NCBI GenBank assembly: GCA_020050685.1
Contig: JAGVKG010000013.1
Coordinates: 1 to 64,000 of the forward strand
DNA length: 64,000 bases
Source of the DNA: Candidatus Obscuribacterales bacterium
GTDB taxonomy: Bacteria; Cyanobacteriota; Vampirovibrionia; Obscuribacterales; Obscuribacteraceae
Direction of reading: 5' to 3'
Positions within the stretch are counted from its first letter, which is position 1. Each line of letters begins with the position of its first letter. A program made the translations under genes and the position numbers. Below are positions 1-64,000 of the stretch, one piece after another. Below the pieces are notes generated by a model. That model searched no databases and was not told where the DNA came from. It worked only from the letters and a program-made list of their open reading frames with translations.

Positions 1-428
1 ACAAATTACAGAGTAGCAGGCAAAACAAATGCAAAATTATCAGGCACCAGGGGTGATACTACTTGAAATGTAATCAAAAACGATTGCACTCCTCATGTCA
101 TCTACAATTTGATGCATTATCGGTCATTCTTATGTATATAAATGTATTCATTGCAGACTTATCGGACACGCACGAATTCTTGACTATCGGTTGCCATGAA
201 TTGCTGATAACAACTGGGTTTCGCGAGATCGCCAAATATATATTTTGGGGTGATTATAATACAAAGTATTAACACTATTTAAAAGAGCGAAACGCTCGCA
301 CTGGCGGTGTTTTCTATTAATTTGCAAATTCCCTATTACATTTATTTGCTTGACACCTATTCGATAAGCTATCCAGTAGGATAAGATGGTCACTTAGGAG
401 TTAGATCATTTTTGATGGAGTGGTTATT
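1..428. other. Non-coding leader region before the SLH gene
   Basis: No convincing gene is seen here; the short open frames lack ribosome sites and family-like sequence. The region is AT-rich. Two small hairpins are visible: TAATAC/GTATTA around 257-271 and GAGCG/CGCTC at 285-297, the latter followed by a T-run only on the minus strand. A TTGACA at 350-355 and TAGGAT at 377-382 could be promoter elements for the SLH gene, but their 21-base spacing is too long for a normal sigma-70 promoter, so the promoter is unresolved. Confidence 0.5.
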
Positions 429-992
429 ATGAAGAAAGGTTTTACTACCTTAGTAAGTTTGGTTGTTGCAGCTGGCGCTTGCACATTTATTACTACGTCC
501 CCTGCCAGTGCTCAAGGAGCAAGCAACATCAGCGAACTAACGGATGTTGTTGGTAATGAGTGGGCATACAATGCCTTGAAGGAACTGGTAAACAATCCAT
601 GTCACATCTTGGTTGGTTATCCAGACAGAACGTTCCGTGGACAAAAGTCCGCAACACGTTTTGAATTGGCAGCTGCGCTCTATAAATACGAGCAGTGCAT
701 TGTCGAAAGACTTGCTCAAAAAGCTGATAAGGCTGACCTCGAAAAGTTTGCGGCACTTCTCGAAGAGTTCCGTGGCGAACTGAATGCTCTCAAAGCACGC
801 GTTGATGCTCTCGAAAAGCGCATGACCGCTGTTGAAGAGAAGAATGTTGAACAAGATATGCGTCTTGCTTACGCAGAGCGCCAAAAGGGCTTCCTCTGGG
901 AGCGCGTGGTCAAAGGAACAGTTATCGATATTCGTGATATCGGTGTTGGTGTCGGACGTGGCGCCCGCGCTATTTACGAATACTTGTTCTAA
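429..992 (+). CDS. Secreted SLH-domain / coiled-coil protein, porin-like N-terminus without barrel
   Basis: The protein (187 aa) starts with a signal peptide ending near ASA-Q, then one S-layer homology domain (DVVGNEWAYNALKEL, then GYPDRTFRG and a TRFELA-like segment), then a coiled coil rich in Glu/Leu with DALEKR heptads. This order is the front end of cyanobacterial SomA/iron-uptake porins, where SLH binds peptidoglycan or its secondary polymer. Those porins continue into a beta-barrel of several hundred residues; here only a short tail ending in GARAIYEYLF follows. The ATG at 429 is chosen over the GTG at 420 because GATGGAG lies 8 bases upstream. Likely role: envelope tether or spacer in the periplasm (inference). 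A strong terminator follows. Confidence 0.8.
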   Translation: MKKGFTTLVSLVVAAGACTFITTSPASAQGASNISELTDVVGNEWAYNALKELVNNPCHILVGYPDRTFRGQKSATRFELAAALYKYEQCIVERLAQKADKADLEKFAALLEEFRGELNALKARVDALEKRMTAVEEKNVEQDMRLAYAERQKGFLWERVVKGTVIDIRDIGVGVGRGARAIYEYLF

Positions 993-1042
993 TTAGGTCT
1001 ATAGGACTTATAAGACCTCAATGTGATTGGACTCCTAGAATT

Positions 1043-1075
1043 ACTCCCGCCGAATTGAACGGCGGGAGTTTTCTC
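1043..1075 (+). terminator. Rho-independent terminator after SLH gene
   Basis: A perfect 10-bp stem (ACTCCCGCCG at 1043-1052 and its complement at 1060-1069) with a 7-base loop is followed by TTTTCTCT. It ends transcription of the SLH gene. Confidence 0.85.
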
Positions 1076-1086
1076 TGCCTTTTTAG

Positions 1087-1136
1087 AGTGGGAGTGAAGC
1101 GGGCAAACCTGCGGAGGAGCCGGTAGGTGACGGATC
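1087..1136 (+). repeat. Dispersed start-site repeat, copy A
   Basis: Short copy of the window's intergenic repeat: GAGTGAAGCGGG, then GCGGAGGAGCC, then GTGACGGA. It lacks the left-hand hairpin module. The GGAGGAG at about 1112-1118 is an ideal Shine-Dalgarno sequence, and the GTG start codon of the next gene falls inside the repeat's GACGGA end. The closest relatives are at 27164-27250 and, on the minus strand, at 11028-11224. Confidence 0.75.
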
Positions 1137-1906
1137 AGTTAAATAAAGACCTTCATTTCGCCATAGATGTTCTGAAACAAGCAGAACAAATTTTGCTGCA
1201 TTATTTTCAAACGGGAATTGAAGCCAAGCAAAAAAGTGATGGCAGCTTTGTCACCAAGGCAGATCAAGAAGCCGAGAGACTGATAAGAGAATCCATCGCA
1301 AAGAAATATCCGGATGACAGCATCTTGGGTGAGGAAGAAGGACATAGTAAGTCCGGCAAGGTTGGCAATACTCGCAAATGGATTGTCGACCCGCTCGATG
1401 GTACTTACAACTTCACACGCGGCATCCCAATCTTTTCCAGCTTGCTTGCCCTAGAAGAAGATGGCGAAATTACTCTTGGCATTATCAACGCTCCGGCTGT
1501 GGGCGACACCTTTTGGGCAAGTGCAGGCGGCGGAGCCTTTAAAAACGGGCAGGCAATATCTGTTTCTGCCATTGACCGGCTTGACGCCAGCCAATTTAAT
1601 TTTGGCTCGCCCCAACGGGTACAAAAGGACAATCTTTGGCCTGGATTCACCAATCTCATTGCTAAATCCTACTGGCAGCGTTGTTATGGCGACTATCTGA
1701 ACTTCACCTATGTCTTTGAGGGCAAGTCCGAAGCCGCCCTGGAAATTGGCGTACACCCTTGGGATTTGGCGCCAATGAAGGTTTTGGCAACCGAGTCCGG
1801 CGGGCGCTTTTCGGACTTACAAGGCGGACAGTCAATTTACACCGGTTCTTGCCTGGTATCCAATGGCCACGTGCACGATGCTTGTTTGAAATTGCTCATA
1901 TCCTGA
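1127..1906 (+). CDS. Inositol monophosphatase family phosphatase
   Basis: A 259-aa member of the Mg2+-dependent IMPase/FIG superfamily. The metal-binding motifs are present: EEEGHS near residue 70, WIVDPLDGTYNF near 87-98, and WDLAP followed by ESGG near 205-220. The family dephosphorylates inositol phosphates, histidinol phosphate or similar substrates; the sequence alone does not choose between SuhB/IMPase and the HisN-like histidinol phosphatase. The length is normal. The GTG start is 7 bases after GGAGGAG, and both lie in the dispersed repeat copy A. The histidine kinase gene follows 46 bases downstream on the same strand. Confidence 0.87.
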   Translation: MTDQLNKDLHFAIDVLKQAEQILLHYFQTGIEAKQKSDGSFVTKADQEAERLIRESIAKKYPDDSILGEEEGHSKSGKVGNTRKWIVDPLDGTYNFTRGIPIFSSLLALEEDGEITLGIINAPAVGDTFWASAGGGAFKNGQAISVSAIDRLDASQFNFGSPQRVQKDNLWPGFTNLIAKSYWQRCYGDYLNFTYVFEGKSEAALEIGVHPWDLAPMKVLATESGGRFSDLQGGQSIYTGSCLVSNGHVHDACLKLLIS

Positions 1907-1952
1907 TAAATCCGCGAAAGCAGGGCAATTTCCGGGAATAATAAAAGATGCT

Positions 1953-3116
1953 ATGAACCCGAAGCCGGTAAAACTGTTTGATCGCTTACGCTCCATGCAG
2001 TGGCGCATGGCTATTGTCATGTCCTCTTCGGGGATTTTGCCAATTATTATTTGCCACGTCATTGTCGCGGGCCGAGATCAGGTCAAACTTTTGGACCCGA
2101 CGCTTGTCTGGTATGTACCGCTTCTACCGATTTTTATTGCCATCAACTGGCTTTTGGCTGGAGTCGTGCTGATTCCGGTCAGGCAACTTTTACTTTCGAC
2201 GCATAAATTGGCAACCATGGACATTCGTCATCGCCTGGACATTGATCCCAATGAGCCAATTGAAACTCACGAAGTACGAAAGGCTTTCAACCGTCTTTTG
2301 AATCGTTTGGAAGAATCGCTCAATATTCAATGCCAGTTTGTCGCCGATGCCAGCCATGAATTGCGTACACCACTTACGTCTATTCAGGGTTACACAAAAC
2401 TTCTGCAACGTCGCGGCGCAAATATAGATACACAACTTTTATCAGAAGCTTTGCAAACAGTGTCGGATGAATCGGGTCGCTTGATTCGTTTGGTATCAGA
2501 CTTATTGCAATTGGCACGTGCCGATGCTGGACAACAAGTTCTCAGTCAGCAAGAAATTGTTGATATGAGAGAGGTGCTTGATTCCGTCGAAGACACTGTT
2601 TCGATTATTGCTCCAGAGCAAATTGAGATCCGCTGCATTCTGCCCAAAGAGCCGGTTTGGGTTTATGGTGATGGTGATCGATTAAAACAAATATTTTTGA
2701 ATTTGACGAACAATGCCATCAAAGCCACACAAGGTGGTGGCAAAGTTACTTTGACATTGCATGCTGTTGAAACAGAAGCAGTGGCACGCGTGGTCGATAC
2801 AGGTATCGGCATTGCCCCTGCAGATCAACAAAGAATATTTGATCGATTCTATCGCATTGAAAGATCGCGCACGCGCAGCCGGCTTTATGGTGGTGGCACT
2901 GGCCTTGGTCTGGCAATTGCACTGACAATCATCAAAGCGCATGGCGGCATAATTGAATTGGAATCAGAGTTAAACAAAGGTTCTGTCTTTACTGTCAAAC
3001 TGCCCTTGGCACCAAAGGAACTAATTGCCAAACGTTTAGCAGAACGCCAAGAACAATCGACAAACAATCACGTACCAAAAGTGGACGAGCCGATTGGCCA
3101 ATATACAGAAGCCTAG
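1953..3116 (+). CDS. Sensor histidine kinase, HAMP-HisKA-HATPase
   Basis: The 387-aa protein has two membrane segments (about 18-40 and 52-77) with a very short loop between them, a HAMP-like linker, then a HisKA domain with the phospho-acceptor His135 in DASHELRTPL. The HATPase domain shows the N box (LNLTNNAIKAT), G1 (DTGIGIAP), F box (FDRFYRIERS) and G2 (GGTGLGLAIA). All catalytic motifs are intact, so it should autophosphorylate. The small extracytoplasmic loop argues for sensing within the membrane or by a partner. No response regulator is adjacent, so it is an orphan kinase here. The organisation resembles PhoR/BaeS-type kinases. Confidence 0.93.
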   Translation: MNPKPVKLFDRLRSMQWRMAIVMSSSGILPIIICHVIVAGRDQVKLLDPTLVWYVPLLPIFIAINWLLAGVVLIPVRQLLLSTHKLATMDIRHRLDIDPNEPIETHEVRKAFNRLLNRLEESLNIQCQFVADASHELRTPLTSIQGYTKLLQRRGANIDTQLLSEALQTVSDESGRLIRLVSDLLQLARADAGQQVLSQQEIVDMREVLDSVEDTVSIIAPEQIEIRCILPKEPVWVYGDGDRLKQIFLNLTNNAIKATQGGGKVTLTLHAVETEAVARVVDTGIGIAPADQQRIFDRFYRIERSRTRSRLYGGGTGLGLAIALTIIKAHGGIIELESELNKGSVFTVKLPLAPKELIAKRLAERQEQSTNNHVPKVDEPIGQYTEA

Positions 3117-3122
3117 AAATTG

Positions 3123-3166
3123 TTGTCGCGACAAAAACAAAACGCCGCCCATTATTGTGGACGGCG
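3123..3166 (-). terminator. Terminator of rplY (minus direction)
   Basis: CGCCG-C-CCA at 3143-3151 pairs with TGG-A-CGGCG at 3158-3166. In the minus direction the stem is followed by TTTTGTTTTTGTCG, a good U-tract. The distal part includes a 12-bp perfect palindrome, TTGTCGCGACAA, at 3123-3134. Confidence 0.7.
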
Positions 3167-3193
3167 CAATGAGAATCTGAATCAGCTAGACAA

Positions 3194-3844
3194 CTACTCT
3201 TTTGTCTTGGCTGGCGGTGGAGCAGAAGCAGCTTCAGCAGCTGGTGCTGCGGTTGCAGCGGCTTCAGCAGCAGCGGCGGCCGGTGTCTCTTCAGCTGCTG
3301 CACGTGGTGTGACAACACGCACAACGATTTCATCAGCCGGGTTCAAAATCTTGATCTTGTCGGATATCTTCAATTCGGAGAAGTGAATACCTTGTTCAAT
3401 TTCTACGATCTGAGACAAATCAACTTCCAAGAAATCTGGAATGTCTGTTGGGAAGCATTCAATTTCTGCTTCTTGGAACATTTCTACCAATTGTCCACCG
3501 GCACCAACGGCTGGCGATGTACCAATTAGTTTGAGCGGTACAGTAACCGTGAGTTTACGGTCAGCGGCAACGCGATAGAACTCGATGTTCAAAACTTCTG
3601 CGGTTGTCGATCTTCTATCCACATGACGAATCAGGGCAGAAATCGGTTTGTCTGAACCAGCTACCAATTCCACAACGTGCGAGAACGCTGCAGCTGGAAG
3701 CCGACTGAATTCGCGGGCTGAGAGTTGGACAGATTGAGATGCTTCCCCAGGACCATAAATGGTTGCCGGAATTTTGCCGTCACGGCGCAAGGAACGGGGG
3801 TTTTTAGCTTCGCGCTTCTCAAGCTCTAGCTTGAATTTTTCCAT
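3194..3844 (-). CDS. rplY: 50S ribosomal protein L25 (TL5/CTC form)
   Basis: The 216-aa protein has the N-terminal L25 5S rRNA-binding domain (opening with KFKLELEKREAK, then LRRDGKIPATIYGPGE) and the longer C-terminal TL5/CTC beta domain (DIPDFLEVDLSQIVEIEQGIHFSEL). This long form is the general-stress CTC type, unlike the ~95-aa E. coli L25. The last ~35 residues are an Ala/Pro-rich tail of low complexity, likely disordered. The gene lies just downstream of tRNA-Gln on the same strand, and a terminator follows. Confidence 0.95.
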   Translation of the reverse strand: MEKFKLELEKREAKNPRSLRRDGKIPATIYGPGEASQSVQLSAREFSRLPAAAFSHVVELVAGSDKPISALIRHVDRRSTTAEVLNIEFYRVAADRKLTVTVPLKLIGTSPAVGAGGQLVEMFQEAEIECFPTDIPDFLEVDLSQIVEIEQGIHFSELKISDKIKILNPADEIVVRVVTPRAAAEETPAAAAAEAAATAAPAAEAASAPPPAKTKE

Positions 3845-3876
3845 TTGACTGTACCTCTAAGACTTTAAAGCATTAC

Positions 3877-3948
3877 CTGGGGCGCAAGGATTCGAACCTC
3901 GGAATGCCTGGATCAAAACCAGGTGCCTTACCACTTGGCGACGCCCCA
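3877..3948 (-). tRNA. tRNA-Gln (anticodon TTG)
   Basis: On the minus strand the cloverleaf can be read in full: acceptor TGGGGCG/CGCCCCA, anticodon stem CCTGG/CCAGG with loop TTTTGAT (anticodon TTG), and T arm with GGTTCGAATCC. The discriminator is G, as usual for tRNA-Gln. The 3' CCA is not encoded. It is the only tRNA I find in the window. Confidence 0.95.
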
Positions 3949-4024
3949 AGATAAGCGAATCAGCATTTTATCACGGGACGCATGGGAGTTTGCGCTCAGT
4001 GCTTGAATTCTATCTTCTATTTCA

Positions 4025-5764
4025 TCAATTCAGGCGCATCTTAACAAAATTTGCTTCTTCGAAGAGCGACTTGGCAAAAGCCAGGGCTGCCTTTTGGTCT
4101 TCTGCCCCGGAAGCCATAGCAGCCAGTGCCTTAAGCCTTTGGTTTTGATTAAGTGCAGTACAGAAAATTTCCGTGTGGTCAGACTTTTGTTCCTTTGTCA
4201 CTTCAATGTGGTTGTCAGCCACGCAAGCAATCATGGGCTGGTGCGTAATGCACAGTATTTGATGTGATTTTGCTAACAATGCCAGCTTGTCACGCATGGC
4301 TTGCAGAGCGCGCCCGGACAAGCCGGTATCAATTTCGTCAAAAACCACAGTGCCAACCTGATCGGCTTTGGACAAAATTGCTTTGATTGCCAACATCACG
4401 CGTGAAAGCTCGCCACCGGAGGCAATCTTGGCTATCGATGCCGGAGGCAAACCTGGATTGGCCGCTATTTGGAACTCAAGGCGATCAAGACCTGATACAC
4501 CAACGTGTTGCACTTTTTGCCCCGGCAAGTCTGCATCTTCAGCTGGTAAATCTGCTTCTTGGGCCAAAAAGCTAATTTCAAATCGGCAATTCGGCATTCC
4601 TAATTCATGCAGACTGACAACGATATCGGTTGAAAGTTTTTCTGCCACCAGTTTACGTTTGGCAGATAGTTGCTCAGCCGTTTCCAGAAGCGCCGCTTCC
4701 AATTCTTTCAGTTCGGCAAGCATTTGCTTTTGATTTGCCTCTGAACTTTCCAGTCTCTCAAGCTCGCTGGCTAAGCTATCGCGCAATGCAATTGCATCAA
4801 TCAAATTAGGGCCGTACTTACGTTTGATTTGCGCCAAACAAGCAAGCCTCTCGTCGTAGAGAGCAAGTTTTTCTTCATCACAATCAATTGATTCGCGATA
4901 GTGTCGCAATTTGCGCGCCGCATCTTCAATTGATTCACAAGCTGTTTTGATCGCTTCGGCAGCCGGTGCAAGTTTGGCATCAATGGCACTTGCCTTTTCA
5001 ATTTCCGAAAGCGCTGAATTCACCAAATCAATTGCACAACCTTCTTGTTCACCAAGCATTTCTTGAGCAGCAAATGCTTTTTGTTCAAGCAATTTTGCAT
5101 TGGCCAAAATCAAACGTTCACCAATAATTTGCTCGTCTTCATCTGATTCGGAAAGTTGAGCCTCGTTCAACTCATCTAATTGAAAACGAGTAAAATCCAA
5201 GCGGCGCAAGCGCTCTTCTTCTGAGATGTTCAAGGCGTTTAGCTCATTGGTCAACTCACGCACTTGCACATATTGAGTACGCACTTTTTCCAAAAGCTTC
5301 TTGTGTGTTTTGTCACCAAGCAAATCCAATATCAAAAGCTGCGATTCACGCGACATCAATGTACGTGCTTCGTGCTGCGCATGAATAGCCAAAAGTTTGC
5401 CTCGCAGCTCTGACAATTGCGCAGAATTTACAACAATGCCGTTAACGCGAGAACGCGAGCCAGTCTTTGTAATTTCTTTTGTGACAATAAGTTCTGCGCC
5501 ACTATCCAAGTCTTGCAATTCATTATGCTTGAGCCAAGCGGCTACGTCTGAATCCGGACGAAACGCCGCTTCGATATAAGCCTTTTCTGCACCAATGCGG
5601 ATGGATGTTGGCGACGTCTTGCCACCAAGCACAGAGCTAAGTGCGTCCATGATGATTGACTTGCCAGCCCCAGTTTCGCCCGTCAAAACGTTCAGCCCTT
5701 CAGAAAAGGACAAACGCAGTTGCTCAATGAGAGCAAAGTTTCTTATCTCAAGTTCGGCAAGCAT
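4025..5764 (-). CDS. recN: DNA repair protein RecN
   Basis: A 579-aa SMC-like ATPase for double-strand break repair. Residues ~29-38 hold the Walker A motif (LTGETGAGKSII). A long central coiled coil (about 150-370) follows, then the ABC signature (ASGGELSRVMLA) and Walker B (VVFDEIDTGLSG) near the C-terminus, ending with the CITHQP switch region. N-terminal LAELEIRNFALIE is the family's standard opening, which supports the start. The length is normal (about 550-570). It stands between tRNA-Gln and the Mrp gene, all on the minus strand. Confidence 0.97.
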   Translation of the reverse strand: MLAELEIRNFALIEQLRLSFSEGLNVLTGETGAGKSIIMDALSSVLGGKTSPTSIRIGAEKAYIEAAFRPDSDVAAWLKHNELQDLDSGAELIVTKEITKTGSRSRVNGIVVNSAQLSELRGKLLAIHAQHEARTLMSRESQLLILDLLGDKTHKKLLEKVRTQYVQVRELTNELNALNISEEERLRRLDFTRFQLDELNEAQLSESDEDEQIIGERLILANAKLLEQKAFAAQEMLGEQEGCAIDLVNSALSEIEKASAIDAKLAPAAEAIKTACESIEDAARKLRHYRESIDCDEEKLALYDERLACLAQIKRKYGPNLIDAIALRDSLASELERLESSEANQKQMLAELKELEAALLETAEQLSAKRKLVAEKLSTDIVVSLHELGMPNCRFEISFLAQEADLPAEDADLPGQKVQHVGVSGLDRLEFQIAANPGLPPASIAKIASGGELSRVMLAIKAILSKADQVGTVVFDEIDTGLSGRALQAMRDKLALLAKSHQILCITHQPMIACVADNHIEVTKEQKSDHTEIFCTALNQNQRLKALAAMASGAEDQKAALAFAKSLFEEANFVKMRLN

Positions 5765-5884
5765 CTCAATTCACTTGGCGGAAGTTCTGATAATCAGCTC
5801 GCCAAATATCATAACGCTTGCTAAGCGTATTTTGAAATTAGATTTGCAGAGACAGCCTTCGGCATGTCCCCTTTATATCTTCTC

Positions 5885-6961
5885 TTATGCAACCGGGGTC
5901 AAAGCTTGGATGCTGACTTGAGCGGCAAGATTTTGCGCCAATTGGCAGAAAGCTTGAGAAATTGGGTGATCTTTTTCTTGGGCGCAAATTGGATAGCCGG
6001 CATCGCCGCCTTTGCGCACGGAAAGATCAAGGGGAATCTCGCCCAAGAACGGCACGTCAAGCTCTTCTGCTAGAGCACGCCCACCGCCATGGCTGAAGAT
6101 ATCTGATTGATGGTCGCAATTCGGGCAAACAAAATAACTCATGTTTTCGACAAAGCCCAAAACAGGTACTTGCATTTGCTGGAACATGGCAAGCGCCTTG
6201 CGTCCGTCAAGCAAAGCTACATCCTGCGGAGTTGTGACAATTAAACCGCCGGACAAATTTGTTGCTTGGCAGAGCGTCAATTGCGCATCGCCTGTACCTG
6301 GAGGCATGTCCACTATAAGGTAATCAAGTTCGCCCCATTCTACATCACGCAAAAATTGTCTAATTGCTTTATCCAGCATCGGTCCACGCCAAATTACAGG
6401 CGTATCTTTGGAAACAAAAAAGGCCATAGACATACACTTGACGCCGTAATTTTCTGGCGGCATGATTTTGTTGTCTTTGCCTTGCGGTTGATAGTCTTCG
6501 CAAGACATCATCAATGGCACATTTGGTGCGGTGATATCAGCATCCAAGAGACCAACCTTGGCTCCCAATTGCGTCAGCGCAACTGCAAGATTGCAAGAAA
6601 CGGTTGTCTTACCAACACCACCCTTGCCAGAAGTAACGGCAATAATGTTCTTGATGCCGGCAACCGGCTCGCGACCGGAGACCTTGCGTTGTTGTGTAAC
6701 TGCCGCAGTCGATTCTAATTCTACTTGTTCAACGCCCGCCAATTTCGAAACCACATCGCGACATTCTTGTTCAATCTTCTCTTTCACCGGACACGCGGGA
6801 GTTGTCAGTGTTAGCTTGAAGTGCACTTTCGGCAAAGCAATCTTCACATCCGAAATCATGCCGAGAGTGACGATGTCTACATGCAAGTCTGGATCCATAA
6901 CTTGCTTGAGCGCTTCAATTACTTGCTCTTCTGTGAGCTTGTCTTTCTTTCCGAATATCAT
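5885..6961 (-). CDS. Mrp/ApbC-type P-loop Fe-S cluster carrier
   Basis: The 358-aa protein has an N-terminal MIP18/DUF59 domain (~8-85, PDLHVDIVTLGM) followed by the Mrp/NBP35 ATPase domain with the deviant Walker A TSGKGGVGKTT near residue 112 and DADITAPN after it. The CPNC pair near residue 275, which carries the bridging Fe-S cluster in this family, is present, as is SHGGGRALAEE. The expected role is Fe-S cluster transfer to apoproteins. The ATG is preceded by GACGGAGCG from repeat copy B, which gives GGAG as the ribosome site about 10 bases upstream. Confidence 0.95.
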   Translation of the reverse strand: MIFGKKDKLTEEQVIEALKQVMDPDLHVDIVTLGMISDVKIALPKVHFKLTLTTPACPVKEKIEQECRDVVSKLAGVEQVELESTAAVTQQRKVSGREPVAGIKNIIAVTSGKGGVGKTTVSCNLAVALTQLGAKVGLLDADITAPNVPLMMSCEDYQPQGKDNKIMPPENYGVKCMSMAFFVSKDTPVIWRGPMLDKAIRQFLRDVEWGELDYLIVDMPPGTGDAQLTLCQATNLSGGLIVTTPQDVALLDGRKALAMFQQMQVPVLGFVENMSYFVCPNCDHQSDIFSHGGGRALAEELDVPFLGEIPLDLSVRKGGDAGYPICAQEKDHPISQAFCQLAQNLAAQVSIQALTPVA

Positions 6962-6969
6962 TATTTAAT

Positions 6970-6990
6970 CGCTCCGTCGCCTCGTGGCGA
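6970..6990 (-). repeat. Dispersed start-site repeat, copy B (right end only)
   Basis: Reading on the minus strand: a small hairpin (TCGCC-ACGA-GGCGA at 6977-6990), then GACGGAGCG, then ATTAAATA and the ATG of the Mrp gene. This is the shortest copy. The GACGGAGCG end and its placement at a start codon match copies C and E. Confidence 0.65.
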
Positions 6991-7053
6991 AATATATATA
7001 GATGATATTAGCAAAAGGGGCGCGGTGCCACTTCCATAATACAAATTTGGCAT

Positions 7054-7554
7054 TTAATTCCTTGTTAACCGGGCAATTAGGTTGGTAAATTGGGCGTATT
7101 TTTGCGCCAGATCAGAGCGTTTGCCCTCTTCGTAGTCCGAGTAGTCAAACCCTGGTGCCATGGTGCAGCCTAAGAGGGCAAAGCCGTGGCGACTTAAACC
7201 CGGCTTAAGGTGTGAACCTTGCCAAACTCCCCTAGGTACGACCAACTGGACCTTTTCCCCTGATTGAAGGTCCTGTCCAAGAACCTGCGTCTGTCCGGTG
7301 CCCTCGGGCAAAAGCCAAAGCATTTCCACCGGATCGCCCAAATAAAAGTGATATATCTCGTCGGTGCGTAGTTTATGCAGACAAGAAAATGTCGTCTGCG
7401 TAAGCAAATAGTAGATAGCCGTGCCACAAGCTTTCTCTTGTCCAGGCAAGAAGTTGGCAATATTTTCTGCCGAACGATAGGTCTCGCGGAAATAGCCACC
7501 CTCTTCCGGATGTGGCTCAAGCCCAAGCAGTTGGATGATTTCGTCTGCGGTCAT
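7054..7554 (-). CDS. Cupin domain protein, DUF985/cupin_5 family
   Basis: The 166-aa protein matches the DUF985 pattern: LGLEPHPEEGGYFRETYRS at the N-terminus, AIYYLLT, the cupin strand pair with DEIYHFYLGDPVEML, then a GVWQGS motif and a C-terminal GCTMAPGFDYSDYEEG. Members are small single-domain cupins of unknown or sugar-related function, and some bind a metal. The short N-terminal start fits the family. No clear Shine-Dalgarno is visible. The neighbours give no functional hint. Confidence 0.87.
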   Translation of the reverse strand: MTADEIIQLLGLEPHPEEGGYFRETYRSAENIANFLPGQEKACGTAIYYLLTQTTFSCLHKLRTDEIYHFYLGDPVEMLWLLPEGTGQTQVLGQDLQSGEKVQLVVPRGVWQGSHLKPGLSRHGFALLGCTMAPGFDYSDYEEGKRSDLAQKYAQFTNLIARLTRN

Positions 7555-7657
7555 CAGGACATCTTAACAGCAATTCGTGAAATCCCCATTGACCGAATGC
7601 CCATCAACCAGGAGAATTGTGTCTGTAATTGCTTGGGATATACATAAAGGAAGCGGC

Positions 7658-7888
7658 ATGCTGAACGATCGCATAAATGGCGGCTATAGTTTTGTCAATC
7701 GACGTAGCGGAACATCCGCAAGAGCTCAAAGCGGAGCCGCGTCTGCCACTGTCAAAAAAGAAATCACCTCCAAGCTTGAACAAATTGAACGTGAGCTTGA
7801 GGAATTGAAACTCTTCAATAAGAGCATCCGAGATTTGGCTGAAGCTTCAATTACAATCATTCCGGATGTTGAGTCGGAAGAAGTTTAG
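7658..7888 (+). CDS. Small hypothetical protein with short coiled coil
   Basis: The 76-aa product starts at the ATG that follows AAAGGAAG by about 4 bases; an upstream in-frame ATG at 7577 lies against the cupin gene promoter region and is less likely. The N-terminal third is Ser/Gly/Arg-rich. The middle is a predicted amphipathic helix (KKEITSKLEQIERELEELK). The tail is acidic. No family is recognised. The gene is divergent from the cupin gene and convergent with the RND pump gene. Confidence 0.55.
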   Translation: MLNDRINGGYSFVNRRSGTSARAQSGAASATVKKEITSKLEQIERELEELKLFNKSIRDLAEASITIIPDVESEEV

Positions 7889-7901
7889 TCAATTTAAAAT
7901 C

Positions 7902-10900
7902 TTATTCGCGGCTTCGAGATGATGCCACCAATTGTGGTGACATATCTTCACCTTTGTCCACAGGCTTGATTTTTGCTTTTCTCTTGATCCAGTTTTGCAA
8001 ATCATCTATGTAAGTAAAAACAACCGGCACAACTAGAAGTGTCAGCACGGTTGATGTTATCAAACCGCCAATCACCGCCAGTGCCATTGGCGCTCTTGCT
8101 TCCGCGCCAGCACCCAAACCGATGGCAATCGGCAGCATGCCGCAAATCATGGCGATGGTCGTCATCAAAATCGGTCGCATGCGAGTATTGCCGGCATCTT
8201 TAATTGCCTGCATACGATCGACACCTTTTTTCATTTCGCCCAGACAATATTCCACTAAGAGAATTGCGTTCTTGGTCACAAGACCCATGAGCATAACTAT
8301 GCCGATTAGGGCATACATACCAAGCGATTGGCCAGAAAATACCAGTGCCATCAGTGCTCCACCCAATGCTAGAGGCAGAGACATCATGATCGTCAACGGT
8401 TGCAAAAAGCCACCGAAGAGCAAAACCAAAACTGCGTAGATCAACAAAATTGCCGAACCGATTGCATTGCCAAAGCCAGCAAAAACGTCATGTTGAATTT
8501 CAGCATCGCCGGAAAGTTCTTCTCTCACATCTTTAGGCATTGAAACAAAAGCGGGCAACTCGTGTACTTTTTTGCGTGCCACACCAAGAGGCAAATCACC
8601 TAAAAGGTTAGCCTCGATAGTTACTTGCCGAGCCCGCTGGAAACGATCAATTTGAAACGGACCGGCGCCATACTCTACTTTCGCCACCGCCTTCAAAGGT
8701 ACTGCATGACCGTCAGCACTAATCACTTTCAAATTGCCAATTGTTTGAGCGTCCTTGCGATAAGCCGGATCAAGTTGAACTCGAATATTGATTTGCCGAT
8801 CGGAAAGATCAAATTTTGCCAAGTTGGAATCCATATCACCAAGCGTGGCAATCTGTGCCGTTCTGGCAATCGAACGAACCGACACGCCTTGATCGGCAGC
8901 GCGCGCCATATCCGGCACAACCAGAATTTCCGGACGTACCAGTGCTGCGCTTGAGCGAATATCTGCCAAGCCGGAAATCGTGCGCATCTGATCAACAAGC
9001 GCATCGGCAGTTTGATTCAAGCTATCTGCATTTTGGCTGACCAAAAGCACTTTCAGTGTGCCGCCCATGCCGAAGGAATTCTTAAATTGCGTGCGCGCCC
9101 CAGCTATTAGCTTAAGTTCGGGACGAACGGCACTTTCAAATTCTTGTTCCGAAACATTCCTTTGCGCTCGCGGCTTGAGAGTAATATACAAACTAGCTTG
9201 ATTGACTTCACCGGAACCACCTTCAGAAAAATTTGCCGCTGCCCCACCAACAGTAGCAAATACCGAAGCAACTTCCGGCCTGGCCTGAACAATTTTGCTA
9301 GCTTGATCGACACAAGCCTTCGTTTCTTCCATAGTTGATCCTGGCGGCAATTCAACACTTAATTGTGTCTCGCCTTTATCCACCTTGCCAATTAAGGAGG
9401 TCGGCACAAGCTGGAAAAGCACGATGCCGAGTGCAAAAAAGGCAACGGCTAGACCAACCGTGATCCGGCGATGCGCTAATGCCCAATCCAACATTTTGCT
9501 ATAGATTGTTGCTAGTTTGCTTTGCGCATCAACTTTGTGATTGGCAGTCAGAAAATATGCAGCTAAAAGTGGTGTCAACATCCGTGCCACCACCAATGAG
9601 AACATAACAGCCGCTGCAACCGTCAAACCAAACTGCTTGAAGAATTGTCCGGGAATGCCGCCCATGAAGGCAACCGGAATGAAGACAGCCACAATTGTAA
9701 ATGTGGTGGCAATCACGGCCATGCCAATTTCGTCAGCCGCTTCAATTGCTGCAGGATAAGGCTTCTTGCCTTTGGCTATATGACGAACAATATTTTCAAT
9801 TTCCACAATCGCGTCATCAACTAGTATGCCGATTACAAGCGCCAGCCCTAATAACGACATATTGTTCATCGTATAACCGGAAAGCTTCATGTAATAGAAT
9901 GTCGGCACCACGGAAAGTGGCATAGCCAAGGCAGAAATTACCGCAGCACGCACATCTTTCAAAAAGAGCCAAATGACAAATACAGCCAATGCTGCTCCAA
10001 CCACCAAAGAATCTAGTGAGGCTTCATAAGAATTCCGCACATACTTCCCAGCACTATAAACTTTGGACATCGAAACACCAGGCGGCAGTGTCTTTTTAAT
10101 TTCGGCGATTTTCTTGTCAGCCGCATCTTCCACATCCACCATATTTGATCCACTGGAACGCACAAGCGCAAAAGCCACTGTTGGTTGGCCGTTTAAATAA
10201 GCACATTCACGAATATCGGAAGATCCATCAACACAAGTGCCCAGATCGCCGAGGCTTGCCCAGTGCCCGTTTGGCAAAGCAATTTTCGTTTGACGCAAAG
10301 CCTCCAAACTTGATGCCGAGCCAAGAGTCCGCACCGCTTGTTCGCCTGCCCCCACTTCTCCTCGCCCTCCAGGAAGATTGATGTTCAACGCACGTAATTG
10401 TGCGTTGACAGCATCGGCTGTCACACCTAATGCATCCAAACGATTAGGATCAAGATTGACTCTAATTTCACGATCAACTCCACCATAGCGCAAGACTTGA
10501 CCAACGCCAGGCACCAGCATGACTGAGCGAGCAATGTCGTTGTCGATTAACCAAGAAAGATCTTTGGCTGAGTGGCGATCTGAAGATAGTGAGTAAATGG
10601 CAACCGGGCCGCCAATAAATTCCAGCCTTTGAATAACCGGCTCATAAATACCTTCAGGCAACTGTTGGCGAATTCGGGAAATTGCTTCGCGCACATCGTT
10701 AACTGCCCGGTCTGTATTTGTGCCAAGCTCGAACTCGATACTTGTTGTAGAAACACCAAGATTGACTATCGAAACGATGTGTTTGATATTGCCAATGCCG
10801 GCAACTGCATTTTCTACTTTTCTGGTTACTTGCGTTTCCATCTCATCAGGCGATGCACCGGCCTCCGATACGGTAACAGCCACGACCGGAACATCAATGT

Positions 10901-11021
10901 TTGGCGTTTCATCAACACCAAGACCAAAGAATGCTTGCAGACCAGCAACCGTCAGTATAATAAACAAGACAATGACTGGAACCGGATTCCTAATTGACCA
11001 AGCTGAGATGTTCCAATTCAT
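7902..11021 (-). CDS. RND efflux pump inner-membrane transporter (AcrB/HAE1 family)
   Basis: The 1039-aa protein shows the usual RND layout: TM1 at about 11-30, a large periplasmic loop, TM2-TM6 (~330-550), a second periplasmic loop and TM7-TM12. The proton relay Asp pair is present in TM4 (GILVDDAIVEIE). The opening MNWNISAWSIRNPV and the GGIPGQFFKQFG segment are typical of the HAE1/MexF-like group. It would export hydrophobic drugs or lipid-like molecules with the HlyD-type adaptor encoded upstream. No TolC-type outer-membrane factor is adjacent. The ribosome site is the GGAG of repeat copy C, 10 bases before the ATG. Confidence 0.95.
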   Translation of the reverse strand: MNWNISAWSIRNPVPVIVLFIILTVAGLQAFFGLGVDETPNIDVPVVAVTVSEAGASPDEMETQVTRKVENAVAGIGNIKHIVSIVNLGVSTTSIEFELGTNTDRAVNDVREAISRIRQQLPEGIYEPVIQRLEFIGGPVAIYSLSSDRHSAKDLSWLIDNDIARSVMLVPGVGQVLRYGGVDREIRVNLDPNRLDALGVTADAVNAQLRALNINLPGGRGEVGAGEQAVRTLGSASSLEALRQTKIALPNGHWASLGDLGTCVDGSSDIRECAYLNGQPTVAFALVRSSGSNMVDVEDAADKKIAEIKKTLPPGVSMSKVYSAGKYVRNSYEASLDSLVVGAALAVFVIWLFLKDVRAAVISALAMPLSVVPTFYYMKLSGYTMNNMSLLGLALVIGILVDDAIVEIENIVRHIAKGKKPYPAAIEAADEIGMAVIATTFTIVAVFIPVAFMGGIPGQFFKQFGLTVAAAVMFSLVVARMLTPLLAAYFLTANHKVDAQSKLATIYSKMLDWALAHRRITVGLAVAFFALGIVLFQLVPTSLIGKVDKGETQLSVELPPGSTMEETKACVDQASKIVQARPEVASVFATVGGAAANFSEGGSGEVNQASLYITLKPRAQRNVSEQEFESAVRPELKLIAGARTQFKNSFGMGGTLKVLLVSQNADSLNQTADALVDQMRTISGLADIRSSAALVRPEILVVPDMARAADQGVSVRSIARTAQIATLGDMDSNLAKFDLSDRQINIRVQLDPAYRKDAQTIGNLKVISADGHAVPLKAVAKVEYGAGPFQIDRFQRARQVTIEANLLGDLPLGVARKKVHELPAFVSMPKDVREELSGDAEIQHDVFAGFGNAIGSAILLIYAVLVLLFGGFLQPLTIMMSLPLALGGALMALVFSGQSLGMYALIGIVMLMGLVTKNAILLVEYCLGEMKKGVDRMQAIKDAGNTRMRPILMTTIAMICGMLPIAIGLGAGAEARAPMALAVIGGLITSTVLTLLVVPVVFTYIDDLQNWIKRKAKIKPVDKGEDMSPQLVASSRSRE

Positions 11022-11027
11022 ATTATA

Positions 11028-11116
11028 GGCGCTCCGTCACTGGTGCTGAGCACCAGCTCCTCCGCGCGTAGTCCCGCTTCACTTCGAACTCCTCCTCGGA
11101 GTTCTGCGCTACGCTG
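11028..11116 (-). repeat. Dispersed start-site repeat, copy C
   Basis: A full-length copy on the minus strand. From left to right in its own direction: hairpin with arms GAACTCC/GGAGTTC and loop GAGGA (11086-11104), GAAGTGAAGCGGGACTACGCGCGGAGGAGC, a second hairpin (CTGGTGCT/AGCACCAG, 11040-11056), then GACGGAGCG. It ends 6 bases before the RND pump ATG. The first 41 bases are identical to copy D, 107 bases away. Confidence 0.85.
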
Positions 11117-11134
11117 GATATTCGCATTCTCAAT

Positions 11135-11224
11135 GGCGCTCCGTCACTGGTGCTGAGCACCAGCTCCTCCGCGCGTTTATACGCGTCACTACGGACGCCT
11201 CCTCGGCGTCCTGCGCTTGCTGTA
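11135..11224 (-). repeat. Dispersed start-site repeat, copy D (tandem with C)
   Basis: A second full copy directly upstream of copy C. Its left hairpin has the same GAGGA loop but different arms, GGACGCC/GGCGTCC (11193-11211). The inner segment differs (ACGCGTATAAACGCG instead of GCGGGACTAC), while the right 41 bases are identical to copy C. An open frame runs through C and D (11023-11244, minus) but it is repeat-derived and I do not call it a gene. Confidence 0.85.
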
Positions 11225-11255
11225 TATCGTCTAAGAATTCGCATAGGGTTGTTCG

Positions 11256-12860
11256 TTACCGGCCAATTTGTACGACGTCCCCATCTTTGAGGAAGCCGGC
11301 ACCTTTTACAATTACTTGTTGTCCAGAAATAAGTCCTGATGTTATTTCCACATAGTCACCTGCGTGTTGCCCAGCGGTAACTGGTGTGAGTTTCGCCTTA
11401 TTATCCACAAGCACAAACACATAAGAGCCGTTGTCGCGATTAATCAAGGCTTTAGCTGGAACAGTCAGGGCCGCCTTTTCACCCAAAAGCACTTTCGCTT
11501 TGGCAAACATGCCAGGCCTTAAATCGCTATCTTCCGGCAAATCAATGCGCACTGTTGCTTGGCGGCTAACTGAGTCAATCAATGGACTGACCTCACGCAC
11601 TTTCCCTTCGATCAATCGGCTGCCGGCAGCATAGCTTGAGACTAAGACATTTTGCCCAGGGGTAAATTTATTTAGGTCAACTTCGGCAATTTGCGCCCTC
11701 ATTTCTAAGCGATTGTTGCGCACCATTGAAAATAAAGTTTTGCCCGCCGAACTTATTTCACCAATGTGCGCATCTCTTTTGACAATCAAGCCATCATCCG
11801 GTGCACAAATTCTTGTTTGAGCAATTTCTGCTTCGAGCTTTTTCACGGAAGCTTCCAATTGCGCCAGTCCTGCCTTGGATACTTGGATATCTTCCAAGCG
11901 TCCGCCAGCATTAGCCATCTTCAGTCGTTGCCTGGCTTGCTCGTAAATAAACTCAGAGGCTTTCACCTTTTGCTTAGCGCTGTGCACTTCTGCGCCTGCA
12001 GTCTGCGCCAATGTCCACTTACTCTCTGCATCTTGTCTGCTAACAGCACCTTCTGTCACCAGACTTTCATATCGCTCCGAATTATGTTTGGCTTCGCTTG
12101 CATTAGCTTCAGCCTGGCTCAAATGCGCTTCTGCCTCTGCCACGCTGGCTCCATATTGAGCCAACTGCGCGCGCATAGAAAGAATATCCTCCTGGCGATT
12201 GGGTTGAATGGCTTTCTTTAAGTTTGCTCTACCAGCTGCCAAACTTGCTTGAGCTTGTTCCAACTCGGCATTCAAAATCGAAGCATTCAACAGAGCCAAG
12301 ACCTGACCGGACTTGACCTTATCTCCCTCTTCCACCAAAACTCTTTCAATGCGCAGACCGGAAAGCTCAGCGCCAATCGCTAAAGGATCCCAGGCAGTCA
12401 CAGCACCGTTGACTTCTACTTCCATTTTGATTGGTGCGACTTCACAGCTATGTACACTGACTGCCACCACCGGTGGTGCCGGAATTTCTTTGGCTTTATT
12501 GAAGAATTGATTTACACCAATTATCGCACCAAGCAAAAGAGCTAGAAGCAACAATGCCACAAAAGGACGTTGCTTGAAAAACTGACGTCCAGCAAGCAAA
12601 ACATTCAAGAGGAACTTAACTGCGTTTCCCGCAAATTTGCCAGGGTTTTGACCGGGATCTGTACCGAGATCTCTAGAGGAAAAACTTTGTTCGCCAGAGC
12701 TTTCATTGAAGTCTGGTGAGTCCCCGTAGGATGCATTTGGCCGTTCAGCAACGCCTGGTCTATCCACTGTCATGCTCCCGAGCGAAAGTCGAGGAAATTC
12801 AATCGCCCAATTATTACTTCTATTAAAATTGCCTGTCAAGATGATCTGGCTAATCTTCAA
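11256..12860 (-). CDS. Periplasmic adaptor (HlyD/MFP) subunit of RND pump
   Basis: The 534-aa protein has an unusually long polar N-terminal stretch (~100 aa), one membrane segment (~99-117, VALLLLALLLGAIIGV), then the adaptor core: a barrel-sandwich half (KVKSGQVLALLN), a long alpha-hairpin rich in Ala/Gln/Glu (~190-330), the second half (TRICAPDDGLIVKRDAHIGE), and the beta-barrel and membrane-proximal domains. It links the RND pump to an outer-membrane channel. The start is uncertain: no clear ribosome site precedes the ATG at 12860, and an internal ATG at 12773 has one too close. It sits 19 bases after the nucleoside hydrolase gene and 234 bases before the pump gene. Confidence 0.92.
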   Translation of the reverse strand: MKISQIILTGNFNRSNNWAIEFPRLSLGSMTVDRPGVAERPNASYGDSPDFNESSGEQSFSSRDLGTDPGQNPGKFAGNAVKFLLNVLLAGRQFFKQRPFVALLLLALLLGAIIGVNQFFNKAKEIPAPPVVAVSVHSCEVAPIKMEVEVNGAVTAWDPLAIGAELSGLRIERVLVEEGDKVKSGQVLALLNASILNAELEQAQASLAAGRANLKKAIQPNRQEDILSMRAQLAQYGASVAEAEAHLSQAEANASEAKHNSERYESLVTEGAVSRQDAESKWTLAQTAGAEVHSAKQKVKASEFIYEQARQRLKMANAGGRLEDIQVSKAGLAQLEASVKKLEAEIAQTRICAPDDGLIVKRDAHIGEISSAGKTLFSMVRNNRLEMRAQIAEVDLNKFTPGQNVLVSSYAAGSRLIEGKVREVSPLIDSVSRQATVRIDLPEDSDLRPGMFAKAKVLLGEKAALTVPAKALINRDNGSYVFVLVDNKAKLTPVTAGQHAGDYVEITSGLISGQQVIVKGAGFLKDGDVVQIGR

Positions 12861-12879
12861 TCAGACCAGCCCGAAAGCC

Positions 12880-13806
12880 CTAGCGGCTGCGCAGAAGCTC
12901 AAGCAATAATTCTTTAAAGCCGTCCTTGTCAACGGTGCTAGCGAATTTCACCTTGCGCCCACCGAGCAAGCGTCCTGCTGTTTTGCCCTGGCTCATGCCG
13001 GATGTAAGCACGTCCACCTTAACGTCCTTAAACTCAAAAAGACTGGGGCGAATTACACAAGCAACCGTGAGCGTGTCCCAAAAATAGTACTGAATACTTT
13101 TTACTAAGGACCAGAGCGTTGCTGCCAATCGAGAAGCGCGCGAAGTCTCGGCTTGCGCTTGCACGCGTTCCAAAAAGTCTTTCGAAAACGGCAATTGGTT
13201 AGTTACATCCAAAGATACAAGTTTAATCGGTACATTCAAATCAAAAATCGTCTTGGCCGCCGGCGGGTCAGCATACAAATTCCATTCTGCACTACCATCG
13301 GAATTATCCTGCTCAACATTGCCCGGTACATTTATGGCGCCACCCATAATCACGAACTCTTTCACTTTACTCTTCAGTTCCGGGCGATCATCAAACACTT
13401 TGGCGACATTAGTTAATGGTCCAGTGCTGACAATCGTAATTGGCTCTTTCGTGTGGCTCAAACAATCAGAAATTACTGAATGCGATTTGCGCACAGGCCC
13501 TTGTTGATATGCTGACTTGAGCGAAATTTCGGAAAACAGCGGCATACCATTGACCAGCCGGCTTTCACTGCGCCAACTGTCCGGAAATGGATTGACGACT
13601 TCGTCTTCACTATAAGCAATTTCCGGGCCTTCCAAATCCAGGAAGGTTGCCATTTTTAGAAAAGCAGAAAACGATTGATCCGGATAACTGTCACCGGCTG
13701 TGATTGTCACCGCCTGCAAATCTACGCCTGGCGCCAACCAAAGCAGAAGGGCAGCTAAGAGGTCATCGACATGACCATCGTTATCGTGAATTACTGGCAG
13801 CGACAT
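12880..13806 (-). CDS. Inosine-uridine preferring nucleoside hydrolase family protein
   Basis: The 308-aa protein has the family's Ca2+-binding start in the form HDNDGHVDDLLA (usual DTDPGIDD), the FVIMGGAI motif with a preceding TIVSTGPLTNVA, and EWNLYADPPAAK matching the conserved EFN...DPEAA region. A late Asp in FWDTLTVA fits the second metal site. The expected reaction is hydrolysis of the N-glycosidic bond of nucleosides for salvage. The 6-base gap after dnaK indicates co-transcription. The N-terminal metal motif is slightly altered, so the substrate is open. Confidence 0.88.
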   Translation of the reverse strand: MSLPVIHDNDGHVDDLLAALLLWLAPGVDLQAVTITAGDSYPDQSFSAFLKMATFLDLEGPEIAYSEDEVVNPFPDSWRSESRLVNGMPLFSEISLKSAYQQGPVRKSHSVISDCLSHTKEPITIVSTGPLTNVAKVFDDRPELKSKVKEFVIMGGAINVPGNVEQDNSDGSAEWNLYADPPAAKTIFDLNVPIKLVSLDVTNQLPFSKDFLERVQAQAETSRASRLAATLWSLVKSIQYYFWDTLTVACVIRPSLFEFKDVKVDVLTSGMSQGKTAGRLLGGRKVKFASTVDKDGFKELLLELLRSR

Positions 13807-13812
13807 TTGTCC

Positions 13813-15714
13813 CTATTCGTCTGATGGACGGAACTCCGCATCTACCACATCGTCCGCTCCGCCGCCCGCTCCACCACCGGCAGCGCCACCACCTTCGGTG
13901 CCAGCACCGACTGGCGATCTGGCCGATGCTTGTTGCAAAAGCACAAGTGCGCCACGCAAGTCGTTCATCACGCTCTTGAGCGTATCAGTGTCGACGCCAT
14001 CTTTCATTTTTTGGCGCATGTCGTTCATCAACATCTCAGCACGCGAACGCTCTGAAGATGTCACACGATCACCAAGCTCAGCCAAGTGACGTTCTACGGC
14101 ATAACACATCGAGTCTGCTTCGTTGTAAACATCGGCAGCTTGTTTACGCTGGCGATCGTCCTCCGCATGCTGGTCGGCTTCGGTCACCAAGCGTTCGACG
14201 TCTTCCTTGGACAAATTAGTAGAAGCAGTAATCGTAATTTTTTGCTCTTTGCCTGTCGATTGATCGCGCGCTGTCACATTCAATATACCGTTTGCATCGA
14301 TATCAAATGTCACTTCAATTTTTGGAATACCGCGCGGCGCTGCCGGAATACCGTCCAGACGGAAGTTGCCGAGCAGTTTATTGTCACGCGCCATTGGACG
14401 TTCACCCTGGAAGACATAAATATCTACAGCAGTTTGATTATCGTCGGCTGTGGAGAAAATCTCAGACTTTCTGGTTGGGATGGTTGTATTTCTCTCCACC
14501 AATTTGGTGAAGACACCACCCATGGTTTCAATACCGAGCGAAAGCGGTGTGACGTCGAGAAGGACAACGCCTTTGACTTCACCACCTAGAACTCCGGCTT
14601 GAATTGCTGCACCAACTGCCACCACTTCATCCGGGTTGACGCTTTGGTTTGGCTCCTTGCCACCAGTAATGCTCTTAACCAATTCTTGTACGGCTGGAAT
14701 TCTGGTTGAACCACCTACCAAAACCACTTCATCAAGCTGATCATAGTTAAGCTTGGAATCGCGCAAGGCTTGTTCCATTGGTTTGCGGCAGCGCTCAACC
14801 AACAGTCTTGTCAGTTCATTGAAGCGCGGACGGGTCAACTTCATTTCTAAGTGCTTTGGACCGGATGCATCTGCGGTGATGAATGGCAAAGAAATATTTG
14901 TTTCGGTAACCGAAGACAATTCAATCTTGGCTTTTTCTGCTGCTTCCGTCAGTCTTTGCAGAGCTTGACGGTCTTTGCGCAAATCAATGCCTTCCAACTT
15001 GAGGAATTCATCAGCAACCCAGTCGACTATGCAGTGGTCAAAATCATCACCACCCAAGTGTGTGTCACCAGATGTTGATTTCACTTCGAAAACACCATCG
15101 CCCACTTCCAAAATGGAAACGTCGAATGTGCCACCACCCAAGTCAAAAACTAAAATGGTTTCGTTTGTCTTCTTATCCAAACCATAAGCCAAAGCTGCTG
15201 CTGTCGGCTCATTGATAATCCGCAAGACTTCCAATCCGGCAATTGTACCGGCATTTTTTGTCGATTGACGTTGGGAGTCGTTGAAGTATGCAGGAACCGT
15301 AATTACTGCAGATGTAACTTTCTCACCCAAATATTTTTCTGCGTCATCTTTCAACTTGCGCAAGATCATGGCGGAAATTTCTTCCGGCGTGTAATCCTTG
15401 CCTTGGATAGCTACCTTGCAGCCGCCATCGCCACCTTCTTTGACTTTGTAAGAGACAATCGAGCGCTCGGATTCTACTTCCGAATAACGGCGACCGATGA
15501 AACGCTTAATTGAATAAACGGTATTTTCCGGATTGAGCACGGCTTGGCGACGAGCTAATTGTCCAACCAGGCGCTCACCAGATTTAGTAAAGGCAACAAC
15601 CGATGGCGTTGTCCGTCCCCCTTCGGCATTAGGGATAACCGTTGGCTTTCCCCCTTCCATGACTGCGACCACAGAATTTGTGGTACCCAAATCGATGCCT
15701 ACTGACTTGCCCAT
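13813..15714 (-). CDS. dnaK: Chaperone protein DnaK (Hsp70)
   Basis: The 633-aa protein is a complete Hsp70: [17 protein letters not shown] at the N-terminus, the ATPase signatures [19 protein letters not shown]-type at ~195-208 and [14 protein letters not shown] at ~335, the linker [14 protein letters not shown], the substrate-binding beta domain and an alpha lid. The tail is a Gly-rich linker ending in EFRPSDE. No grpE or dnaJ gene is adjacent. AGGGAG lies about 10 bases before the ATG. A clear -10 box lies upstream; no CIRCE operator was seen. Confidence 0.98.
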
Positions 15715-15743
15715 TTTTTGAAACTCCCTAACTCTGTTCGGAA

Positions 15744-15749
15744 ATTATA
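15744..15749 (-). promoter_or_regulatory. Putative -10 box of dnaK operon
   Basis: TATAAT on the minus strand, about 30 bases before the dnaK start. The -35 region is not a clear consensus match. No inverted repeat of the CIRCE type is present between 15715 and 15826. Confidence 0.45.
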
Positions 15750-15826
15750 TAACCTGTACCTAGCATAGCCCTATATTTTTGATGCCAAGGATGTTTTGAG
15801 GGTATCTTAAGTATTTAGATAGTAGG

Positions 15827-16582
15827 TTAGCGAGCCCTTGCGCCCCGTCCTGTCCGAGCTTTGTAATCAAGCACTTCACCTATTGCCAGGGCGCAAATTT
15901 CCACTTTTGTCTTGGAAGTCTTGGCCAGCTTGATTAAATGCGATGGCTTATAGCGGAAAGTGAATTGGTCATACAGTGCTTGCCAATGCATCGGCACCAA
16001 GCGATCGGCACCAATTTCCTCAGCAATGCGCAAAGCTTCGTGCGGCGATGCCACTTTATATCTGCCCCCAATCGGCAAACACGCCGTATGTACATTACAA
16101 GTAGCCAAGGCCTCAGCAATCACGGGTGTATAAAGCGTATCGCCCGAATGATAGTAGCCCTCGAAAAAGTATCCGTTCACAGGATTAGACGGTGCTTTTG
16201 TGCGTTTAAAAATCTCTTGAATAGCCTTGCCAAGTCGTGTTTGCGGATGATGAGCCGGCACGGCCAAAATTTGCACACCGTCTACCTTGACTTTCTGTCC
16301 GTGGTCAAGAGCAATAAAATATTCCGGCGGCACGCGCTTACGATACTTGCGCTTCATCCATTCGATTAATTTTTTCGGGCCGATAAAGCGGCAGCGCCAA
16401 GCTTCATACAAACGCGGCGTCATGGAAACTCCATGATCAAAGTGCCCGTGGGTCAACAAGACCAGTTGTCCCTTCTTCAAACGCCCCCAGTCTACGGGCT
16501 GTTTGAAATAAGGATCGATATAAATGCATAGCCCGTCCAAATCAAATTGGAAAGCGCTGTGACCTAAATATCTCAAATTCAT
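15827..16582 (-). CDS. Metallo-beta-lactamase fold hydrolase, UlaG/UPF0173-like
   Basis: The protein opens with NLRYLGHSAFQFDLDG, a hallmark of UlaG/UPF0173 enzymes, and has the metal motif LTHGHFDHG (HxHxDH variant) near residue 50, an ALDHGQ strand, then YHSGDT and MHWQ near the C-terminus, which supply remaining metal ligands. The fold hydrolyses phosphoesters or lactones; the substrate is not predictable. The ATG at 16582 is preferred to the upstream TTG at 16591 because family members begin at this strand. The C-terminal tail is Arg/Ala-rich. Confidence 0.85.
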   Translation of the reverse strand: MNLRYLGHSAFQFDLDGLCIYIDPYFKQPVDWGRLKKGQLVLLTHGHFDHGVSMTPRLYEAWRCRFIGPKKLIEWMKRKYRKRVPPEYFIALDHGQKVKVDGVQILAVPAHHPQTRLGKAIQEIFKRTKAPSNPVNGYFFEGYYHSGDTLYTPVIAEALATCNVHTACLPIGGRYKVASPHEALRIAEEIGADRLVPMHWQALYDQFTFRYKPSHLIKLAKTSKTKVEICALAIGEVLDYKARTGRGARAR

Positions 16583-16701
16583 ATGGCTCAAATTTATCTG
16601 ATTCCGTTCACTTCTGCATCATTTTAAATTCAATAAGTTGTCAACACCTTAGAATATTACTAATTGCACCCAAATACCAATTTCATTTGGCCGGAGGTCA
16701 T

Positions 16702-18576
16702 ATGAGCAAATTCCCGTACAAAGGAATCAATAAAACGTTTGTTGTTGGACTTACTCTGTCCAGCATATTAGCACCAGCATTTCTCGCACCGGCGATTGCC
16801 AAGAACCAGCCCGTCGAGTTTCTCAAGTATTTCAATCCGCTACCGGAAAAAGGATACGTAAACCAGAAACAAGACCGGGTAATCAAGAAAAAGTCGTTTA
16901 AGGCAGCCAACATGCCGGCTTTTGATGCCGTCAACAATAAAGAGCTGGGCCTTTTTGCCGAAGTAACACAAAAGGAAGCCCAAGATCAAAACTTTGTTGA
17001 TGAGCTGCTTGCTAAACCATATGTAAATGGATTGTCGATCTATTTTTCCTGGCAGCAACTTGAGCCACAGGAAGACACATTCAACTTTGCTGAATTAGAT
17101 CGTCTGCTTGGCGTTTGCGCTAAGTACAACAAGACGCTTATTCTGCGCGTTTCCACAAGTGGAATGGATCAGAGTAAAGATGTGATCTCCGACACACCGA
17201 AATGGGTTTTGGATAAAGGCATTAAGTCAATTAAGTACATGGGTGCAGACCAACAAGCACACGTAATGCCGGTTTACTGGGATACAGATTATTTGGCCGA
17301 CTGGTCCAACTTCATTCAAGAGTTGGGCAGCCGCTATGACAAAAATCCCAATATCCATTCGATTGGCATAACTGGTGGTGGCGCCCTTGGTGGCACCGCT
17401 TTAGTGCCGCCGCTTGGTATACCTGATGCAGATACCCAAGTGGTGATCAATAAGATGGTCAAGCCGAAAGCTGGCGCCGCACCGGGAGATGACTCGACGG
17501 ACGACAATGCAAGCGCTGCCAAAGCAGACGAGGCAAAAGCCGATGACGCAAAGGCAGATGACACTAAAACCGCAAACGCCAAACCGGAAACGACAGCCGA
17601 TGCCAAATCCGAGGCAAAAGCGGAAGATACTCCGGACAATCCAAAAGCGTATTCCAGCCAGTTAACTGAAAAGTTCAAAAAAGAATTTGGCATGAATGCA
17701 CGCCAAATTGCCCAACACTGGAAATATGTTGGTGACTTGTTTGTCAAAGCCTTTCCAACTGCACGTTTGAACTTTGCCCTCAATGCACCGCTTACACACA
17801 GTGCCGGTCAAAATGCCTTGGATGAAATTTCGGATTATATGATCTTCCGTTATGGCCAGCGTATTTTCCTCACCCGTCAAGACGTGAAAAATGACAAGCA
17901 CGGTTTTGATGAATACAGAATCTTCCTTAAGTGGAAAGCGGATACTTTGACCGGACTCAAGCTTTCTGCCAATCTTAGTGCAGAAGAATTGACCAAGATT
18001 GCCAAGTTTGCTTTTGATGACGGCAATAGCTACGTGGAAATGCCGGCAGCCACAATCTTGAGTAAAGATGAGGCTATCTCTAAGACACTTTCCGCCTTGG
18101 CTTCACACCTCGGATATCAACTCGTGCTGCAAAAGGCAACGATACCGGATTCAGTACCGCAAGGTCAGCCAATCAAGGCTTCCTTCACATTCTTGAATGT
18201 CGGTGATACCGTTCCACTTAAGCCATCGCGCCAATTGGATAAGGATGTCCCCGTAAGCTACAGAATGCAAGTGGAGTTGAGAGATGGCACCGGCAAGCCG
18301 GTTGTTGTTTCTCTGCACACACCGAAAACTTCCACAACCTTGTGGAAAGCCGGAACACCTGTAACTTGGGAAGAAGAACTGAAGATGCCGGATCTTCAAC
18401 CTGGCGAATATTCAGTCTTCATGTCGCTTGTCGACGCTGAAGCTAACAGACGCTTGCAAGTGATTGATGCAGTATCACAACAAACGCCAAGCGGACAATC
18501 AATTGTTCCAATTGGCAAAATCAAAGTGGTACCAGCCACTCAATCAATCGGCTCAACAGCTCCACAAGCCCAGTAA
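16702..18576 (+). CDS. Secreted TIM-barrel glycosidase-like protein (DUF4832-type)
   Basis: The 624-aa product has a signal peptide, then a glycoside-hydrolase-like barrel (INGLSIYFSWQQLEPQEDTFNFAELDRLL-type segment split over ~95-125; YDKNPNIHSIGITGGG near 215), and a C-terminal beta domain (about 470-610; LNVGDTVPLKP, DLQPGEYSVFMSL) resembling DUF4832. An Asp/Ala/Lys-rich low-complexity stretch (AKADEAKADDAKADD) of about 50 residues interrupts the barrel. The Glu usually found after barrel strand 4 is not evident (GITGGGALGG), so activity is uncertain. GGAGG at 16693-16697 sets the ATG at 16702. A terminator follows. Confidence 0.65.
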   Translation: MSKFPYKGINKTFVVGLTLSSILAPAFLAPAIAKNQPVEFLKYFNPLPEKGYVNQKQDRVIKKKSFKAANMPAFDAVNNKELGLFAEVTQKEAQDQNFVDELLAKPYVNGLSIYFSWQQLEPQEDTFNFAELDRLLGVCAKYNKTLILRVSTSGMDQSKDVISDTPKWVLDKGIKSIKYMGADQQAHVMPVYWDTDYLADWSNFIQELGSRYDKNPNIHSIGITGGGALGGTALVPPLGIPDADTQVVINKMVKPKAGAAPGDDSTDDNASAAKADEAKADDAKADDTKTANAKPETTADAKSEAKAEDTPDNPKAYSSQLTEKFKKEFGMNARQIAQHWKYVGDLFVKAFPTARLNFALNAPLTHSAGQNALDEISDYMIFRYGQRIFLTRQDVKNDKHGFDEYRIFLKWKADTLTGLKLSANLSAEELTKIAKFAFDDGNSYVEMPAATILSKDEAISKTLSALASHLGYQLVLQKATIPDSVPQGQPIKASFTFLNVGDTVPLKPSRQLDKDVPVSYRMQVELRDGTGKPVVVSLHTPKTSTTLWKAGTPVTWEEELKMPDLQPGEYSVFMSLVDAEANRRLQVIDAVSQQTPSGQSIVPIGKIKVVPATQSIGSTAPQAQ

Positions 18577-18595
18577 GCGGATCAAGTCCACAGCC

Positions 18596-18630
18596 AAGGG
18601 CGGGTACTTTGTAAAGTACTCGCCCTTTCT
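18596..18630 (+). terminator. Terminator after the glycosidase-like gene
   Basis: AAGGGCGGGTACTTT (18596-18610) pairs with AAAGTACTCGCCCTT (18613 onward) around a 2-base loop, with one mismatch, and is followed by a T-rich tail. Confidence 0.8.
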
Positions 18631-18666
18631 ATAACCAATCAACACTCCGCATCGGATAGGTCCTCT

Positions 18667-20508
18667 GTGAAGATTCATCGATTAGCATTTACCGTAGCAT
18701 CAAGCATCATCATTCTGGGACAATCCTGTTTTGGCTCCAGCATGTCGCCGACAAGCTGGCCGGAAGCGCTGCGAGCAGACGCCGAGCAAAAAGAGGCAGC
18801 CGGAATCTGGTCTTTGAAGGCGCGTTCATTGAGCGGAAAGAACTGCGTAATCGCAGCCACTGCATCACCGATTGCCGTGCAGTCAGGCATTCAGGCCTTG
18901 AAGAATGGCGGAAATGCGGCCGATGCGGCAGCAACAGTGGCTTTGACACAAGTGACAACCCAGCTCGGTTCTGTGGTGTCATTTGCCGGCATCATGTCAC
19001 TGGTATATTTTGATGCGAAAAGCAAAAAAGTTTATTCAATGGATGCTGGCTATAACTCGTATCGTCAAGAAAACGATCCGGCAAGCATTCCTATATCAGA
19101 CTTGGGTGTGCTAAATACCACCGATAAGGCCAAAAGCCTGGGACTGAGCAACAATTATTTTCGTCCGCCTTCTGTCGGAGGGAAAAAAGGGCGGGAAACG
19201 TTGGTTCCCGGTTTTATGGCAGGCATCGAAGCAATGCACAACCGCTTTGGCAAGCTTCCGTTTTCTGACCTGTTTGAACCAGCAATCTGGTATGCAGAGC
19301 ATGGCACGATCATAAATTCGCATTTGCAGTATTTCTTCTCCTCAAGGCAAAAGTTTCTCGCTCGTACACCAGAAGGACAGCAGTTTATTCGTCAAGCTGG
19401 AAATGACACCCCCCAAGTGGGCGATCGTTTTATGCAACCCCAACTGGCTGCCACTTTGCGCGGCGTAGTGCACCATGGTGCAAAATATATGTACACCGGC
19501 GCCTGGGGGCAGCACTTCGTAAATACGATTCGGCGAGAAGGCGGGAAGGTCTGTTCCCAGGACATGAGTCACTACCACGTGATCTGGAGCGAACCACTGA
19601 GCACCACTTATCTCGGGCATCAAGTGGTAACTGCGGGATTACCCAGTCATGCCGCTTATCACGTTTTGACAGGACTTAATTTGGCAGAAGCATTAAAGCT
19701 GGAAGAGCATGAAAATTATTGGCAAGATCCGGCGGTACTTTGTGATTTTCAGAGGATCAGTGATGCAACCAACCAGGCTCCAACGCTTGATAAAAACGTC
19801 CTGACTATTTTGAAGAACAAAGGAATTGATTGCTCACCCAAGTCTCAACTGACAAAACAATATGCAAGCGCGCTAGTGCCATTGCTTAACCAACTCTATG
19901 TGCCATCAAACGATAATTCTCATCACTCCAATGCAATCGTGGTCATCGATCAGGAAGGCAACATTGCGGCCATCACCCATTCAATTAACACGGTTATTTG
20001 GGGAGATACAGGCATCGTTGTTGATGGCATTCCAATTCCTGATTCCGCGGGATTTCAGCAAGAAGAGCTGGCTTTACTTAAGCCCGGCGATCGCCTACCT
20101 AACGACATGATGCCGACGATTGTCTTTGAAGGACTAAATCCAATCCTCTCTACGGCAGCCATTGGTATGTCGTTGATTCCAGAAACTATTAGAATCATTG
20201 TTGGGCTAGTCGGCAAGAAAGTCGATCTAAAAACGCTTCAAGAAGCACCACCTGTAATCAGTAATTTCTTGACCACTGAGGCTGGCAAACCCTCCACTGA
20301 ACTGTCCGTAGTAATTGCCAAAGACTCATATGACGAGGCTTTTATAGAGGGGCTCAAACGAGGAAATGCAAAAGTGACAATAGTGCCTGCTGCAACTGCG
20401 TCTGGCGCCTTAAGAGGCACTGCCGCCGCTGTTACCATCGATCCTCAGACTGGCGACAAGCGCACCGTAGAAACGCCCGGAGTACTGATTTATGGCGCAT
20501 CGTACTGA
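18667..20508 (+). CDS. Gamma-glutamyltransferase homologue with altered active site
   Basis: The 613-aa secreted protein follows the GGT fold over its length: ASPIAVQSGIQALKNGGNAADAAAT near 75-100, a GRETLVPGFMAGIEAMHNRFGKLPF-type segment, and DQEGNIAAITHSIN plus DRLPNDMMPTIVFEG in the second half. In active GGTs a Thr at the maturation site (TTHxSVVD) is the nucleophile. The aligned segment here is HHSNAIVVID, with Ser421 in that place. The oxyanion SSMSPT is NDMMPT and the GSPGG loop is AAIGM. It may be a Ser-type or inactive member. Start GTG at 18667 gives a signal peptide. Confidence 0.72.
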   Translation: MKIHRLAFTVASSIIILGQSCFGSSMSPTSWPEALRADAEQKEAAGIWSLKARSLSGKNCVIAATASPIAVQSGIQALKNGGNAADAAATVALTQVTTQLGSVVSFAGIMSLVYFDAKSKKVYSMDAGYNSYRQENDPASIPISDLGVLNTTDKAKSLGLSNNYFRPPSVGGKKGRETLVPGFMAGIEAMHNRFGKLPFSDLFEPAIWYAEHGTIINSHLQYFFSSRQKFLARTPEGQQFIRQAGNDTPQVGDRFMQPQLAATLRGVVHHGAKYMYTGAWGQHFVNTIRREGGKVCSQDMSHYHVIWSEPLSTTYLGHQVVTAGLPSHAAYHVLTGLNLAEALKLEEHENYWQDPAVLCDFQRISDATNQAPTLDKNVLTILKNKGIDCSPKSQLTKQYASALVPLLNQLYVPSNDNSHHSNAIVVIDQEGNIAAITHSINTVIWGDTGIVVDGIPIPDSAGFQQEELALLKPGDRLPNDMMPTIVFEGLNPILSTAAIGMSLIPETIRIIVGLVGKKVDLKTLQEAPPVISNFLTTEAGKPSTELSVVIAKDSYDEAFIEGLKRGNAKVTIVPAATASGALRGTAAAVTIDPQTGDKRTVETPGVLIYGASY

Positions 20509-20542
20509 ACTACAATAATTGCTGACATCAGTGCTACATGTT

Positions 20543-20572
20543 AGGGCAAACCCCTTCACGAGAGTTTGCCTT
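20543..20572 (+). terminator. Probable terminator after the GGT homologue
   Basis: AGGGCAAAC (20543-20551) pairs with GTTTGCCTT (20564-20572) including one G-U pair. The following sequence is only moderately T-rich. It lies between convergent genes. Confidence 0.45.
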
Positions 20573-20586
20573 ACTTCTCTATCAAC

Positions 20587-21240
20587 CTATTTATTTAGAC
20601 TAAGCGCAGAAAGGCGCCTCAGCCATTCATCAAAATGGTGACATTCACTTCTAATGCGATCCAAACCAATTGCTAAAGCGATGTTTGTTCCATGAAGCGG
20701 TTTTTCATAATTTGAGCATACGCGAAGAATACGTTTGGATGGAGCGGTCTCTGGTCCATCATTAATATATTCCGGTGATGGATAACTTGTTCTCTCTGTC
20801 CTAAGTACATCGACAGTTTTATCATCGAACCACTGGGAGAACTTGCCCGGTTCGCTATATAGCAGTCCTTCAAACTCATGGACCAAAAGATTAGGAAGGA
20901 AATTGCTGTACTGGATGTTTTGCGCCATGTGCTTTTCAAGTACACAAGCCCTTTGTAAAGGATCTGAAATCTTGCCGGCGTCATTCCGTCCAGGAAAGTC
21001 TGGTGGCAGACGGAACAAATCAAACATCGTGCTTACAAAGGCACTTTTATCCTCAAGGCATTTATTGTTTATTTGTGGCTTGATCTTTGCATAACTAACA
21101 ACTCCACCCTTACCCATTGAACTCGTCCGTACAAGAATCGCATTCAAAAATATACTCATTTGTATAAAATACGGATACAAGAGACGATTTAAAAATGTCT
21201 CCTCTGTCTGGCCCTCGACAAATACATGTACACGGATCAT
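20587..21240 (-). CDS. DUF4276 TOPRIM-like protein, partner of AAA ATPase
   Basis: The 217-aa product opens with VHVFVEGQTEETFLNRLL, the DUF4276 signature with the conserved Glu, followed by STMFDLFRLPPDFPG and LLVHEFEGLLYS. These acidic motifs fit the TOPRIM-like fold of OLD, RloB and AriB-type nucleases (family knowledge; not tested here). Its ATG overlaps the stop of the upstream ATPase gene in an ATGA, so the two are translationally coupled; the longer frame from 21306 is rejected. Function is unproven; as a pair this resembles anti-phage AAA + TOPRIM modules. Confidence 0.82.
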   Translation of the reverse strand: MIRVHVFVEGQTEETFLNRLLYPYFIQMSIFLNAILVRTSSMGKGGVVSYAKIKPQINNKCLEDKSAFVSTMFDLFRLPPDFPGRNDAGKISDPLQRACVLEKHMAQNIQYSNFLPNLLVHEFEGLLYSEPGKFSQWFDDKTVDVLRTERTSYPSPEYINDGPETAPSKRILRVCSNYEKPLHGTNIALAIGLDRIRSECHHFDEWLRRLSALSLNK

Positions 21241-22331
21241 CTGGACGGTCTTCCCCCCAAAAGATTCTTCTTCCATAACTCGCCCAGGCTGTAGTCTTGC
21301 AACCATGAGCGCAATTCCTCAGTATCTAGTCTTTTGAATACCGAACCGCCCTCATCCTTGTCGACGACAACAACATCTTCTGGATCAAATTCGTTCAGCA
21401 ATTCCACTGATTGTGTCGAAACTATCACTTGCTTTGACTTTGATGCAGAGCGAATTAACGAGGCTAATGTGGTAATGGCATACGGATGAAGACCTAGTTC
21501 TGGTTCATCTACTAAAATAGTTTCTGGTTGGAGATCTGCCGGTTGCAAAAAAACTGTCGCCAAACAAATAAAGCGCAATGTTCCATCAGAAAGATGGTGT
21601 GCCTTAAATGGGATATCCTCTCCTCGTTCAAACCATTCAAGCTCGATCATTTCTCCATTGACACCATTTGGACGAAGGCGAAATTGTCCAAAAAAAGGAG
21701 CGACTAGACGTATGGTCTGAACAATTTGCGAGAATTCTTTAGGATATACCTGCTGAAGAAAATAGAGGAAGGCAGCCAGGTTTCCTGCATCTGAGCGCAA
21801 ATATGCGTTGTCAGCTATTCTGTGGATCCGTTTCACATACGCGCTATCACTAGTATCGTGAAAATGGTAGACACGCCACTTTTTCAAAACCGGCACAACA
21901 TATTTATCTATCTTTGTGCCAGTTCCTTCTTCCGCTTTGCTTTCAAAGTGTCCCCGCCCAATTATCTTGGTAATAGCACCATCTGGAGCATCCCACCAAA
22001 AGCCTTCCTCGGCTATCATCATCCGGTTATCTTGCGTAGCTTCAAGGGACACCTTATAGCCATTATTTCCAAAGTGCAGTTCGGCGCTTAGAGTCCCTGT
22101 TACCTTACGACCAAAATGTAGGATCGAATCTGGTCCCCCGTGCTGGCTGACAAATTGTTGGAGGTTACCATCCAACAATTGTTGAATCATGCGAAAAAAT
22201 GTTATGAAGTTCGATTTACCAGCCCCATTAGACCCAATGAGTATGTTCAAAGGCCTCATCTTCAGCTCGCAGTCAGCAATCGACTTGAAGCCCTTCAGTA
22301 CTAATTTACTTAGTTTGCCGTTTAGCGCCAT
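21237..22331 (-). CDS. AAA_21-type ABC/SMC-like ATPase, partner of DUF4276
   Basis: The 364-aa ATPase has Walker A GSNGAGKSNFI near residue 33, the Q-containing strand soon after, the signature-like HLSDGTLRF near 248, Walker B with D-loop ILVDEPELGLHP near 270, and the switch VIVSTQSVELL near 298. There is no long coiled coil. This is the single-gene OLD-like/RecF-like ATPase fold (AAA_21). It is followed at once by the TOPRIM-like DUF4276 gene. The pair stands alone among housekeeping genes, with 108 bases between it and the TonB-like gene. Confidence 0.88.
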   Translation of the reverse strand: MALNGKLSKLVLKGFKSIADCELKMRPLNILIGSNGAGKSNFITFFRMIQQLLDGNLQQFVSQHGGPDSILHFGRKVTGTLSAELHFGNNGYKVSLEATQDNRMMIAEEGFWWDAPDGAITKIIGRGHFESKAEEGTGTKIDKYVVPVLKKWRVYHFHDTSDSAYVKRIHRIADNAYLRSDAGNLAAFLYFLQQVYPKEFSQIVQTIRLVAPFFGQFRLRPNGVNGEMIELEWFERGEDIPFKAHHLSDGTLRFICLATVFLQPADLQPETILVDEPELGLHPYAITTLASLIRSASKSKQVIVSTQSVELLNEFDPEDVVVVDKDEGGSVFKRLDTEELRSWLQDYSLGELWKKNLLGGRPSR

Positions 22332-22439
22332 GCGTTTTCTAACCGCACCTTTACTTTTCTCTCTTTCTCAATTGCCCACTATTGTAAGGCCGAATAATAA
22401 CTTTGTGCGGCTATTCAATATTGGTGCACAAACATAGTC

Positions 22440-23546
22440 CTAGAACTGGCGGAAGCGGCTACCGCCGGCGTTGAAAACGTTGTAGTCAAATGTGAATTTG
22501 ATATCGATCACATCAGCGGAGCCCGCTGGAAGCTGGCCAAATGGAGATGCTGATTGCACAGCTTGTGTAGCAGCATCATCGACTTGGGAAATACCAGAAC
22601 CTTTGGCTAAGCGAATGTCGGTAACGCTACCGTCTTTATGAATCTTGAATTTAAGAGTAACAGTCTTGGACTCATTGCCTTTTGGTGGGAACCAAGCTTT
22701 CTTGATCTTGCGCTGCATGTTTGCCAAATAAGCACCGTAATCAACATCGGACGAGTCGCCAGAACCCGATGATGCACCCGGATCACCAGAGCCTGATGTC
22801 GCGGTTGGTGCAGATGATGGAGCCGAGGGCGCCAAAGCGACTGCGTCCGGCGATGGTGCATTAGAAGGTACTGCCACGGCAACCGGGGTTACCTTCGGCG
22901 GAGGAATTGGTTTCGGTGGCTCCGGCTTTGGAGGCTCGATAACTTTTGCCGGCTCGACTTTTGGTGGAGCGGCTTTTGGTTTGGCTGCCGGTTCTGGCGG
23001 TGGGGGCTCGACAAGTTCAATATCAGTGGCTTGTTCAACTGGAGGCTTTGGTGCCACGACAAACAAAAGCAAGAGCAAACAGCAGGCCATAAATGCGTAG
23101 TGGAACAAATAAGATCCGCTTACAGCTTCCGGTAGACCCAAACCAACTGGCGAATATTTGCGACCTTTGTGAATTCTAACGGTGTGGTCGTATGCTGAAC
23201 GTACAGAAAAGAGTACGTAGCTTGAATAGAGCATAAACCAAACGAAAAGCACAAAGCCAGCACCATGCCCGCGCTGAAGTGGACGCATTAAGTCTGGATT
23301 CAGATCTAAGTGAAAGACAGCGCCAACTTGGCTCAAGACAGCGGCCAAGAAAAGCGGGAACGCCATGGCGACGAAGAGCGAAAGATTGATAACGCTAACC
23401 AGTAAGAACAAAGTTCCCCGGAACTTCTCGCCAATGTAAAGCTGTCCCAGTCCTGGCAAAAGCGAAAGCAAGGCAGCACGCTTTGGATCTGGAAGCGAAC
23501 TGATATCTACATCTGCCGGCGCGCACTTATCTATGAGGACATTCAT
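22440..23546 (-). CDS. Polytopic membrane protein fused to TonB C-terminal domain
   Basis: The N-terminal ~170 residues hold a DPKRAALLSLLPGLGQLYIGE motif, seen in TM2/DUF5683-type proteins, and four membrane segments including one at about 150-170. Then comes a Pro/Lys/Glu-rich linker of ~100 residues (repeated PPPEP, PKPEPPKP) and a TonB-type C-terminal domain (YGAYLANMQRKIKKAWFPP; LKFKIHKDGSVTDIRLAKGSG). Standard TonB has one anchor helix. The start is uncertain: GTG at 23588 lacks a ribosome site, ATG at 23546 follows GAGGGC. It may transmit force to or form cell-envelope contacts. No ExbB/ExbD genes are seen. Confidence 0.8.
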   Translation of the reverse strand: MNVLIDKCAPADVDISSLPDPKRAALLSLLPGLGQLYIGEKFRGTLFLLVSVINLSLFVAMAFPLFLAAVLSQVGAVFHLDLNPDLMRPLQRGHGAGFVLFVWFMLYSSYVLFSVRSAYDHTVRIHKGRKYSPVGLGLPEAVSGSYLFHYAFMACCLLLLLFVVAPKPPVEQATDIELVEPPPPEPAAKPKAAPPKVEPAKVIEPPKPEPPKPIPPPKVTPVAVAVPSNAPSPDAVALAPSAPSSAPTATSGSGDPGASSGSGDSSDVDYGAYLANMQRKIKKAWFPPKGNESKTVTLKFKIHKDGSVTDIRLAKGSGISQVDDAATQAVQSASPFGQLPAGSADVIDIKFTFDYNVFNAGGSRFRQF

Positions 23547-23889
23547 CGTGCCCTCATATTTTTCTTCTATGCTTTCAAAAGTCTTCACCGATCAGAAAAC
23601 TCCGCGAGCGCCCCTTGGCAATACCAAGGAAAGACACCATTTCTAATCGTATTAGGATGTCATAGATCCCCGACTTAGTCATTAACTTAAATTTGTAGGA
23701 GACTCGGCAAGAGTGCCGCCTTTGTGGCGCCTGACAACCACTATTCTCGCCGGATTCCCGAGCGAGTGCCAGCCTGTGCGGATCAAGCAAATAAGTTGCC
23801 GAAACGAGCAGCAAACAAACAAATGCATCAAATTTTATTTATCTCGAAAATAAGCAAGCAAAGTTGGTTGCCATTTGTTGATGTCCACC
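23547..23889. other. Intergenic region before the TonB-fusion gene
   Basis: About 300-340 bases without a supported gene. It must contain the promoter of the TonB-fusion gene on the minus strand and the end of the glucan phosphorylase transcript. I see no repeat copy, strong hairpin or clear promoter. Confidence 0.4.
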
Positions 23890-26511
23890 TTACCGCCCGT
23901 CAGCCCAGTGAATCAGACCGGTCTCAATTGGTGAGCCGAGCTCATCATGTTGCGGAAGCACTCTGACCGTAAAGCCATGACGCCCTGATTTGAAATAACG
24001 GATCGCTCCCGAGAACAAACAAGCTTGTCCATCATTTTGTTCACTCAATACCATTGGAATTACTTCGCCTTGCGAAATATTGCCATGTGAATCAATTGGA
24101 CCGTGGAAAATCTGCACAGCGACATCATCCGGACGCAAATTGCCCAAGTGGACACGGGCCCGCACGCGCATATCGTCACCGACTTGCACTTGTTCCAAGT
24201 TAGCTGCTTCAATAGATTCGATTTTCAATTCACGCCAGTGACCGGATAGCTCTTGCTTCCAGGTAGAAAGCTGCTTAGCCTTATTGGCCGAATCAGCAAG
24301 AAATTCGTTGTAGCGATCGGAGGCGGGGAAATAAGCGCGCGTTGCGTAATCTCTCACCATGCGATTGATATCGAACTCCGGACAAATGTGCAGCATCGCT
24401 TGCTTCATACGCTGAATCCAAGCGCGCGGCAGGCCGTCCTTGTCCCGGTCATAAAAAAGTGGTACCACTTCTTTTTCTAGAAGTTCATAAATGGCATTCG
24501 ATTCCACTTTGTCCTGATATTCAACATCAGCATAAACTTCACCGTGTCCAATTGCCCAACCGGCGTGTGGCTCGTATGCTTCGTCCCACCAACCGTCCAA
24601 GATGGACATATTGATCGCACCATTGAAAGCTGCCTTCATACCGGACGTGCCGCAGGCTTCTAAAAATCGGCGCGGTGTATTCAACCAAACATCTACTCCG
24701 GTTACCAACCAGCGTGCCACATTGATATCGTAATTCTCAATGAAAACAAATCGGCGGCGCACATCTTCATTGCGGCAGAAATGTACAATTTGGCGTATCA
24801 GTTCTTTAGCTGGCGTATCTTCCGGATGCGCCTTGCCAGCCATGATAATTTGCACTGGCCGATCTTTATTATTGAGAATTGCACTCAGCCGTTCGATATC
24901 ATTCAAGAGCAAAGTACCGCGCTTGTATGTAGCAAATCGCCGCGAAAATCCAATCGTCAGGGCTTCCGGATCAAGAATCTCGGCTGCTTCTTTCAGTTCC
25001 GAGGGCAAGGCACCACGCGCTTCTATTTGCTGCCTTAAGCGCTTGCGGCAAAAGGCAATTAGTCTTTGTCTTCTGCGATCTGAAATTCGCCAAAGTTCTT
25101 CATCGGGAATATCTTCCACCCGCTTCCAAATATTTAGTTCTTCTACGTTTTCCGACCATCTCGGACCAATGTAACGATCGTACAAATCTTTCATTTCTTC
25201 CGATATCCAAGAACGAGCATGGATACCATTGGTAATGTGCGTGATTGGTACTTCTTCTTCCGGCACACCACGCCAAACATTGCCAAAAAGCTTGCGCGAA
25301 ACATAACCATGCAAACGTGAAACCGCATTGGTGCGTGACGACAATTTCAAAGCTAAGTTAGCCATGGAAAATGGCTCGGTGTGATCGGCGGGATTAGCCC
25401 GGCCCAAACCGAGGAATTCATCGCGATGCAATCCCAGTCCTCGATAATATTCGCCCAGATATTTTTCCATTAGATCGGGCGAGAATTTATCAATACCAGC
25501 AGGCACTGCTGTATGTGTCGTAAACACATTGCCACAAAATGCTGCTTCTTTGGCTTGAGCAAAATTCAATCCGTGCTCTTGCATAAGCATGCGAATCCGC
25601 TCAAGGGCAAGAAAGGCCGAGTGCCCTTCGTTCATATGACAAACGGCCGGCCTAATGCCGAGCGCTTCCAAAGCCCGCATGCCACCAATACCAAGCACCA
25701 TTTCTTGTTGAATGCGAATTTCCGGATCGCCGTGATAAAGAGCATCGGTAATATCTTGATCGGTTTTGGAATTCTGGGAAATATTGGTATCAAGCAAGTA
25801 AAGATGCACACGACCAACTTGCGCCAGCCAGACTTGGGCATAAACTTTCCGCCCTGGGAAATCCAAGGAAATTAACAGCCGTTCGCCTGCACTATTTTTG
25901 ACGGGCAAAATTGGCATATTGTAAAAGTCGTTGATTGGGTAACGTTCTTGTTGCCAACCATCGGGATTAAGGTATTGCTGGAAATAACCTTCCTGATAAG
26001 CAATACCAACTCCCACCAAAGGCAGACCTTGGTCGGACGCCGCCTTAATATGGTCGCCGGCCAAAATACCCAAACCACCAGAATAAACAGCCAAGCATTC
26101 GGTCAGACCAAATTCAGCAGAAAAATATGCAATCGTGCCTTGCTTCGAGCGTTTGCCATGTTTTAAATACCAAGTGTTTTCACTTTTCTGATAACCGCGA
26201 AATTTGAGAACTATGCGATTGGCATGCGCAAGGAACGCTTCGTCCTTAGCCGCCTCATTCAATCTTTCTTGGCTAATTATGCCGAGCATTAATGCCGGAT
26301 TGTGGCCCGTCTCCTCCCACAAATCACGATCAAGCCGGCGAAACAAATTGATTGCCTGATGATCCCAAGTCCAACGCAAGTTATAAGCAAGCTCACGCAA
26401 ACCGGCAAGCTCCGGTGGCAAAAACGGCACAACTTCAAAAGTACGAATCGGCTTCAACGACTTACCCTCATATATTCCTATTTCAGATTGTCCCACGAAG
26501 CTACTAAGCAT
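23890..26511 (-). CDS. glgP: Alpha-glucan (glycogen/maltodextrin) phosphorylase, DUF3417-type
   Basis: The 873-aa GT35 enzyme starts with a DUF3417 domain (ELAGLRELAYNLRWTWDHQA) and belongs to the group of shorter, Thermus/actinobacterial-type phosphorylases rather than the E. coli GlgP type. The PLP-lysine region is GTSGMKAAFNGA followed by LDGWWDEAYE. Catalytic strand motifs AYFSAEFGLTECL and CHMNEGHSAFLALE are intact. It releases glucose-1-phosphate from alpha-1,4-glucans, so the cell stores or imports glycogen-like polymer. No other glycogen gene is adjacent. Confidence 0.94.
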   Translation of the reverse strand: MLSSFVGQSEIGIYEGKSLKPIRTFEVVPFLPPELAGLRELAYNLRWTWDHQAINLFRRLDRDLWEETGHNPALMLGIISQERLNEAAKDEAFLAHANRIVLKFRGYQKSENTWYLKHGKRSKQGTIAYFSAEFGLTECLAVYSGGLGILAGDHIKAASDQGLPLVGVGIAYQEGYFQQYLNPDGWQQERYPINDFYNMPILPVKNSAGERLLISLDFPGRKVYAQVWLAQVGRVHLYLLDTNISQNSKTDQDITDALYHGDPEIRIQQEMVLGIGGMRALEALGIRPAVCHMNEGHSAFLALERIRMLMQEHGLNFAQAKEAAFCGNVFTTHTAVPAGIDKFSPDLMEKYLGEYYRGLGLHRDEFLGLGRANPADHTEPFSMANLALKLSSRTNAVSRLHGYVSRKLFGNVWRGVPEEEVPITHITNGIHARSWISEEMKDLYDRYIGPRWSENVEELNIWKRVEDIPDEELWRISDRRRQRLIAFCRKRLRQQIEARGALPSELKEAAEILDPEALTIGFSRRFATYKRGTLLLNDIERLSAILNNKDRPVQIIMAGKAHPEDTPAKELIRQIVHFCRNEDVRRRFVFIENYDINVARWLVTGVDVWLNTPRRFLEACGTSGMKAAFNGAINMSILDGWWDEAYEPHAGWAIGHGEVYADVEYQDKVESNAIYELLEKEVVPLFYDRDKDGLPRAWIQRMKQAMLHICPEFDINRMVRDYATRAYFPASDRYNEFLADSANKAKQLSTWKQELSGHWRELKIESIEAANLEQVQVGDDMRVRARVHLGNLRPDDVAVQIFHGPIDSHGNISQGEVIPMVLSEQNDGQACLFSGAIRYFKSGRHGFTVRVLPQHDELGSPIETGLIHWADGR

Positions 26512-26626
26512 TCACGCAAAGAGAATTAAATTGCAGATGTAAGTGAGGAATTCCTCGCGCAGGCAGTCTCGAGAAGCACATAAATCTACTTTTCAAGAAG
26601 ATACTATGGTGGCAGGGAGACAATTC

Positions 26627-27115
26627 ATGACTGCACTGGAAGTGGGCGCGCAAGCACCACCGATTCAATTAAAAGGCGTAGACGGAAAGGTCTACGATCT
26701 AAGGGAGACTCTCAAGAGCACTCCTTGTGTCGTGCTTGCGTTTTTCAAAATTTCTTGCCCCGTCTGCCAATTTACCTTTCCATATTTAGAAAGATTGCAG
26801 CGTGGTTATGAGACACTCGAGCTCTGGGGCATGTCTCAAGACGATGTCGATGCCACCGGAAACTTCGCGCGTACGTATGGTTGTTCCTTTCCTATGCTTT
26901 TGGATGATCGATTGGAAACTACCGTCAACTTTGACTTAACAAATGTACCGTCCATTTTTCTGATTGGCGAGGATCTCAACATCAAGAAAAGCATTGTAGG
27001 TTTCATGAAATCCGATCTCGAGGATTTAGCGGCAAGCTTGGCCGAGCTTTTAAACGAAAAGCCAATCAAGCTATTTACCGAGGCCGATGAAGTGCCAGAA
27101 CTAAAACCTGGCTGA
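26627..27115 (+). CDS. Peroxiredoxin / thioredoxin-fold redoxin
   Basis: The 162-aa protein is an AhpC/TSA-Redoxin domain: VGAQAPPIQLKGVDGKVYDL, then FFKISCPVCQFTFPYLERL carrying a CPVC pair, and DLTNVPSIFLIG with the cis-Pro. The CxxC makes it look like a thioredoxin-like or TlpA/ResA-type reductase as well as an atypical peroxiredoxin (bacterioferritin comigratory type). There is no signal peptide. The ATG at 26627 follows AGGGAGA by 7 bases; upstream in-frame ATGs lack such a site. Confidence 0.82.
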   Translation: MTALEVGAQAPPIQLKGVDGKVYDLRETLKSTPCVVLAFFKISCPVCQFTFPYLERLQRGYETLELWGMSQDDVDATGNFARTYGCSFPMLLDDRLETTVNFDLTNVPSIFLIGEDLNIKKSIVGFMKSDLEDLAASLAELLNEKPIKLFTEADEVPELKPG

Positions 27116-27129
27116 GTGTCCAAACGTCC

Positions 27130-27145
27130 GGCTTAGGTTAAGCCG
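27130..27145 (+). other. Small hairpin after the redoxin gene
   Basis: CGGCTTA and TAAGCCG flank a 3-base loop a few bases after the stop codon. No T-run follows, so it is not a clear terminator. It lies just before repeat copy E. Confidence 0.35.
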
Positions 27146-27163
27146 AAAGGAAGTAGAAAAAGG

Positions 27164-27252
27164 ATATCTCAGCGAAACGTAGCATTGCGAGGAGCAATGC
27201 AGAGTGAAGCGGGACTACGCGCGGAGGAGCCGCAAGGCGACGGAGCGCATAT
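27164..27252 (+). repeat. Dispersed start-site repeat, copy E
   Basis: A full copy on the plus strand: CAGCGAAACGTA, a hairpin with arms GCATTGC/GCAATGC and loop GAGGA (27182-27200), GAGTGAAGCGGGACTACGCGCGGAGGAGC, and GGCGACGGAGCGCAT. GCGG-AGGAG-CCGC (27221-27233) is a second small hairpin with AGGAG as the loop. It ends 15 bases before the start of the DUF4149 gene. Confidence 0.85.
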
Positions 27253-27267
27253 AACAGGAGATTTAAA

Positions 27268-27786
27268 ATGGCAACCTCTGAAATGGCAATTTGGATCCGA
27301 AGACTAAGCATCGCCATTCGCTCAATTAGTCTTGCTCTTTTGTTTGGTGGTTCAATTGCGACAGTTGTGGCTGCCGTTACTTTGGTCAAGGCAGCAGAAG
27401 CAGCCGGTGTTCCAGTCATGGAAGCAGCCAGCAATAACGCGCCGGTCTTTATCGTTTTTGCCAAGATTGCTCTTGGTGCGGCCATCGCCCTACTTGCTGC
27501 AGAAGCGATGGACTTTGCTTTAGATCGCCGAACAACCAGACTGGCAATCATTCGCTATGGTGCAAGTTTCTTGGCAGTCGCAGCCACTATGGTTTTCTCG
27601 CTGGGCATAGTCCCTCCCATGGAAGCCTTGCGCCCCTACATGAAGACAGACGAGAAAGCACACCAGGCATTCAAGCAATTGCACGAAACCTCGCGCGCTG
27701 TTTTTTCTTTGACAATACTTTTTGCCCTCATATCAATGTTGGTTCCAGCCTTCGACGTGGAAGAAATAAAACAGATGGAGGACTAA
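27268..27786 (+). CDS. DUF4149 membrane protein
   Basis: The 172-aa protein has four membrane segments (about 16-37, 49-75 with a polar gap, 88-105 and 145-163) and matches the DUF4149/TMEM205-like pattern: RSISLALLFGGSIA at the start, an AR(T)-type loop, then FSLGIVPPMEALRP and an acidic/His loop DEKAHQAFKQLHETS. Function is unknown. CAGGAG 8 bases before the ATG is a good ribosome site. It is followed by the HD protein gene with only 3 bases between, so they form an operon. Confidence 0.8.
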   Translation: MATSEMAIWIRRLSIAIRSISLALLFGGSIATVVAAVTLVKAAEAAGVPVMEAASNNAPVFIVFAKIALGAAIALLAAEAMDFALDRRTTRLAIIRYGASFLAVAATMVFSLGIVPPMEALRPYMKTDEKAHQAFKQLHETSRAVFSLTILFALISMLVPAFDVEEIKQMED

Positions 27787-27789
27787 TAC

Positions 27790-29085
27790 ATGGCAAAGCG
27801 CACCTATCTGGATCCAATTCATCAGGACATCGTTCTTGACAGTGGCCGTCCATCAGAAAAATTGATCACGGACTTAATTGATACTCCGGAGTTTCAGCGC
27901 TTGCGCCGCGTTCACCAACTTGGTGTTTCTTACCTCACCTTCCAAGGCTCAGAACATTCTCGCTTCACCCATTCAGTTGGTGTCATGCATATAGCCTCAC
28001 GCATGTTTGCGCAATTGCATGAACAAAGGCTGGAGCTTGATCCTCATTGTCTGGAATACGAGAAAGCCTTGGTTATGGCAACAGCACTCTTACACGATAT
28101 TGGACATGGCCCTTATAGCCATGTCACGGAGCACATTCTTGGTTATGACCACGAAGATTGGTCTTGCAAAATTATTGCCGGTGATACCACGGTCACCCAG
28201 GTCTTAAACAATTTTGACAGCGGGCTGGCTGACAAAATCACAAGTATTCTCAAGAAGACTTATAAACCACATTATGTCTCGGACATCGTTTCCAGCCAAC
28301 TTGACTGCGATAGGTTTGACTATTTATTGCGCGACAGTTATATGACCGGTACCGCTTATGGTTTGTTTGCCCTCAACCGTATATTGGCCTCTTTGAAGAT
28401 TGACGAAGAGAACGATCGCATTGTCGTTTCCGGCGACAAAGGACAAACCTCGGTCGAGCATTATTTATTTGCTCGATATTCTATGTATGCCTCGGTGTAC
28501 TATCACAAGAAAAACCTTGCTTCCAAAGCACTTTTAGCCAAGTTGATGAAACGCGCCAAGTTATTAGGCTCAAAGATTTCCTTTATCGATGAGCCGACCG
28601 GCAAACTGATTTTAGGTGAACCACTTAAGGCGAGCGAATATTTGCAATTGGACGATGTGCAAATGACTTATCACATCAAACGCTGGATGTGCGATCCGGA
28701 TCCAATCTTGAGCGATCTGGCAGGGCGCTTGATCAATCGCCGTTTGTTTAAGGCTGTGCGATTAACGGCTGAATCACTTGCGCACGCAGACGAGCTGGAA
28801 GCTCAAGCAAAAGGGATTGTCGCCGAGCTTGGCCTAGATCCCGAATATTATGTTGCCACCGAATCGACTGGTATTCGACCGTACGATCTTTACAGTCCCG
28901 ATGCTGCTAATCCTCAATCAAACATCATGGTGCGCACCGATGATGGACAAATCAAAGAATTGTCTTCGCTCTCGCGCCCAGTCGAAGCCTTGATTAAAGG
29001 CAATTTCCGTTCCAAGTGGTTGATCTTTCCCGCTGAAGCTCAGGAGAAGATTAGGAAATTACAAGAACTGGCCGCAGTCAGCTGA
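27790..29085 (+). CDS. HD-domain phosphohydrolase, dGTPase/SAMHD1-like
   Basis: The 431-aa protein has the HD-domain metal motifs: an early Arg/His segment (RLRRVHQLGVSYLTFQGSEHSRFTHSVGVMH, split about 37-70), LLHDIGHGPYSH near 101-112 and SQLDCDRFDYLLRD near 172. This places it with YwfO-type dNTP triphosphohydrolases and SAMHD1-like enzymes, distinct from the E. coli Dgt type. Expected reaction: removal of triphosphate from dNTPs. GGAGG just before the start overlaps the end of the DUF4149 gene. Confidence 0.9.
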   Translation: MAKRTYLDPIHQDIVLDSGRPSEKLITDLIDTPEFQRLRRVHQLGVSYLTFQGSEHSRFTHSVGVMHIASRMFAQLHEQRLELDPHCLEYEKALVMATALLHDIGHGPYSHVTEHILGYDHEDWSCKIIAGDTTVTQVLNNFDSGLADKITSILKKTYKPHYVSDIVSSQLDCDRFDYLLRDSYMTGTAYGLFALNRILASLKIDEENDRIVVSGDKGQTSVEHYLFARYSMYASVYYHKKNLASKALLAKLMKRAKLLGSKISFIDEPTGKLILGEPLKASEYLQLDDVQMTYHIKRWMCDPDPILSDLAGRLINRRLFKAVRLTAESLAHADELEAQAKGIVAELGLDPEYYVATESTGIRPYDLYSPDAANPQSNIMVRTDDGQIKELSSLSRPVEALIKGNFRSKWLIFPAEAQEKIRKLQELAAVS

Positions 29086-29231
29086 TCTCAAGCCCGGATC
29101 TCAAGCCCTTCCCATGGGTTCCTTGCCAATGTCGATCCTTAAGCTTTGGATCACATTACAACCAACCGCGAGCTAAATTTGTTATCTTAGTAATTCCCTT
29201 CCGCAGACCTCTCCGCACAAAGGACTGACAA

Positions 29232-30725
29232 ATGTTTGACCTCTTGACCGATCGCTTTCAAGGACTAATCAAAGATGTCCGTGGTGAAGGCAAACTATCG
29301 GCAGAAAACATCGAAGAAGCAATCCGCGAAGTACGCAAGTCTTTGCTGGAAGCCGACGTTTCGCTCAAAGTCGTAAAGATATTCATTAGCCGCGTGCGGC
29401 AACGTGCCTTAGGTGTAGAAGTACTTGATTCCGTCACACCGGCACAGCAATTCATCAAAGTTGTTTATGATGAGCTTGTCGTCATCCTTGGTGGCGAAGC
29501 AGCAACCATTGATTTGAAGGGTGGCCCTTCGGTAATCATGCTTTTGGGATTGCAAGGCTCAGGTAAAACTACTGCTTGTGCCAAACTTGCACTCAAGTTG
29601 CGCAAAGATGGTCTCAAGCCATTAATGGTGGCATGCGATATTCAAAGACCGGCTGCGATTACTCAGCTAGAAACATTAGGCAAGCAAATTTCCATTCCTG
29701 TATTTACCTTGAGTGGCGTTTCAAGCGTCGTACAAATTGCGCAAGAAGCAATTGAGCACGCAAAACAAGAAGGGCTCAATCCAGTAATTCTGGATACGGC
29801 CGGTCGCTTGCAAGTCGATACTGATCTTATGGCCGAGCTGATGATTCTTGATCGCGGCTTGGAACCAAAAGAAAAAATTCTAGTTGTTGATGCAATGACC
29901 GGACAAGAAGCCGTCAACGTTGCCGAGACTTTCAACACCCAGTTGGATATTACTGGTGTCTTGTTATCAAAAGTTGATGGTGATGCGAGAGGTGGTGCTG
30001 CACTTTCCGTGCGTGAATCGGTAGGGAGACCAATCAAATTCATTAGCACCGGTGAAAAGTTGGACGCCCTGGAAGTTTTCTATCCGGACCGCATGGCCAG
30101 CCGCATTTTAGGCATGGGCGATGTGTTGAGCTTGGTCGAGAAAGCGCAAGAGACCATTGACGAAAAAGAAGCCGAACGCGTTGCCAAACAAATGATGGCC
30201 GGTGAATTCACACTGGAAATGTTCATCAATGCTCAGAAGATGATGAAGAAGATGGGCTCACTGAAAGACATCATGAAGATGATGGGCATGGGCAACATGC
30301 TCGGACTATCGTCAGACAAACAAGACGAGATTGCCAACCATGGTGAAGCCATGTTCAATCTCTACGAAACCGCTATCAATTCCATGACGCCTGATGAAAG
30401 AAAACGCCCGGAAATCATTACCATGAGCCGCCGTCGTCGCATCGCCCATGGCTCAGGACTTCAGGATAATGAAGTAGGCAAAATGTTAAATGAATTTGAG
30501 CAAATGCGGCAAATGTTCGGACAAATGAATAAAATGCTTGGCATGGGAGGCGCAGGTCTCTTTGGACAAATGGCAGGCCAAGGCGGAAAAGCGCTTGGTA
30601 TGCCGGGTTTACCGCCCAATTTTGCACCAGGCTCTCCGTTGCCAAAACTACCTAAACCACCCCAAGGGTTATCTCTCAAGGGTCCCGGTGGCGGGTACTA
30701 TCGCAAGAAGGGTAAGCGGAATTGA
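29232..30725 (+). CDS. ffh: Signal recognition particle GTPase Ffh (SRP54)
   Basis: The 497-aa protein has the N domain (1-90), the G domain with G1 GLQGSGKTT near 105, VACDIQRPAAI, DTAGRLQVD, and the KVDGDARGGAA motif, then a Met-rich M domain (residues ~330-470: MMKKMGSLKDIMKMMGMG) that binds 4.5S RNA and signal peptides. The tail ends in KKKGKRN-like basic residues. AAAGGA 9 bases before the ATG gives the start. No 4.5S RNA gene was recognised in this window. It leads the rpsP and khpA genes. Confidence 0.97.
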   Translation: MFDLLTDRFQGLIKDVRGEGKLSAENIEEAIREVRKSLLEADVSLKVVKIFISRVRQRALGVEVLDSVTPAQQFIKVVYDELVVILGGEAATIDLKGGPSVIMLLGLQGSGKTTACAKLALKLRKDGLKPLMVACDIQRPAAITQLETLGKQISIPVFTLSGVSSVVQIAQEAIEHAKQEGLNPVILDTAGRLQVDTDLMAELMILDRGLEPKEKILVVDAMTGQEAVNVAETFNTQLDITGVLLSKVDGDARGGAALSVRESVGRPIKFISTGEKLDALEVFYPDRMASRILGMGDVLSLVEKAQETIDEKEAERVAKQMMAGEFTLEMFINAQKMMKKMGSLKDIMKMMGMGNMLGLSSDKQDEIANHGEAMFNLYETAINSMTPDERKRPEIITMSRRRRIAHGSGLQDNEVGKMLNEFEQMRQMFGQMNKMLGMGGAGLFGQMAGQGGKALGMPGLPPNFAPGSPLPKLPKPPQGLSLKGPGGGYYRKKGKRN

Positions 30726-30799
30726 TGCCAAGCTCTGCTAAAATAAGCATCCCATATATATATGTATGATTTTTGTATGATTCAAATGAGGAAATTTTC

Positions 30800-31030
30800 G
30801 TGGTAAAGATCAGGCTCAAGCGTGTTGGAGCAAAAAAGGCACCTATTTATCGTATTATCGTTACCGATAGTCGCAATCGACGCGATGGCATGCCTATTGA
30901 AGAAGTTGGGCTATATAATCCAAAGACAAAGGAACTAAAGCTTAACAAGGAAGCAGTAGAAAAATGGATGAAAAACGGCGCTCAGGCTTCCGAAACAGTC
31001 GCAAGCCTTATCAGAAAGGCCGCTTCGTAA
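30800..31030 (+). CDS. rpsP: 30S ribosomal protein S16
   Basis: The 76-aa product reads [20 protein letters not shown] at the N-terminus, the standard S16 start. The GTG at 30800 lies about 6 bases after GAGGAA, so the longer frame from 30773 is rejected. Length is normal (about 80 aa). Downstream the khpA frame overlaps its 3' end. The usual partners rimM and trmD are absent here. Confidence 0.95.
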
Positions 31031-31311
31031 ACCGCAGACCACCCGGTCCGTCCGGACCCCCGAGCGACTCTGAAGCCGCTGAAGATTTGGCTGAGTTTGT
31101 CATCAAAATCCTGGCTCGTGAACACGAAACAGTGCAGATTGAAAGATCGAGCACCGAGCCGGGTCATTCCCATTTAACTGTCTCTTGCGATCCCACATTG
31201 ACGGGACGAATCATCGGCAAGGGTGGCAAGACCATTAGCGCCCTAAGACTCCTGGTCCGTTCCGTTGCCAGTCGCTTGAATCGCAAGATTGATATCGAAA
31301 TCACATCCTAG
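30964..31311 (+). CDS. khpA: KH-domain RNA-binding protein KhpA (YlqC)
   Basis: The C-terminal ~75 residues are the KhpA KH domain: [16 protein letters not shown], then [18 protein letters not shown] with the GxxG loop (GKGG) and the final IDIEI strand. It binds RNA, usually with KhpB/Jag, to control cell elongation in other bacteria. The open frame from ATG 30964 runs 67 bases into rpsP and adds a basic, Pro/Arg-rich extension. A shorter start at TTG 31087 would give just the domain. I cannot choose firmly. Confidence 0.85.
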
Positions 31312-31395
31312 CAATCGCAGTTGGCTGTTACTTTTTTGCAAACTGCGTATTTTCTGCATAGCCATTTCTTGAAATCATCCTTTAAAATGATGGGG

Positions 31396-31417
31396 TTGTC
31401 GCTAAATTTAGCGACAA
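31396..31417. promoter_or_regulatory. 22-bp perfect palindrome upstream of bcsA
   Basis: TTGTCGCTAAA is directly followed by its reverse complement. It lies about 20-60 bases before the possible bcsA starts and after khpA. It could be a terminator for ffh-rpsP-khpA (TTT follows), or an operator for the cellulose genes. A shorter relative, TTGTCGCGACAA, lies at 3123-3134. Confidence 0.5.
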
Positions 31418-31439
31418 TTTATCACTCGGGCGAAGTATT

Positions 31440-33617
31440 TTGGTTGTTGACATCGTCAATACCGGTCTGGACTCGAGAATGGCATCGATATATCGCAAAC
31501 TAGAATGGCAGCCTGCAATCAAACGGCATCAAGCTAAGACTTCGTTGATTGTTGGTGCAGCATTGGTATTGCTGGCCTCCATATTGCTTGCCGATCTGCC
31601 TATCACCACTCAACAAACTCTTTCGCTTGTGCTCTTTGGCTTAGGCCTTGCCCTCTGGCGATACAGAGGCTCGGATGCTATTCGCCTTGCGCTTTTACTT
31701 TTATCTATGGCTGCCTCCGTACGATATATATGTTGGCGGGCCTTGCATACTCTCAACTTGGAAAATCCGCTGGACGGACTCTTCAGCCTGGTTCTCTTTT
31801 TCTCCGAACTCTATGTTGTCTTTATCTTGGTCGCGAATTACTTTCAGGTCTTAAGCTTAGATAGAAACAGTGATTCTGTATCAGCCAATCCGGATTTCGC
31901 TCCTAGCGTAGACATCTTTATACCAACTTACAATGAAAGCACCGATATTTTGCGCCGCACCGTCTGTGGTGCCTTGCATATCAATTATCAAAACAAGACT
32001 GTTTACATTCTCGACGATGGCAGGCGTGAAGAAATGCGTAAGCTGGCAAATGAGTTGGGCTGCCAGTACATTGTTCGTCCGGACAACAAACACGCCAAGG
32101 CCGGCAATATAAATTATGCCTTGACCCAAACTTCAGGCGATCTCATTGTCGTATTCGACGCCGACCATGTTCCTGTGGAAAACTTTCTGACAAAGACTGT
32201 TCCCTACTTTCAAGATCCAAAAATGGCTTTAGTGCAGACTCCGCATCGCTTTGTCAATCCAGGCCCGGCAGAGAGAAATTTGTATCTCGATGGCACTTTG
32301 CCGCAAGAACAAGAGCTTTTCTATCAAATGGTGCAAGTGGGCAACAATTGCTGGAACTCCGCGTTCTTCTGCGGCTCGGCTGCCGTTTTGAGACGAACCG
32401 CACTTCTGGAAGTTGGTGGTATTGCCGTCGAGACGGTGACGGAAGATTGCCACACATCGATGAAGATGCATGCACTCGGATACAAATCGCTTTATGTCTC
32501 CACACCACTTTCGGCTGGCTTATCACCGGAAAGTTTTGCCGGCTATGTTGTCCAGCGCAATCGCTGGGCACGCGGCATGGTGCAAATCATGCGAGTGGAC
32601 AATCCTCTGATTAAGCCCGGACTAAGTTGGCAACAACGATTCTGTTATTTCAACAGCATGATGCACTTTATGTTCGGCATACCACGCTTGGTTTTTTATG
32701 CAACGCCGCTGATGTACTTAACTCTAAATCTGCATCCACTCATGGCGCTACCTGGTGATGTTGTAATCATGGCCTTGCCGCATATCACCCTGGCTACGCT
32801 GGCCAATAATTATCAGTACAAAAATTTCCGCCATTCATTTTGGTCGGAAATCTACGAAACCACATTAGCGCCATACCTGGCATATGTGACGACGCTTGCC
32901 CTCCTGAATCCCAAGGCTGGCAAATTCAATGTCACACCAAAGGGCGGCTTGATCGACAAGCCTTTTTACGATTTTGTTTTAGCTTGGCCCATGCTGGTCC
33001 TTACATTCTTGTGTTTTCTCGGGCTTGTGATCTGTCCAATTCGCCTGTTTAACTCGCACGATTATATCGAGCAGCAGTCGCTAATAATTAACTTGGGCTG
33101 GGTAATCTACAACTTTGTCTTTGCCTCAGCGGCGATTTGGGTTTGCTTAGAACGGCCACAACGCAGACGCATACACAGAGTGCCAAAATTCACGGAGGTT
33201 CTGGCCCAAAGTCCTGACTCAAATAATGTACTGGTCGGAAGGACAGAAAATCTCAACGAGATTGGCGCCTTAGTGCGATTCTCTCCCACTCTGCCTAGCG
33301 GCTCCCCATCAAATTCTCAACCTTTTCACTTTGGTAAAACCCTGTCGCTTACCTTCGGTTCTGACCCGCACAACCTAGTTATGGACGCTGATATCAGAAG
33401 AATTTCCAAAAGCCGCTCAGGCGAGCTTTTGATAGGACTTGAATTTCCACCGCAACCGGAGGAAAAATATAGTGCACTAGTCAAACTAGTTTATTGCTCT
33501 CCGGATACATGGACAGATTTTCGCGAACCATACGATTCAATTTTGAAATCGATGTGGAACATCATTACAACACCAATCAGAGTAGGCCGTATGACTTGGG
33601 ATCAACTCAATACATAA
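31440..33617 (+). CDS. bcsA: Cellulose synthase catalytic subunit BcsA
   Basis: The ~720-aa protein has N-terminal membrane helices, a GT2 domain with DIFIPTYNES, DDGR, DADHVP and TVTEDCHTS motifs, the acceptor-site QRNRWARG, further helices, and a C-terminal PilZ domain (~570-690). It polymerises UDP-glucose into beta-1,4-glucan and secretes it, activated by cyclic di-GMP through PilZ. The PilZ RxxxR is present, but the DxSxxG motif reads NLNEIG. The start is uncertain: TTG 31440 or ATG 31479, neither with a clear ribosome site. bcsB follows 63 bases later. Confidence 0.93.
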   Translation: MVVDIVNTGLDSRMASIYRKLEWQPAIKRHQAKTSLIVGAALVLLASILLADLPITTQQTLSLVLFGLGLALWRYRGSDAIRLALLLLSMAASVRYICWRALHTLNLENPLDGLFSLVLFFSELYVVFILVANYFQVLSLDRNSDSVSANPDFAPSVDIFIPTYNESTDILRRTVCGALHINYQNKTVYILDDGRREEMRKLANELGCQYIVRPDNKHAKAGNINYALTQTSGDLIVVFDADHVPVENFLTKTVPYFQDPKMALVQTPHRFVNPGPAERNLYLDGTLPQEQELFYQMVQVGNNCWNSAFFCGSAAVLRRTALLEVGGIAVETVTEDCHTSMKMHALGYKSLYVSTPLSAGLSPESFAGYVVQRNRWARGMVQIMRVDNPLIKPGLSWQQRFCYFNSMMHFMFGIPRLVFYATPLMYLTLNLHPLMALPGDVVIMALPHITLATLANNYQYKNFRHSFWSEIYETTLAPYLAYVTTLALLNPKAGKFNVTPKGGLIDKPFYDFVLAWPMLVLTFLCFLGLVICPIRLFNSHDYIEQQSLIINLGWVIYNFVFASAAIWVCLERPQRRRIHRVPKFTEVLAQSPDSNNVLVGRTENLNEIGALVRFSPTLPSGSPSNSQPFHFGKTLSLTFGSDPHNLVMDADIRRISKSRSGELLIGLEFPPQPEEKYSALVKLVYCSPDTWTDFREPYDSILKSMWNIITTPIRVGRMTWDQLNT

Positions 33618-33680
33618 CTCTCAGCGCAGGCAAATGACGATAATGATAAACTTTCAGACGAAACGGCAGGGAAAACTCCA

Positions 33681-35939
33681 ATGAAATCCAGAGATCGACA
33701 AGACAATTTTTACTCGAGTCAGCCCAAAAGGACCTTTTCGCAAATTGTTTTCTACCTTCTGCTCACCGTGATCTGCCTAAGCGCCCAAGCGCCACTTTAT
33801 GCCGCAAATCTTGCCAGCGATAGCAGCCAGGGAACTGCCAAAGCATTGCCTCCATCATCATCCACTCCCACTGGCGGACAAGGCAAAGCATTTTTTTTTG
33901 GCAAGGATTTACTCATCGATCATGATTTGGTCTTCCACGGACAGCAAGCAACTCAGTCCATTGACTTTAGTTGGCCTCGCAACTGGCTGCCACGTGCAGG
34001 CGGAACTCTTTATCTTCACCTAAGTCATTCGCCCGGTTTGATCCCGCAGCTATCGTATATCTCTGTCGAACTAAATGGAACATCACTAAAAACACTTCGC
34101 TTGGATGCATCAAACGAAGCCGGCACTGATGTAGCGGTGTCAATAAATCCTGCCTTGCTCAAAGATTACAACAGCATCGCTCTAAAAGTGGGGCAGCACT
34201 ATCAGGAAGATTGCGAAGATCCATATTCAGCCATTCTCTGGACACAAGTAGGGCGAGAATCGCGTTTTGTTTTCAATTATGCCCAAGCACCGCTTGCGCT
34301 TAACTTACAAAATTGGCCTTTTCCAATCGTCGACTTGCGCACGCTTGGCAAATCAGAAGTAGCATTTGCCCTGCCTCAATCAACTAGCTTGGAAACTGCT
34401 CGGGCAATTGCCGAAGTTAGTTCGGCAATCGGGGCACACGCCTCTTATCGTCCATTAGATGTAACAACTGATACGCGCGCTGTCGCACCACTTATCGCCG
34501 TTGGCACAGCTCAAGAATCATCCCTTGTTGCCTTACTTGAAGAGAAGCTACCGCCAGACCTAAACTGGCAAGCCGGTGGTGGCAATTTGCCACAAGATAC
34601 AGGCTTGCTTGCCCTAGTTCCCTCTCCTTTCCATCCAAATCTTGCTTGCTTGATTGTTAGCGGCAATTCCAGCAAAGGTGTTTTAAAAGCTGCACAGGCC
34701 CTAGCCAGTCAAGAATTGAATCCAATTCTTGGTGGGCAAGCAGCTTTGGTGCAGAAGGTATCCGTCAAGAATGTACAACCCCTCTCGGCTCCTAATACCA
34801 AGGGCTTGATGCCGAGCAGCAAAAATTTTAGCTTGCGAGATCTTGGTTACAATACAACTACAGTTCACGGCGTATCGGCAGAAACTTTAGTGGTTGATGC
34901 CAATACTCTGCCTGGTATTAAGGTATTTGGACAGAGTCAAAAATTACGGGTCGTCTTTGGTTATAGTGCCCAAGTCAATCCGGACTTGTCCGCGTTTGAA
35001 ATCAAACTGAACAAAGTATCGCTTCGATCGTATGCATTATCACAGACGGCCGGCGAAGAACACCACGAAGACCTGGTTGAAATCCCCAATCAACTCTTAG
35101 GCACACACAATCGTTTTGAATTTATCTTCCACCTTTATCCCAAACGTATTGGCAAGTGTGAGCCTTTAATCGACAAACCACTTTGGGGAACCTTATACGA
35201 TACAACCAAATTTGAAATTGATCGCGAATACTTAAATGGTCTACCAGATTTATCGCTTCTCGAATATCAAGGCTATCCCTTCTGTCAGGATAAGTCAGGC
35301 GATCAAACTAGCGTCGTTTTGCCCTCACAAACAAACCCCGCTACTCTCGGAGGCTTGCTCAAATTATCCAGCCTTATGGGGCAATGGACAGGAAGATCCT
35401 GGTCCAATGTTTACTTTGACAAATCTTTGCCGGAGGATGTTCGCGCCAAGAGCAATCTCATTGTTCTTGATCCGGCAAGACAAAATGCCTTTGTCCAATC
35501 ACTGAGCACGGTTTTAACGCTTAACAACAGCGAGAAACTGGAAAAGATTTTTGTCAGTAAAAATGGTAATGAATTGACGGTCTCAGAGCGTGAGCATAAC
35601 GGCTTCCTGGAAGAAGTTCTCTCGCCTTGGGCTTCCGGAAAACTTGTCTTGCTCTGCCAAGCCAACTCTATCGAGTCGTTTAATTTAGCGATCAATTCAA
35701 TCTTTGATCCGGCCTTGCGGCACGAATTGAGGGGAAGTCTCGCCTCAGTTTCGCCTGAGCTGATAATCAAAGGAGTACAGGCAACGCCACTTTCCTCAGC
35801 TAGTACAATCAGCCCTTGGCGCCAAGTCATGTTGTTCATCTCTGAAAATCCTTGGATTGCCGCACTCTTGATTTTTCTGGCCATATTCATTCTCACAGCC
35901 AACTTGCGCAAATGGCTGGCTAGCAGAAAGTCTCCTTAG
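33681..35939 (+). CDS. bcsB: Cellulose synthase periplasmic subunit BcsB
   Basis: The 752-aa protein has a signal/anchor segment near residues 18-38, large periplasmic beta domains (TLYLHLSHSPGL, YLHLSH... and LRLDASNEAG type repeats) with the carbohydrate-binding/flavodoxin-like pairs, and one C-terminal membrane helix (about 725-745: WIAALLIFLAIFILTANL) before a basic tail. It guides the glucan across the periplasm from BcsA. AGGGA lies 9 bases before the ATG. No bcsC, bcsZ or bcsG-type genes follow, and the next gene is convergent. Confidence 0.92.
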   Translation: MKSRDRQDNFYSSQPKRTFSQIVFYLLLTVICLSAQAPLYAANLASDSSQGTAKALPPSSSTPTGGQGKAFFFGKDLLIDHDLVFHGQQATQSIDFSWPRNWLPRAGGTLYLHLSHSPGLIPQLSYISVELNGTSLKTLRLDASNEAGTDVAVSINPALLKDYNSIALKVGQHYQEDCEDPYSAILWTQVGRESRFVFNYAQAPLALNLQNWPFPIVDLRTLGKSEVAFALPQSTSLETARAIAEVSSAIGAHASYRPLDVTTDTRAVAPLIAVGTAQESSLVALLEEKLPPDLNWQAGGGNLPQDTGLLALVPSPFHPNLACLIVSGNSSKGVLKAAQALASQELNPILGGQAALVQKVSVKNVQPLSAPNTKGLMPSSKNFSLRDLGYNTTTVHGVSAETLVVDANTLPGIKVFGQSQKLRVVFGYSAQVNPDLSAFEIKLNKVSLRSYALSQTAGEEHHEDLVEIPNQLLGTHNRFEFIFHLYPKRIGKCEPLIDKPLWGTLYDTTKFEIDREYLNGLPDLSLLEYQGYPFCQDKSGDQTSVVLPSQTNPATLGGLLKLSSLMGQWTGRSWSNVYFDKSLPEDVRAKSNLIVLDPARQNAFVQSLSTVLTLNNSEKLEKIFVSKNGNELTVSEREHNGFLEEVLSPWASGKLVLLCQANSIESFNLAINSIFDPALRHELRGSLASVSPELIIKGVQATPLSSASTISPWRQVMLFISENPWIAALLIFLAIFILTANLRKWLASRKSP

Positions 35940-35957
35940 AAAAATGACGCGCTAATT

Positions 35958-36716
35958 TTAAACCAACCTGATAGCCGCCACCAAAATCACAACCGCCAAA
36001 ATCAGGCGTAAAACCTTGTCACTGAAGGATTTAGATCCTTCGCGAGAGCCAATCATGCCGCCAATAAAGGCAGAAGCCAATAGCGGCAAAACAAAATGGA
36101 AGTTAGCGGCACAAGTCGCCACTCTGCCACCAAGTCCGGAAAGTGAATTAAATAATGTAAAACCGGCTGCGCAAGCAGCGGCTCGTTTCGGCTCAGCCCA
36201 ACCGGTGAGCAAGAGCAAGGGGCCAAGAAAAACACCGCCACCAATTCCCACCATGCCCGCCACAAGACCAATCAAAGCACCGCTGAGAAGCTTCGGCCAA
36301 AGCGCAGATGACGTGCTGACTATCTTTAATTCCACCTTCTTACCAAAAGCATCGATCAACAAACGAATCACAAGCACAAATAAAACCACAGCCAAGAGCA
36401 CATGATAGACGTGTTCTTTTAAATGTACGGCACCGCCAATAAAGGCACAAGGAATGGAAGAAACCACAAAAGGCCAGGTGAGCGGAAAGGAAAAATGCCC
36501 AGCCCGGCGAAAGTTATAAAATGCCGTGCTGGAAGACATGACATTAAGACAAAGAGCGGATGTCGCCAATTGAGCCGGTGTCAAGGAAAACAAAGACAAT
36601 ACAGCCAAATAACCAGAACCACCACCTGCACCCACAGAAGAATAAAAGGCGGCAATAGCAGACACCAAAAAAGACAATACTGGCAGCTCAGTTTGCGTAA
36701 TCGATGCTTGAATCAT
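35958..36716 (-). CDS. TauE/SafE-family sulfite/organosulfonate permease-like protein
   Basis: The 252-aa protein has about eight membrane segments and two copies of the family motif: GAGGGSGYLAVLSLF near 32-45 and GMVGIGGGVFLGPLLLL near 155-170. Members (also UPF0721) move sulfite, taurine-derived anions or other small organic acids. No sulfur-metabolism gene is nearby, so the substrate is unknown. It converges with bcsB, 18 bases apart. Confidence 0.9.
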   Translation of the reverse strand: MIQASITQTELPVLSFLVSAIAAFYSSVGAGGGSGYLAVLSLFSLTPAQLATSALCLNVMSSSTAFYNFRRAGHFSFPLTWPFVVSSIPCAFIGGAVHLKEHVYHVLLAVVLFVLVIRLLIDAFGKKVELKIVSTSSALWPKLLSGALIGLVAGMVGIGGGVFLGPLLLLTGWAEPKRAAACAAGFTLFNSLSGLGGRVATCAANFHFVLPLLASAFIGGMIGSREGSKSFSDKVLRLILAVVILVAAIRLV

Positions 36717-36777
36717 GCAAGCATTATATGTGAGCCGCTTGCCCGCGCCATCATTATCTGTGCTTAATTAGCTCGAG

Positions 36778-37962
36778 CTAGCGCCAAAATCGAATTAATT
36801 TGTGCTGATTATCGACCGTATAAACCATCTCACCAAAAACATTTTGGCCAAGCAAGGGATAAGGAATAGCAAAGTCTTCTGCTACGGCAATTTCCATATT
36901 TTGTTTCACGATCGGCCCCAGGCGAAACGTAGCAATTGGCACCTTCCAAATTCGCGTCACACCGGCAATACCAATGGCTCTCGTCGGCTCAATATAATTG
37001 GGTATTTCAAAACCGAGATCGGAAAATTGCTTGACGGACATCATTGTCATAAATGCACCTGTGTCAAAAATCATCTCGCATGGCACATTATTGAGAGTGG
37101 CTGTGACAATCACCTCCTGTCTCTTTTTCTCGAACGGCACGGCACGCTCATCCGCCAGTGCTGCTTCCGACGACTCTTTCTTGAAAGTTATTGATCCGGC
37201 GCGATTATCTACCGTATATTCAAAATTACCAATGAAATTCTGTCCAAGAATCGGCACGCCGGACATGTTCTCATGCACGGCAATCCGAACGTTCTTGCGC
37301 AAAATTTTTCCCACCTGCAAATCAGCAAGCATGATTTGATATGGAACGGTTTTCTTGCTACCACCAGCCCCCAGCTGTTTCCCCACTGTCACCCCTTTTG
37401 GCTCCGGTAAGCCCATATCACGCAAATGATTCTTGCCAATATTGCAAAGACCGGCACCAGTATCAAAAATCATGTACGTCGGACGATTGTTGATAGTTGC
37501 AGCCACAATCGGCACTTGGCGCCAAATCTCAAAAGGAATTTCCTCATGCTCTGGTATGACGGACAAGTCTGGCGCATCCGGCTTCACTTCGCCTTGCAGC
37601 TTATCCAAACCAAGCTCACTAACCTTAGGTTCGTAAACCAGATTAGGAAAAACCGACAAGGCTTCATGAGCGTATTTTGCTACACGGCTTGCCGGAAACC
37701 GCTCAACCACTAGTTTGTAGTATTGCTTAGCTTGCGAGAAATCACCCATCATGTGATTTGCCAGTGCCAAGTAATAATACGCATCCATTTCTCTGTCGGA
37801 TGCATCAATTGCTTTCTGAAACTTATCTCTTGCTTGTGCATACTCTTCCGCTGAATAGAACTTCACACCTTCAGCAAAATCATTCGCGCTTGCCGGAATA
37901 CTGTTTAAACACAAAAGGATAGAAATTAACAGCAACAATCGCTGTCTAACAAATTTTGTCAT
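36778..37962 (-). CDS. Secreted TPR protein with two retropepsin-like domains (paralogue 1)
   Basis: The 394-aa protein has a signal peptide (ends near ASA-N at 25), TPR-like helices (~30-105) and two retropepsin-fold halves. The first begins with MIFDTGAGL (DTG at 167-169) and ends with ILGQNFIGNFEY..DN; the second begins with MIFDTGAFM (DTG at 300-302) and ends with LLGQNVFGEMVY..DN. Two DTG motifs in one chain could form a pepsin-like intramolecular dimer. The neighbouring gene upstream is a paralogue with the same layout. Bacterial family members are little studied; a periplasmic protease or a binding protein are both possible. Confidence 0.83.
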   Translation of the reverse strand: MTKFVRQRLLLLISILLCLNSIPASANDFAEGVKFYSAEEYAQARDKFQKAIDASDREMDAYYYLALANHMMGDFSQAKQYYKLVVERFPASRVAKYAHEALSVFPNLVYEPKVSELGLDKLQGEVKPDAPDLSVIPEHEEIPFEIWRQVPIVAATINNRPTYMIFDTGAGLCNIGKNHLRDMGLPEPKGVTVGKQLGAGGSKKTVPYQIMLADLQVGKILRKNVRIAVHENMSGVPILGQNFIGNFEYTVDNRAGSITFKKESSEAALADERAVPFEKKRQEVIVTATLNNVPCEMIFDTGAFMTMMSVKQFSDLGFEIPNYIEPTRAIGIAGVTRIWKVPIATFRLGPIVKQNMEIAVAEDFAIPYPLLGQNVFGEMVYTVDNQHKLIRFWR

Positions 37963-37999
37963 CTATCCCAAACCTCTATATTCCAGTCGAAATCACATT

Positions 38000-39256
38000 T
38001 CAATGAAACAGCTTGATCTGTTGATTCTGATTGTCGATTGTATAGCGCCAATCTTGAAATACATCTTGTCCAAGCAAACCATCACCGGTTTCAACTACCG
38101 AGACCTGGAGATCTCGACGAATTACCGGACCGACTCGCAATTCATCAATCACCATATGATAGGCCGGTATTGCTCCACCAACACCAATGATTGCTGATCG
38201 CTCTGCATCTGGCGGAACCTCCAAGCCAAGAGCCTTAATATTTGCCTTGGACATCATGGTGGTTTGCGCGCCAGTATCAAATAATATACGACAACTGCGT
38301 CCGTGAACACTAACAGTAATTTCTAAGTCGTTGCCATAACCCGCACGCTTGCTAAATGGTATTGAATATAAGCTGGCGTTACCAGAAGCAGTTCGCCCTC
38401 CCCCGGCTGCAACACTCTTGCGAAAACGAATACAATGAGCCCCATTGTCAATGTCGTATTCAAAACCGTTGAAGAATGTTTGTCCCAATAGAGCCGGTTC
38501 GCCATCGGACTCAGCATTGCCCACACCAACCGTCAAACGCTTCTTTATCGGTCCGACTTGAATGTCCAGCGGCATATGCCACGTGCCGACTTCGGCATTC
38601 CCAGCGCCGAATGATTTGCTTGTAGGAGGTCCATCTGGTGCTTTGATGCCCAAGGCTTCAATTTGATCTTTGGTGAAATAACAGCCTTCCGCTCCAGTAT
38701 CAAACATTAGTTTGGTGGGGCGACCATTCACATAAGCGTCTACGATGATCTTATTGCGAGCACTTTTGGTAAAGTATACTTTGACCTCTTGAGGCAAGCT
38801 ATCTTGGCCGCCACTTGCTGCTGGATTAGAGCCTTGAATAATAGAGGCTTGTCTGTTGCTGGAAGAATTTGGCGAAGCCGTTGCGGGCGTTTGGCCACTC
38901 CTCACGCCCAGCGCCTGACCTGCGTATTGTGCTGCCTGTGAGCCAGGAAACTTGGATAAGATTTGCTGATAATACTCTCTTGCTTTAACCTGATCTCCCT
39001 TGCCTCGGTAAGACATAGCGGCATAGAGTAACGCACCGCTGTTACTGGGAGCAGCTTTGATTACTTGATCGAACTTTTGCGCCGCAAGGGCGTAGTTGCC
39101 TTTAGTGTAGGCCTGAACACCATCTTCAAAACTGCCTGCTTGTGCCGTCAAACAGAAAACCAGCATTGCCACAAGCGTCATGCACAAGCTAACCTGCAGG
39201 CGTAAAAGTACTGAAAGACAATCTTTCAATAGACAAAGCCGTGGAAAGTAAAGCAT
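38000..39256 (-). CDS. Secreted TPR protein with two retropepsin-like domains (paralogue 2)
   Basis: The 418-aa protein has an N-terminal hydrophobic signal/anchor (~20-40), TPR-like helices (~43-118), a Ser/Asn-rich linker, and two retropepsin domains. The DTG motifs are at 186-188 (LMFDTGAEG) and 327-329 (ILFDTGAQT), each followed by a closing LLGQxxFxxxxYxxDN. It is 37 bases upstream of paralogue 1 and in the same direction, which points to tandem duplication. GAGGAGA just before the ATG is a good ribosome site. Confidence 0.85.
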   Translation of the reverse strand: MLYFPRLCLLKDCLSVLLRLQVSLCMTLVAMLVFCLTAQAGSFEDGVQAYTKGNYALAAQKFDQVIKAAPSNSGALLYAAMSYRGKGDQVKAREYYQQILSKFPGSQAAQYAGQALGVRSGQTPATASPNSSSNRQASIIQGSNPAASGGQDSLPQEVKVYFTKSARNKIIVDAYVNGRPTKLMFDTGAEGCYFTKDQIEALGIKAPDGPPTSKSFGAGNAEVGTWHMPLDIQVGPIKKRLTVGVGNAESDGEPALLGQTFFNGFEYDIDNGAHCIRFRKSVAAGGGRTASGNASLYSIPFSKRAGYGNDLEITVSVHGRSCRILFDTGAQTTMMSKANIKALGLEVPPDAERSAIIGVGGAIPAYHMVIDELRVGPVIRRDLQVSVVETGDGLLGQDVFQDWRYTIDNQNQQIKLFH

Positions 39257-39334
39257 TTTGTCTCCTCACCGATCACCGCTTCAAAAACAACCGCCAGCCA
39301 TTTTCTACCCGGAATTATCAGCTTAGAAACGTAA

Positions 39335-40498
39335 TTAAATATCTAATTGCTTCACAATTGTCATTTTTTGAAACTCTGCCGTGCCTTGGGCAATTTCCAT
39401 GACTTTGGCATCACGGTAAAAGCGCTCAACTGGCGAATCTTCGCTAATGCCAAAACTGCCCATCACTTGCAGTGCTTCTCCGGAATGAATGCGAGCCACA
39501 CGTGCAGCAAACCATTTGCACATCGCTGAGTACAAGCGCAAATCTTTGGCATTCTCATCGACTGCCCAAGCAGCACGATAGACCTGCAAGCGCGCACCGG
39601 CACATTCAGTTCCCATATCGGCTAACTTCCATTGAATGCCCTGGAACTGTCCAATGTTCACGCCAAACTGTTCACGTTTACGAGCATGTTCGGCTGCATG
39701 ATTGGTGGCTGATTCCACAAGACCAATTGCCGAGGCACCGATCAAAACTTGCGACACGTCAAAAGCAAAAAGCGCTTGCTCGGCACCATCACCCAATAAT
39801 ACACTTTCCGCGCTGATTTGATGATCGTGAAATTCAATGTCGTTGGTAAATGCCGAGCGCAAACCAAGTTTTTCCCGGTTGGCAGAAATTTTTAGAGAGG
39901 CAGACGATTTCAAATCAACTAAAAACATTGCTAATTTGTCTTCAGCGACTCGCGACAAAACAACCGCCAAACTAGCTACTTCACCATTCACAACCCAAAC
40001 TTTTTTGCCGTTCAGACTGTAACCGCCCTTGCTTTCTCTGGCTTCCATTTGGCAAGCGCTGAAGTCTGTACCAGCTGTTACTTCGGCAAAAGCCAAAGTA
40101 GCAATTTCTTCGCCTCTTGCCAAAGCCGATAAGTAGCGGGCTTTCTGATTTTCGCTGCCGTATTTTTTAATCAGCTCAATCACACTAGCATGTGATGCCA
40201 AGCTCAATCCGAGCCCGGCTTCATACTGTGCAACTGCTTCCACAAACAAGGCGAAATTTAAAAACGATCCGCCCTGCCCGCCATACTCCTTGGGAACGGC
40301 AGTATTCAGACAGGCCGCTTGACCCAACGTGGCAAAAACTTCTTTAAGTGGTTGCTTGTGCTCTTCTAAAGCCTTGGCTATTGGCATTATTTGCTTTTCA
40401 GCAATGCTTTGGTAATTAGATTTGAGCGTTTCTTGTGCCGCACTTAAAAAGGTATTCACCGAGGCCTCCAAATCAAATGACGCTGCCGATTTTACCAT
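39335..40498 (-). CDS. Acyl-CoA dehydrogenase family protein with Glu-to-Gln site change
   Basis: The 387-aa protein has the ACAD three-domain layout: LGQAACLNTAVPKEYGG, LAFAEVTAGTDFSAC (FAD domain), VGASAIGLVESATNHAAEHARKREQFG-type region, and the C-terminal VERFYRDAKVMEIAQGTAEFQ. In many ACADs the catalytic base is the Glu of (Y)EGTxE; here the codon is CAA, so Gln. Some relatives place the base elsewhere (isovaleryl-type), so activity is not excluded. It is 3 bases downstream of the MscS gene and probably co-transcribed. Confidence 0.85.
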   Translation of the reverse strand: MVKSAASFDLEASVNTFLSAAQETLKSNYQSIAEKQIMPIAKALEEHKQPLKEVFATLGQAACLNTAVPKEYGGQGGSFLNFALFVEAVAQYEAGLGLSLASHASVIELIKKYGSENQKARYLSALARGEEIATLAFAEVTAGTDFSACQMEARESKGGYSLNGKKVWVVNGEVASLAVVLSRVAEDKLAMFLVDLKSSASLKISANREKLGLRSAFTNDIEFHDHQISAESVLLGDGAEQALFAFDVSQVLIGASAIGLVESATNHAAEHARKREQFGVNIGQFQGIQWKLADMGTECAGARLQVYRAAWAVDENAKDLRLYSAMCKWFAARVARIHSGEALQVMGSFGISEDSPVERFYRDAKVMEIAQGTAEFQKMTIVKQLDI

Positions 40499-40501
40499 GT
40501 T

Positions 40502-41563
40502 CTACTGGCTGGCCAGAGCGCCAATCTCAGCTAATTTTTGCCAGCCTCTTTCCATTACCTCACCAACAATTTGATCCTTTTTTTCGAATCCGTCAATCCA
40601 AAATTCCAATTGATAGCTCACGCTAGCTTGGCTAATTTCGATCGGCAGCGCTTTTGGTTTCGGCACCGGCAAAACATTCTTGTCCCCAGTTGCTGCTTTT
40701 TCCAGCGCCGAACGCACCATCACTGGTTGTGCCTGAGTACTGACCGGAAAAACAATTTGGCAAGCTTGCTGCGTGCTTGGTGCATTGTAATTTACAAGCG
40801 TATATGAGGTGAATTGCGAATTGGGAATCAAGGCGGAATTATTGTTTGATGTGCGAATTTTTGTTGAGCGCCAGCCAATTTCCAAAATCTGCCCAATCAG
40901 ATAATCGCGATCGCTTATGCGAAATTTCACCCAATCTCCTTCTCGCAAACTATGCTCAAAGCTCAAGGTCAAGCCAGCCACGATATTGCGCAAAGTATCT
41001 TGCAAAGCCAAACCAATTACAGCCGCTATGACAGTTGATGTTGCCAACAGGGGCAAAACGTTGACATTGAGCATTAGGTCTAAAAGCCACAAAAGCAAGA
41101 CCAAATAGATCAAAAGCATAAAAACAAAACGGAAGACAACCGGTACAGAAACAGATTGCCTTTCCATAAGATACCAGCGAAAAACCACGAGATCAAGAGC
41201 TTGGACAAACACATGCAAAGCCAGAAGGGCAGCGACAAAGTAAGAAAATTTGACGACCGAGGCACCGCCGGGAACCAGCTTGAGAAATGGGCTAAAAGCA
41301 ATGGTAATCAGGAAAAGTTGAAAGGGCACATCAATGCGAGAAACAATTGCCTTCTTGACCTTTTCATCTCTTACACCAAAGGCTTGGCAAATCAAACTCA
41401 AGGCCCATTGCCTGGTAATTAAGACAATCAACCAACCAACTGCCGCCCAAAATGGCACAACTACTGGGCTTTTCGTAGCCACATAAACTAATGCTTGGTC
41501 GAAATGAGTAAATAAATAATCTGGATTCACCGCAATCAGCTCCGATTTTTGCCCTGGTAGCAC
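40502..41563 (-). CDS. MscS-type small-conductance mechanosensitive channel
   Basis: The 353-aa protein has several N-terminal membrane helices and the MscS core: TM3 region LATSTVIAAVIGLALQDTLRNIVAG-type (near 180-200), SLREGDWVKFRIS, and LEIGWRSTKIRTSNN, followed by the cytoplasmic vestibule domain. It protects the cell against osmotic downshock. GTG is the likely start, but no ribosome site is clear, so it could be shorter. The acyl-CoA dehydrogenase gene starts 3 bases after its stop. Confidence 0.9.
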   Translation of the reverse strand: MLPGQKSELIAVNPDYLFTHFDQALVYVATKSPVVVPFWAAVGWLIVLITRQWALSLICQAFGVRDEKVKKAIVSRIDVPFQLFLITIAFSPFLKLVPGGASVVKFSYFVAALLALHVFVQALDLVVFRWYLMERQSVSVPVVFRFVFMLLIYLVLLLWLLDLMLNVNVLPLLATSTVIAAVIGLALQDTLRNIVAGLTLSFEHSLREGDWVKFRISDRDYLIGQILEIGWRSTKIRTSNNNSALIPNSQFTSYTLVNYNAPSTQQACQIVFPVSTQAQPVMVRSALEKAATGDKNVLPVPKPKALPIEISQASVSYQLEFWIDGFEKKDQIVGEVMERGWQKLAEIGALASQ

Positions 41564-41607
41564 CGCGTGCTTATTGTAGAATAGTTCTTTCCTCTATAAC
41601 AGAAATC

Positions 41608-43512
41608 ATGAAAACCAGCCTTCTAACAACGATTATCAAGCAACTGAGAAAGGTCGGCTCCTCTATCGGCTCGTCATTGGCAGAAAAACCCAAGGCACAT
41701 GTAGATGAGTTGGCGATGGAGCATTTTCTTCTCTATCACGGTTTAGTTGGCACGCAAGATGAAAGACAAAGACAATTTCGCGATGTGCGCGTGGACATTA
41801 TCGAAGCCATTGCAAATGGCAGCTCGGTGGCAATGGCTGCCGCCCTCAAGTTGCCACCACTTTGGTGGGAAGAAAGGCTGGAGTCAATTCTGGCCGAGAT
41901 AACCAAAACATCTACCGAGAAGCGCGAACAAGCCATTGCGGTCTTATTAGGTGTGGCGGACAATCCGGACAAAGCCTACCAGTCTCCGGAAATATACAAT
42001 CCGGTTTTACATCAAGACTGGAGAGTGCGTGCCAATGCTGCTAATTTGCTTGCTTTTCTGCAAGCAAAAGAAGCCGTGCCAAAATTGATTGATTCGCTAA
42101 ATGACACCACAGGTGGTGCCGCGCCCGACAAAACGCCGGCATTTTGCTACATTGCCTTTGCTTTGGCCGAACTGGCTACGCTAGATTCAGAAGCCTGTCA
42201 GTCTGCTCTCCTGCCTTACCTTTATGCCGATGAATCCTGGTTCCGAGTCGATGCGGCCCGAGCCTTGACCAATTTAAAAGACAAAGAGAAAAATCCAGAA
42301 ATCATCAGAGAGCTATGCAAAGCCGTGCTTTCGCACCATCGTCTTTCCGATTATATGGCTGTGACAATTGCTGAAAAGCACAATCCCAAGGATTTGTTAG
42401 CCAAAGAAGAGATCGTCCAGCAAGGCGCGCTGGAAATTATCATTGGCGTCTTGGAGGCATCTGCTCAAACATTTTCCTCAGATATTGTTTTAGAGCGTGG
42501 CATTATTGAGTGCTGGCCGCAAGTGCGCAATCTCAACGAAAGCAATCCAAGTCCACGCCTCTTGCGAGCTGCTCGCAAATTGGCTTTATGGCTTCAAAGT
42601 CATGTGCAAGATCCGGATTTCGCCAATGAAATACTCGAGCGCTTGCCAGAGCATTCCGCCGATCAACTTAACCAAGCGATTACTAATACTTTGAGCAGTA
42701 TCACGGCGCCTCGGCACAAAGATCTCTTGTTAGCCAGTTTGCAAAAAACCAACTGGGAAAATACATTGCAAGCCGGTCAAGCGAGACACGCTCTTTTTCT
42801 CATCGGCGATTTGTCGGTATATTCCGCCGTACCGGAATTGGTGCAATTAGCAAGCCCCGATTACCCGCTCTTGCCAGAGCTGGTTTTGGTCCTCGGCGAA
42901 TTGCAAGATGCTAGTGCGGCCAACACTTTGATCAAACTAAGCTCAAGCTTGATCAACTTGGAGGCAAGGCGCGCGCACGCAAATTCTAATCGACCGGTCG
43001 AAGAAGAAGAAGCAAGAGAGGCCTTGATCTATTGGACGATTCTTAAATCACTCGGACAAATGCCGAGCACAGAGGCAGTTGAATATCTCCTGAAAGCAAC
43101 AGAAGATTTTGCCCCGGATAAACGTGGACAAGCCTTAGCTTCACTGGTTAACACTTACAAAAAACTGTATCAGACATTGCCGAGCGCTGAACAAACTTAC
43201 GGTGAACAAATTAACGAAGCAATCATGCGGGGATTGCATGATTCGGCCCCGACAGTTAAGGTTTGCGCTATCGATGGCGCTGCCAGTCTTTCCTTCATCA
43301 CATCCTTGCCCACACTTGTGAAATTAATCAATTCCTCGGAAGTATCTGTTAAGCGTGCCTGCCTTGCAGCCTTAGAAGAACTTGCCACGCATGGGTATAT
43401 AGAGGAAGTAAAAACTGCCCTAGAGGCAAAAATTAAAGGTGAGACAAATCAGTTTAGGCGCCAGCTCTTGCAAGAGTGTCTGACGAAATGTCAAAAGGCA
43501 GATAATGTGTAA
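41608..43512 (+). CDS. HEAT-repeat protein
   Basis: The 634-aa soluble protein consists of repeating helix pairs with HEAT-like patterns (WRVRANAANLLAFLQAKEAVPKLIDSL, WFRVDAARALTNLKDKEKNP, VSVKRACLAALEELATHGY). The N-terminal ~60 residues are a different, basic segment. There is no signal peptide, no enzyme domain and no Cys/His cluster. It is likely a scaffold. It is followed by a possible terminator, then by a gene for a membrane protein on the same strand. The start lacks a strong ribosome site. Confidence 0.72.
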   Translation: MKTSLLTTIIKQLRKVGSSIGSSLAEKPKAHVDELAMEHFLLYHGLVGTQDERQRQFRDVRVDIIEAIANGSSVAMAAALKLPPLWWEERLESILAEITKTSTEKREQAIAVLLGVADNPDKAYQSPEIYNPVLHQDWRVRANAANLLAFLQAKEAVPKLIDSLNDTTGGAAPDKTPAFCYIAFALAELATLDSEACQSALLPYLYADESWFRVDAARALTNLKDKEKNPEIIRELCKAVLSHHRLSDYMAVTIAEKHNPKDLLAKEEIVQQGALEIIIGVLEASAQTFSSDIVLERGIIECWPQVRNLNESNPSPRLLRAARKLALWLQSHVQDPDFANEILERLPEHSADQLNQAITNTLSSITAPRHKDLLLASLQKTNWENTLQAGQARHALFLIGDLSVYSAVPELVQLASPDYPLLPELVLVLGELQDASAANTLIKLSSSLINLEARRAHANSNRPVEEEEAREALIYWTILKSLGQMPSTEAVEYLLKATEDFAPDKRGQALASLVNTYKKLYQTLPSAEQTYGEQINEAIMRGLHDSAPTVKVCAIDGAASLSFITSLPTLVKLINSSEVSVKRACLAALEELATHGYIEEVKTALEAKIKGETNQFRRQLLQECLTKCQKADNV

Positions 43513-43515
43513 CAC

Positions 43516-43540
43516 AAAGTTGACCAAAATCAACTTTTGA
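43516..43540 (+). terminator. Possible terminator after the HEAT gene
   Basis: AAAGTTGA (43516-43523) pairs with TCAACTTT (43530-43537), loop of 6, but only a few T's follow. Confidence 0.4.
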
Positions 43541-43675
43541 CCACCAAATTAGGCAACCAGCAAACTCCCTCCTGGCTTACAGATCTAAACATTGACAGCA
43601 GCACCTGATTTGCCATGATAAGGTAATAGTGAACCCTCTGGTAGTTTGCACGCACATTCTAAAGGTCAAGACAAG

Positions 43676-44428
43676 ATGTCTTCTGAAATCGACCAACCAG
43701 AAAACAAAGAACCAACCAAGCCCAAAAGCAAAAAGTCTGATGGCTCAGGCAAAGGCAAAAGTGCCAAGTCTAAAAAAGCAGCCGCACAAGACAATGCTCC
43801 GGCAACTGAAGGCTCATCCGCACCAGATGTTGCGTTAACATCCGCACCTGATGCTCCAGACACAGGTACTGTGATCAGAGATCACGAAATGCATCAGCAC
43901 CATGTTTCAAAAATTCTTGATGAAGTATTAGACGAGCCCGAAGAGCCAGTTACAGAAGGACGACTAAAACATCCAATGTGGCTTGATGTCATTCTTGCTT
44001 TTGGTCTCTTAGTTACTGTTGGTGGTTTTACAATCGGTCTTTTCAAAATTTACGTTACGCATACAGCTGAGCAAAGCATTACGCAACACAATTACAAAGC
44101 CGCAATTGCCTTGCTCAAGGGTGTACCATTCCCTGGATTCTTCACCATTCCTGGATCTGATCCAGAAGAACTTTTAGCGCAAGCACTTTATCTTGATGCC
44201 ATGGATAAGCTGGAAGTAGATAACGATGTTGACGCAGCCTTGAATCAATTACAACAAATTCCTCCCGGCTCGCGCTTCTTCCCTCTGGCCCAAGAAATTA
44301 TTGAAGAAAATTTCGAGCCTTCTGCAACCACACTGCAAGGTGGCACTTCCATTACAGAAGAAGCTCCGATAAAAGCACCAGTGGAAAAACAACCAATATT
44401 GCCTGAACTGAAGGACGCCACCCCCTAA
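43676..44428 (+). CDS. Single-pass membrane protein with charged N-terminal tail
   Basis: The 250-aa product has a Lys/Ser/Ala-rich, likely disordered N-terminal ~95 residues, one membrane segment (about 108-130: ILAFGLLVTVGGFTIGLF), and a periplasmic or cytoplasmic domain with helical, TPR-like features (AEQSITQHNYKAAIALLKGVPFPGFF...LDAMDKLEVDNDVDAALNQLQQIP, about 135-210). The tail is Pro/Glu-rich. No family is recognised. The ATG at 43676 follows AAAGG by 10 bases; the TTG at 43646 is less likely. Its stop overlaps the next gene's ATG by one base. Confidence 0.65.
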   Translation: MSSEIDQPENKEPTKPKSKKSDGSGKGKSAKSKKAAAQDNAPATEGSSAPDVALTSAPDAPDTGTVIRDHEMHQHHVSKILDEVLDEPEEPVTEGRLKHPMWLDVILAFGLLVTVGGFTIGLFKIYVTHTAEQSITQHNYKAAIALLKGVPFPGFFTIPGSDPEELLAQALYLDAMDKLEVDNDVDAALNQLQQIPPGSRFFPLAQEIIEENFEPSATTLQGGTSITEEAPIKAPVEKQPILPELKDATP

Positions 44429-44820
44429 TGAAAAAGGGTGTTGGTGTGACAAAGACAAAAGCAAAGACGGACAGTGGTTTAAGTCCGTACCAGCAAGTTT
44501 ACAAAATCGTCCAACGCATTCCCAAGGGAAAAGTCCTCACCTACGGCATGATCTCGCATCACCTAGGAGGGCGCTTGTCCGCCCAAGCCGTCGGTTGGGC
44601 CTTAAAGGCTTTGCCCACAGAGGTCTCCTCTGCCTTTTCCGTCGCTAATACGCCCTGGCACCGCGTGATCAATTCTCAGGGGCGTCTGAGCACGCACAAA
44701 AACGCCAATATCCCGCCGGACTTACAGCGCGAGCTTCTGGAAAAAGAGGGAATCAAATTCAACGAGGAAGAAGCGATCGATTTGAATCGCTACTTATGGC
44801 TTGATCTGGCGAAGCTCTGA
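44428..44820 (+). CDS. Alkyltransferase-like (ATL) DNA-binding protein
   Basis: The 130-aa protein is the C-terminal DNA-binding domain of the MGMT family: QVYKIVQRIPKGKVLTYGMIS, RLSAQAVGWALK, then NTPWHRVINSQG. In MGMT the active motif is PCHR; here Cys is Trp, as in ATL proteins such as E. coli YbaZ. ATLs bind O6-alkylguanine lesions and recruit nucleotide excision repair but do not transfer the alkyl group. The ATG overlaps the previous stop (TAATG), so it is translated together with the membrane-protein gene. Confidence 0.93.
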   Translation: MKKGVGVTKTKAKTDSGLSPYQQVYKIVQRIPKGKVLTYGMISHHLGGRLSAQAVGWALKALPTEVSSAFSVANTPWHRVINSQGRLSTHKNANIPPDLQRELLEKEGIKFNEEEAIDLNRYLWLDLAKL

Positions 44821-44855
44821 GCCCGTCAGTCAACGTCAATTGTTTTGACTATTTC

Positions 44856-45194
44856 TTAGTGTCCGCCTGCAGATCCTGCCCCAGGAATAATGTTATGCAG
44901 CCCGTGCCAGCCTGGCACTGCCATTTTTACCTGGTCAATTTGATTAATCAAATTTGCATCTACTTTTGGTCGATTTCTTGGTCCATTCAAATCAATCAAA
45001 ACCGGATCAAAATCCGTATTAAAACGAGCCTTAAGCTTAAACACTCCCAATGGCCTTTCCGGGGGCCTTTGGGCAATGGCGCACATTTCCATCACAGACA
45101 TATTTGGCTGAGAGCTATCATCTTGCGCTTGCCCAGACTGGCTTATGCCGGAAAAAATCAACAGGTAAAGAACTAAGTAAATTGGTTGTTTCAT
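44856..45194 (-). CDS. Small secreted hypothetical protein
   Basis: The 112-aa product has a clean signal peptide (MKQPIYLVLYLLIFSG, cut near GQA-QD at ~23), then a polar mature part (RPPERPLGVFKLKARFN, WHGLHNIIPGAG). The ATG at 45194 follows GGGGAGA by 4 bases; the in-frame start at 45218 lacks a ribosome site. No family is recognised. It is convergent with the ATL gene and downstream of gcvH. Confidence 0.6.
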   Translation of the reverse strand: MKQPIYLVLYLLIFSGISQSGQAQDDSSQPNMSVMEMCAIAQRPPERPLGVFKLKARFNTDFDPVLIDLNGPRNRPKVDANLINQIDQVKMAVPGWHGLHNIIPGAGSAGGH

Positions 45195-45336
45195 GGTGTC
45201 TCCCCCTCGGCTAGTCAACTAACCTTGGTCACCAATTTAAATCACCAATTTCACTATAGATCCGAACCACAATTATCTGTAGCAAATAACTGCGATCTTT
45301 AAGAGATACGAATTAATTTATTGACAACAAGGCGCT

Positions 45337-45720
45337 TTAATCAACTACGAAGCTTTGATAGTCACTGGCACTCATAGCTGAATTAAGCTCGGATGCGTCT
45401 GCAAGCTCGACTTTCATCATCCAGCCAGCTCCATAACAGTCGGAATTGACCAATTCCGGCTCAGAGGAAAGCTTCTCGTTCACAGCCACCACTTTGCCGG
45501 ACACAGGCATGAATAAATCAGAAACCGATTTGACGGATTCAATTACGCCAAACTTGTCATCTCGCTTGAAAGAGGTACCAGCTTTCGGCAACTCAACAAA
45601 CGTCACATCTCCAAGTTGATCAGCAGCAAAAGCCGTAATCCCAATCACAGCCACATTGCCTTCCACGCGTACAAATTCGTGCGATTTGACGTATTTCAAT
45701 TCTTGGGGATAAGTGAGCAT
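45337..45720 (-). CDS. gcvH: Glycine cleavage system H protein
   Basis: The 127-aa lipoyl carrier has the lipoylation site Lys in GVIESVKSVSDLFMP (about residue 60), preceded by AVIGITAFAADQLGDVTFVELP. It shuttles the aminomethyl group between GcvP and GcvT. GGAGG before the ATG is strong. gcvT lies 30 bases upstream on the same strand, so it is the second gene of the operon. gcvP is not in the window. Confidence 0.97.
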   Translation of the reverse strand: MLTYPQELKYVKSHEFVRVEGNVAVIGITAFAADQLGDVTFVELPKAGTSFKRDDKFGVIESVKSVSDLFMPVSGKVVAVNEKLSSEPELVNSDCYGAGWMMKVELADASELNSAMSASDYQSFVVD

Positions 45721-45750
45721 GATTCCTCCGATGTGGGCTTTGCCAATATT

Positions 45751-46854
45751 TTACCGCGCTCGTTTGTAAAAGGGCCGACGAACTACGGAAGCCGGAATTT
45801 TATTGCCGCGAATCTCAATTGTCAAAGCTTGCCCAATGGTGGCAAATTGTGGTGGCACGAAGGCAAAAGCAATTGGCTTGCCAACAAAAATTCCTTGTGA
45901 ACCGGAAGAAACAATTCCTATCTTTTTGTCGCCGGCATAAACTTCATAGCCTTGTCTTGGTAATTGTTTCCCCTCAGAAACCAGACAAACACATTGCTTG
46001 GAAAGCCCATTTTGTTTTTGGTTTACCAAGGCATCTTTGCCCAGGAAATCCTGCTTGTCTAACTTAACGCTCCAACCCAAGCCGGACTCAAGCGGGCTTG
46101 TCTCTTCGTCCAATTCATGTCCATACAAAGGCAGGCCTGCCTCCAGCCTGAGGGTATCTCTCGCGCCCAAGCCACAAGGCTCAATGCCAAACTCTTTACC
46201 CGCTTCCAAAAGCGTGTCCCAGAGAATTGGTGACTTTTCCGCAGCACAAAATATTTCAAAACCATCTTCACCCGTATAACCAGTGCGGCCAAAACCAATT
46301 TCCACACCGGAGGCAATTCCCGTGCCGTAACAAAATGATGGCAAGGCACTCACTTGTTCTTTGGCAAACTTACTCAAAATGAGAGCCGCATTCGGTCCTT
46401 GCAAAGCCAATAGCGCAGTCGCATCAGAAATATTTTCCATGTTCACGTCAAACTTGCGTGCATGTTTTTCTAGCCATTGCCAATCTTTGTCGATATTTGA
46501 TGCGTTCACAACCAGAAGAAAGTCATTCTCGCGGCGATAAACAATCAAATCATCAACCGTTCCACCATGCGGCATAACAAATTGCGTGTACAATGCCATG
46601 TTCGGCTTGGGCAATTTTTGCAAATCGTTGGCGATCATATATTGGACAAAATCAAAGGCACCGGCTCCCTTGATAATAAACTCGCCCATGTGCGATACAT
46701 CAAACAATCCTGCCTTCGTCCGTACAGCCATATGCTCAGAAATAATTGACTTGTACTGAACTGGCATATTCCAGCCAGCAAAATCCACCATGCGGGCACC
46801 AAGCGCCTTATGCGCAGAGGCTAATGGAGTTTCTTTAATCGAGGCAGTCGTCAT
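45751..46854 (-). CDS. gcvT: Glycine cleavage system T protein (aminomethyltransferase)
   Basis: The 367-aa protein shows the typical opening LASAHKALGARMVDFAGWNMPVQY and DVSHMGEF, with HGGTVDDLIVYR and the ARDTLRLEAGLPLYGHELDE block near 230. It transfers a methylene group to tetrahydrofolate. AAGGAAA precedes the ATG. A secreted-protein gene ends 24 bases upstream, and gcvH follows 30 bases downstream. No glycine riboswitch was recognised in the short upstream gap. Confidence 0.97.
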   Translation of the reverse strand: MTTASIKETPLASAHKALGARMVDFAGWNMPVQYKSIISEHMAVRTKAGLFDVSHMGEFIIKGAGAFDFVQYMIANDLQKLPKPNMALYTQFVMPHGGTVDDLIVYRRENDFLLVVNASNIDKDWQWLEKHARKFDVNMENISDATALLALQGPNAALILSKFAKEQVSALPSFCYGTGIASGVEIGFGRTGYTGEDGFEIFCAAEKSPILWDTLLEAGKEFGIEPCGLGARDTLRLEAGLPLYGHELDEETSPLESGLGWSVKLDKQDFLGKDALVNQKQNGLSKQCVCLVSEGKQLPRQGYEVYAGDKKIGIVSSGSQGIFVGKPIAFAFVPPQFATIGQALTIEIRGNKIPASVVRRPFYKRAR

Positions 46855-46878
46855 TTTGATTTCCTTAATTCTTATCCA

Positions 46879-47535
46879 CTAGGCTGCTTTCAATTTCTGC
46901 ATCAAGCGCTTGATAATTTTGTCCAATCCTTCAGCGTCATCATGCAAGCGGCGAGCTTGCTTGTCAATCAAGATGTTTTGATATTTCGGACCGCCACAAA
47001 GATCAACCAACAAACTGCCACTGTCATCCATTCGTTTCACGACAGATCTCATTTCTGTGATTTCCACTTGCACATCAGCCACACTGGAATCCGGAATGGC
47101 CAAAAGATCCTTTTCTAAAATTGGCATCAGTTGCTTGAGTTCAGAAACATACAGATCAATGTGTTCCGAGCGTGGTGGCAAACAAGCCCCAGGTCCCTGA
47201 GCATCTCCCTGAATTGAATCCATCATCATCGGCATCACATTCCAATCCATCAATTCCGGCGGATCGGTTAGCCTAATTTGCTTACGTTCACATTCGTGTA
47301 CAAAGTCTTTTGCCGTACGGGCAACCTTGTCCACCGTACCGTGCATATCAACCAGATTGTATTGCATTGACACGGCATTACTGTCGCCAGCCAATCCGGG
47401 ATTGGACGGGCTTTGACTTGCCGCGACCTTTTGCTCATCGGCTTGAACGCACAATTGCACATTTAAGCCGGCCGCGACCAGGCTCAAGGATAGAAGACCA
47501 ATAGCCCTACGACTCTTCCCAAACAAATTTGCCAT
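46879..47535 (-). CDS. Secreted hypothetical protein before gcvT
   Basis: The 218-aa product has a signal peptide (RRAIGLLSLSLVAAGLNVQLC, cut near VQA-DE), and the mature part is helical and acidic, with a Cys near 76 (VHECERK), one in GACLPPRSEH and one in VDLCGGPKYQN. The start at 47535 follows GGAGA by 6 bases. No family is recognised. It is likely co-transcribed with gcvT-gcvH from the promoter at about 47596-47623. Confidence 0.6.
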   Translation of the reverse strand: MANLFGKSRRAIGLLSLSLVAAGLNVQLCVQADEQKVAASQSPSNPGLAGDSNAVSMQYNLVDMHGTVDKVARTAKDFVHECERKQIRLTDPPELMDWNVMPMMMDSIQGDAQGPGACLPPRSEHIDLYVSELKQLMPILEKDLLAIPDSSVADVQVEITEMRSVVKRMDDSGSLLVDLCGGPKYQNILIDKQARRLHDDAEGLDKIIKRLMQKLKAA

Positions 47536-47595
47536 GACAATCTCCATCAAATTTCGGTCCTGAGAACTTTATTGTGCGCCTATTAAATTAGGTGG

Positions 47596-47623
47596 ATCCT
47601 AGCACGCAGACTGGCTTTTGTAA
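47596..47623 (-). promoter_or_regulatory. Putative sigma-70 promoter of the 47535-45337 operon
   Basis: On the minus strand, TTACAA (47618-47623) and TAGGAT (47596-47601) are 16 bases apart, with an extended -10 (TGC before TAGGAT). The first gene starts about 60 bases downstream. Confidence 0.6.
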
Positions 47624-47634
47624 TTGAATAAGGA

Positions 47635-48132
47635 TCATCCGCTCTCTTTCTGTTTGCCCTTAATTGACTCCCCTTGCGGCAAGCGCATTTCCGCTTGAAG
47701 TCCGTCTAAAGAAAGCGACAAATGCCCGGCTATATGCACTGACTCCAGCATACTTTTGCGGCATGATTGCAAGTCGGCAGACTCAATTTGTCTTTCAATC
47801 ATTTTTACCGCGTCACCAAGTAAAACCAATTCAGTACAAGTATTTGCCATGGCTTGCGACCACCGGCTTGTCATCTTGGTTTCAATGTATTTGCTTTCTT
47901 GATCCACTTCATTGGCGCGCGCGAGCAAATGATTGACGACACGGCTCAAACGCAAATTGTAATCGTTCATGCGCCGAAGAGCCTCTCGGCGGCGCATCTT
48001 CAAATATTGCTCAAGTTTTTTCCAACCATAAATACCAAAACCAATCACAAATAGAAAGGAAAAAATCAGACAAGCCAAATAAAAGACAGTCATAAAAGCT
48101 AAAACATTGAAGGCAAACGCATTCGGATCCAT
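47635..48132 (-). CDS. Membrane-anchored coiled-coil hypothetical protein
   Basis: The 165-aa protein has an N-terminal membrane segment (about 10-34: LAFMTVFYLACLIFSFLFVIGFG), then a basic helix (KKLEQYLKMRRREALRRMNDY) and a long helical domain likely to coil (NEVDQESKYIETKMTSRW..., MIERQIESADLQS). It is in the same direction as, and 20 bases downstream of, the SRAP-like gene. No family recognised. Topology suggests a cytoplasmic helical domain behind one anchor. Confidence 0.6.
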   Translation of the reverse strand: MDPNAFAFNVLAFMTVFYLACLIFSFLFVIGFGIYGWKKLEQYLKMRRREALRRMNDYNLRLSRVVNHLLARANEVDQESKYIETKMTSRWSQAMANTCTELVLLGDAVKMIERQIESADLQSCRKSMLESVHIAGHLSLSLDGLQAEMRLPQGESIKGKQKESG

Positions 48133-48152
48133 TACATAAAACCTTCGCTTAC

Positions 48153-48692
48153 TTAAGCAACATGATCAGCTGGATTGTTGTCAGTATTGCCCATTGGCTG
48201 TGCTTCTCCCTCTTGCCATGGCCATTTGTTTTCCCAACTAAAATCGCCAAGCTGTCTTGCTTGAGCAAGCGTAATCACACAAGGGGTGCGGACATGTACA
48301 TCGTCTGGTCCGGCATCAGTCGTGACTACATAAACAAAGGCTTTGCCGGCAGCTACCACACCAACACCTCGGATTACTTCGTCTTCTTTCAGTTTGAACC
48401 AGTGCGATTTGCCATTTTTATCTTTTTCCATGAATTCGGAAACAGGAATGATTACTGGCTGTGGATGGTAGCGATTCCATTTGCCTTTTTCAAGGCTGTC
48501 AAGACGAGCCCAGCCGCCTTTAGGCAAGCCTAATTCTTCAAACTCACCTTCGCGCCTTCCCCAAGTTACCAAGGCTGCCCCTTTAGAACCAACAACCGGC
48601 AATTGGGCTTTCGGAATGGGAAAGTAAGTCCGGCGGCTTTCGACACGACCGGTTTTGGGATTGAAAGATTGATACTCAACACCACCACACAT
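48153..48692 (-). CDS. SRAP/HMCES-like small protein
   Basis: The 179-aa protein starts with Met-Cys-Gly (MCGGVEY), the hallmark of SRAP peptidases whose Cys2 becomes the N-terminal nucleophile. Further matches: ALVTWGRR near 40, IIPVSEFMEKD near 81-91 (equivalent to the PADGFYEW Glu) and DVHVRTPCVI near 131-140 (equivalent to the HDRMP His). SRAP proteins crosslink to abasic sites in ssDNA. It is shorter than YedK/HMCES (~220) and the NARxET Asn segment reads WARLDS. I call it a divergent SRAP, not a canonical one. Confidence 0.62.
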   Translation of the reverse strand: MCGGVEYQSFNPKTGRVESRRTYFPIPKAQLPVVGSKGAALVTWGRREGEFEELGLPKGGWARLDSLEKGKWNRYHPQPVIIPVSEFMEKDKNGKSHWFKLKEDEVIRGVGVVAAGKAFVYVVTTDAGPDDVHVRTPCVITLAQARQLGDFSWENKWPWQEGEAQPMGNTDNNPADHVA

Positions 48693-48772
48693 ATAGGGTT
48701 ATCCTCTAATGAAATTATATCTGGCATATAACCTTGATGTGCTAAACTCTTGCCCAGGCACGGAGATAGAAG

Positions 48773-49024
48773 ATGGCTTTTCCAACCCAAAGCTCATTGC
48801 ACGGCACGATCAAACAACTGAAAGATATTGTTGTTCGCCTGCAGCGCGACGATCGCGAAGCTGTGCGCTTGGTTAAAAGAATGGAAGTTCTGATTCTGAG
48901 AATCGAACGCAAGGTCAAAATTGCTAACCGTGGCAAAGTACAATTTGGTTCACCAGCTACAATCCAAGCCGCAAACTCAGCCAGTGCACTCAGCCAGAGT
49001 GATACCGCCGGCGCCACCATCTAA
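48773..49024 (+). CDS. Small hypothetical protein
   Basis: The 83-aa product has a helical, basic middle (IKQLKDIVVRLQRDDREAVRLVKRM) and an Ala/Ser-rich tail. CACGGAG 7 bases before the ATG is a good ribosome site. It is divergent from the SRAP-like gene and convergent with murG, 14 bases apart. No family is recognised. Confidence 0.6.
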   Translation: MAFPTQSSLHGTIKQLKDIVVRLQRDDREAVRLVKRMEVLILRIERKVKIANRGKVQFGSPATIQAANSASALSQSDTAGATI

Positions 49025-49038
49025 AATACTCTGTTAGC

Positions 49039-50205
49039 TTAAGCCGAACTTGCCTCTTGCGCGTCTCTTTGCTTACGCATTTGATAAGCGGCACTAACTT
49101 CTTTGATTTGGTCAACGAGATCAGCTGCTGCTCTTGGTTTGCCAATGGTATGCATTTTTTCGCGCATCGCTTTCAGCTCGTCTTCCTTGCCGATTAGAGA
49201 AGCAATTTTTTGGGCAAGCACATCACCTGTTAGTGTATCTTGCGGCAGAACAAAGGCCGCACCTTTTGCTTCAACCGATCTGGCATTCATCATTTGGTGA
49301 TTAGCCGCTGCTGTCGGCAATGGAATAAATAATGCCGGCGTGCCCGTCACAGCCAGCTCGGCAATTGTAATTGCACCGGAGCGGCAAACGGCCAGGTCTG
49401 TTATAGCGTACACAGAGGACAAGTCGTCGAAATAGGCCCGCAAAACATATTGCTTGTTATTGGCAATATCTTGTGGCAGGCGATCGCGAAAGGCTTGATA
49501 GTTTTTATTGCCCACTTGGTGAACGACTTGCACAGGCGGATTAAGAGCAAGCAAAATTGGCAAAGCACCGAACACTGCCTCATTAATAGCTTGGGCACCT
49601 TGTGAGCCACCCGTGATCAAAATTGTTTTAGCTGCCGGATCCAAGCCAAGCACAGCCGCAGCCGAATCACGTCTTAACGGATTGGCAAATTTTTGACTAA
49701 CCGGATTGCCGTTGACGAAAATCTTGCCGCGACATTTCTTGATTCTTGCTAGAGCCCCGTCCATGCCCAAAGATATCAACGTGGCATATTGAGCCAAAGA
49801 CTTAGTTACCAGTCCAGGATGCGCATCTGATTCATGCATGGAAATGGGCACACCCAAACTCAGGGCTGCCACTAAAGCTGGTGCCGAAGCATAGCCGCCG
49901 GTACCAAGCACAACCGTTGGTCGATAACGCCTGAGCAAGTCTCTCACTTGCCTGACAGCTTGCGCGAATTCCAAGATCCAAGAAAACAGATCGAGAGAAA
50001 TTTTTCTCGGCAAACCCCTGATAGCAACACCAAAAAAAGAAATCTTGCGCTCAGTCACCAGCTTTTCTTCCAGATGGCCTTGCGAGCCTACGTATAAAAG
50101 CGCTTCCAAATCCGGATCGTCTTTGAGAATGTCGCACACTGCCAGCGCTGGATAAATGTGGCCGCCTGTGCCTCCGCCGGTTACAACTATGCGGTGCCTA
50201 AACAT
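49039..50205 (-). CDS. murG: UDP-GlcNAc:lipid I N-acetylglucosaminyltransferase MurG
   Basis: The 388-aa GT28 enzyme has TGGGTGGHIYPALAV at the N-terminus, the GTGGYASAP motif, MHESDAHPGLV, ITGGSQGAQAINEAV and the C-terminal CRSGAITIAELAVTGTPALFIP sugar-binding block. It makes lipid II at the inner face of the membrane. Its ATG shares one base with the ftsW stop (TAATG). Order on the minus strand is murD-ftsW-murG, the usual dcw order, but murC, murB and ftsQ are not here. Confidence 0.97.
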   Translation of the reverse strand: MFRHRIVVTGGGTGGHIYPALAVCDILKDDPDLEALLYVGSQGHLEEKLVTERKISFFGVAIRGLPRKISLDLFSWILEFAQAVRQVRDLLRRYRPTVVLGTGGYASAPALVAALSLGVPISMHESDAHPGLVTKSLAQYATLISLGMDGALARIKKCRGKIFVNGNPVSQKFANPLRRDSAAAVLGLDPAAKTILITGGSQGAQAINEAVFGALPILLALNPPVQVVHQVGNKNYQAFRDRLPQDIANNKQYVLRAYFDDLSSVYAITDLAVCRSGAITIAELAVTGTPALFIPLPTAAANHQMMNARSVEAKGAAFVLPQDTLTGDVLAQKIASLIGKEDELKAMREKMHTIGKPRAAADLVDQIKEVSAAYQMRKQRDAQEASSA

Positions 50206-51425
50206 TACCTGTAAGCCCGCGCTTCCGGCAAATCAAACTCTTCTTCTTCATCAAGCTGTCCCCGGTCGCGCGAAATAGACAATAAAATGCCAACCATGCT
50301 GAGAGTGACAACCAGCGATGTGCCACCATAACTAATAAAGGGCAATGTCAAACCAGTAACAGGCAGCACACCTGATGTGACCATAATGTTCACAAGCGCC
50401 TGCAAAGTAATTTGACTGGTGATACCAATGGCTAAGAATCTTCCGAATAAAGTGCGCGCTTCCAAGGCTGTCTTGAATCCGTAATAGGCAAAGAGCGTAA
50501 ACATGCCAAGCAAGCAGAGACAACCAATAAAGCCAAATTCCTCAGCAATCACTGCCAAAATAAAGTCCGCATGTTGCACAGGCAAGTAATAAAGCTTCTG
50601 CAAAGAGCGGCCAAAGCCAACGCCAAATAGCCCACCGGAGCCAATCGCTAATTGCGACTGAATAATATTCCAGCCTTCTTTTTGCGGGGCGCTGTATGGA
50701 TTAAGCCAACTTTGAATCCGCGCCATTTGATAAGGTGTTTTTTGAATGTGGTGCCAAACCAGCGCGCCACCACCGACAAGGGCAGAGCCTAGCAACATTG
50801 AATTAGCGCCCTGACAATAAAGCAAAGCCAAAAGCGTTCCTAAGACCATCAGACCAGTACCCAGGTCCGGTTGCTTAACCACAATTGCTGCAATCACAAG
50901 AGTGACAACTATCCGCGATATGACTTGGCGGTTCCACCAAAAATATTTGGAAAGTCCGGACGATAACAAAATCACACAAGCAACTTTAGCCATTTCCGAA
51001 GGCTGGAATTGAAATGGTCCCAGAGCAATCCAGCGGCTTGAGCCTTTGGCTGTAATGCTCATATGCGGAATCATTGTCAAAACCAAGAAAAACAAAGCTA
51101 CACCGGTAAGCGGCCAAGCATATTTATGCAGCTTACGGTAATCCTGTTTACTCAAAGTAAACATCAAGAAGATTCCTACCATCGCCGCAATTGCTTGACG
51201 CCTGAGCAGAACGGTTGAATCTTGAAACGATTGCAAAGCTTCATTGGCTGATGAACTATAAACAGCCATCAAACCAAAACAAACTAATGAAAGCACAATG
51301 GTTATGATTGCACGGTTAGGCAGCCCGCGGAACTCTGGTCCCACGGGTGGTTCTTGCCTTTTGCCGCCCTTAGGCTGACGGCGCCAGCTTTTTGAGTCTT
51401 GTACGGACAATATCTTTGAAGACAC
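50205..51425 (-). CDS. ftsW: Peptidoglycan glycosyltransferase/division protein FtsW
   Basis: The 406-aa SEDS protein has about ten membrane segments and conserved blocks: RQAIAAMVGIFLMF, WPLTGVALFFL, FQPSEMAKVACVILLS (SEDS Pro-Ser-Glu), KQPDLGTGLMVL, and ISYGGTSLVVTLSMVGILLSISR at the end. It polymerises septal glycan. The GTG at 51425 is chosen because AGGAG lies 7 bases upstream; an open frame extends to 51467 but lacks such a site. It overlaps murD by 56 bases. Confidence 0.93.
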   Translation of the reverse strand: MSSKILSVQDSKSWRRQPKGGKRQEPPVGPEFRGLPNRAIITIVLSLVCFGLMAVYSSSANEALQSFQDSTVLLRRQAIAAMVGIFLMFTLSKQDYRKLHKYAWPLTGVALFFLVLTMIPHMSITAKGSSRWIALGPFQFQPSEMAKVACVILLSSGLSKYFWWNRQVISRIVVTLVIAAIVVKQPDLGTGLMVLGTLLALLYCQGANSMLLGSALVGGGALVWHHIQKTPYQMARIQSWLNPYSAPQKEGWNIIQSQLAIGSGGLFGVGFGRSLQKLYYLPVQHADFILAVIAEEFGFIGCLCLLGMFTLFAYYGFKTALEARTLFGRFLAIGITSQITLQALVNIMVTSGVLPVTGLTLPFISYGGTSLVVTLSMVGILLSISRDRGQLDEEEEFDLPEARAYR

Positions 51426-52764
51426 GTCCACGCTCCTCATAATCCCTAAACATATCGAAACTTGCACACGCTGGAGATAACAATACCGGTCCTAACTTCA
51501 GTTGCCCAGCCAGATCAACTGCAGCTGCAAAACTATCGGCCCGATGAATTTCCTTAAAACCACCTTTCGCAAAAGCAGAAGCAAAACGTTCTTTTGCTTC
51601 ACCAATTAAGACAACCGCACTTGCATGATTCTTGGCTGAATCAACAAACTCAGTCAAGTCAGTACCTTTGTCCTTGCCACCAGCAATCAAGACTACCTTT
51701 TCATCAACAAAAGATTCCAATGCTTTAATTGCCGAATCTGTATTGGTGGCTTTGGAGTCGTTATAAAACTTGATCCCATCGACAGTGGCAACAAATTCCA
51801 ATCTGTGTTCCAGCGCCGCAAATGTTTTTAAGTGGCTGCCAATTTCTTCTGCATCAATTCCGCAAGCAGCACAAGCAGCAATTGCCGCCAGCGCGTTTTC
51901 TACATTGTGCTTACCCATAATCAACAAGTCACTTGTCTTGCAGATAACTGTCTCTTGGCCGCCCTTCTTCAAGACCAGCTCATTGCCACGTTGGAAAGTA
52001 GCATTGTTTGCAAGAGAAAAATCAGGAGTTACTGGTTTGCCCATCGAGAACCAAAATATCTGAGTCTTAGTTTTGGTATTTGCCACGATTGCATCATCGG
52101 CATTGAGAATTGAAATTTGCATATTTCTTTGCTGAGCAAAAACACTTTGTTTCGCAGCAATATAACTTTCCAAATTCCCATGCCAATCCAAATGATCGGG
52201 CGTGAGATTGAGCCACATAGAAATTTTTGGGGCAAATTTTGGTGAATAGGTCAATTGAAAAGAACTGACTTCGACTACAAGAAAGTCTGGTTCCAGATCA
52301 AAGCAACTGAGAATTGGCACGCCAATGTTTCCGCAACTTGGTGCCTTGTAACCAGCACCTTGCAAAATGTGTGAGATCAAAGCAGAAGTAGTTGATTTAC
52401 CGTTGGTGCCAGTAATGGCAATGATTGGTGCTTTATTCTCTCTCCAGGCAAGCTCGATATCGGAGATGATTTCCTTGCCTAATTGTTTTGCCTTTTGAAT
52501 GATTGGTGTGGTCGGGGCAATGCCTGGGCTAACAATTAACAAGTCAGCGAAGTTGAGAGCCAGATCCGTGTGTCCGCCCACTTCAACTTTTACACCTTTA
52601 GTTTCCAATTCTTTGATCTGAGAAAGCTTTTCGTCATTTGGTGCACCAGCGTCTGACAAGAAGACCTTGGCACCACAATTTGCCAAATACAATGCGGTGG
52701 CGATACCGCTGCGAGCGGCACCCAAAATAGTTACTGGTTTACCTGTCCAATTAGCCACCCACAA
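51370..52764 (-). CDS. murD: UDP-N-acetylmuramoylalanine-D-glutamate ligase MurD
   Basis: The 464-aa Mur ligase has VTILGAARSGIATALYLA at the N-terminus, the ATP loop IAITGTNGKSTTSALI near 115, LTPDHLDWHGN with the conserved carbamoyl region, FYNDSKATNTDSAIKAL, and a C-terminal CASFDMFRDYEERGRVF. It adds D-Glu to UDP-MurNAc-Ala. The start is uncertain: TTG 52764 or GTG 52758, neither with a clear ribosome site. Its 3' end overlaps ftsW. Confidence 0.96.
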   Translation of the reverse strand: MWVANWTGKPVTILGAARSGIATALYLANCGAKVFLSDAGAPNDEKLSQIKELETKGVKVEVGGHTDLALNFADLLIVSPGIAPTTPIIQKAKQLGKEIISDIELAWRENKAPIIAITGTNGKSTTSALISHILQGAGYKAPSCGNIGVPILSCFDLEPDFLVVEVSSFQLTYSPKFAPKISMWLNLTPDHLDWHGNLESYIAAKQSVFAQQRNMQISILNADDAIVANTKTKTQIFWFSMGKPVTPDFSLANNATFQRGNELVLKKGGQETVICKTSDLLIMGKHNVENALAAIAACAACGIDAEEIGSHLKTFAALEHRLEFVATVDGIKFYNDSKATNTDSAIKALESFVDEKVVLIAGGKDKGTDLTEFVDSAKNHASAVVLIGEAKERFASAFAKGGFKEIHRADSFAAAVDLAGQLKLGPVLLSPACASFDMFRDYEERGRVFKDIVRTRLKKLAPSA

Positions 52765-52800
52765 ATTGTAACAGGTGGCTTGACAAGGTGATATTACAAC

Positions 52801-54675
52801 CTAATAACCACGTTTCTGCTGCTTCGCCTTTTGCTCCAAACGGTAAGCCTTTTCTTCCAAAGAGGCGATGCGCTTGAGCAATTTTTCCTTTTCCTTGGGC
52901 GGCATATCCGGCTCCAAGGACATAAATGCGCGGTATTGGGTGCAGGCTTCTCTCAGCTCAGAAGGAATGGGCGGCGAGACCCGCTCAAGCGTCTTAGCCA
53001 AGCCCATGCGCGCATCAGAGACACGGGGATTCTCGTAAATCGCAGCATGATATTTGTCGATTGCCGAAGCTAACTGCCGTTTGCGTGCCAAATCGTCAGC
53101 CAAAGTCAGATCCTGGCGGGCTTGGTCTTTGGCTTTTGCCACCAAAGCCGCACCCCGCTTAGCCCGTTCTTCCGAGCCAGCAAAAGTGGCGCCCTTTTTG
53201 TAGGCCGATTCGGCCGAATCATAGTCTTTGATCATCAAAGCCAAATCGCCAACTGCAAAGGTCTGCTTAGCAGTATTAGCATTCGCTAAGACAATATTCA
53301 TTTGCTCGCGCGACTCGCCAAATTTGTTTTGCGCCAAGAGAGCTTCCGCATAAGCAACGCGCTCACCATCTGTCTTCGGTGCACCCAAGGCGGCCAGATC
53401 GATTGGTGCTCCGGACATAGCGCGGAATTTTGCTGCTGCCAATCGCAATTCCATATCGTTCGGATTGAGGGCAATCGCTTGATCGAGCATGCGTTGCGCT
53501 TGCTCATATTCGTTAGATGCAAAAAAGGCCGAGCTCGCTTCTTTGGCAGACTTCAAATAATAAGCCCGCGTCAAACCCTTTGCCGCTTGCGCATTTTTCG
53601 GATCCGTATTCATCACATTGGTATATTCCTTGATTGCATCATCAAGTTTTTCCAACTTCAAACAAGTGTCCGCCACGCGCAAACGCAAATCCGGATTATT
53701 GGTAACAAGCTCAAGCCCGGCGCGCAACTCGGAAATGGAAAGTTCCAAGTCACCGCGATTTTCTCGCACATCGGCAATATGCATGTAGGGATCCGGTATT
53801 TCCGGCTTCAAGCGAATCGTCTCTTGATACTCTTTAATGGCTGCAACATTGTTACCTTGAATCTCATAAGCCTCGCCCATGGCTAAATGTATGGGAGCCG
53901 ACTTGGGATTCTGGTACATTGCTGTGTTCAACTCTTTTATTGCCGCATCAACCATGCCCTGCTTCATATAGGCTTTTCCCAAGCCATAGTGCGCAGTGGA
54001 ATTTCCAGAATTGAAATTTATTGCTTGTTTGAAGTTTTCTTGTGCTTCCGCATAACTACTTTGCATAAGCTTGACCAAACCAAGGCCAGCAAAAGCATCG
54101 GAATATTTGGGATCAGCACGCAGGGCTTGCTTAAATTCGTTAGCCGCATCATCAAGACGCAACTGTTCCTTATAGACCATGCCCAAAGTGTAGTGAGCTT
54201 CCGGCATATTCGGATCGTTATTCAGCGCAAGCTTGCATTGTTCTTCTGCTTGCTTGAGCATGGAATCTTTTTGTTTGATGATCGTCATTGAAGAAGACTG
54301 CAAACGATTCATCGCCACAATTGCTTTGCCAACGTGCGCCATGGGATTGCCGCCATCCAAATTCAAAGCCTTGTCCAATTGTTCATCAGCAGCATCAAGT
54401 TTGAATTGTTTAGCAAGTGCCATGCCTAATCCCGCTGCCGCATACGGATTTCTGGCATTGCGCGCGGCTGCCTGACGATAAAGATCAGCAGCATCGGCAT
54501 ACTTTCCTTTGAGCATCAAATCGTCGGCCATCATCACATCGCGTTCAATTCGGACTTTGAACTTTCGCTTTTGACCAGAAGAACCAGCGCGGGCGTCCGT
54601 GCTCTGACAATTGCAGAGCAAAAACCCGCCCGCCAAAGACAAACTTACTACTACTGCCAGTATGCGATTTTGCAT
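52801..54675 (-). CDS. Secreted TPR-repeat protein
   Basis: The 624-aa product has a hydrophobic signal (MQNRILAVVVSLSLAGGFLL, then CNCQS without a canonical lipobox) followed by at least ten TPR motifs (NPYAAAGLGMALAKQFKLDAA, PEAHYTLGMVYKEQLRLDDAA, AHYGLGKAYMKQGMVDAAI), a central less regular section, and a C-terminal basic coiled-coil end. It is likely a periplasmic or outer-membrane scaffold. ATG 54675 follows GAGG by 5 bases; the upstream in-frame start at 54735 lacks one. Confidence 0.8.
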   Translation of the reverse strand: MQNRILAVVVSLSLAGGFLLCNCQSTDARAGSSGQKRKFKVRIERDVMMADDLMLKGKYADAADLYRQAAARNARNPYAAAGLGMALAKQFKLDAADEQLDKALNLDGGNPMAHVGKAIVAMNRLQSSSMTIIKQKDSMLKQAEEQCKLALNNDPNMPEAHYTLGMVYKEQLRLDDAANEFKQALRADPKYSDAFAGLGLVKLMQSSYAEAQENFKQAINFNSGNSTAHYGLGKAYMKQGMVDAAIKELNTAMYQNPKSAPIHLAMGEAYEIQGNNVAAIKEYQETIRLKPEIPDPYMHIADVRENRGDLELSISELRAGLELVTNNPDLRLRVADTCLKLEKLDDAIKEYTNVMNTDPKNAQAAKGLTRAYYLKSAKEASSAFFASNEYEQAQRMLDQAIALNPNDMELRLAAAKFRAMSGAPIDLAALGAPKTDGERVAYAEALLAQNKFGESREQMNIVLANANTAKQTFAVGDLALMIKDYDSAESAYKKGATFAGSEERAKRGAALVAKAKDQARQDLTLADDLARKRQLASAIDKYHAAIYENPRVSDARMGLAKTLERVSPPIPSELREACTQYRAFMSLEPDMPPKEKEKLLKRIASLEEKAYRLEQKAKQQKRGY

Positions 54676-54701
54676 AACTACCTCATTCGCTGGGTTTTCC
54701 A

Positions 54702-54717
54702 ATCTATATATATAGAT
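54702..54717. promoter_or_regulatory. AT palindrome in the divergent TPR/yebC promoter region
   Basis: ATCTATAT followed by its complement gives a perfect 16-bp palindrome between the divergently transcribed TPR gene and yebC. It may simply form the -10 region of one promoter. Confidence 0.3.
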
Positions 54718-54890
54718 ATGTCTGAAGGAGATCATCTAATTTCAAACTTTCCCAATCAGAAAGAAACATCTATATAGGTAGGGGTTCGGCGACAATATTT
54801 CTTAATAGGCGCCAAAAATGTTAAGCAATATAAATGAAATCCCCCGCCCAAACCATTAACTTTGAACGGTTGGCGACGGAGAACTTACAT

Positions 54891-55661
54891 ATGTCAGGAC
54901 ACTCAAAATGGGCCACTATCAAACGCCATAAAGCGGTAGTTGATGCCAAAAGGGGGGCGGTCTACGCCAAAATGTCGCGCGAAATAATTGTTGCTGCGCG
55001 TTCTGGTGGCGGCGATCCGCAAGCAAATTTCCGCTTGCGCCAAGCAATAGATAGAGCCAAAGCCGAAGGCGTACCAAACGACAATATTGCTCGGGCAATT
55101 GAGAAGGGTGCCGGCGGTGCTGGAGCCGACAGCATGGAAGAACTTACATATGAAGGCTACGGTCCATCCGGTGTAGCAATTATGGTACGTTGCGCAACCG
55201 ATAACCGTAATCGCACGGCAGGCGACATTCGCAGTTATTTTTCCAAGTATGGTGGCAACCTCGGTGAAACCGGCTGCGTCGGTTGGATGTTCAAAGAGCG
55301 TGGCGAAATCAGAATCGTAAAGACTCCGAAGCTCAATGAAGATGACCTTTTGCTTGCTGCACTAGAGGCAGGCGGTGAAGATATGGAAACAGACGATGAA
55401 GAAATCGTGCAAATCATTTGCCAGCCAAACCAAATTGATGCCGTGCAACAAGGCTTGGAAAAAGCTGGCTATAAAGTGCAATCCGCAGAAATAACCATGT
55501 CACCAAGTTCAACAATTGAAGTAACCGATAAAGATGCAGCTAAACAATTGTTGCGACTTTTAGACATTTTAGAGAACCACGATGATGTTCAAAATGTTTA
55601 CGCTAATTTCGACATGGATATGGCGCTGATGCAAGAGAACTGGGCTCAAAGCGGCGCTTGA
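54891..55661 (+). CDS. yebC: YebC/PmpR-family transcription/translation factor
   Basis: The 256-aa protein starts with MSGHSKWATIKRHKAVVDAK, the family signature, and continues with KRGAVYAKMSREIIVAARSGGGDPQANFRLR and RCATDNRNRTAGDIRSYFSKYGGN. The family acts as DNA-binding regulator or, as shown for TACO1, in translation of Pro stretches. An in-frame start at 54834 exists, but the family start, with GACGGAG upstream, supports 54891. GGCGACGGAG here resembles the right end of the dispersed repeat. Confidence 0.95.
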   Translation: MSGHSKWATIKRHKAVVDAKRGAVYAKMSREIIVAARSGGGDPQANFRLRQAIDRAKAEGVPNDNIARAIEKGAGGAGADSMEELTYEGYGPSGVAIMVRCATDNRNRTAGDIRSYFSKYGGNLGETGCVGWMFKERGEIRIVKTPKLNEDDLLLAALEAGGEDMETDDEEIVQIICQPNQIDAVQQGLEKAGYKVQSAEITMSPSSTIEVTDKDAAKQLLRLLDILENHDDVQNVYANFDMDMALMQENWAQSGA

Positions 55662-56098
55662 CACACAAAAGATGTAAAGAGTTTTAGCAACTTGTTACAC
55701 TCCTTAACCTTTTTCTCTTGACCACCAGATCGCAAGTGTTCGTGATTCTCCCAATTGACTGGCGATTCCCTTGTCTACTAAGCAATACAGCGATCGCAAA
55801 AGTGCCACCGCATAATTTCGGCCGAGTCAACCCCTTGAAAATAATACTTTTCCCAGAAACCCCAAATGCATTCCCCTGTTTGAAAAATTCGCCATGCCAA
55901 GAGACCATTGACTTGCCACCGACTCGTCTGTTAACTTTTCGCCTTGCGTTGGGCTTTCGTACGAATTCTACGTATGGCTAAGGTCCGACAGTCGCCGTAT
56001 ATTCAAGGCGACTTACGTTTGTAAGCCCCCAAAGTCTAAGGAAAGTCGAATTGATTGGTCAGCCCAGCTGACGCAAAGACGTTAGACAGGAGCAATTT
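55662..56098 (+). promoter_or_regulatory. Structured 5' leader / intergenic region of rlpA
   Basis: No gene is supported in this 437-base gap. A TTGACT/TAACTT promoter-like pair (55908-55913, 55932-55937; 18-base spacer) precedes a leader of about 150 bases. Two RNA domains fold on paper. Domain 1 (55951-56028): GGGCTT/AAGCCC closes a junction with CGTA/TACG and AGTCGCC/GGCGACT hairpins. Domain 2 (56034-56087): GTCTAA/TTAGAC closes a region with hairpin GTCAGC-cca-GCTGAC. The AGGAG ribosome site starts three bases after domain 2. No named riboswitch is recognised. Confidence 0.5.
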
Positions 56099-56959
56099 GT
56101 GAAGTCTTCAAAAACTAGTTTTACAGTAGCCGTTGCGTTACCGTTTGTAGCCAGCTTGGGTCTTGCCTTCGCCTGCGCTACACCAAACGCAAATGCAGCA
56201 CAATTACCTGGTCAGCTCAGAGATTTCACCCCTGAGGTTTCTGCATCTGTTTGGGAAGAAGATGAAGATCAAGTAGGTTCCGTTTGTTTGAACGGACATG
56301 AGCTTATATCTTTCCATTGCCCTAAGGATTCTCAAGAAGCTCAGATAAAAGCGGAAGAATTAGCTTCTAAAATCCAAGATCTTTTAGACGACAAAAAGTT
56401 TGCCATCGATGAACTAATCCCGACCCGCTCCGGTAATCAAGCGGTGATTCAAGTACAGGGAAGCCCTGTGTTGTCATTTGAAGTACCGGCACAAAGTGAA
56501 GAGACTTTGGAAAAAGGCTGCCGCTCACAAGCGCTGAGAGTGTCCTGGAAGTTCGTAAACGAGATTCGTACCGCACTTGGTGCCCCAACCCTGCCAGCTG
56601 AATTTTTACGCCTGTCTGAAAGGGCAGGAGGCGACTCTGCGCGAATTCAGAAATTGGTTTCATGTTTTTCCGGCACAGCCTCTTGGTATGGACCTCACTT
56701 CCACGGCCGCCTGACATCTGACGGGCACCGCTTTGACCAAGAGAAAATGACTGCTGCTCACCGCAGCTTGCCATTTGGTACAAAGCTTTTGGTAATGAAC
56801 CGTAAGACCGGCGCAACCTGCGTAGTCGAAGTAAACGATCGTGGACCATTCGTTGGTGATCGCGTCATCGACTTGTCACGCGGCGCTGCTCGCCAATTAA
56901 ATATGCTTTCCGATGGTGTTGCACCGGTGGCTTGCTTGGTGATCGGTAGTACTAATTAA
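56099..56959 (+). CDS. rlpA: RlpA-like double-psi beta-barrel protein
   Basis: The 286-aa product has a signal peptide (GTG start, AGGAG 6 bases upstream), a ~150-residue middle region, and a C-terminal DPBB domain (~195-286): GTASWYGPHFHGRLTSDGHRFD, AAHRSLPFGTKLLV, VEVNDRGPFVGDRVIDLSRGAA. RlpA is a lytic transglycosylase acting on denuded glycan. The WYGxxFHGRxT and NDRGP motifs with the catalytic Asp/Glu region are present. There is no SPOR domain. It may be regulated by the structured leader upstream. Confidence 0.88.
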   Translation: MKSSKTSFTVAVALPFVASLGLAFACATPNANAAQLPGQLRDFTPEVSASVWEEDEDQVGSVCLNGHELISFHCPKDSQEAQIKAEELASKIQDLLDDKKFAIDELIPTRSGNQAVIQVQGSPVLSFEVPAQSEETLEKGCRSQALRVSWKFVNEIRTALGAPTLPAEFLRLSERAGGDSARIQKLVSCFSGTASWYGPHFHGRLTSDGHRFDQEKMTAAHRSLPFGTKLLVMNRKTGATCVVEVNDRGPFVGDRVIDLSRGAARQLNMLSDGVAPVACLVIGSTN

Positions 56960-57050
56960 ATCGCTCCGTCGCTGCGGCTTTGCATCAGCTCCTCCGCGTG
57001 TTCAGACGTTTCGCTGCGGGATGCTCCTCGCTTTCCTACGCTTCACTGGC
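56960..57050 (-). repeat. Dispersed start-site repeat, copy F (orphan)
   Basis: On the minus strand it reads CCAGTGAAGCGTA, a hairpin-like GGAAAGC-GAGGA-GCATCCC (one mismatch, one G-U; 57018-57036), CAGCGAAACGTC, ACGCGGAGGAGC and GCGACGGAGCGATTTAAT. It lies just after the rlpA stop codon and, unlike the other copies, has no start codon at its right end on the repeat's strand. Confidence 0.75.
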
Positions 57051-57109
57051 CCTCGTGATGCTTTGCATTGGATCGTCAAGGTCCTGCCGGCACATATGCT
57101 TTTTGGGTG

Positions 57110-57149
57110 ACGGCGTATACGCCGTATTTGATAACCTATAGGTTATCAA
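57110..57149. repeat. Pair of perfect palindromes
   Basis: ACGGCGTA followed by its complement (57110-57125, 16 bp), two bases, then TTGATAACCTA followed by its complement (57128-57149, 22 bp). Both are exact, without a loop. No T-run follows, so they are not typical terminators. Confidence 0.8.
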
Positions 57150-57256
57150 CCAAAATCGATGCCCCCACAGAGAGCACCGCCCCTTTGCAACCAACACCTT
57201 CTAAAGTGGCATATATATTCGTCTGTTAAAATTGCAGCAGAAAATCATTTTGTGGG

Positions 57257-57275
57257 GGCGGGGTTGCCCCGCCCT
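57257..57275. repeat. GC-rich hairpin repeat, copy 1
   Basis: GGGCGGGG-ttg-CCCCGCCC, perfect 8-bp stem, in the gltX upstream region. A second copy with one changed base lies just after gltX at 58807. It may be a REP-like element. Confidence 0.65.
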
Positions 57276-57339
57276 TGCTGACAAAAAAACCAGCGTCTTT
57301 TGATGATGCAGATTTTCTTCTTTCAAGGACGAAACGGAT

Positions 57340-58806
57340 ATGCCGGATAAAGTTAGAGTCAGAATAGCGCCAAGCCCCACAGGTAATTTACACCTGGGTA
57401 CAGCACGCACGGCCCTCTACAACTATCTTTACGCGCATCGCCATGGTGGCACTTTTGTCATGCGCTTGGAAGACACGGACGAAGTACGCTCGGATGAGAG
57501 CTATACCAAAGACATTTTCGATGGGCTGCGTTGGCTTGGTTTGACTTGGGATGAAGGTCCGGATATTGGTGGGCCATTCGCACCATATCGCCAAACAGAA
57601 AAAATCGATCGCTACAGTCATGTGGCTAATTTGCTTTTGGAAAAGGGAGCTGCTTACTTTTGCTTTTGCTCCCCGCAAGAACTGGAAGCATTGAAAGAAG
57701 AGCAAAAGAACACGACCAGAGGTCCGCGTTACGATAATCGTTGCCGCAGCCTCACCCCTCAACAAAAAGAAAAATACGTGGCTGAAGGTCGCGTGCCTGC
57801 GATTCGTTTTAAGATTGACGAGCCGCGCGTCATCAGTTGGCACGATGGAATCAAAGGCGAAATCGCCATTGATTCATCAGATCTTGGTGGCGATATGGTG
57901 ATCGTCAAATCCAATGGTGTAGCAATTTACAATTTTGCCGTTGTAGTTGACGATATCGACATGAAGATGACTTATGTGATTCGTGGCGAAGATCACATTC
58001 ACAATACAGCCAAACAGATTTTGATTTACGAAGCTTTGGGTGAGACAACGCCGAGCTTTGCCCATCCGGCTTTGATTTTTGACATTGAAAGACGCAAACT
58101 TTCTAAGCGACATCATGGTGAGTTAGTTCACATCGATCGTTATCGCCAAGACGGTTACATGCCGGAAGCAATGGTCAACTATCTGGCACAAATGAGTTGG
58201 TCTTTGCCTGAGGACCGGGAAATTATTTCGCTTGATGAAGCTTGCCGTATTTTTGATTTAAGCAAAATCAGCAAGAGCCCGGCGGTTTTTGATCTGCCGC
58301 GTTTAAACTGGTTCAACAGTCACTACCTTCGCGATTTGCCATTGACACTAGTGACCGATCGGGCGCAGCCTTACTTGGTTGAATTTTCCATGGAGAAATA
58401 CAGCCGCCAGCAATTGGAAGAAATTATTGCTTGCGTGCGCGATGGCTTGACCATGCTTTCGGAATTAACAGAGGCCGTGCGTTTCTTTTTTGAAGATGCT
58501 GTGGTGATTCCAGAGGACGTGATGAATTCCGTCTTGTCCAAAGAATCAGCAACCAAAGTCCTGCAAGCATTTTACGATCAAATTCCCAACCTGCCTTTTG
58601 GCGATCATGCGGCTTGCAAAAAAGCGGTCGACGAAATCGGCAAGTCACTTGGATTAAAAGGAAAGGATCTGTACTGGCCGGTTCGCGTGGCAATTTCCGG
58701 CAAAACCCAAGGTCCAGATTTAGGATCGATAATTTCCATCCTCGGCAAAATACGCTTGTCCACCCGTGTGGACGCTGCTATTCAGCAATGTAAACAGCAC
58801 GCGTAG
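57340..58806 (+). CDS. gltX: Glutamyl-tRNA synthetase
   Basis: The 488-aa class I synthetase has the HIGH-type motif PSPTGNLHLGTARTALYNYL at the N-terminus, ISWHDGIKGEIAID, VIRGEDHIHNTAKQ, and the KMSKS-type KLSKRHHGELVH near 250. Length is normal for bacterial GluRS. AAGGA precedes the ATG. It may be discriminating or non-discriminating; no gatC/glnS gene is present in the window to judge. It is bracketed by two GC-rich hairpin repeats. Confidence 0.96.
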   Translation: MPDKVRVRIAPSPTGNLHLGTARTALYNYLYAHRHGGTFVMRLEDTDEVRSDESYTKDIFDGLRWLGLTWDEGPDIGGPFAPYRQTEKIDRYSHVANLLLEKGAAYFCFCSPQELEALKEEQKNTTRGPRYDNRCRSLTPQQKEKYVAEGRVPAIRFKIDEPRVISWHDGIKGEIAIDSSDLGGDMVIVKSNGVAIYNFAVVVDDIDMKMTYVIRGEDHIHNTAKQILIYEALGETTPSFAHPALIFDIERRKLSKRHHGELVHIDRYRQDGYMPEAMVNYLAQMSWSLPEDREIISLDEACRIFDLSKISKSPAVFDLPRLNWFNSHYLRDLPLTLVTDRAQPYLVEFSMEKYSRQQLEEIIACVRDGLTMLSELTEAVRFFFEDAVVIPEDVMNSVLSKESATKVLQAFYDQIPNLPFGDHAACKKAVDEIGKSLGLKGKDLYWPVRVAISGKTQGPDLGSIISILGKIRLSTRVDAAIQQCKQHA

Positions 58807-58825
58807 GGGCGGGGTTTCCCTGCCC
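58807..58825. repeat. GC-rich hairpin repeat, copy 2
   Basis: GGGCGGGG-ttt-CCCTGCCC directly after the gltX stop codon; one G-U pair compared with copy 1. It could also act as a weak terminator, but no T-run follows. Confidence 0.6.
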
Positions 58826-58909
58826 ACAATTACTCGAAAACTAATTCGAAGCACAAATCGCCACATCCTCATTTAACAGAAGACAACCAGTCATAAAGCA
58901 AAAATCGAA

Positions 58910-60343
58910 ATGTCACCGCTGCAAATCCACAACACATTATCCAACAAGAAAGAATTGTTTACGCCGATAAATGGCAAGACGGTGAAGATTTACGCTTGCG
59001 GACCAACTGTTTATGACTTAAGTCATCTCGGTCATGCGCGCTCAGCCATTACCTGGGATATGGTTGTGCGTTATTTGCGTTTCAGCGGATACGATGTAAT
59101 TTTTACGCGCAACATTACGGACATTGACGACAAGATAATCAATCGGGCCAAAGAACTGGGCATACGCCCTGAGCAAGTTGCCCGCGAATACACTTTCGGT
59201 TACTGGCGCGACATGAAGGCGCTGAACATCGGCCTGCCGGATTTCGAACCACGCGCCACAGAATATCTTTCGCAAATGATTGCTTTCATCGACCAATTGA
59301 TCAAAGCCGGTCATGCTTATGCCTCGGAAGGCGATGTCTACTTTGATGTGTCTTCTTTCAAAGAATACGGCAAGCTAAAAAAACAGCGCTTGGAAGATAT
59401 GCTCGTTGGTGCACGCGACCTGGCCGTTTCACAACAAGATTTGCAAGAACGCAAGAAAAGTCCTCTGGATTTTGCCTTATGGAAAGGCGCTGCTGCTGGA
59501 GAAACTGGCTGGCAAACGCCCTGGGGATTTGGCCGGCCCGGCTGGCATTTAGAATGCTCAACCATGATCGCCGATGTGCTTGGTGATACCATCGACATCC
59601 ATGGCGGTGGTGAAGATTTAGTTTTTCCCCATAACGAAAATGAAATTGCTCAATCGGAAGCCTTGCACAAAAAGCCTTTGGCGCGTTATTGGATGCACAA
59701 TGGCATGGTGAATATCGATGCGGAAAAAATGTCCAAATCGCTGGGCAATTTCAAGACAATTCAAGACTTATTGCAAACCTATTCTCCGGACACCATTCGT
59801 CTTTTCATTCTGCAAACTCATTACCGTTCGCCGCTGGAATTTACGGCCGAAAGTTTGCAGGCCGTGAAAAATGGCTTGCAGCGCCTAATTCGCGCTGCCA
59901 ATGGCGTCAGCCAAGACGACGCGGAAAAACTTGCCTCCCAAATGCAAGTTGCTGAATCTGCTTTTACAAAAGAAGAATTGAGAAAAGTTGGCGCTGCTTT
60001 TGCCGAGGCTATGGATAACGATTTTAATACCGCAGAAGCTGTTGCGGTTTTGTATGGCCTTGCCGATCAGATAAATACCACTGCCGAAATTGAAAAGCGC
60101 CTGAGTCACATTTACGCTCTACAACTTTACGCCGGCGTTCTCGGTTTAACGCTGGAAGACACGAGCCAAAATCTTGATTCTGCAACTAGCCAAGAAATTA
60201 TGAGTCTTGTTTTGCAAATTAGACAAGAAGCACGCGCAAAAAAAGATTATGCAACTTCTGATTTGATTCGCAACAAACTTGGTGCTTTAGGTATCAACGT
60301 GATGGACACCGCCGGCAACGGCGCTGCCTGGGAACGCTCGTAA
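58910..60343 (+). CDS. cysS: Cysteinyl-tRNA synthetase
   Basis: The 477-aa class I synthetase has YACGPTVYDLSHLGHARSAI (Zn Cys and HIGH motif), FTRNITDIDDKII, GRPGWHLECSTM with the second Cys, HGGGEDLVFPHNENEIAQSEA and the KMSKSLGNF loop near 265. All zinc ligands and motifs are intact. The carbonic anhydrase homologue starts 31 bases later, so they may be co-transcribed. Confidence 0.97.
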   Translation: MSPLQIHNTLSNKKELFTPINGKTVKIYACGPTVYDLSHLGHARSAITWDMVVRYLRFSGYDVIFTRNITDIDDKIINRAKELGIRPEQVAREYTFGYWRDMKALNIGLPDFEPRATEYLSQMIAFIDQLIKAGHAYASEGDVYFDVSSFKEYGKLKKQRLEDMLVGARDLAVSQQDLQERKKSPLDFALWKGAAAGETGWQTPWGFGRPGWHLECSTMIADVLGDTIDIHGGGEDLVFPHNENEIAQSEALHKKPLARYWMHNGMVNIDAEKMSKSLGNFKTIQDLLQTYSPDTIRLFILQTHYRSPLEFTAESLQAVKNGLQRLIRAANGVSQDDAEKLASQMQVAESAFTKEELRKVGAAFAEAMDNDFNTAEAVAVLYGLADQINTTAEIEKRLSHIYALQLYAGVLGLTLEDTSQNLDSATSQEIMSLVLQIRQEARAKKDYATSDLIRNKLGALGINVMDTAGNGAAWERS

Positions 60344-60374
60344 TGGTGGTCAACTTTTCAGGGAGTTCAGTCAT

Positions 60375-61019
60375 ATGACATTACCGGAATCAATTGCTAA
60401 CGATCCGAAATATGCCAAGCGTCTGCTTGAAATTGCCGAAGAAAAGGACATTCCCAAAGAGTGGCAAGGCACGCCAATTGAAAGCTTGATTTTAGCTCAC
60501 AATTTCCAAAAGCCAATCACAGAAGTTGGCAAACCCAAACTTTTGATTGCTGCTTGTATAGAATTTCGCTATTCATTACCAGTACCACGCATGTATGCCT
60601 ACGTCATTCGCCGTGCCTCTGGTAGATTAGTCGGCTCAGAATTTAGCTTAGCCTATGTCTTTGCCCAAGGAGTAAAACACATCGCCCTGATTGGCCACAA
60701 CGATTGTGGAATGACGCAAGTTCACGCCAATACACCAGCCATGATCGAGGCGTTAATCAAGCAAGGCTGGCATAAAGATCGCGCGGAAGAGTATATTCGC
60801 TATCAAGCTGCCAGATACTCAATTGAAGACGAAATCGATGCCTTAAAATACGAGTACATTCGGCTGAAGCGTCTCTTTAGAGATGTTTGCATTGCTCCAT
60901 TTATTGTTTGCCTCGACAACACAAATCTCTACCTCCCAAAATGGTATGAAGAGATCAAAGATGATCCGACAATCGAGCGGAACAAGGTTGCTGATGAGGA
61001 ACTCTTGACACTCTTTTAG
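60375..61019 (+). CDS. Beta-carbonic-anhydrase-like protein with CxExR
   Basis: The 214-aa protein has the zinc-ligand triad of beta carbonic anhydrase: Cys61 (AACIEFRYSL), His108 and Cys111 (IGHNDCGMTQ). In canonical enzymes Cys-x-Asp-x-Arg carries the Asp/Arg dyad; here it is Cys-Ile-Glu-Phe-Arg, so Asp is Glu. The rest, with GSEFSLAYVFAQGVKH before the HxxC, fits the fold. It interconverts CO2 and bicarbonate if active. GGGAG upstream of the ATG. The bestrophin gene follows 10 bases later. Confidence 0.75.
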   Translation: MTLPESIANDPKYAKRLLEIAEEKDIPKEWQGTPIESLILAHNFQKPITEVGKPKLLIAACIEFRYSLPVPRMYAYVIRRASGRLVGSEFSLAYVFAQGVKHIALIGHNDCGMTQVHANTPAMIEALIKQGWHKDRAEEYIRYQAARYSIEDEIDALKYEYIRLKRLFRDVCIAPFIVCLDNTNLYLPKWYEEIKDDPTIERNKVADEELLTLF

Positions 61020-61029
61020 AGGTATCAAA

Positions 61030-61875
61030 TTGAACTGGGTCCATGCCATAACCAGAATCGCCACCGTTCCCGTTTCGCGAAAAATGGTCGCCGGGCTTTT
61101 TATCATGGCCTTATATACAATCTTGGTCGACAAGATTGATAGTTCAGAAATCAAAACCCTTGCTCAAGCCAGTATTACCGTCTTTGGTACAACTGTTCTT
61201 GGTGTACTTTTAGTTTTTCGCACCAATACAGCCAATGAAAGATGGTGGGAAGGGCGAAAGCTTTGGGGACAGCTTGTAAATGATTCACGCAACCTGGCTG
61301 TCAAAGTCAATGCGTTCATGGAAAATCATCACACCTACCGGCAAGAGGTACACCGCATTCTGGTGGCATTTGCTTTTGCCTTGAAAGATCAATTGCGCAA
61401 CGGTGTGCAAATTTCACAAATACCGGGCTTTGAAACTTCTTCAGCCACTCCCGAGCATGTACCGCTTTATCTTTCCGAATTACTTTGTGATCTTCTCAAG
61501 AAAGCCAAAAACGAAGGTTTGATCGATGGCTATGAGCACTTACAACTTGATGTTCATTCGCGTGCACTCATGGATATTTGCGGCGGATGTGAGCGCATCC
61601 GCAATTCGCCGATTCCGTTATCCTATAGAGCCTTGATCCGCCAAGCTTTGCTTTTTGGCTTGATTGCCTTACCCTGGGAACTGACACCGGATTTTCACAT
61701 CTGGACAATTCCTGTAGTTTTGCTCGCATCATATTTTTTTATTGGTCTCGAACTAATCGCCGAAGACATTGAAGAGCCTTTTGGTATCGGCGACGACAAT
61801 CTACCGCTAGAGAGCTATTGTAAAACAATTGAACATTCAGTAGCACAAGTTTTGCACTTACCCGCAACAATGTAA
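61030..61875 (+). CDS. Bestrophin family anion channel
   Basis: The 281-aa protein has the bestrophin (UPF0187) signature: VFGTTVLGVLLVFRTNTANERWWEGRKLWGQLVNDSRNLA near 50-88, later WELTPDFHIWTIPVVLLASYFFIGLELIAEDIEEPFGIGDDNLPLE-type region near 217-260 (conserved EDxEEPFG). It forms a pentameric anion channel, in algal relatives for bicarbonate. The TTG start follows AGAGG by 7 bases. Next to the carbonic anhydrase homologue, which suggests shared bicarbonate handling (inference). Confidence 0.9.
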   Translation: MNWVHAITRIATVPVSRKMVAGLFIMALYTILVDKIDSSEIKTLAQASITVFGTTVLGVLLVFRTNTANERWWEGRKLWGQLVNDSRNLAVKVNAFMENHHTYRQEVHRILVAFAFALKDQLRNGVQISQIPGFETSSATPEHVPLYLSELLCDLLKKAKNEGLIDGYEHLQLDVHSRALMDICGGCERIRNSPIPLSYRALIRQALLFGLIALPWELTPDFHIWTIPVVLLASYFFIGLELIAEDIEEPFGIGDDNLPLESYCKTIEHSVAQVLHLPATM

Positions 61876-61884
61876 GAGGTGAAA

Positions 61885-62778
61885 ATGGAAAGGCAGCAAT
61901 TTGGCAAGACCGATATGCAAGTCAGCGCACTGGGGTTTGGCGGCGCCGAAATTGGCTACCAGGGCGTTTCTCCGAATACTGTGAAAGACTTACTTTCCGA
62001 AGCGCTAAATCAGGGATTGAATGTAATCGATACCGCCGAATGTTATCGCGGCAGCGAGGAGCTTATTGGTGAAGCCGTATCTACTCGCCGAGATGATTTT
62101 TATCTCTTCACCAAATGCGGTCATCGCGACAATTACACACAAGATGCTTGGAGCAAATCTGACATCTCCAAAAGCATCGATCGCAGTCTCAAACGATTGA
62201 GAACCGATCGCGTTGACCTTCTCCAGCTTCATAGTTGTTCTGAGCAAATTCTTCGCCAAGGCGATGTGATCGAGGCATTACAGGAAGCAAAACAAGCCGG
62301 CAAAACGCATTACATTGGTTATAGTGGCGACAGCACTGATGCCTTGTACGCAATCAGTACTGGTGCGTTTGATTCTTTGCAAACATCATTAAATATCGCC
62401 GATCAAGAAGCAATCGAATTGACTATTCCACTGGCTGTCGAAAAACAGATGGGCATCATCGCCAAACGCCCGATTGCCAATGCTGCCTGGAAAACAAGTT
62501 CCAAACCGGGCGACCCTTATCTTGTACCTTACTGGGAACGCCTGCAACGTTTGCATTATGATTTCATCAACGGCACAGGCGATTCCTTCAGTAAAGCCTT
62601 GCGCTTTACTCTCAGCGTGCCTGGCGTCAATGTAGCCATTGTCGGCACCACCAAACCCGGTCGCTGGAAAGAAAATGCGGAAATGCTTGCCGAAGGCAAA
62701 CTCTCAGAATCCGAATTTGAAGAAATCAGAGATCACTGGCGCAAGGTGGCCCAGAAGGATTGGGTAGGACAAATTTAG
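61885..62778 (+). CDS. Aldo/keto reductase
   Basis: The 297-aa protein has the AKR barrel with the catalytic set: Asp and Tyr in DTAECYRGSEELIGEA, Lys in FTKCGH, and His in LLQLHSCSEQ. The YxxxxxExxxG-like cofactor end VAIVGTTKPGRWKENAEML is present. NADPH-dependent reduction of a small carbonyl compound is expected; the substrate is unknown. The ATG at 61885 is preferred to the GTG at 61879 because AGAGG lies 5 bases upstream. The next gene starts directly after its stop codon. Confidence 0.92.
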   Translation: MERQQFGKTDMQVSALGFGGAEIGYQGVSPNTVKDLLSEALNQGLNVIDTAECYRGSEELIGEAVSTRRDDFYLFTKCGHRDNYTQDAWSKSDISKSIDRSLKRLRTDRVDLLQLHSCSEQILRQGDVIEALQEAKQAGKTHYIGYSGDSTDALYAISTGAFDSLQTSLNIADQEAIELTIPLAVEKQMGIIAKRPIANAAWKTSSKPGDPYLVPYWERLQRLHYDFINGTGDSFSKALRFTLSVPGVNVAIVGTTKPGRWKENAEMLAEGKLSESEFEEIRDHWRKVAQKDWVGQI

Positions 62779-63723
62779 ATGGACAAGCCGACCAAAGACC
62801 TTCAGGTTACCGCTCTTGTTACCAACTTAAACATAACGGCCCCGGATGGTCGCGGCATCGATTGGTTAATTGAACTTATGTTTGCCAGCTCAGGATTTCC
62901 CGGTCTGCTCAGCATGGAAATCATTCCTCCATTGCCGCAGGAAAACACTTGGACTTTGGTGCAGCGCTTCCGAACATCCGATCAACTTGAATCATGGAAA
63001 CAATCCGCCGAGAGACAAAAACTATCAAATGAATTAGCACCGCTATTGTTAATTGGTGGCATCACATTTTCAGAGGCGGAAGTAGCTAGTTATGACTCGC
63101 GCTCAAGTGCAACAGCAGCAATAGTCACCGATCTCAAACCCGGCATGAGAACAGACTATTGTGCTTGGCTATCGAAGCTTCAACAAATTCAAATAGCCTT
63201 TCCCGGCTATCGCGGTTCCTACGTTCAGCCACCTTCGAAAAGCAATCCTAATCAGTGGACAACGCTTATACGCTTCGATTCACCGGATACACTCGACAAT
63301 TGGTTCAATTCAGAAGTTCGCGAGGAACTTCTTGCCGAAAGCGAATCATTTATTCAGTCGCGCAAATTTCATTGGCCTTCCACATCACTAATCGGTTGGT
63401 TTCCCGCAGACGCAAAAACTGGCAAACGCCCACCAAATTGGAAAACATCACTCATGGTTCTGCTCGGTCTTTATCCAGTGGCAATGCTAACACTGAAATT
63501 CATCACGCCGTTTCTAACCTGGCTACCTAAAGCACCGATGATTTTCGTCCGCACAGGATGCAGCGTCGCCCTTGTCACCATGCTAATGGTGCCACTAGCC
63601 AATCACCTATTCAAATGGTGGCTGTTCCCTCAGGCAAACAAAACTCTAGAAACAAATCTAAAAGGCCTAGCGATAATTGCCTCAGCATTTGCCATCGAGA
63701 TTCTTCTCTTGTGGAATATTTAG
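62779..63723 (+). CDS. Double ABM-domain membrane protein
   Basis: The 314-aa protein has two antibiotic-biosynthesis-monooxygenase-like ferredoxin folds: ~8-110 (WLIELMFASSGFPGLLSMEII, TWTLVQRFRTSDQLESWKQS) and ~115-205 (KLQQIQIAFPGYRGSYVQPP, WTTLIRFDSPDTLDNWFNS). After a linker with W-rich SLIGWFPADAKTGKRPPNWK come three membrane segments (~232-314). ABM domains often act on quinones or small aromatics. It starts right after the AKR stop codon, so the two genes work together or share expression. Confidence 0.75.
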   Translation: MDKPTKDLQVTALVTNLNITAPDGRGIDWLIELMFASSGFPGLLSMEIIPPLPQENTWTLVQRFRTSDQLESWKQSAERQKLSNELAPLLLIGGITFSEAEVASYDSRSSATAAIVTDLKPGMRTDYCAWLSKLQQIQIAFPGYRGSYVQPPSKSNPNQWTTLIRFDSPDTLDNWFNSEVREELLAESESFIQSRKFHWPSTSLIGWFPADAKTGKRPPNWKTSLMVLLGLYPVAMLTLKFITPFLTWLPKAPMIFVRTGCSVALVTMLMVPLANHLFKWWLFPQANKTLETNLKGLAIIASAFAIEILLLWNI

Positions 63724-63767
63724 TTCACCGGATACATCGACATCAAACAGAGGGTTTTAGTATTTTA

Positions 63768-64000
63768 TTGCGCTTGATCACTACTGCGTGTCTGTTGCTG
63801 ATTGCGAACTTAGCAATGGCGCAGGCCACTGACGACGAACCTCGCTTGCCCAAGCCATTCATGACTAAAATGACAGCTCTAATCAAGCATTACTATCCCG
63901 AGATGACTGTTACGACTAACGATCACGAAGTGTCTTTCGTATACCGCACGCGCACGTTCATGATTCACCATCCGACAAAGACAGGACAGTGGCAGGAGGC
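63768..64000 (+). CDS. Secreted hypothetical protein, truncated by window end
   Basis: A frame opening at TTG (63768) reads an N-terminal signal-like stretch (LRLITTACLLLIANLAMAQA) followed by DDEPRLPKPFMTKMTALIKHYYPEMT and runs off the window at 64000 without a stop. An AGAGGG at 63749-63754 lies rather far upstream, so the start is provisional. No family can be assigned from ~78 residues. Confidence 0.5.
   Translation, partial: MRLITTACLLLIANLAMAQATDDEPRLPKPFMTKMTALIKHYYPEMTVTTNDHEVSFVYRTRTFMIHHPTKTGQWQE

What the first reader, a model, noticed from the sequence alone, without database searches (positions are those of the whole stretch)
20587..22331. ATGA-coupled AAA ATPase and DUF4276 TOPRIM-like gene pair
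The ATPase (GSNGAGKSN, DEPELGLHP) and the TOPRIM-like DUF4276 protein (VEGQTEE, HEFEGLL) are translationally coupled and stand alone among unrelated genes. The layout parallels OLD-like, RloAB and PARIS (AriA/AriB) systems in which an AAA ATPase controls a TOPRIM effector. A defence or DNA-repair role is inference.
Basis: partly seen in the sequence, partly recalled or inferred. Interest (0 to 1): 0.6.

Follow-up and report, generated by a model that had tools for sequence, protein, structure and literature searches.

The report
HEC-01-type ATPase–nuclease defence pair
Two overlapping genes encode an ATP-driven sensor and a small nuclease-like partner of a type already catalogued as a candidate anti-virus module (HEC-01); this bacterium acquired them and carries them alone between household genes, so the find is a new example of a known kind whose nuclease target is still unknown.

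Summary
At 20587-22331 (minus strand) a 364-aa ABC-type ATPase overlaps a 217-aa DUF4276 protein by ATGA; the DUF4276 start is 21240. It is not new: PADLOC names both genes HEC-01 (HEC-01A 7e-155, HEC-01B 2e-80), an "Hma-embedded candidate" defence module. Of 89 copies checked, 71 have exactly the same 4-nt overlap. Five related loci lie between a helicase and a DNA methylase; neighbours are otherwise mostly unrelated. The window copy is accessory: 3 of 50 family genomes have the pair, in different clades; two relatives have the same locus without it; DUF4276 has the lowest GC of 46 window genes. The TOPRIM reading is supported: the only significant solved-structure match is an OLD TOPRIM domain, and E9, E13, D74, E122, E124 and K180 are invariant and spaced as in the OLD active site, but the second Asp of DxD is Tyr/Phe. 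It works like OLD, RloAB and PARIS but is not PARIS (no DUF4435) and not a fused OLD. Most likely mechanism: the ATPase senses invasion and licenses a metal-dependent nuclease. Trigger, substrate and defence activity are inferred, not shown.

The parts
21237..22331 (-). HEC-01A-type ABC ATPase, 364 aa (AAA_21/OLD-like head); Walker A G33-N41, signature S248-G250, Walker B D275-E276, Q307 at the position read here as the switch residue
   Evidence: HEC-01A E=6.7e-155; model pLDDT 95; SMC/Rad50/OLD/PtuA/GajA folds; motifs invariant in 72 sequences
20587..21240 (-). HEC-01B-type DUF4276 protein, 217 aa, TOPRIM-like predicted nuclease; conserved E9, E13, G45-G46, D74, E122, E124, K180
   Evidence: PF14103 3.3e-52; HEC-01B 2.1e-80; pLDDT 96; OLD TOPRIM 6njv, E=1e-4; profile match to OLD-like TOPRIM
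21237..21240 (-). ATGA overlap (start of DUF4276 / stop of ATPase), predicted translational coupling
   Evidence: sequence; same -4 overlap in 71 of 89 homologous pairs
21250..21258 (-). GGGGGGAAG, possible Shine-Dalgarno for DUF4276 inside the ATPase gene
   Evidence: Read; inference

Best explanation
A horizontally acquired two-gene HEC-01 defence module. The ABC ATPase forms the sensing and regulatory platform and, when it detects an invader cue, activates or releases the co-translated DUF4276 TOPRIM-like protein, a metal-dependent nuclease that cuts invader or host nucleic acid and stops phage or plasmid propagation. Shown by computation: family identity, strict pairing, ATGA overlap, conserved catalytic-type residues, accessory distribution, defence-associated context in some relatives. 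Inferred: complex formation, nuclease activity, substrate, trigger, phage protection.
For: PADLOC HEC-01A/B are the best models by far. The 4-nt overlap recurs in 71/89 copies, and the ATPase stands beside DUF4276 in all but 2 loci, both cut at contig ends. DUF4276 fold: the only significant PDB match is the XccOLD TOPRIM region (E=1e-4, prob 1.0); best viral match a RloB-like protein (prob 0.98 but E=2.6e-3); hhalign to OLD-like TOPRIM Prob 91%, P=9e-7. Invariant E9-x3-E13, D74, E122-x-E124, K180 match BpOLD E400-x3-E404, D455, T506-x-E508, K562 in order and spacing (PMC6755086). Context: helicase-[pair]-methylase in 5 loci; Hma-like or Argonaute neighbours on plasmids. Accessory and acquired.
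Against: No defence gene adjoins the pair in the window. The second DxD aspartate is F76 here (Y in 73/76), so the metal-A site differs from OLD. TM-score to the OLD TOPRIM is only 0.41. Most immediate neighbours in relatives are ordinary genes. I have no phage assay for this copy, and the HEC preprint could not be read here.
Confidence: 0.7

Rival explanations
1. Plasmid-borne competition or stabilisation module (anti-plasmid defence like Wadjet, or a toxin-antitoxin-like pair): the pair targets incoming plasmids or acts as a toxin held in check by the ATPase, and the chromosomal copy descends from a plasmid.
For: The nearest plasmid relatives (60-62% identity) are on Nostocales plasmids, three of them close to ParA/ParB genes; another copy is on an 11-kb plasmid beside VapBC.
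Against: Many copies are chromosomal and several sit inside Hma-like operons; no small antitoxin-like gene is conserved beside the pair.
Confidence: 0.15
2. PARIS-like surveillance, a sub-case of the defence reading: the ATPase recognises a phage anti-restriction protein and releases DUF4276 as a host RNase (for example tRNA cleavage), causing abortive infection.
For: Same two-gene ATPase/TOPRIM split as AriA/AriB (PMC12409363, PMC10568477); embedding in methylation-based systems would fit guarding against anti-restriction.
Against: The AriA model scores only 3e-28 against 7e-155 for HEC-01A, and there is no DUF4435 match. The window copy has no restriction system beside it to guard.
Confidence: 0.2
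3. DNA-repair or chromosome-maintenance pair (RecF/Rad50-like ATPase with a TOPRIM nuclease), not defence.
For: The ATPase fold equally resembles SMC/Rad50/RecN heads.
Against: Absent from 47 of 50 family genomes, empty sites in kin, lowest-GC gene of the window, different clades for the three family copies.
Confidence: 0.06

Closest known systems
HEC-01 (Hma-embedded candidate 01, PADLOC-DB 2.0.0)
   Same: Both genes hit the HEC-01A and HEC-01B models almost end to end; adjacent; relatives lie inside helicase-methylase operons.
   Different: The window copy is solitary, between gamma-glutamyltranspeptidase and a TonB-like gene, without Hma genes.
PARIS (AriA/AriB)
   Same: Separate OLD-like ABC ATPase and TOPRIM-type effector genes (PMC12409363).
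   Different: Effector is DUF4276, not DUF4435; ATPase is far closer to HEC-01A than to AriA.
OLD / Gabija GajA nucleases
   Same: ABC head plus TOPRIM; order and spacing of E-x3-E, D, x-E, K active-site residues as in BpOLD.
   Different: Two polypeptides instead of one; second Asp of DxD replaced by Tyr/Phe; no UvrD-like GajB helicase beside it.
RloAB (ATPase plus RloB)
   Same: Two-gene ATPase plus small effector; best viral structure match of the DUF4276 model is a RloB-like protein.
   Different: No RloB Pfam match; the viral structure match is weak (E=2.6e-3).

Membership tests
HEC-01 | ATPase matching HEC-01A | tested here: met
   PDLC04175 E=6.7e-155, residues 5-362 of 364
HEC-01 | DUF4276 protein matching HEC-01B | tested here: met
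   PDLC04188 E=2.1e-80, residues 1-214 of 217
HEC-01 | Two adjacent genes on one strand | tested here: met
   ATGA overlap; the same in 71/89 homologous pairs
HEC-01 | Lies within Hma genes (how the family was found; not part of the two-gene module itself, to my knowledge) | tested here: inconclusive
   Not so in the window; so in 5 of the related loci and in two plasmid loci
HEC-01 | Anti-phage activity | not testable with these tools
   Preprint not held; PMC12988326 says several HECs are active without naming HEC-01
PARIS | DUF4435 AriB effector | tested here: not met
   Only PF14103 hit
PARIS | AriA as the best ATPase model | tested here: not met
   AriA 3.2e-28 versus HEC-01A 6.7e-155
OLD / Gabija | ATPase and TOPRIM in one chain | tested here: not met
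   Two ORFs
OLD-type TOPRIM domain | Invariant Glu after the first strand, and metal-B acids | tested here: met
   E9, E13, E122, E124 invariant in 76 sequences; E9 follows strand 2-8 in the model; mapped by order and spacing, no 3D overlay available
OLD-type TOPRIM domain | Complete DxD motif | tested here: not met
   D74-x-Y/F76: first Asp invariant, second never Asp in 76 sequences
OLD-type TOPRIM domain | Fold match to a solved TOPRIM | tested here: met
   6njv E=1e-4, prob 1.0, but TM only 0.41

The most novel reading that the evidence does not exclude
DUF4276 is a distinct TOPRIM subclass with a D-x-Y active site, paired with an ABC ATPase that has an invariant Gln where the switch His is usual; its chemistry or substrate (for example a single-metal nickase or a structured-RNA nuclease) differs from OLD, GajA and AriB, and the pair works as a free-standing module outside Hma systems.
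Probability: 0.25. Interest if true: 0.45.

Novelty: new member of a known kind. Interest (0 to 1): 0.27.

Why it matters
HEC-01 is catalogued, but I found no mechanism for it in the papers I could search, and no paper in the library mentions DUF4276. A solitary, acquired copy with predicted catalytic residues (E9, E13, D74, E122, E124, K180) and confident models makes the effector's substrate directly testable and suggests that the pair is self-sufficient outside Hma operons.

Tried and rejected
Housekeeping repair locus: rejected on distribution and empty sites. PARIS membership: rejected on Pfam/PADLOC. Prophage or phage origin: no relative in 50,697 phage records or in viral contigs (close relatives only). 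Transposon-type flanking repeats: none of 9 nt or more between the flanks. Sequence search for solved relatives of DUF4276: nothing credible, even with the profile. Promoter/terminator scan: no more than shuffles, nothing on the minus strand. A profile comparison that would have used a DUF4435 protein failed in the tool. A first hhalign attempt missed half the OLD-like loci for strand reasons and was replaced.

Full report
Observation. The two ORFs exist as described on the minus strand. The ATPase is 21237-22331 (364 aa). The mechanical ORF of DUF4276 begins at 21306, but the start at 21240 creates the ATGA overlap and is the start that relatives use; the protein is then 217 aa (20587-21240). 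Pfam: DUF4276 PF14103 3.3e-52; AAA_21 1.7e-30.

What it is. PADLOC identifies the ATPase as HEC-01A (6.7e-155) and DUF4276 as HEC-01B (2.1e-80), both nearly full length. HEC stands for Hma-embedded candidate (PMC12111858); Hma is the helicase-methylase-ATPase system described with PADLOC (PMC8565338), later regarded as BREX-related; BREX and BREX-related loci often carry TOPRIM-linked OLD-ABC modules (PMC12839542). NCBIfam has no model for the effector.

Anatomy of the ATPase. In 72 homologues the Walker A G33, N35, G38, K39, the signature S248-D249-G250, Walker B D275-E276-P277-E278, and Q301, Q307, S308 are invariant. The model (pLDDT 95) resembles SMC/Rad50 heads, OLD, PtuA and GajA. It is therefore an ABC-type ATPase and not AAA+. 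Reading Q307 as the usual switch-His position is my inference from the motif.

Anatomy of DUF4276. The model (pLDDT 96) begins strand-E9-helix and has one significant PDB match, the C-terminal TOPRIM region of X. campestris OLD (E=1e-4, prob 1.0, TM 0.41). The best viral match is a RloB-like protein (prob 0.98, E=2.6e-3). Profile comparison with OLD-like TOPRIM proteins of the same bacterial family gives Prob 91%, P=9e-7 for a single comparison, pairing VEGQTE with VEG.TE; that alignment does not pair the DxD region convincingly. Invariant residues E9, E13, D74, E122, E124, K180 (76 of 76) follow the order and spacing of the B. pseudomallei OLD active site E400, E404, D455, T506/E508, K562 (PMC6755086): E-x3-E in both; D to E 50 versus 53 residues; E to K 56 versus 54. 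The second Asp of DxD (D457) is Y76 in 73 of 76 and F in the window. This mapping rests on spacing and profile alignment, not on a 3D overlay.

Pairing. Of 89 loci in which both genes could be read (one plasmid is counted twice, as L006 and L014), 71 overlap by exactly 4 nt and nearly all the rest lie within a few nt; two loci without a readable ATPase begin at a contig end. The pair is a unit. By contrast its neighbours vary: 68 upstream neighbours fall into 54 clusters, 75 downstream into 57. The largest clusters are a helicase upstream (7 loci) and a DNA methylase downstream (5 loci), the two together in L025, L026, L038, L050 and L055, that is, the pair embedded in an Hma-like operon. Immediate neighbours hit 119 (upstream) and 255 (downstream) PADLOC models at 1e-10 against 8 for 50 control genes of the window; this is a crude control, because one protein can hit many models, and per family only 5-7 neighbours match. 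On plasmids the neighbours include helicases and methylases (L010, L011, L013), an Argonaute (L009), VapBC (L012) and ParA/ParB genes (L006, L007, L009).

History in this genome. Only 3 of 50 genomes of the same family have a DUF4276 relative of this kind; the other two copies (about 38-42% identity) fall in other deep clades of the ATPase tree, although long branches make their exact place unsure, and the window copy groups with cyanobacteria, mostly Nostocales (SH-aLRT 87, unstarred). The G027 copy is frameshifted. Relatives G020 (L128) and G019 (L134) have the conserved block DnaK-MBL-GH-TonB-GlgP with the GH and TonB-like genes directly adjacent, 165 and 81 bp between their matched ends, and neither the pair nor the gamma-glutamyltranspeptidase gene. 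DUF4276 has the lowest GC of 46 window genes (z = -3.1) and the ATPase is fifth lowest. Together these point to horizontal acquisition and speak strongly against a housekeeping role. No flanking repeat of 9 nt or more marks the insertion. No relative was found in phages. I could not name the host organism.

Mechanism. Best supported: the ATPase senses an invader and licenses the co-translated TOPRIM-like nuclease. Sensing, complex formation, cleavage and substrate are inferred from OLD, Gabija and PARIS (PMC10568477, PMC12409363). AriB cleaves tRNA and GajA nicks DNA, so kinship alone does not decide the substrate.

Verdict. Ordinary in kind, real and well supported: a solitary, acquired HEC-01 module. 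The preprint doi 10.1101/2024.01.29.577857 (cited) is not held; from memory it tested HEC systems against phages, and whether HEC-01 was positive I cannot say.

Noticed in passing
window 18667-20508: The gamma-glutamyltranspeptidase gene beside the pair is itself accessory: in 3 of 50 family genomes and missing from the empty sites, so the GH-TonB gap seems to accept insertions.
   Followed up: partly
L160:853-2067 (own genome G000:C22): A 405-aa protein with an OLD-like TOPRIM domain and no recognised ATPase domain; PF20469 proteins, mostly of about this length, occur in 28 of 30 family genomes, which suggests a housekeeping role.
   Followed up: partly
L138:8013-8680 (G027:C198): The DUF4276 gene of a relative is split by a frameshift near residue 76 while its ATPase gene is open: decay or assembly error.
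   Followed up: partly
window 22440-23588: TonB C-terminal-domain protein; genomes of this family carry 4-24 matches each to this query, which looks like an expansion.
   Followed up: no
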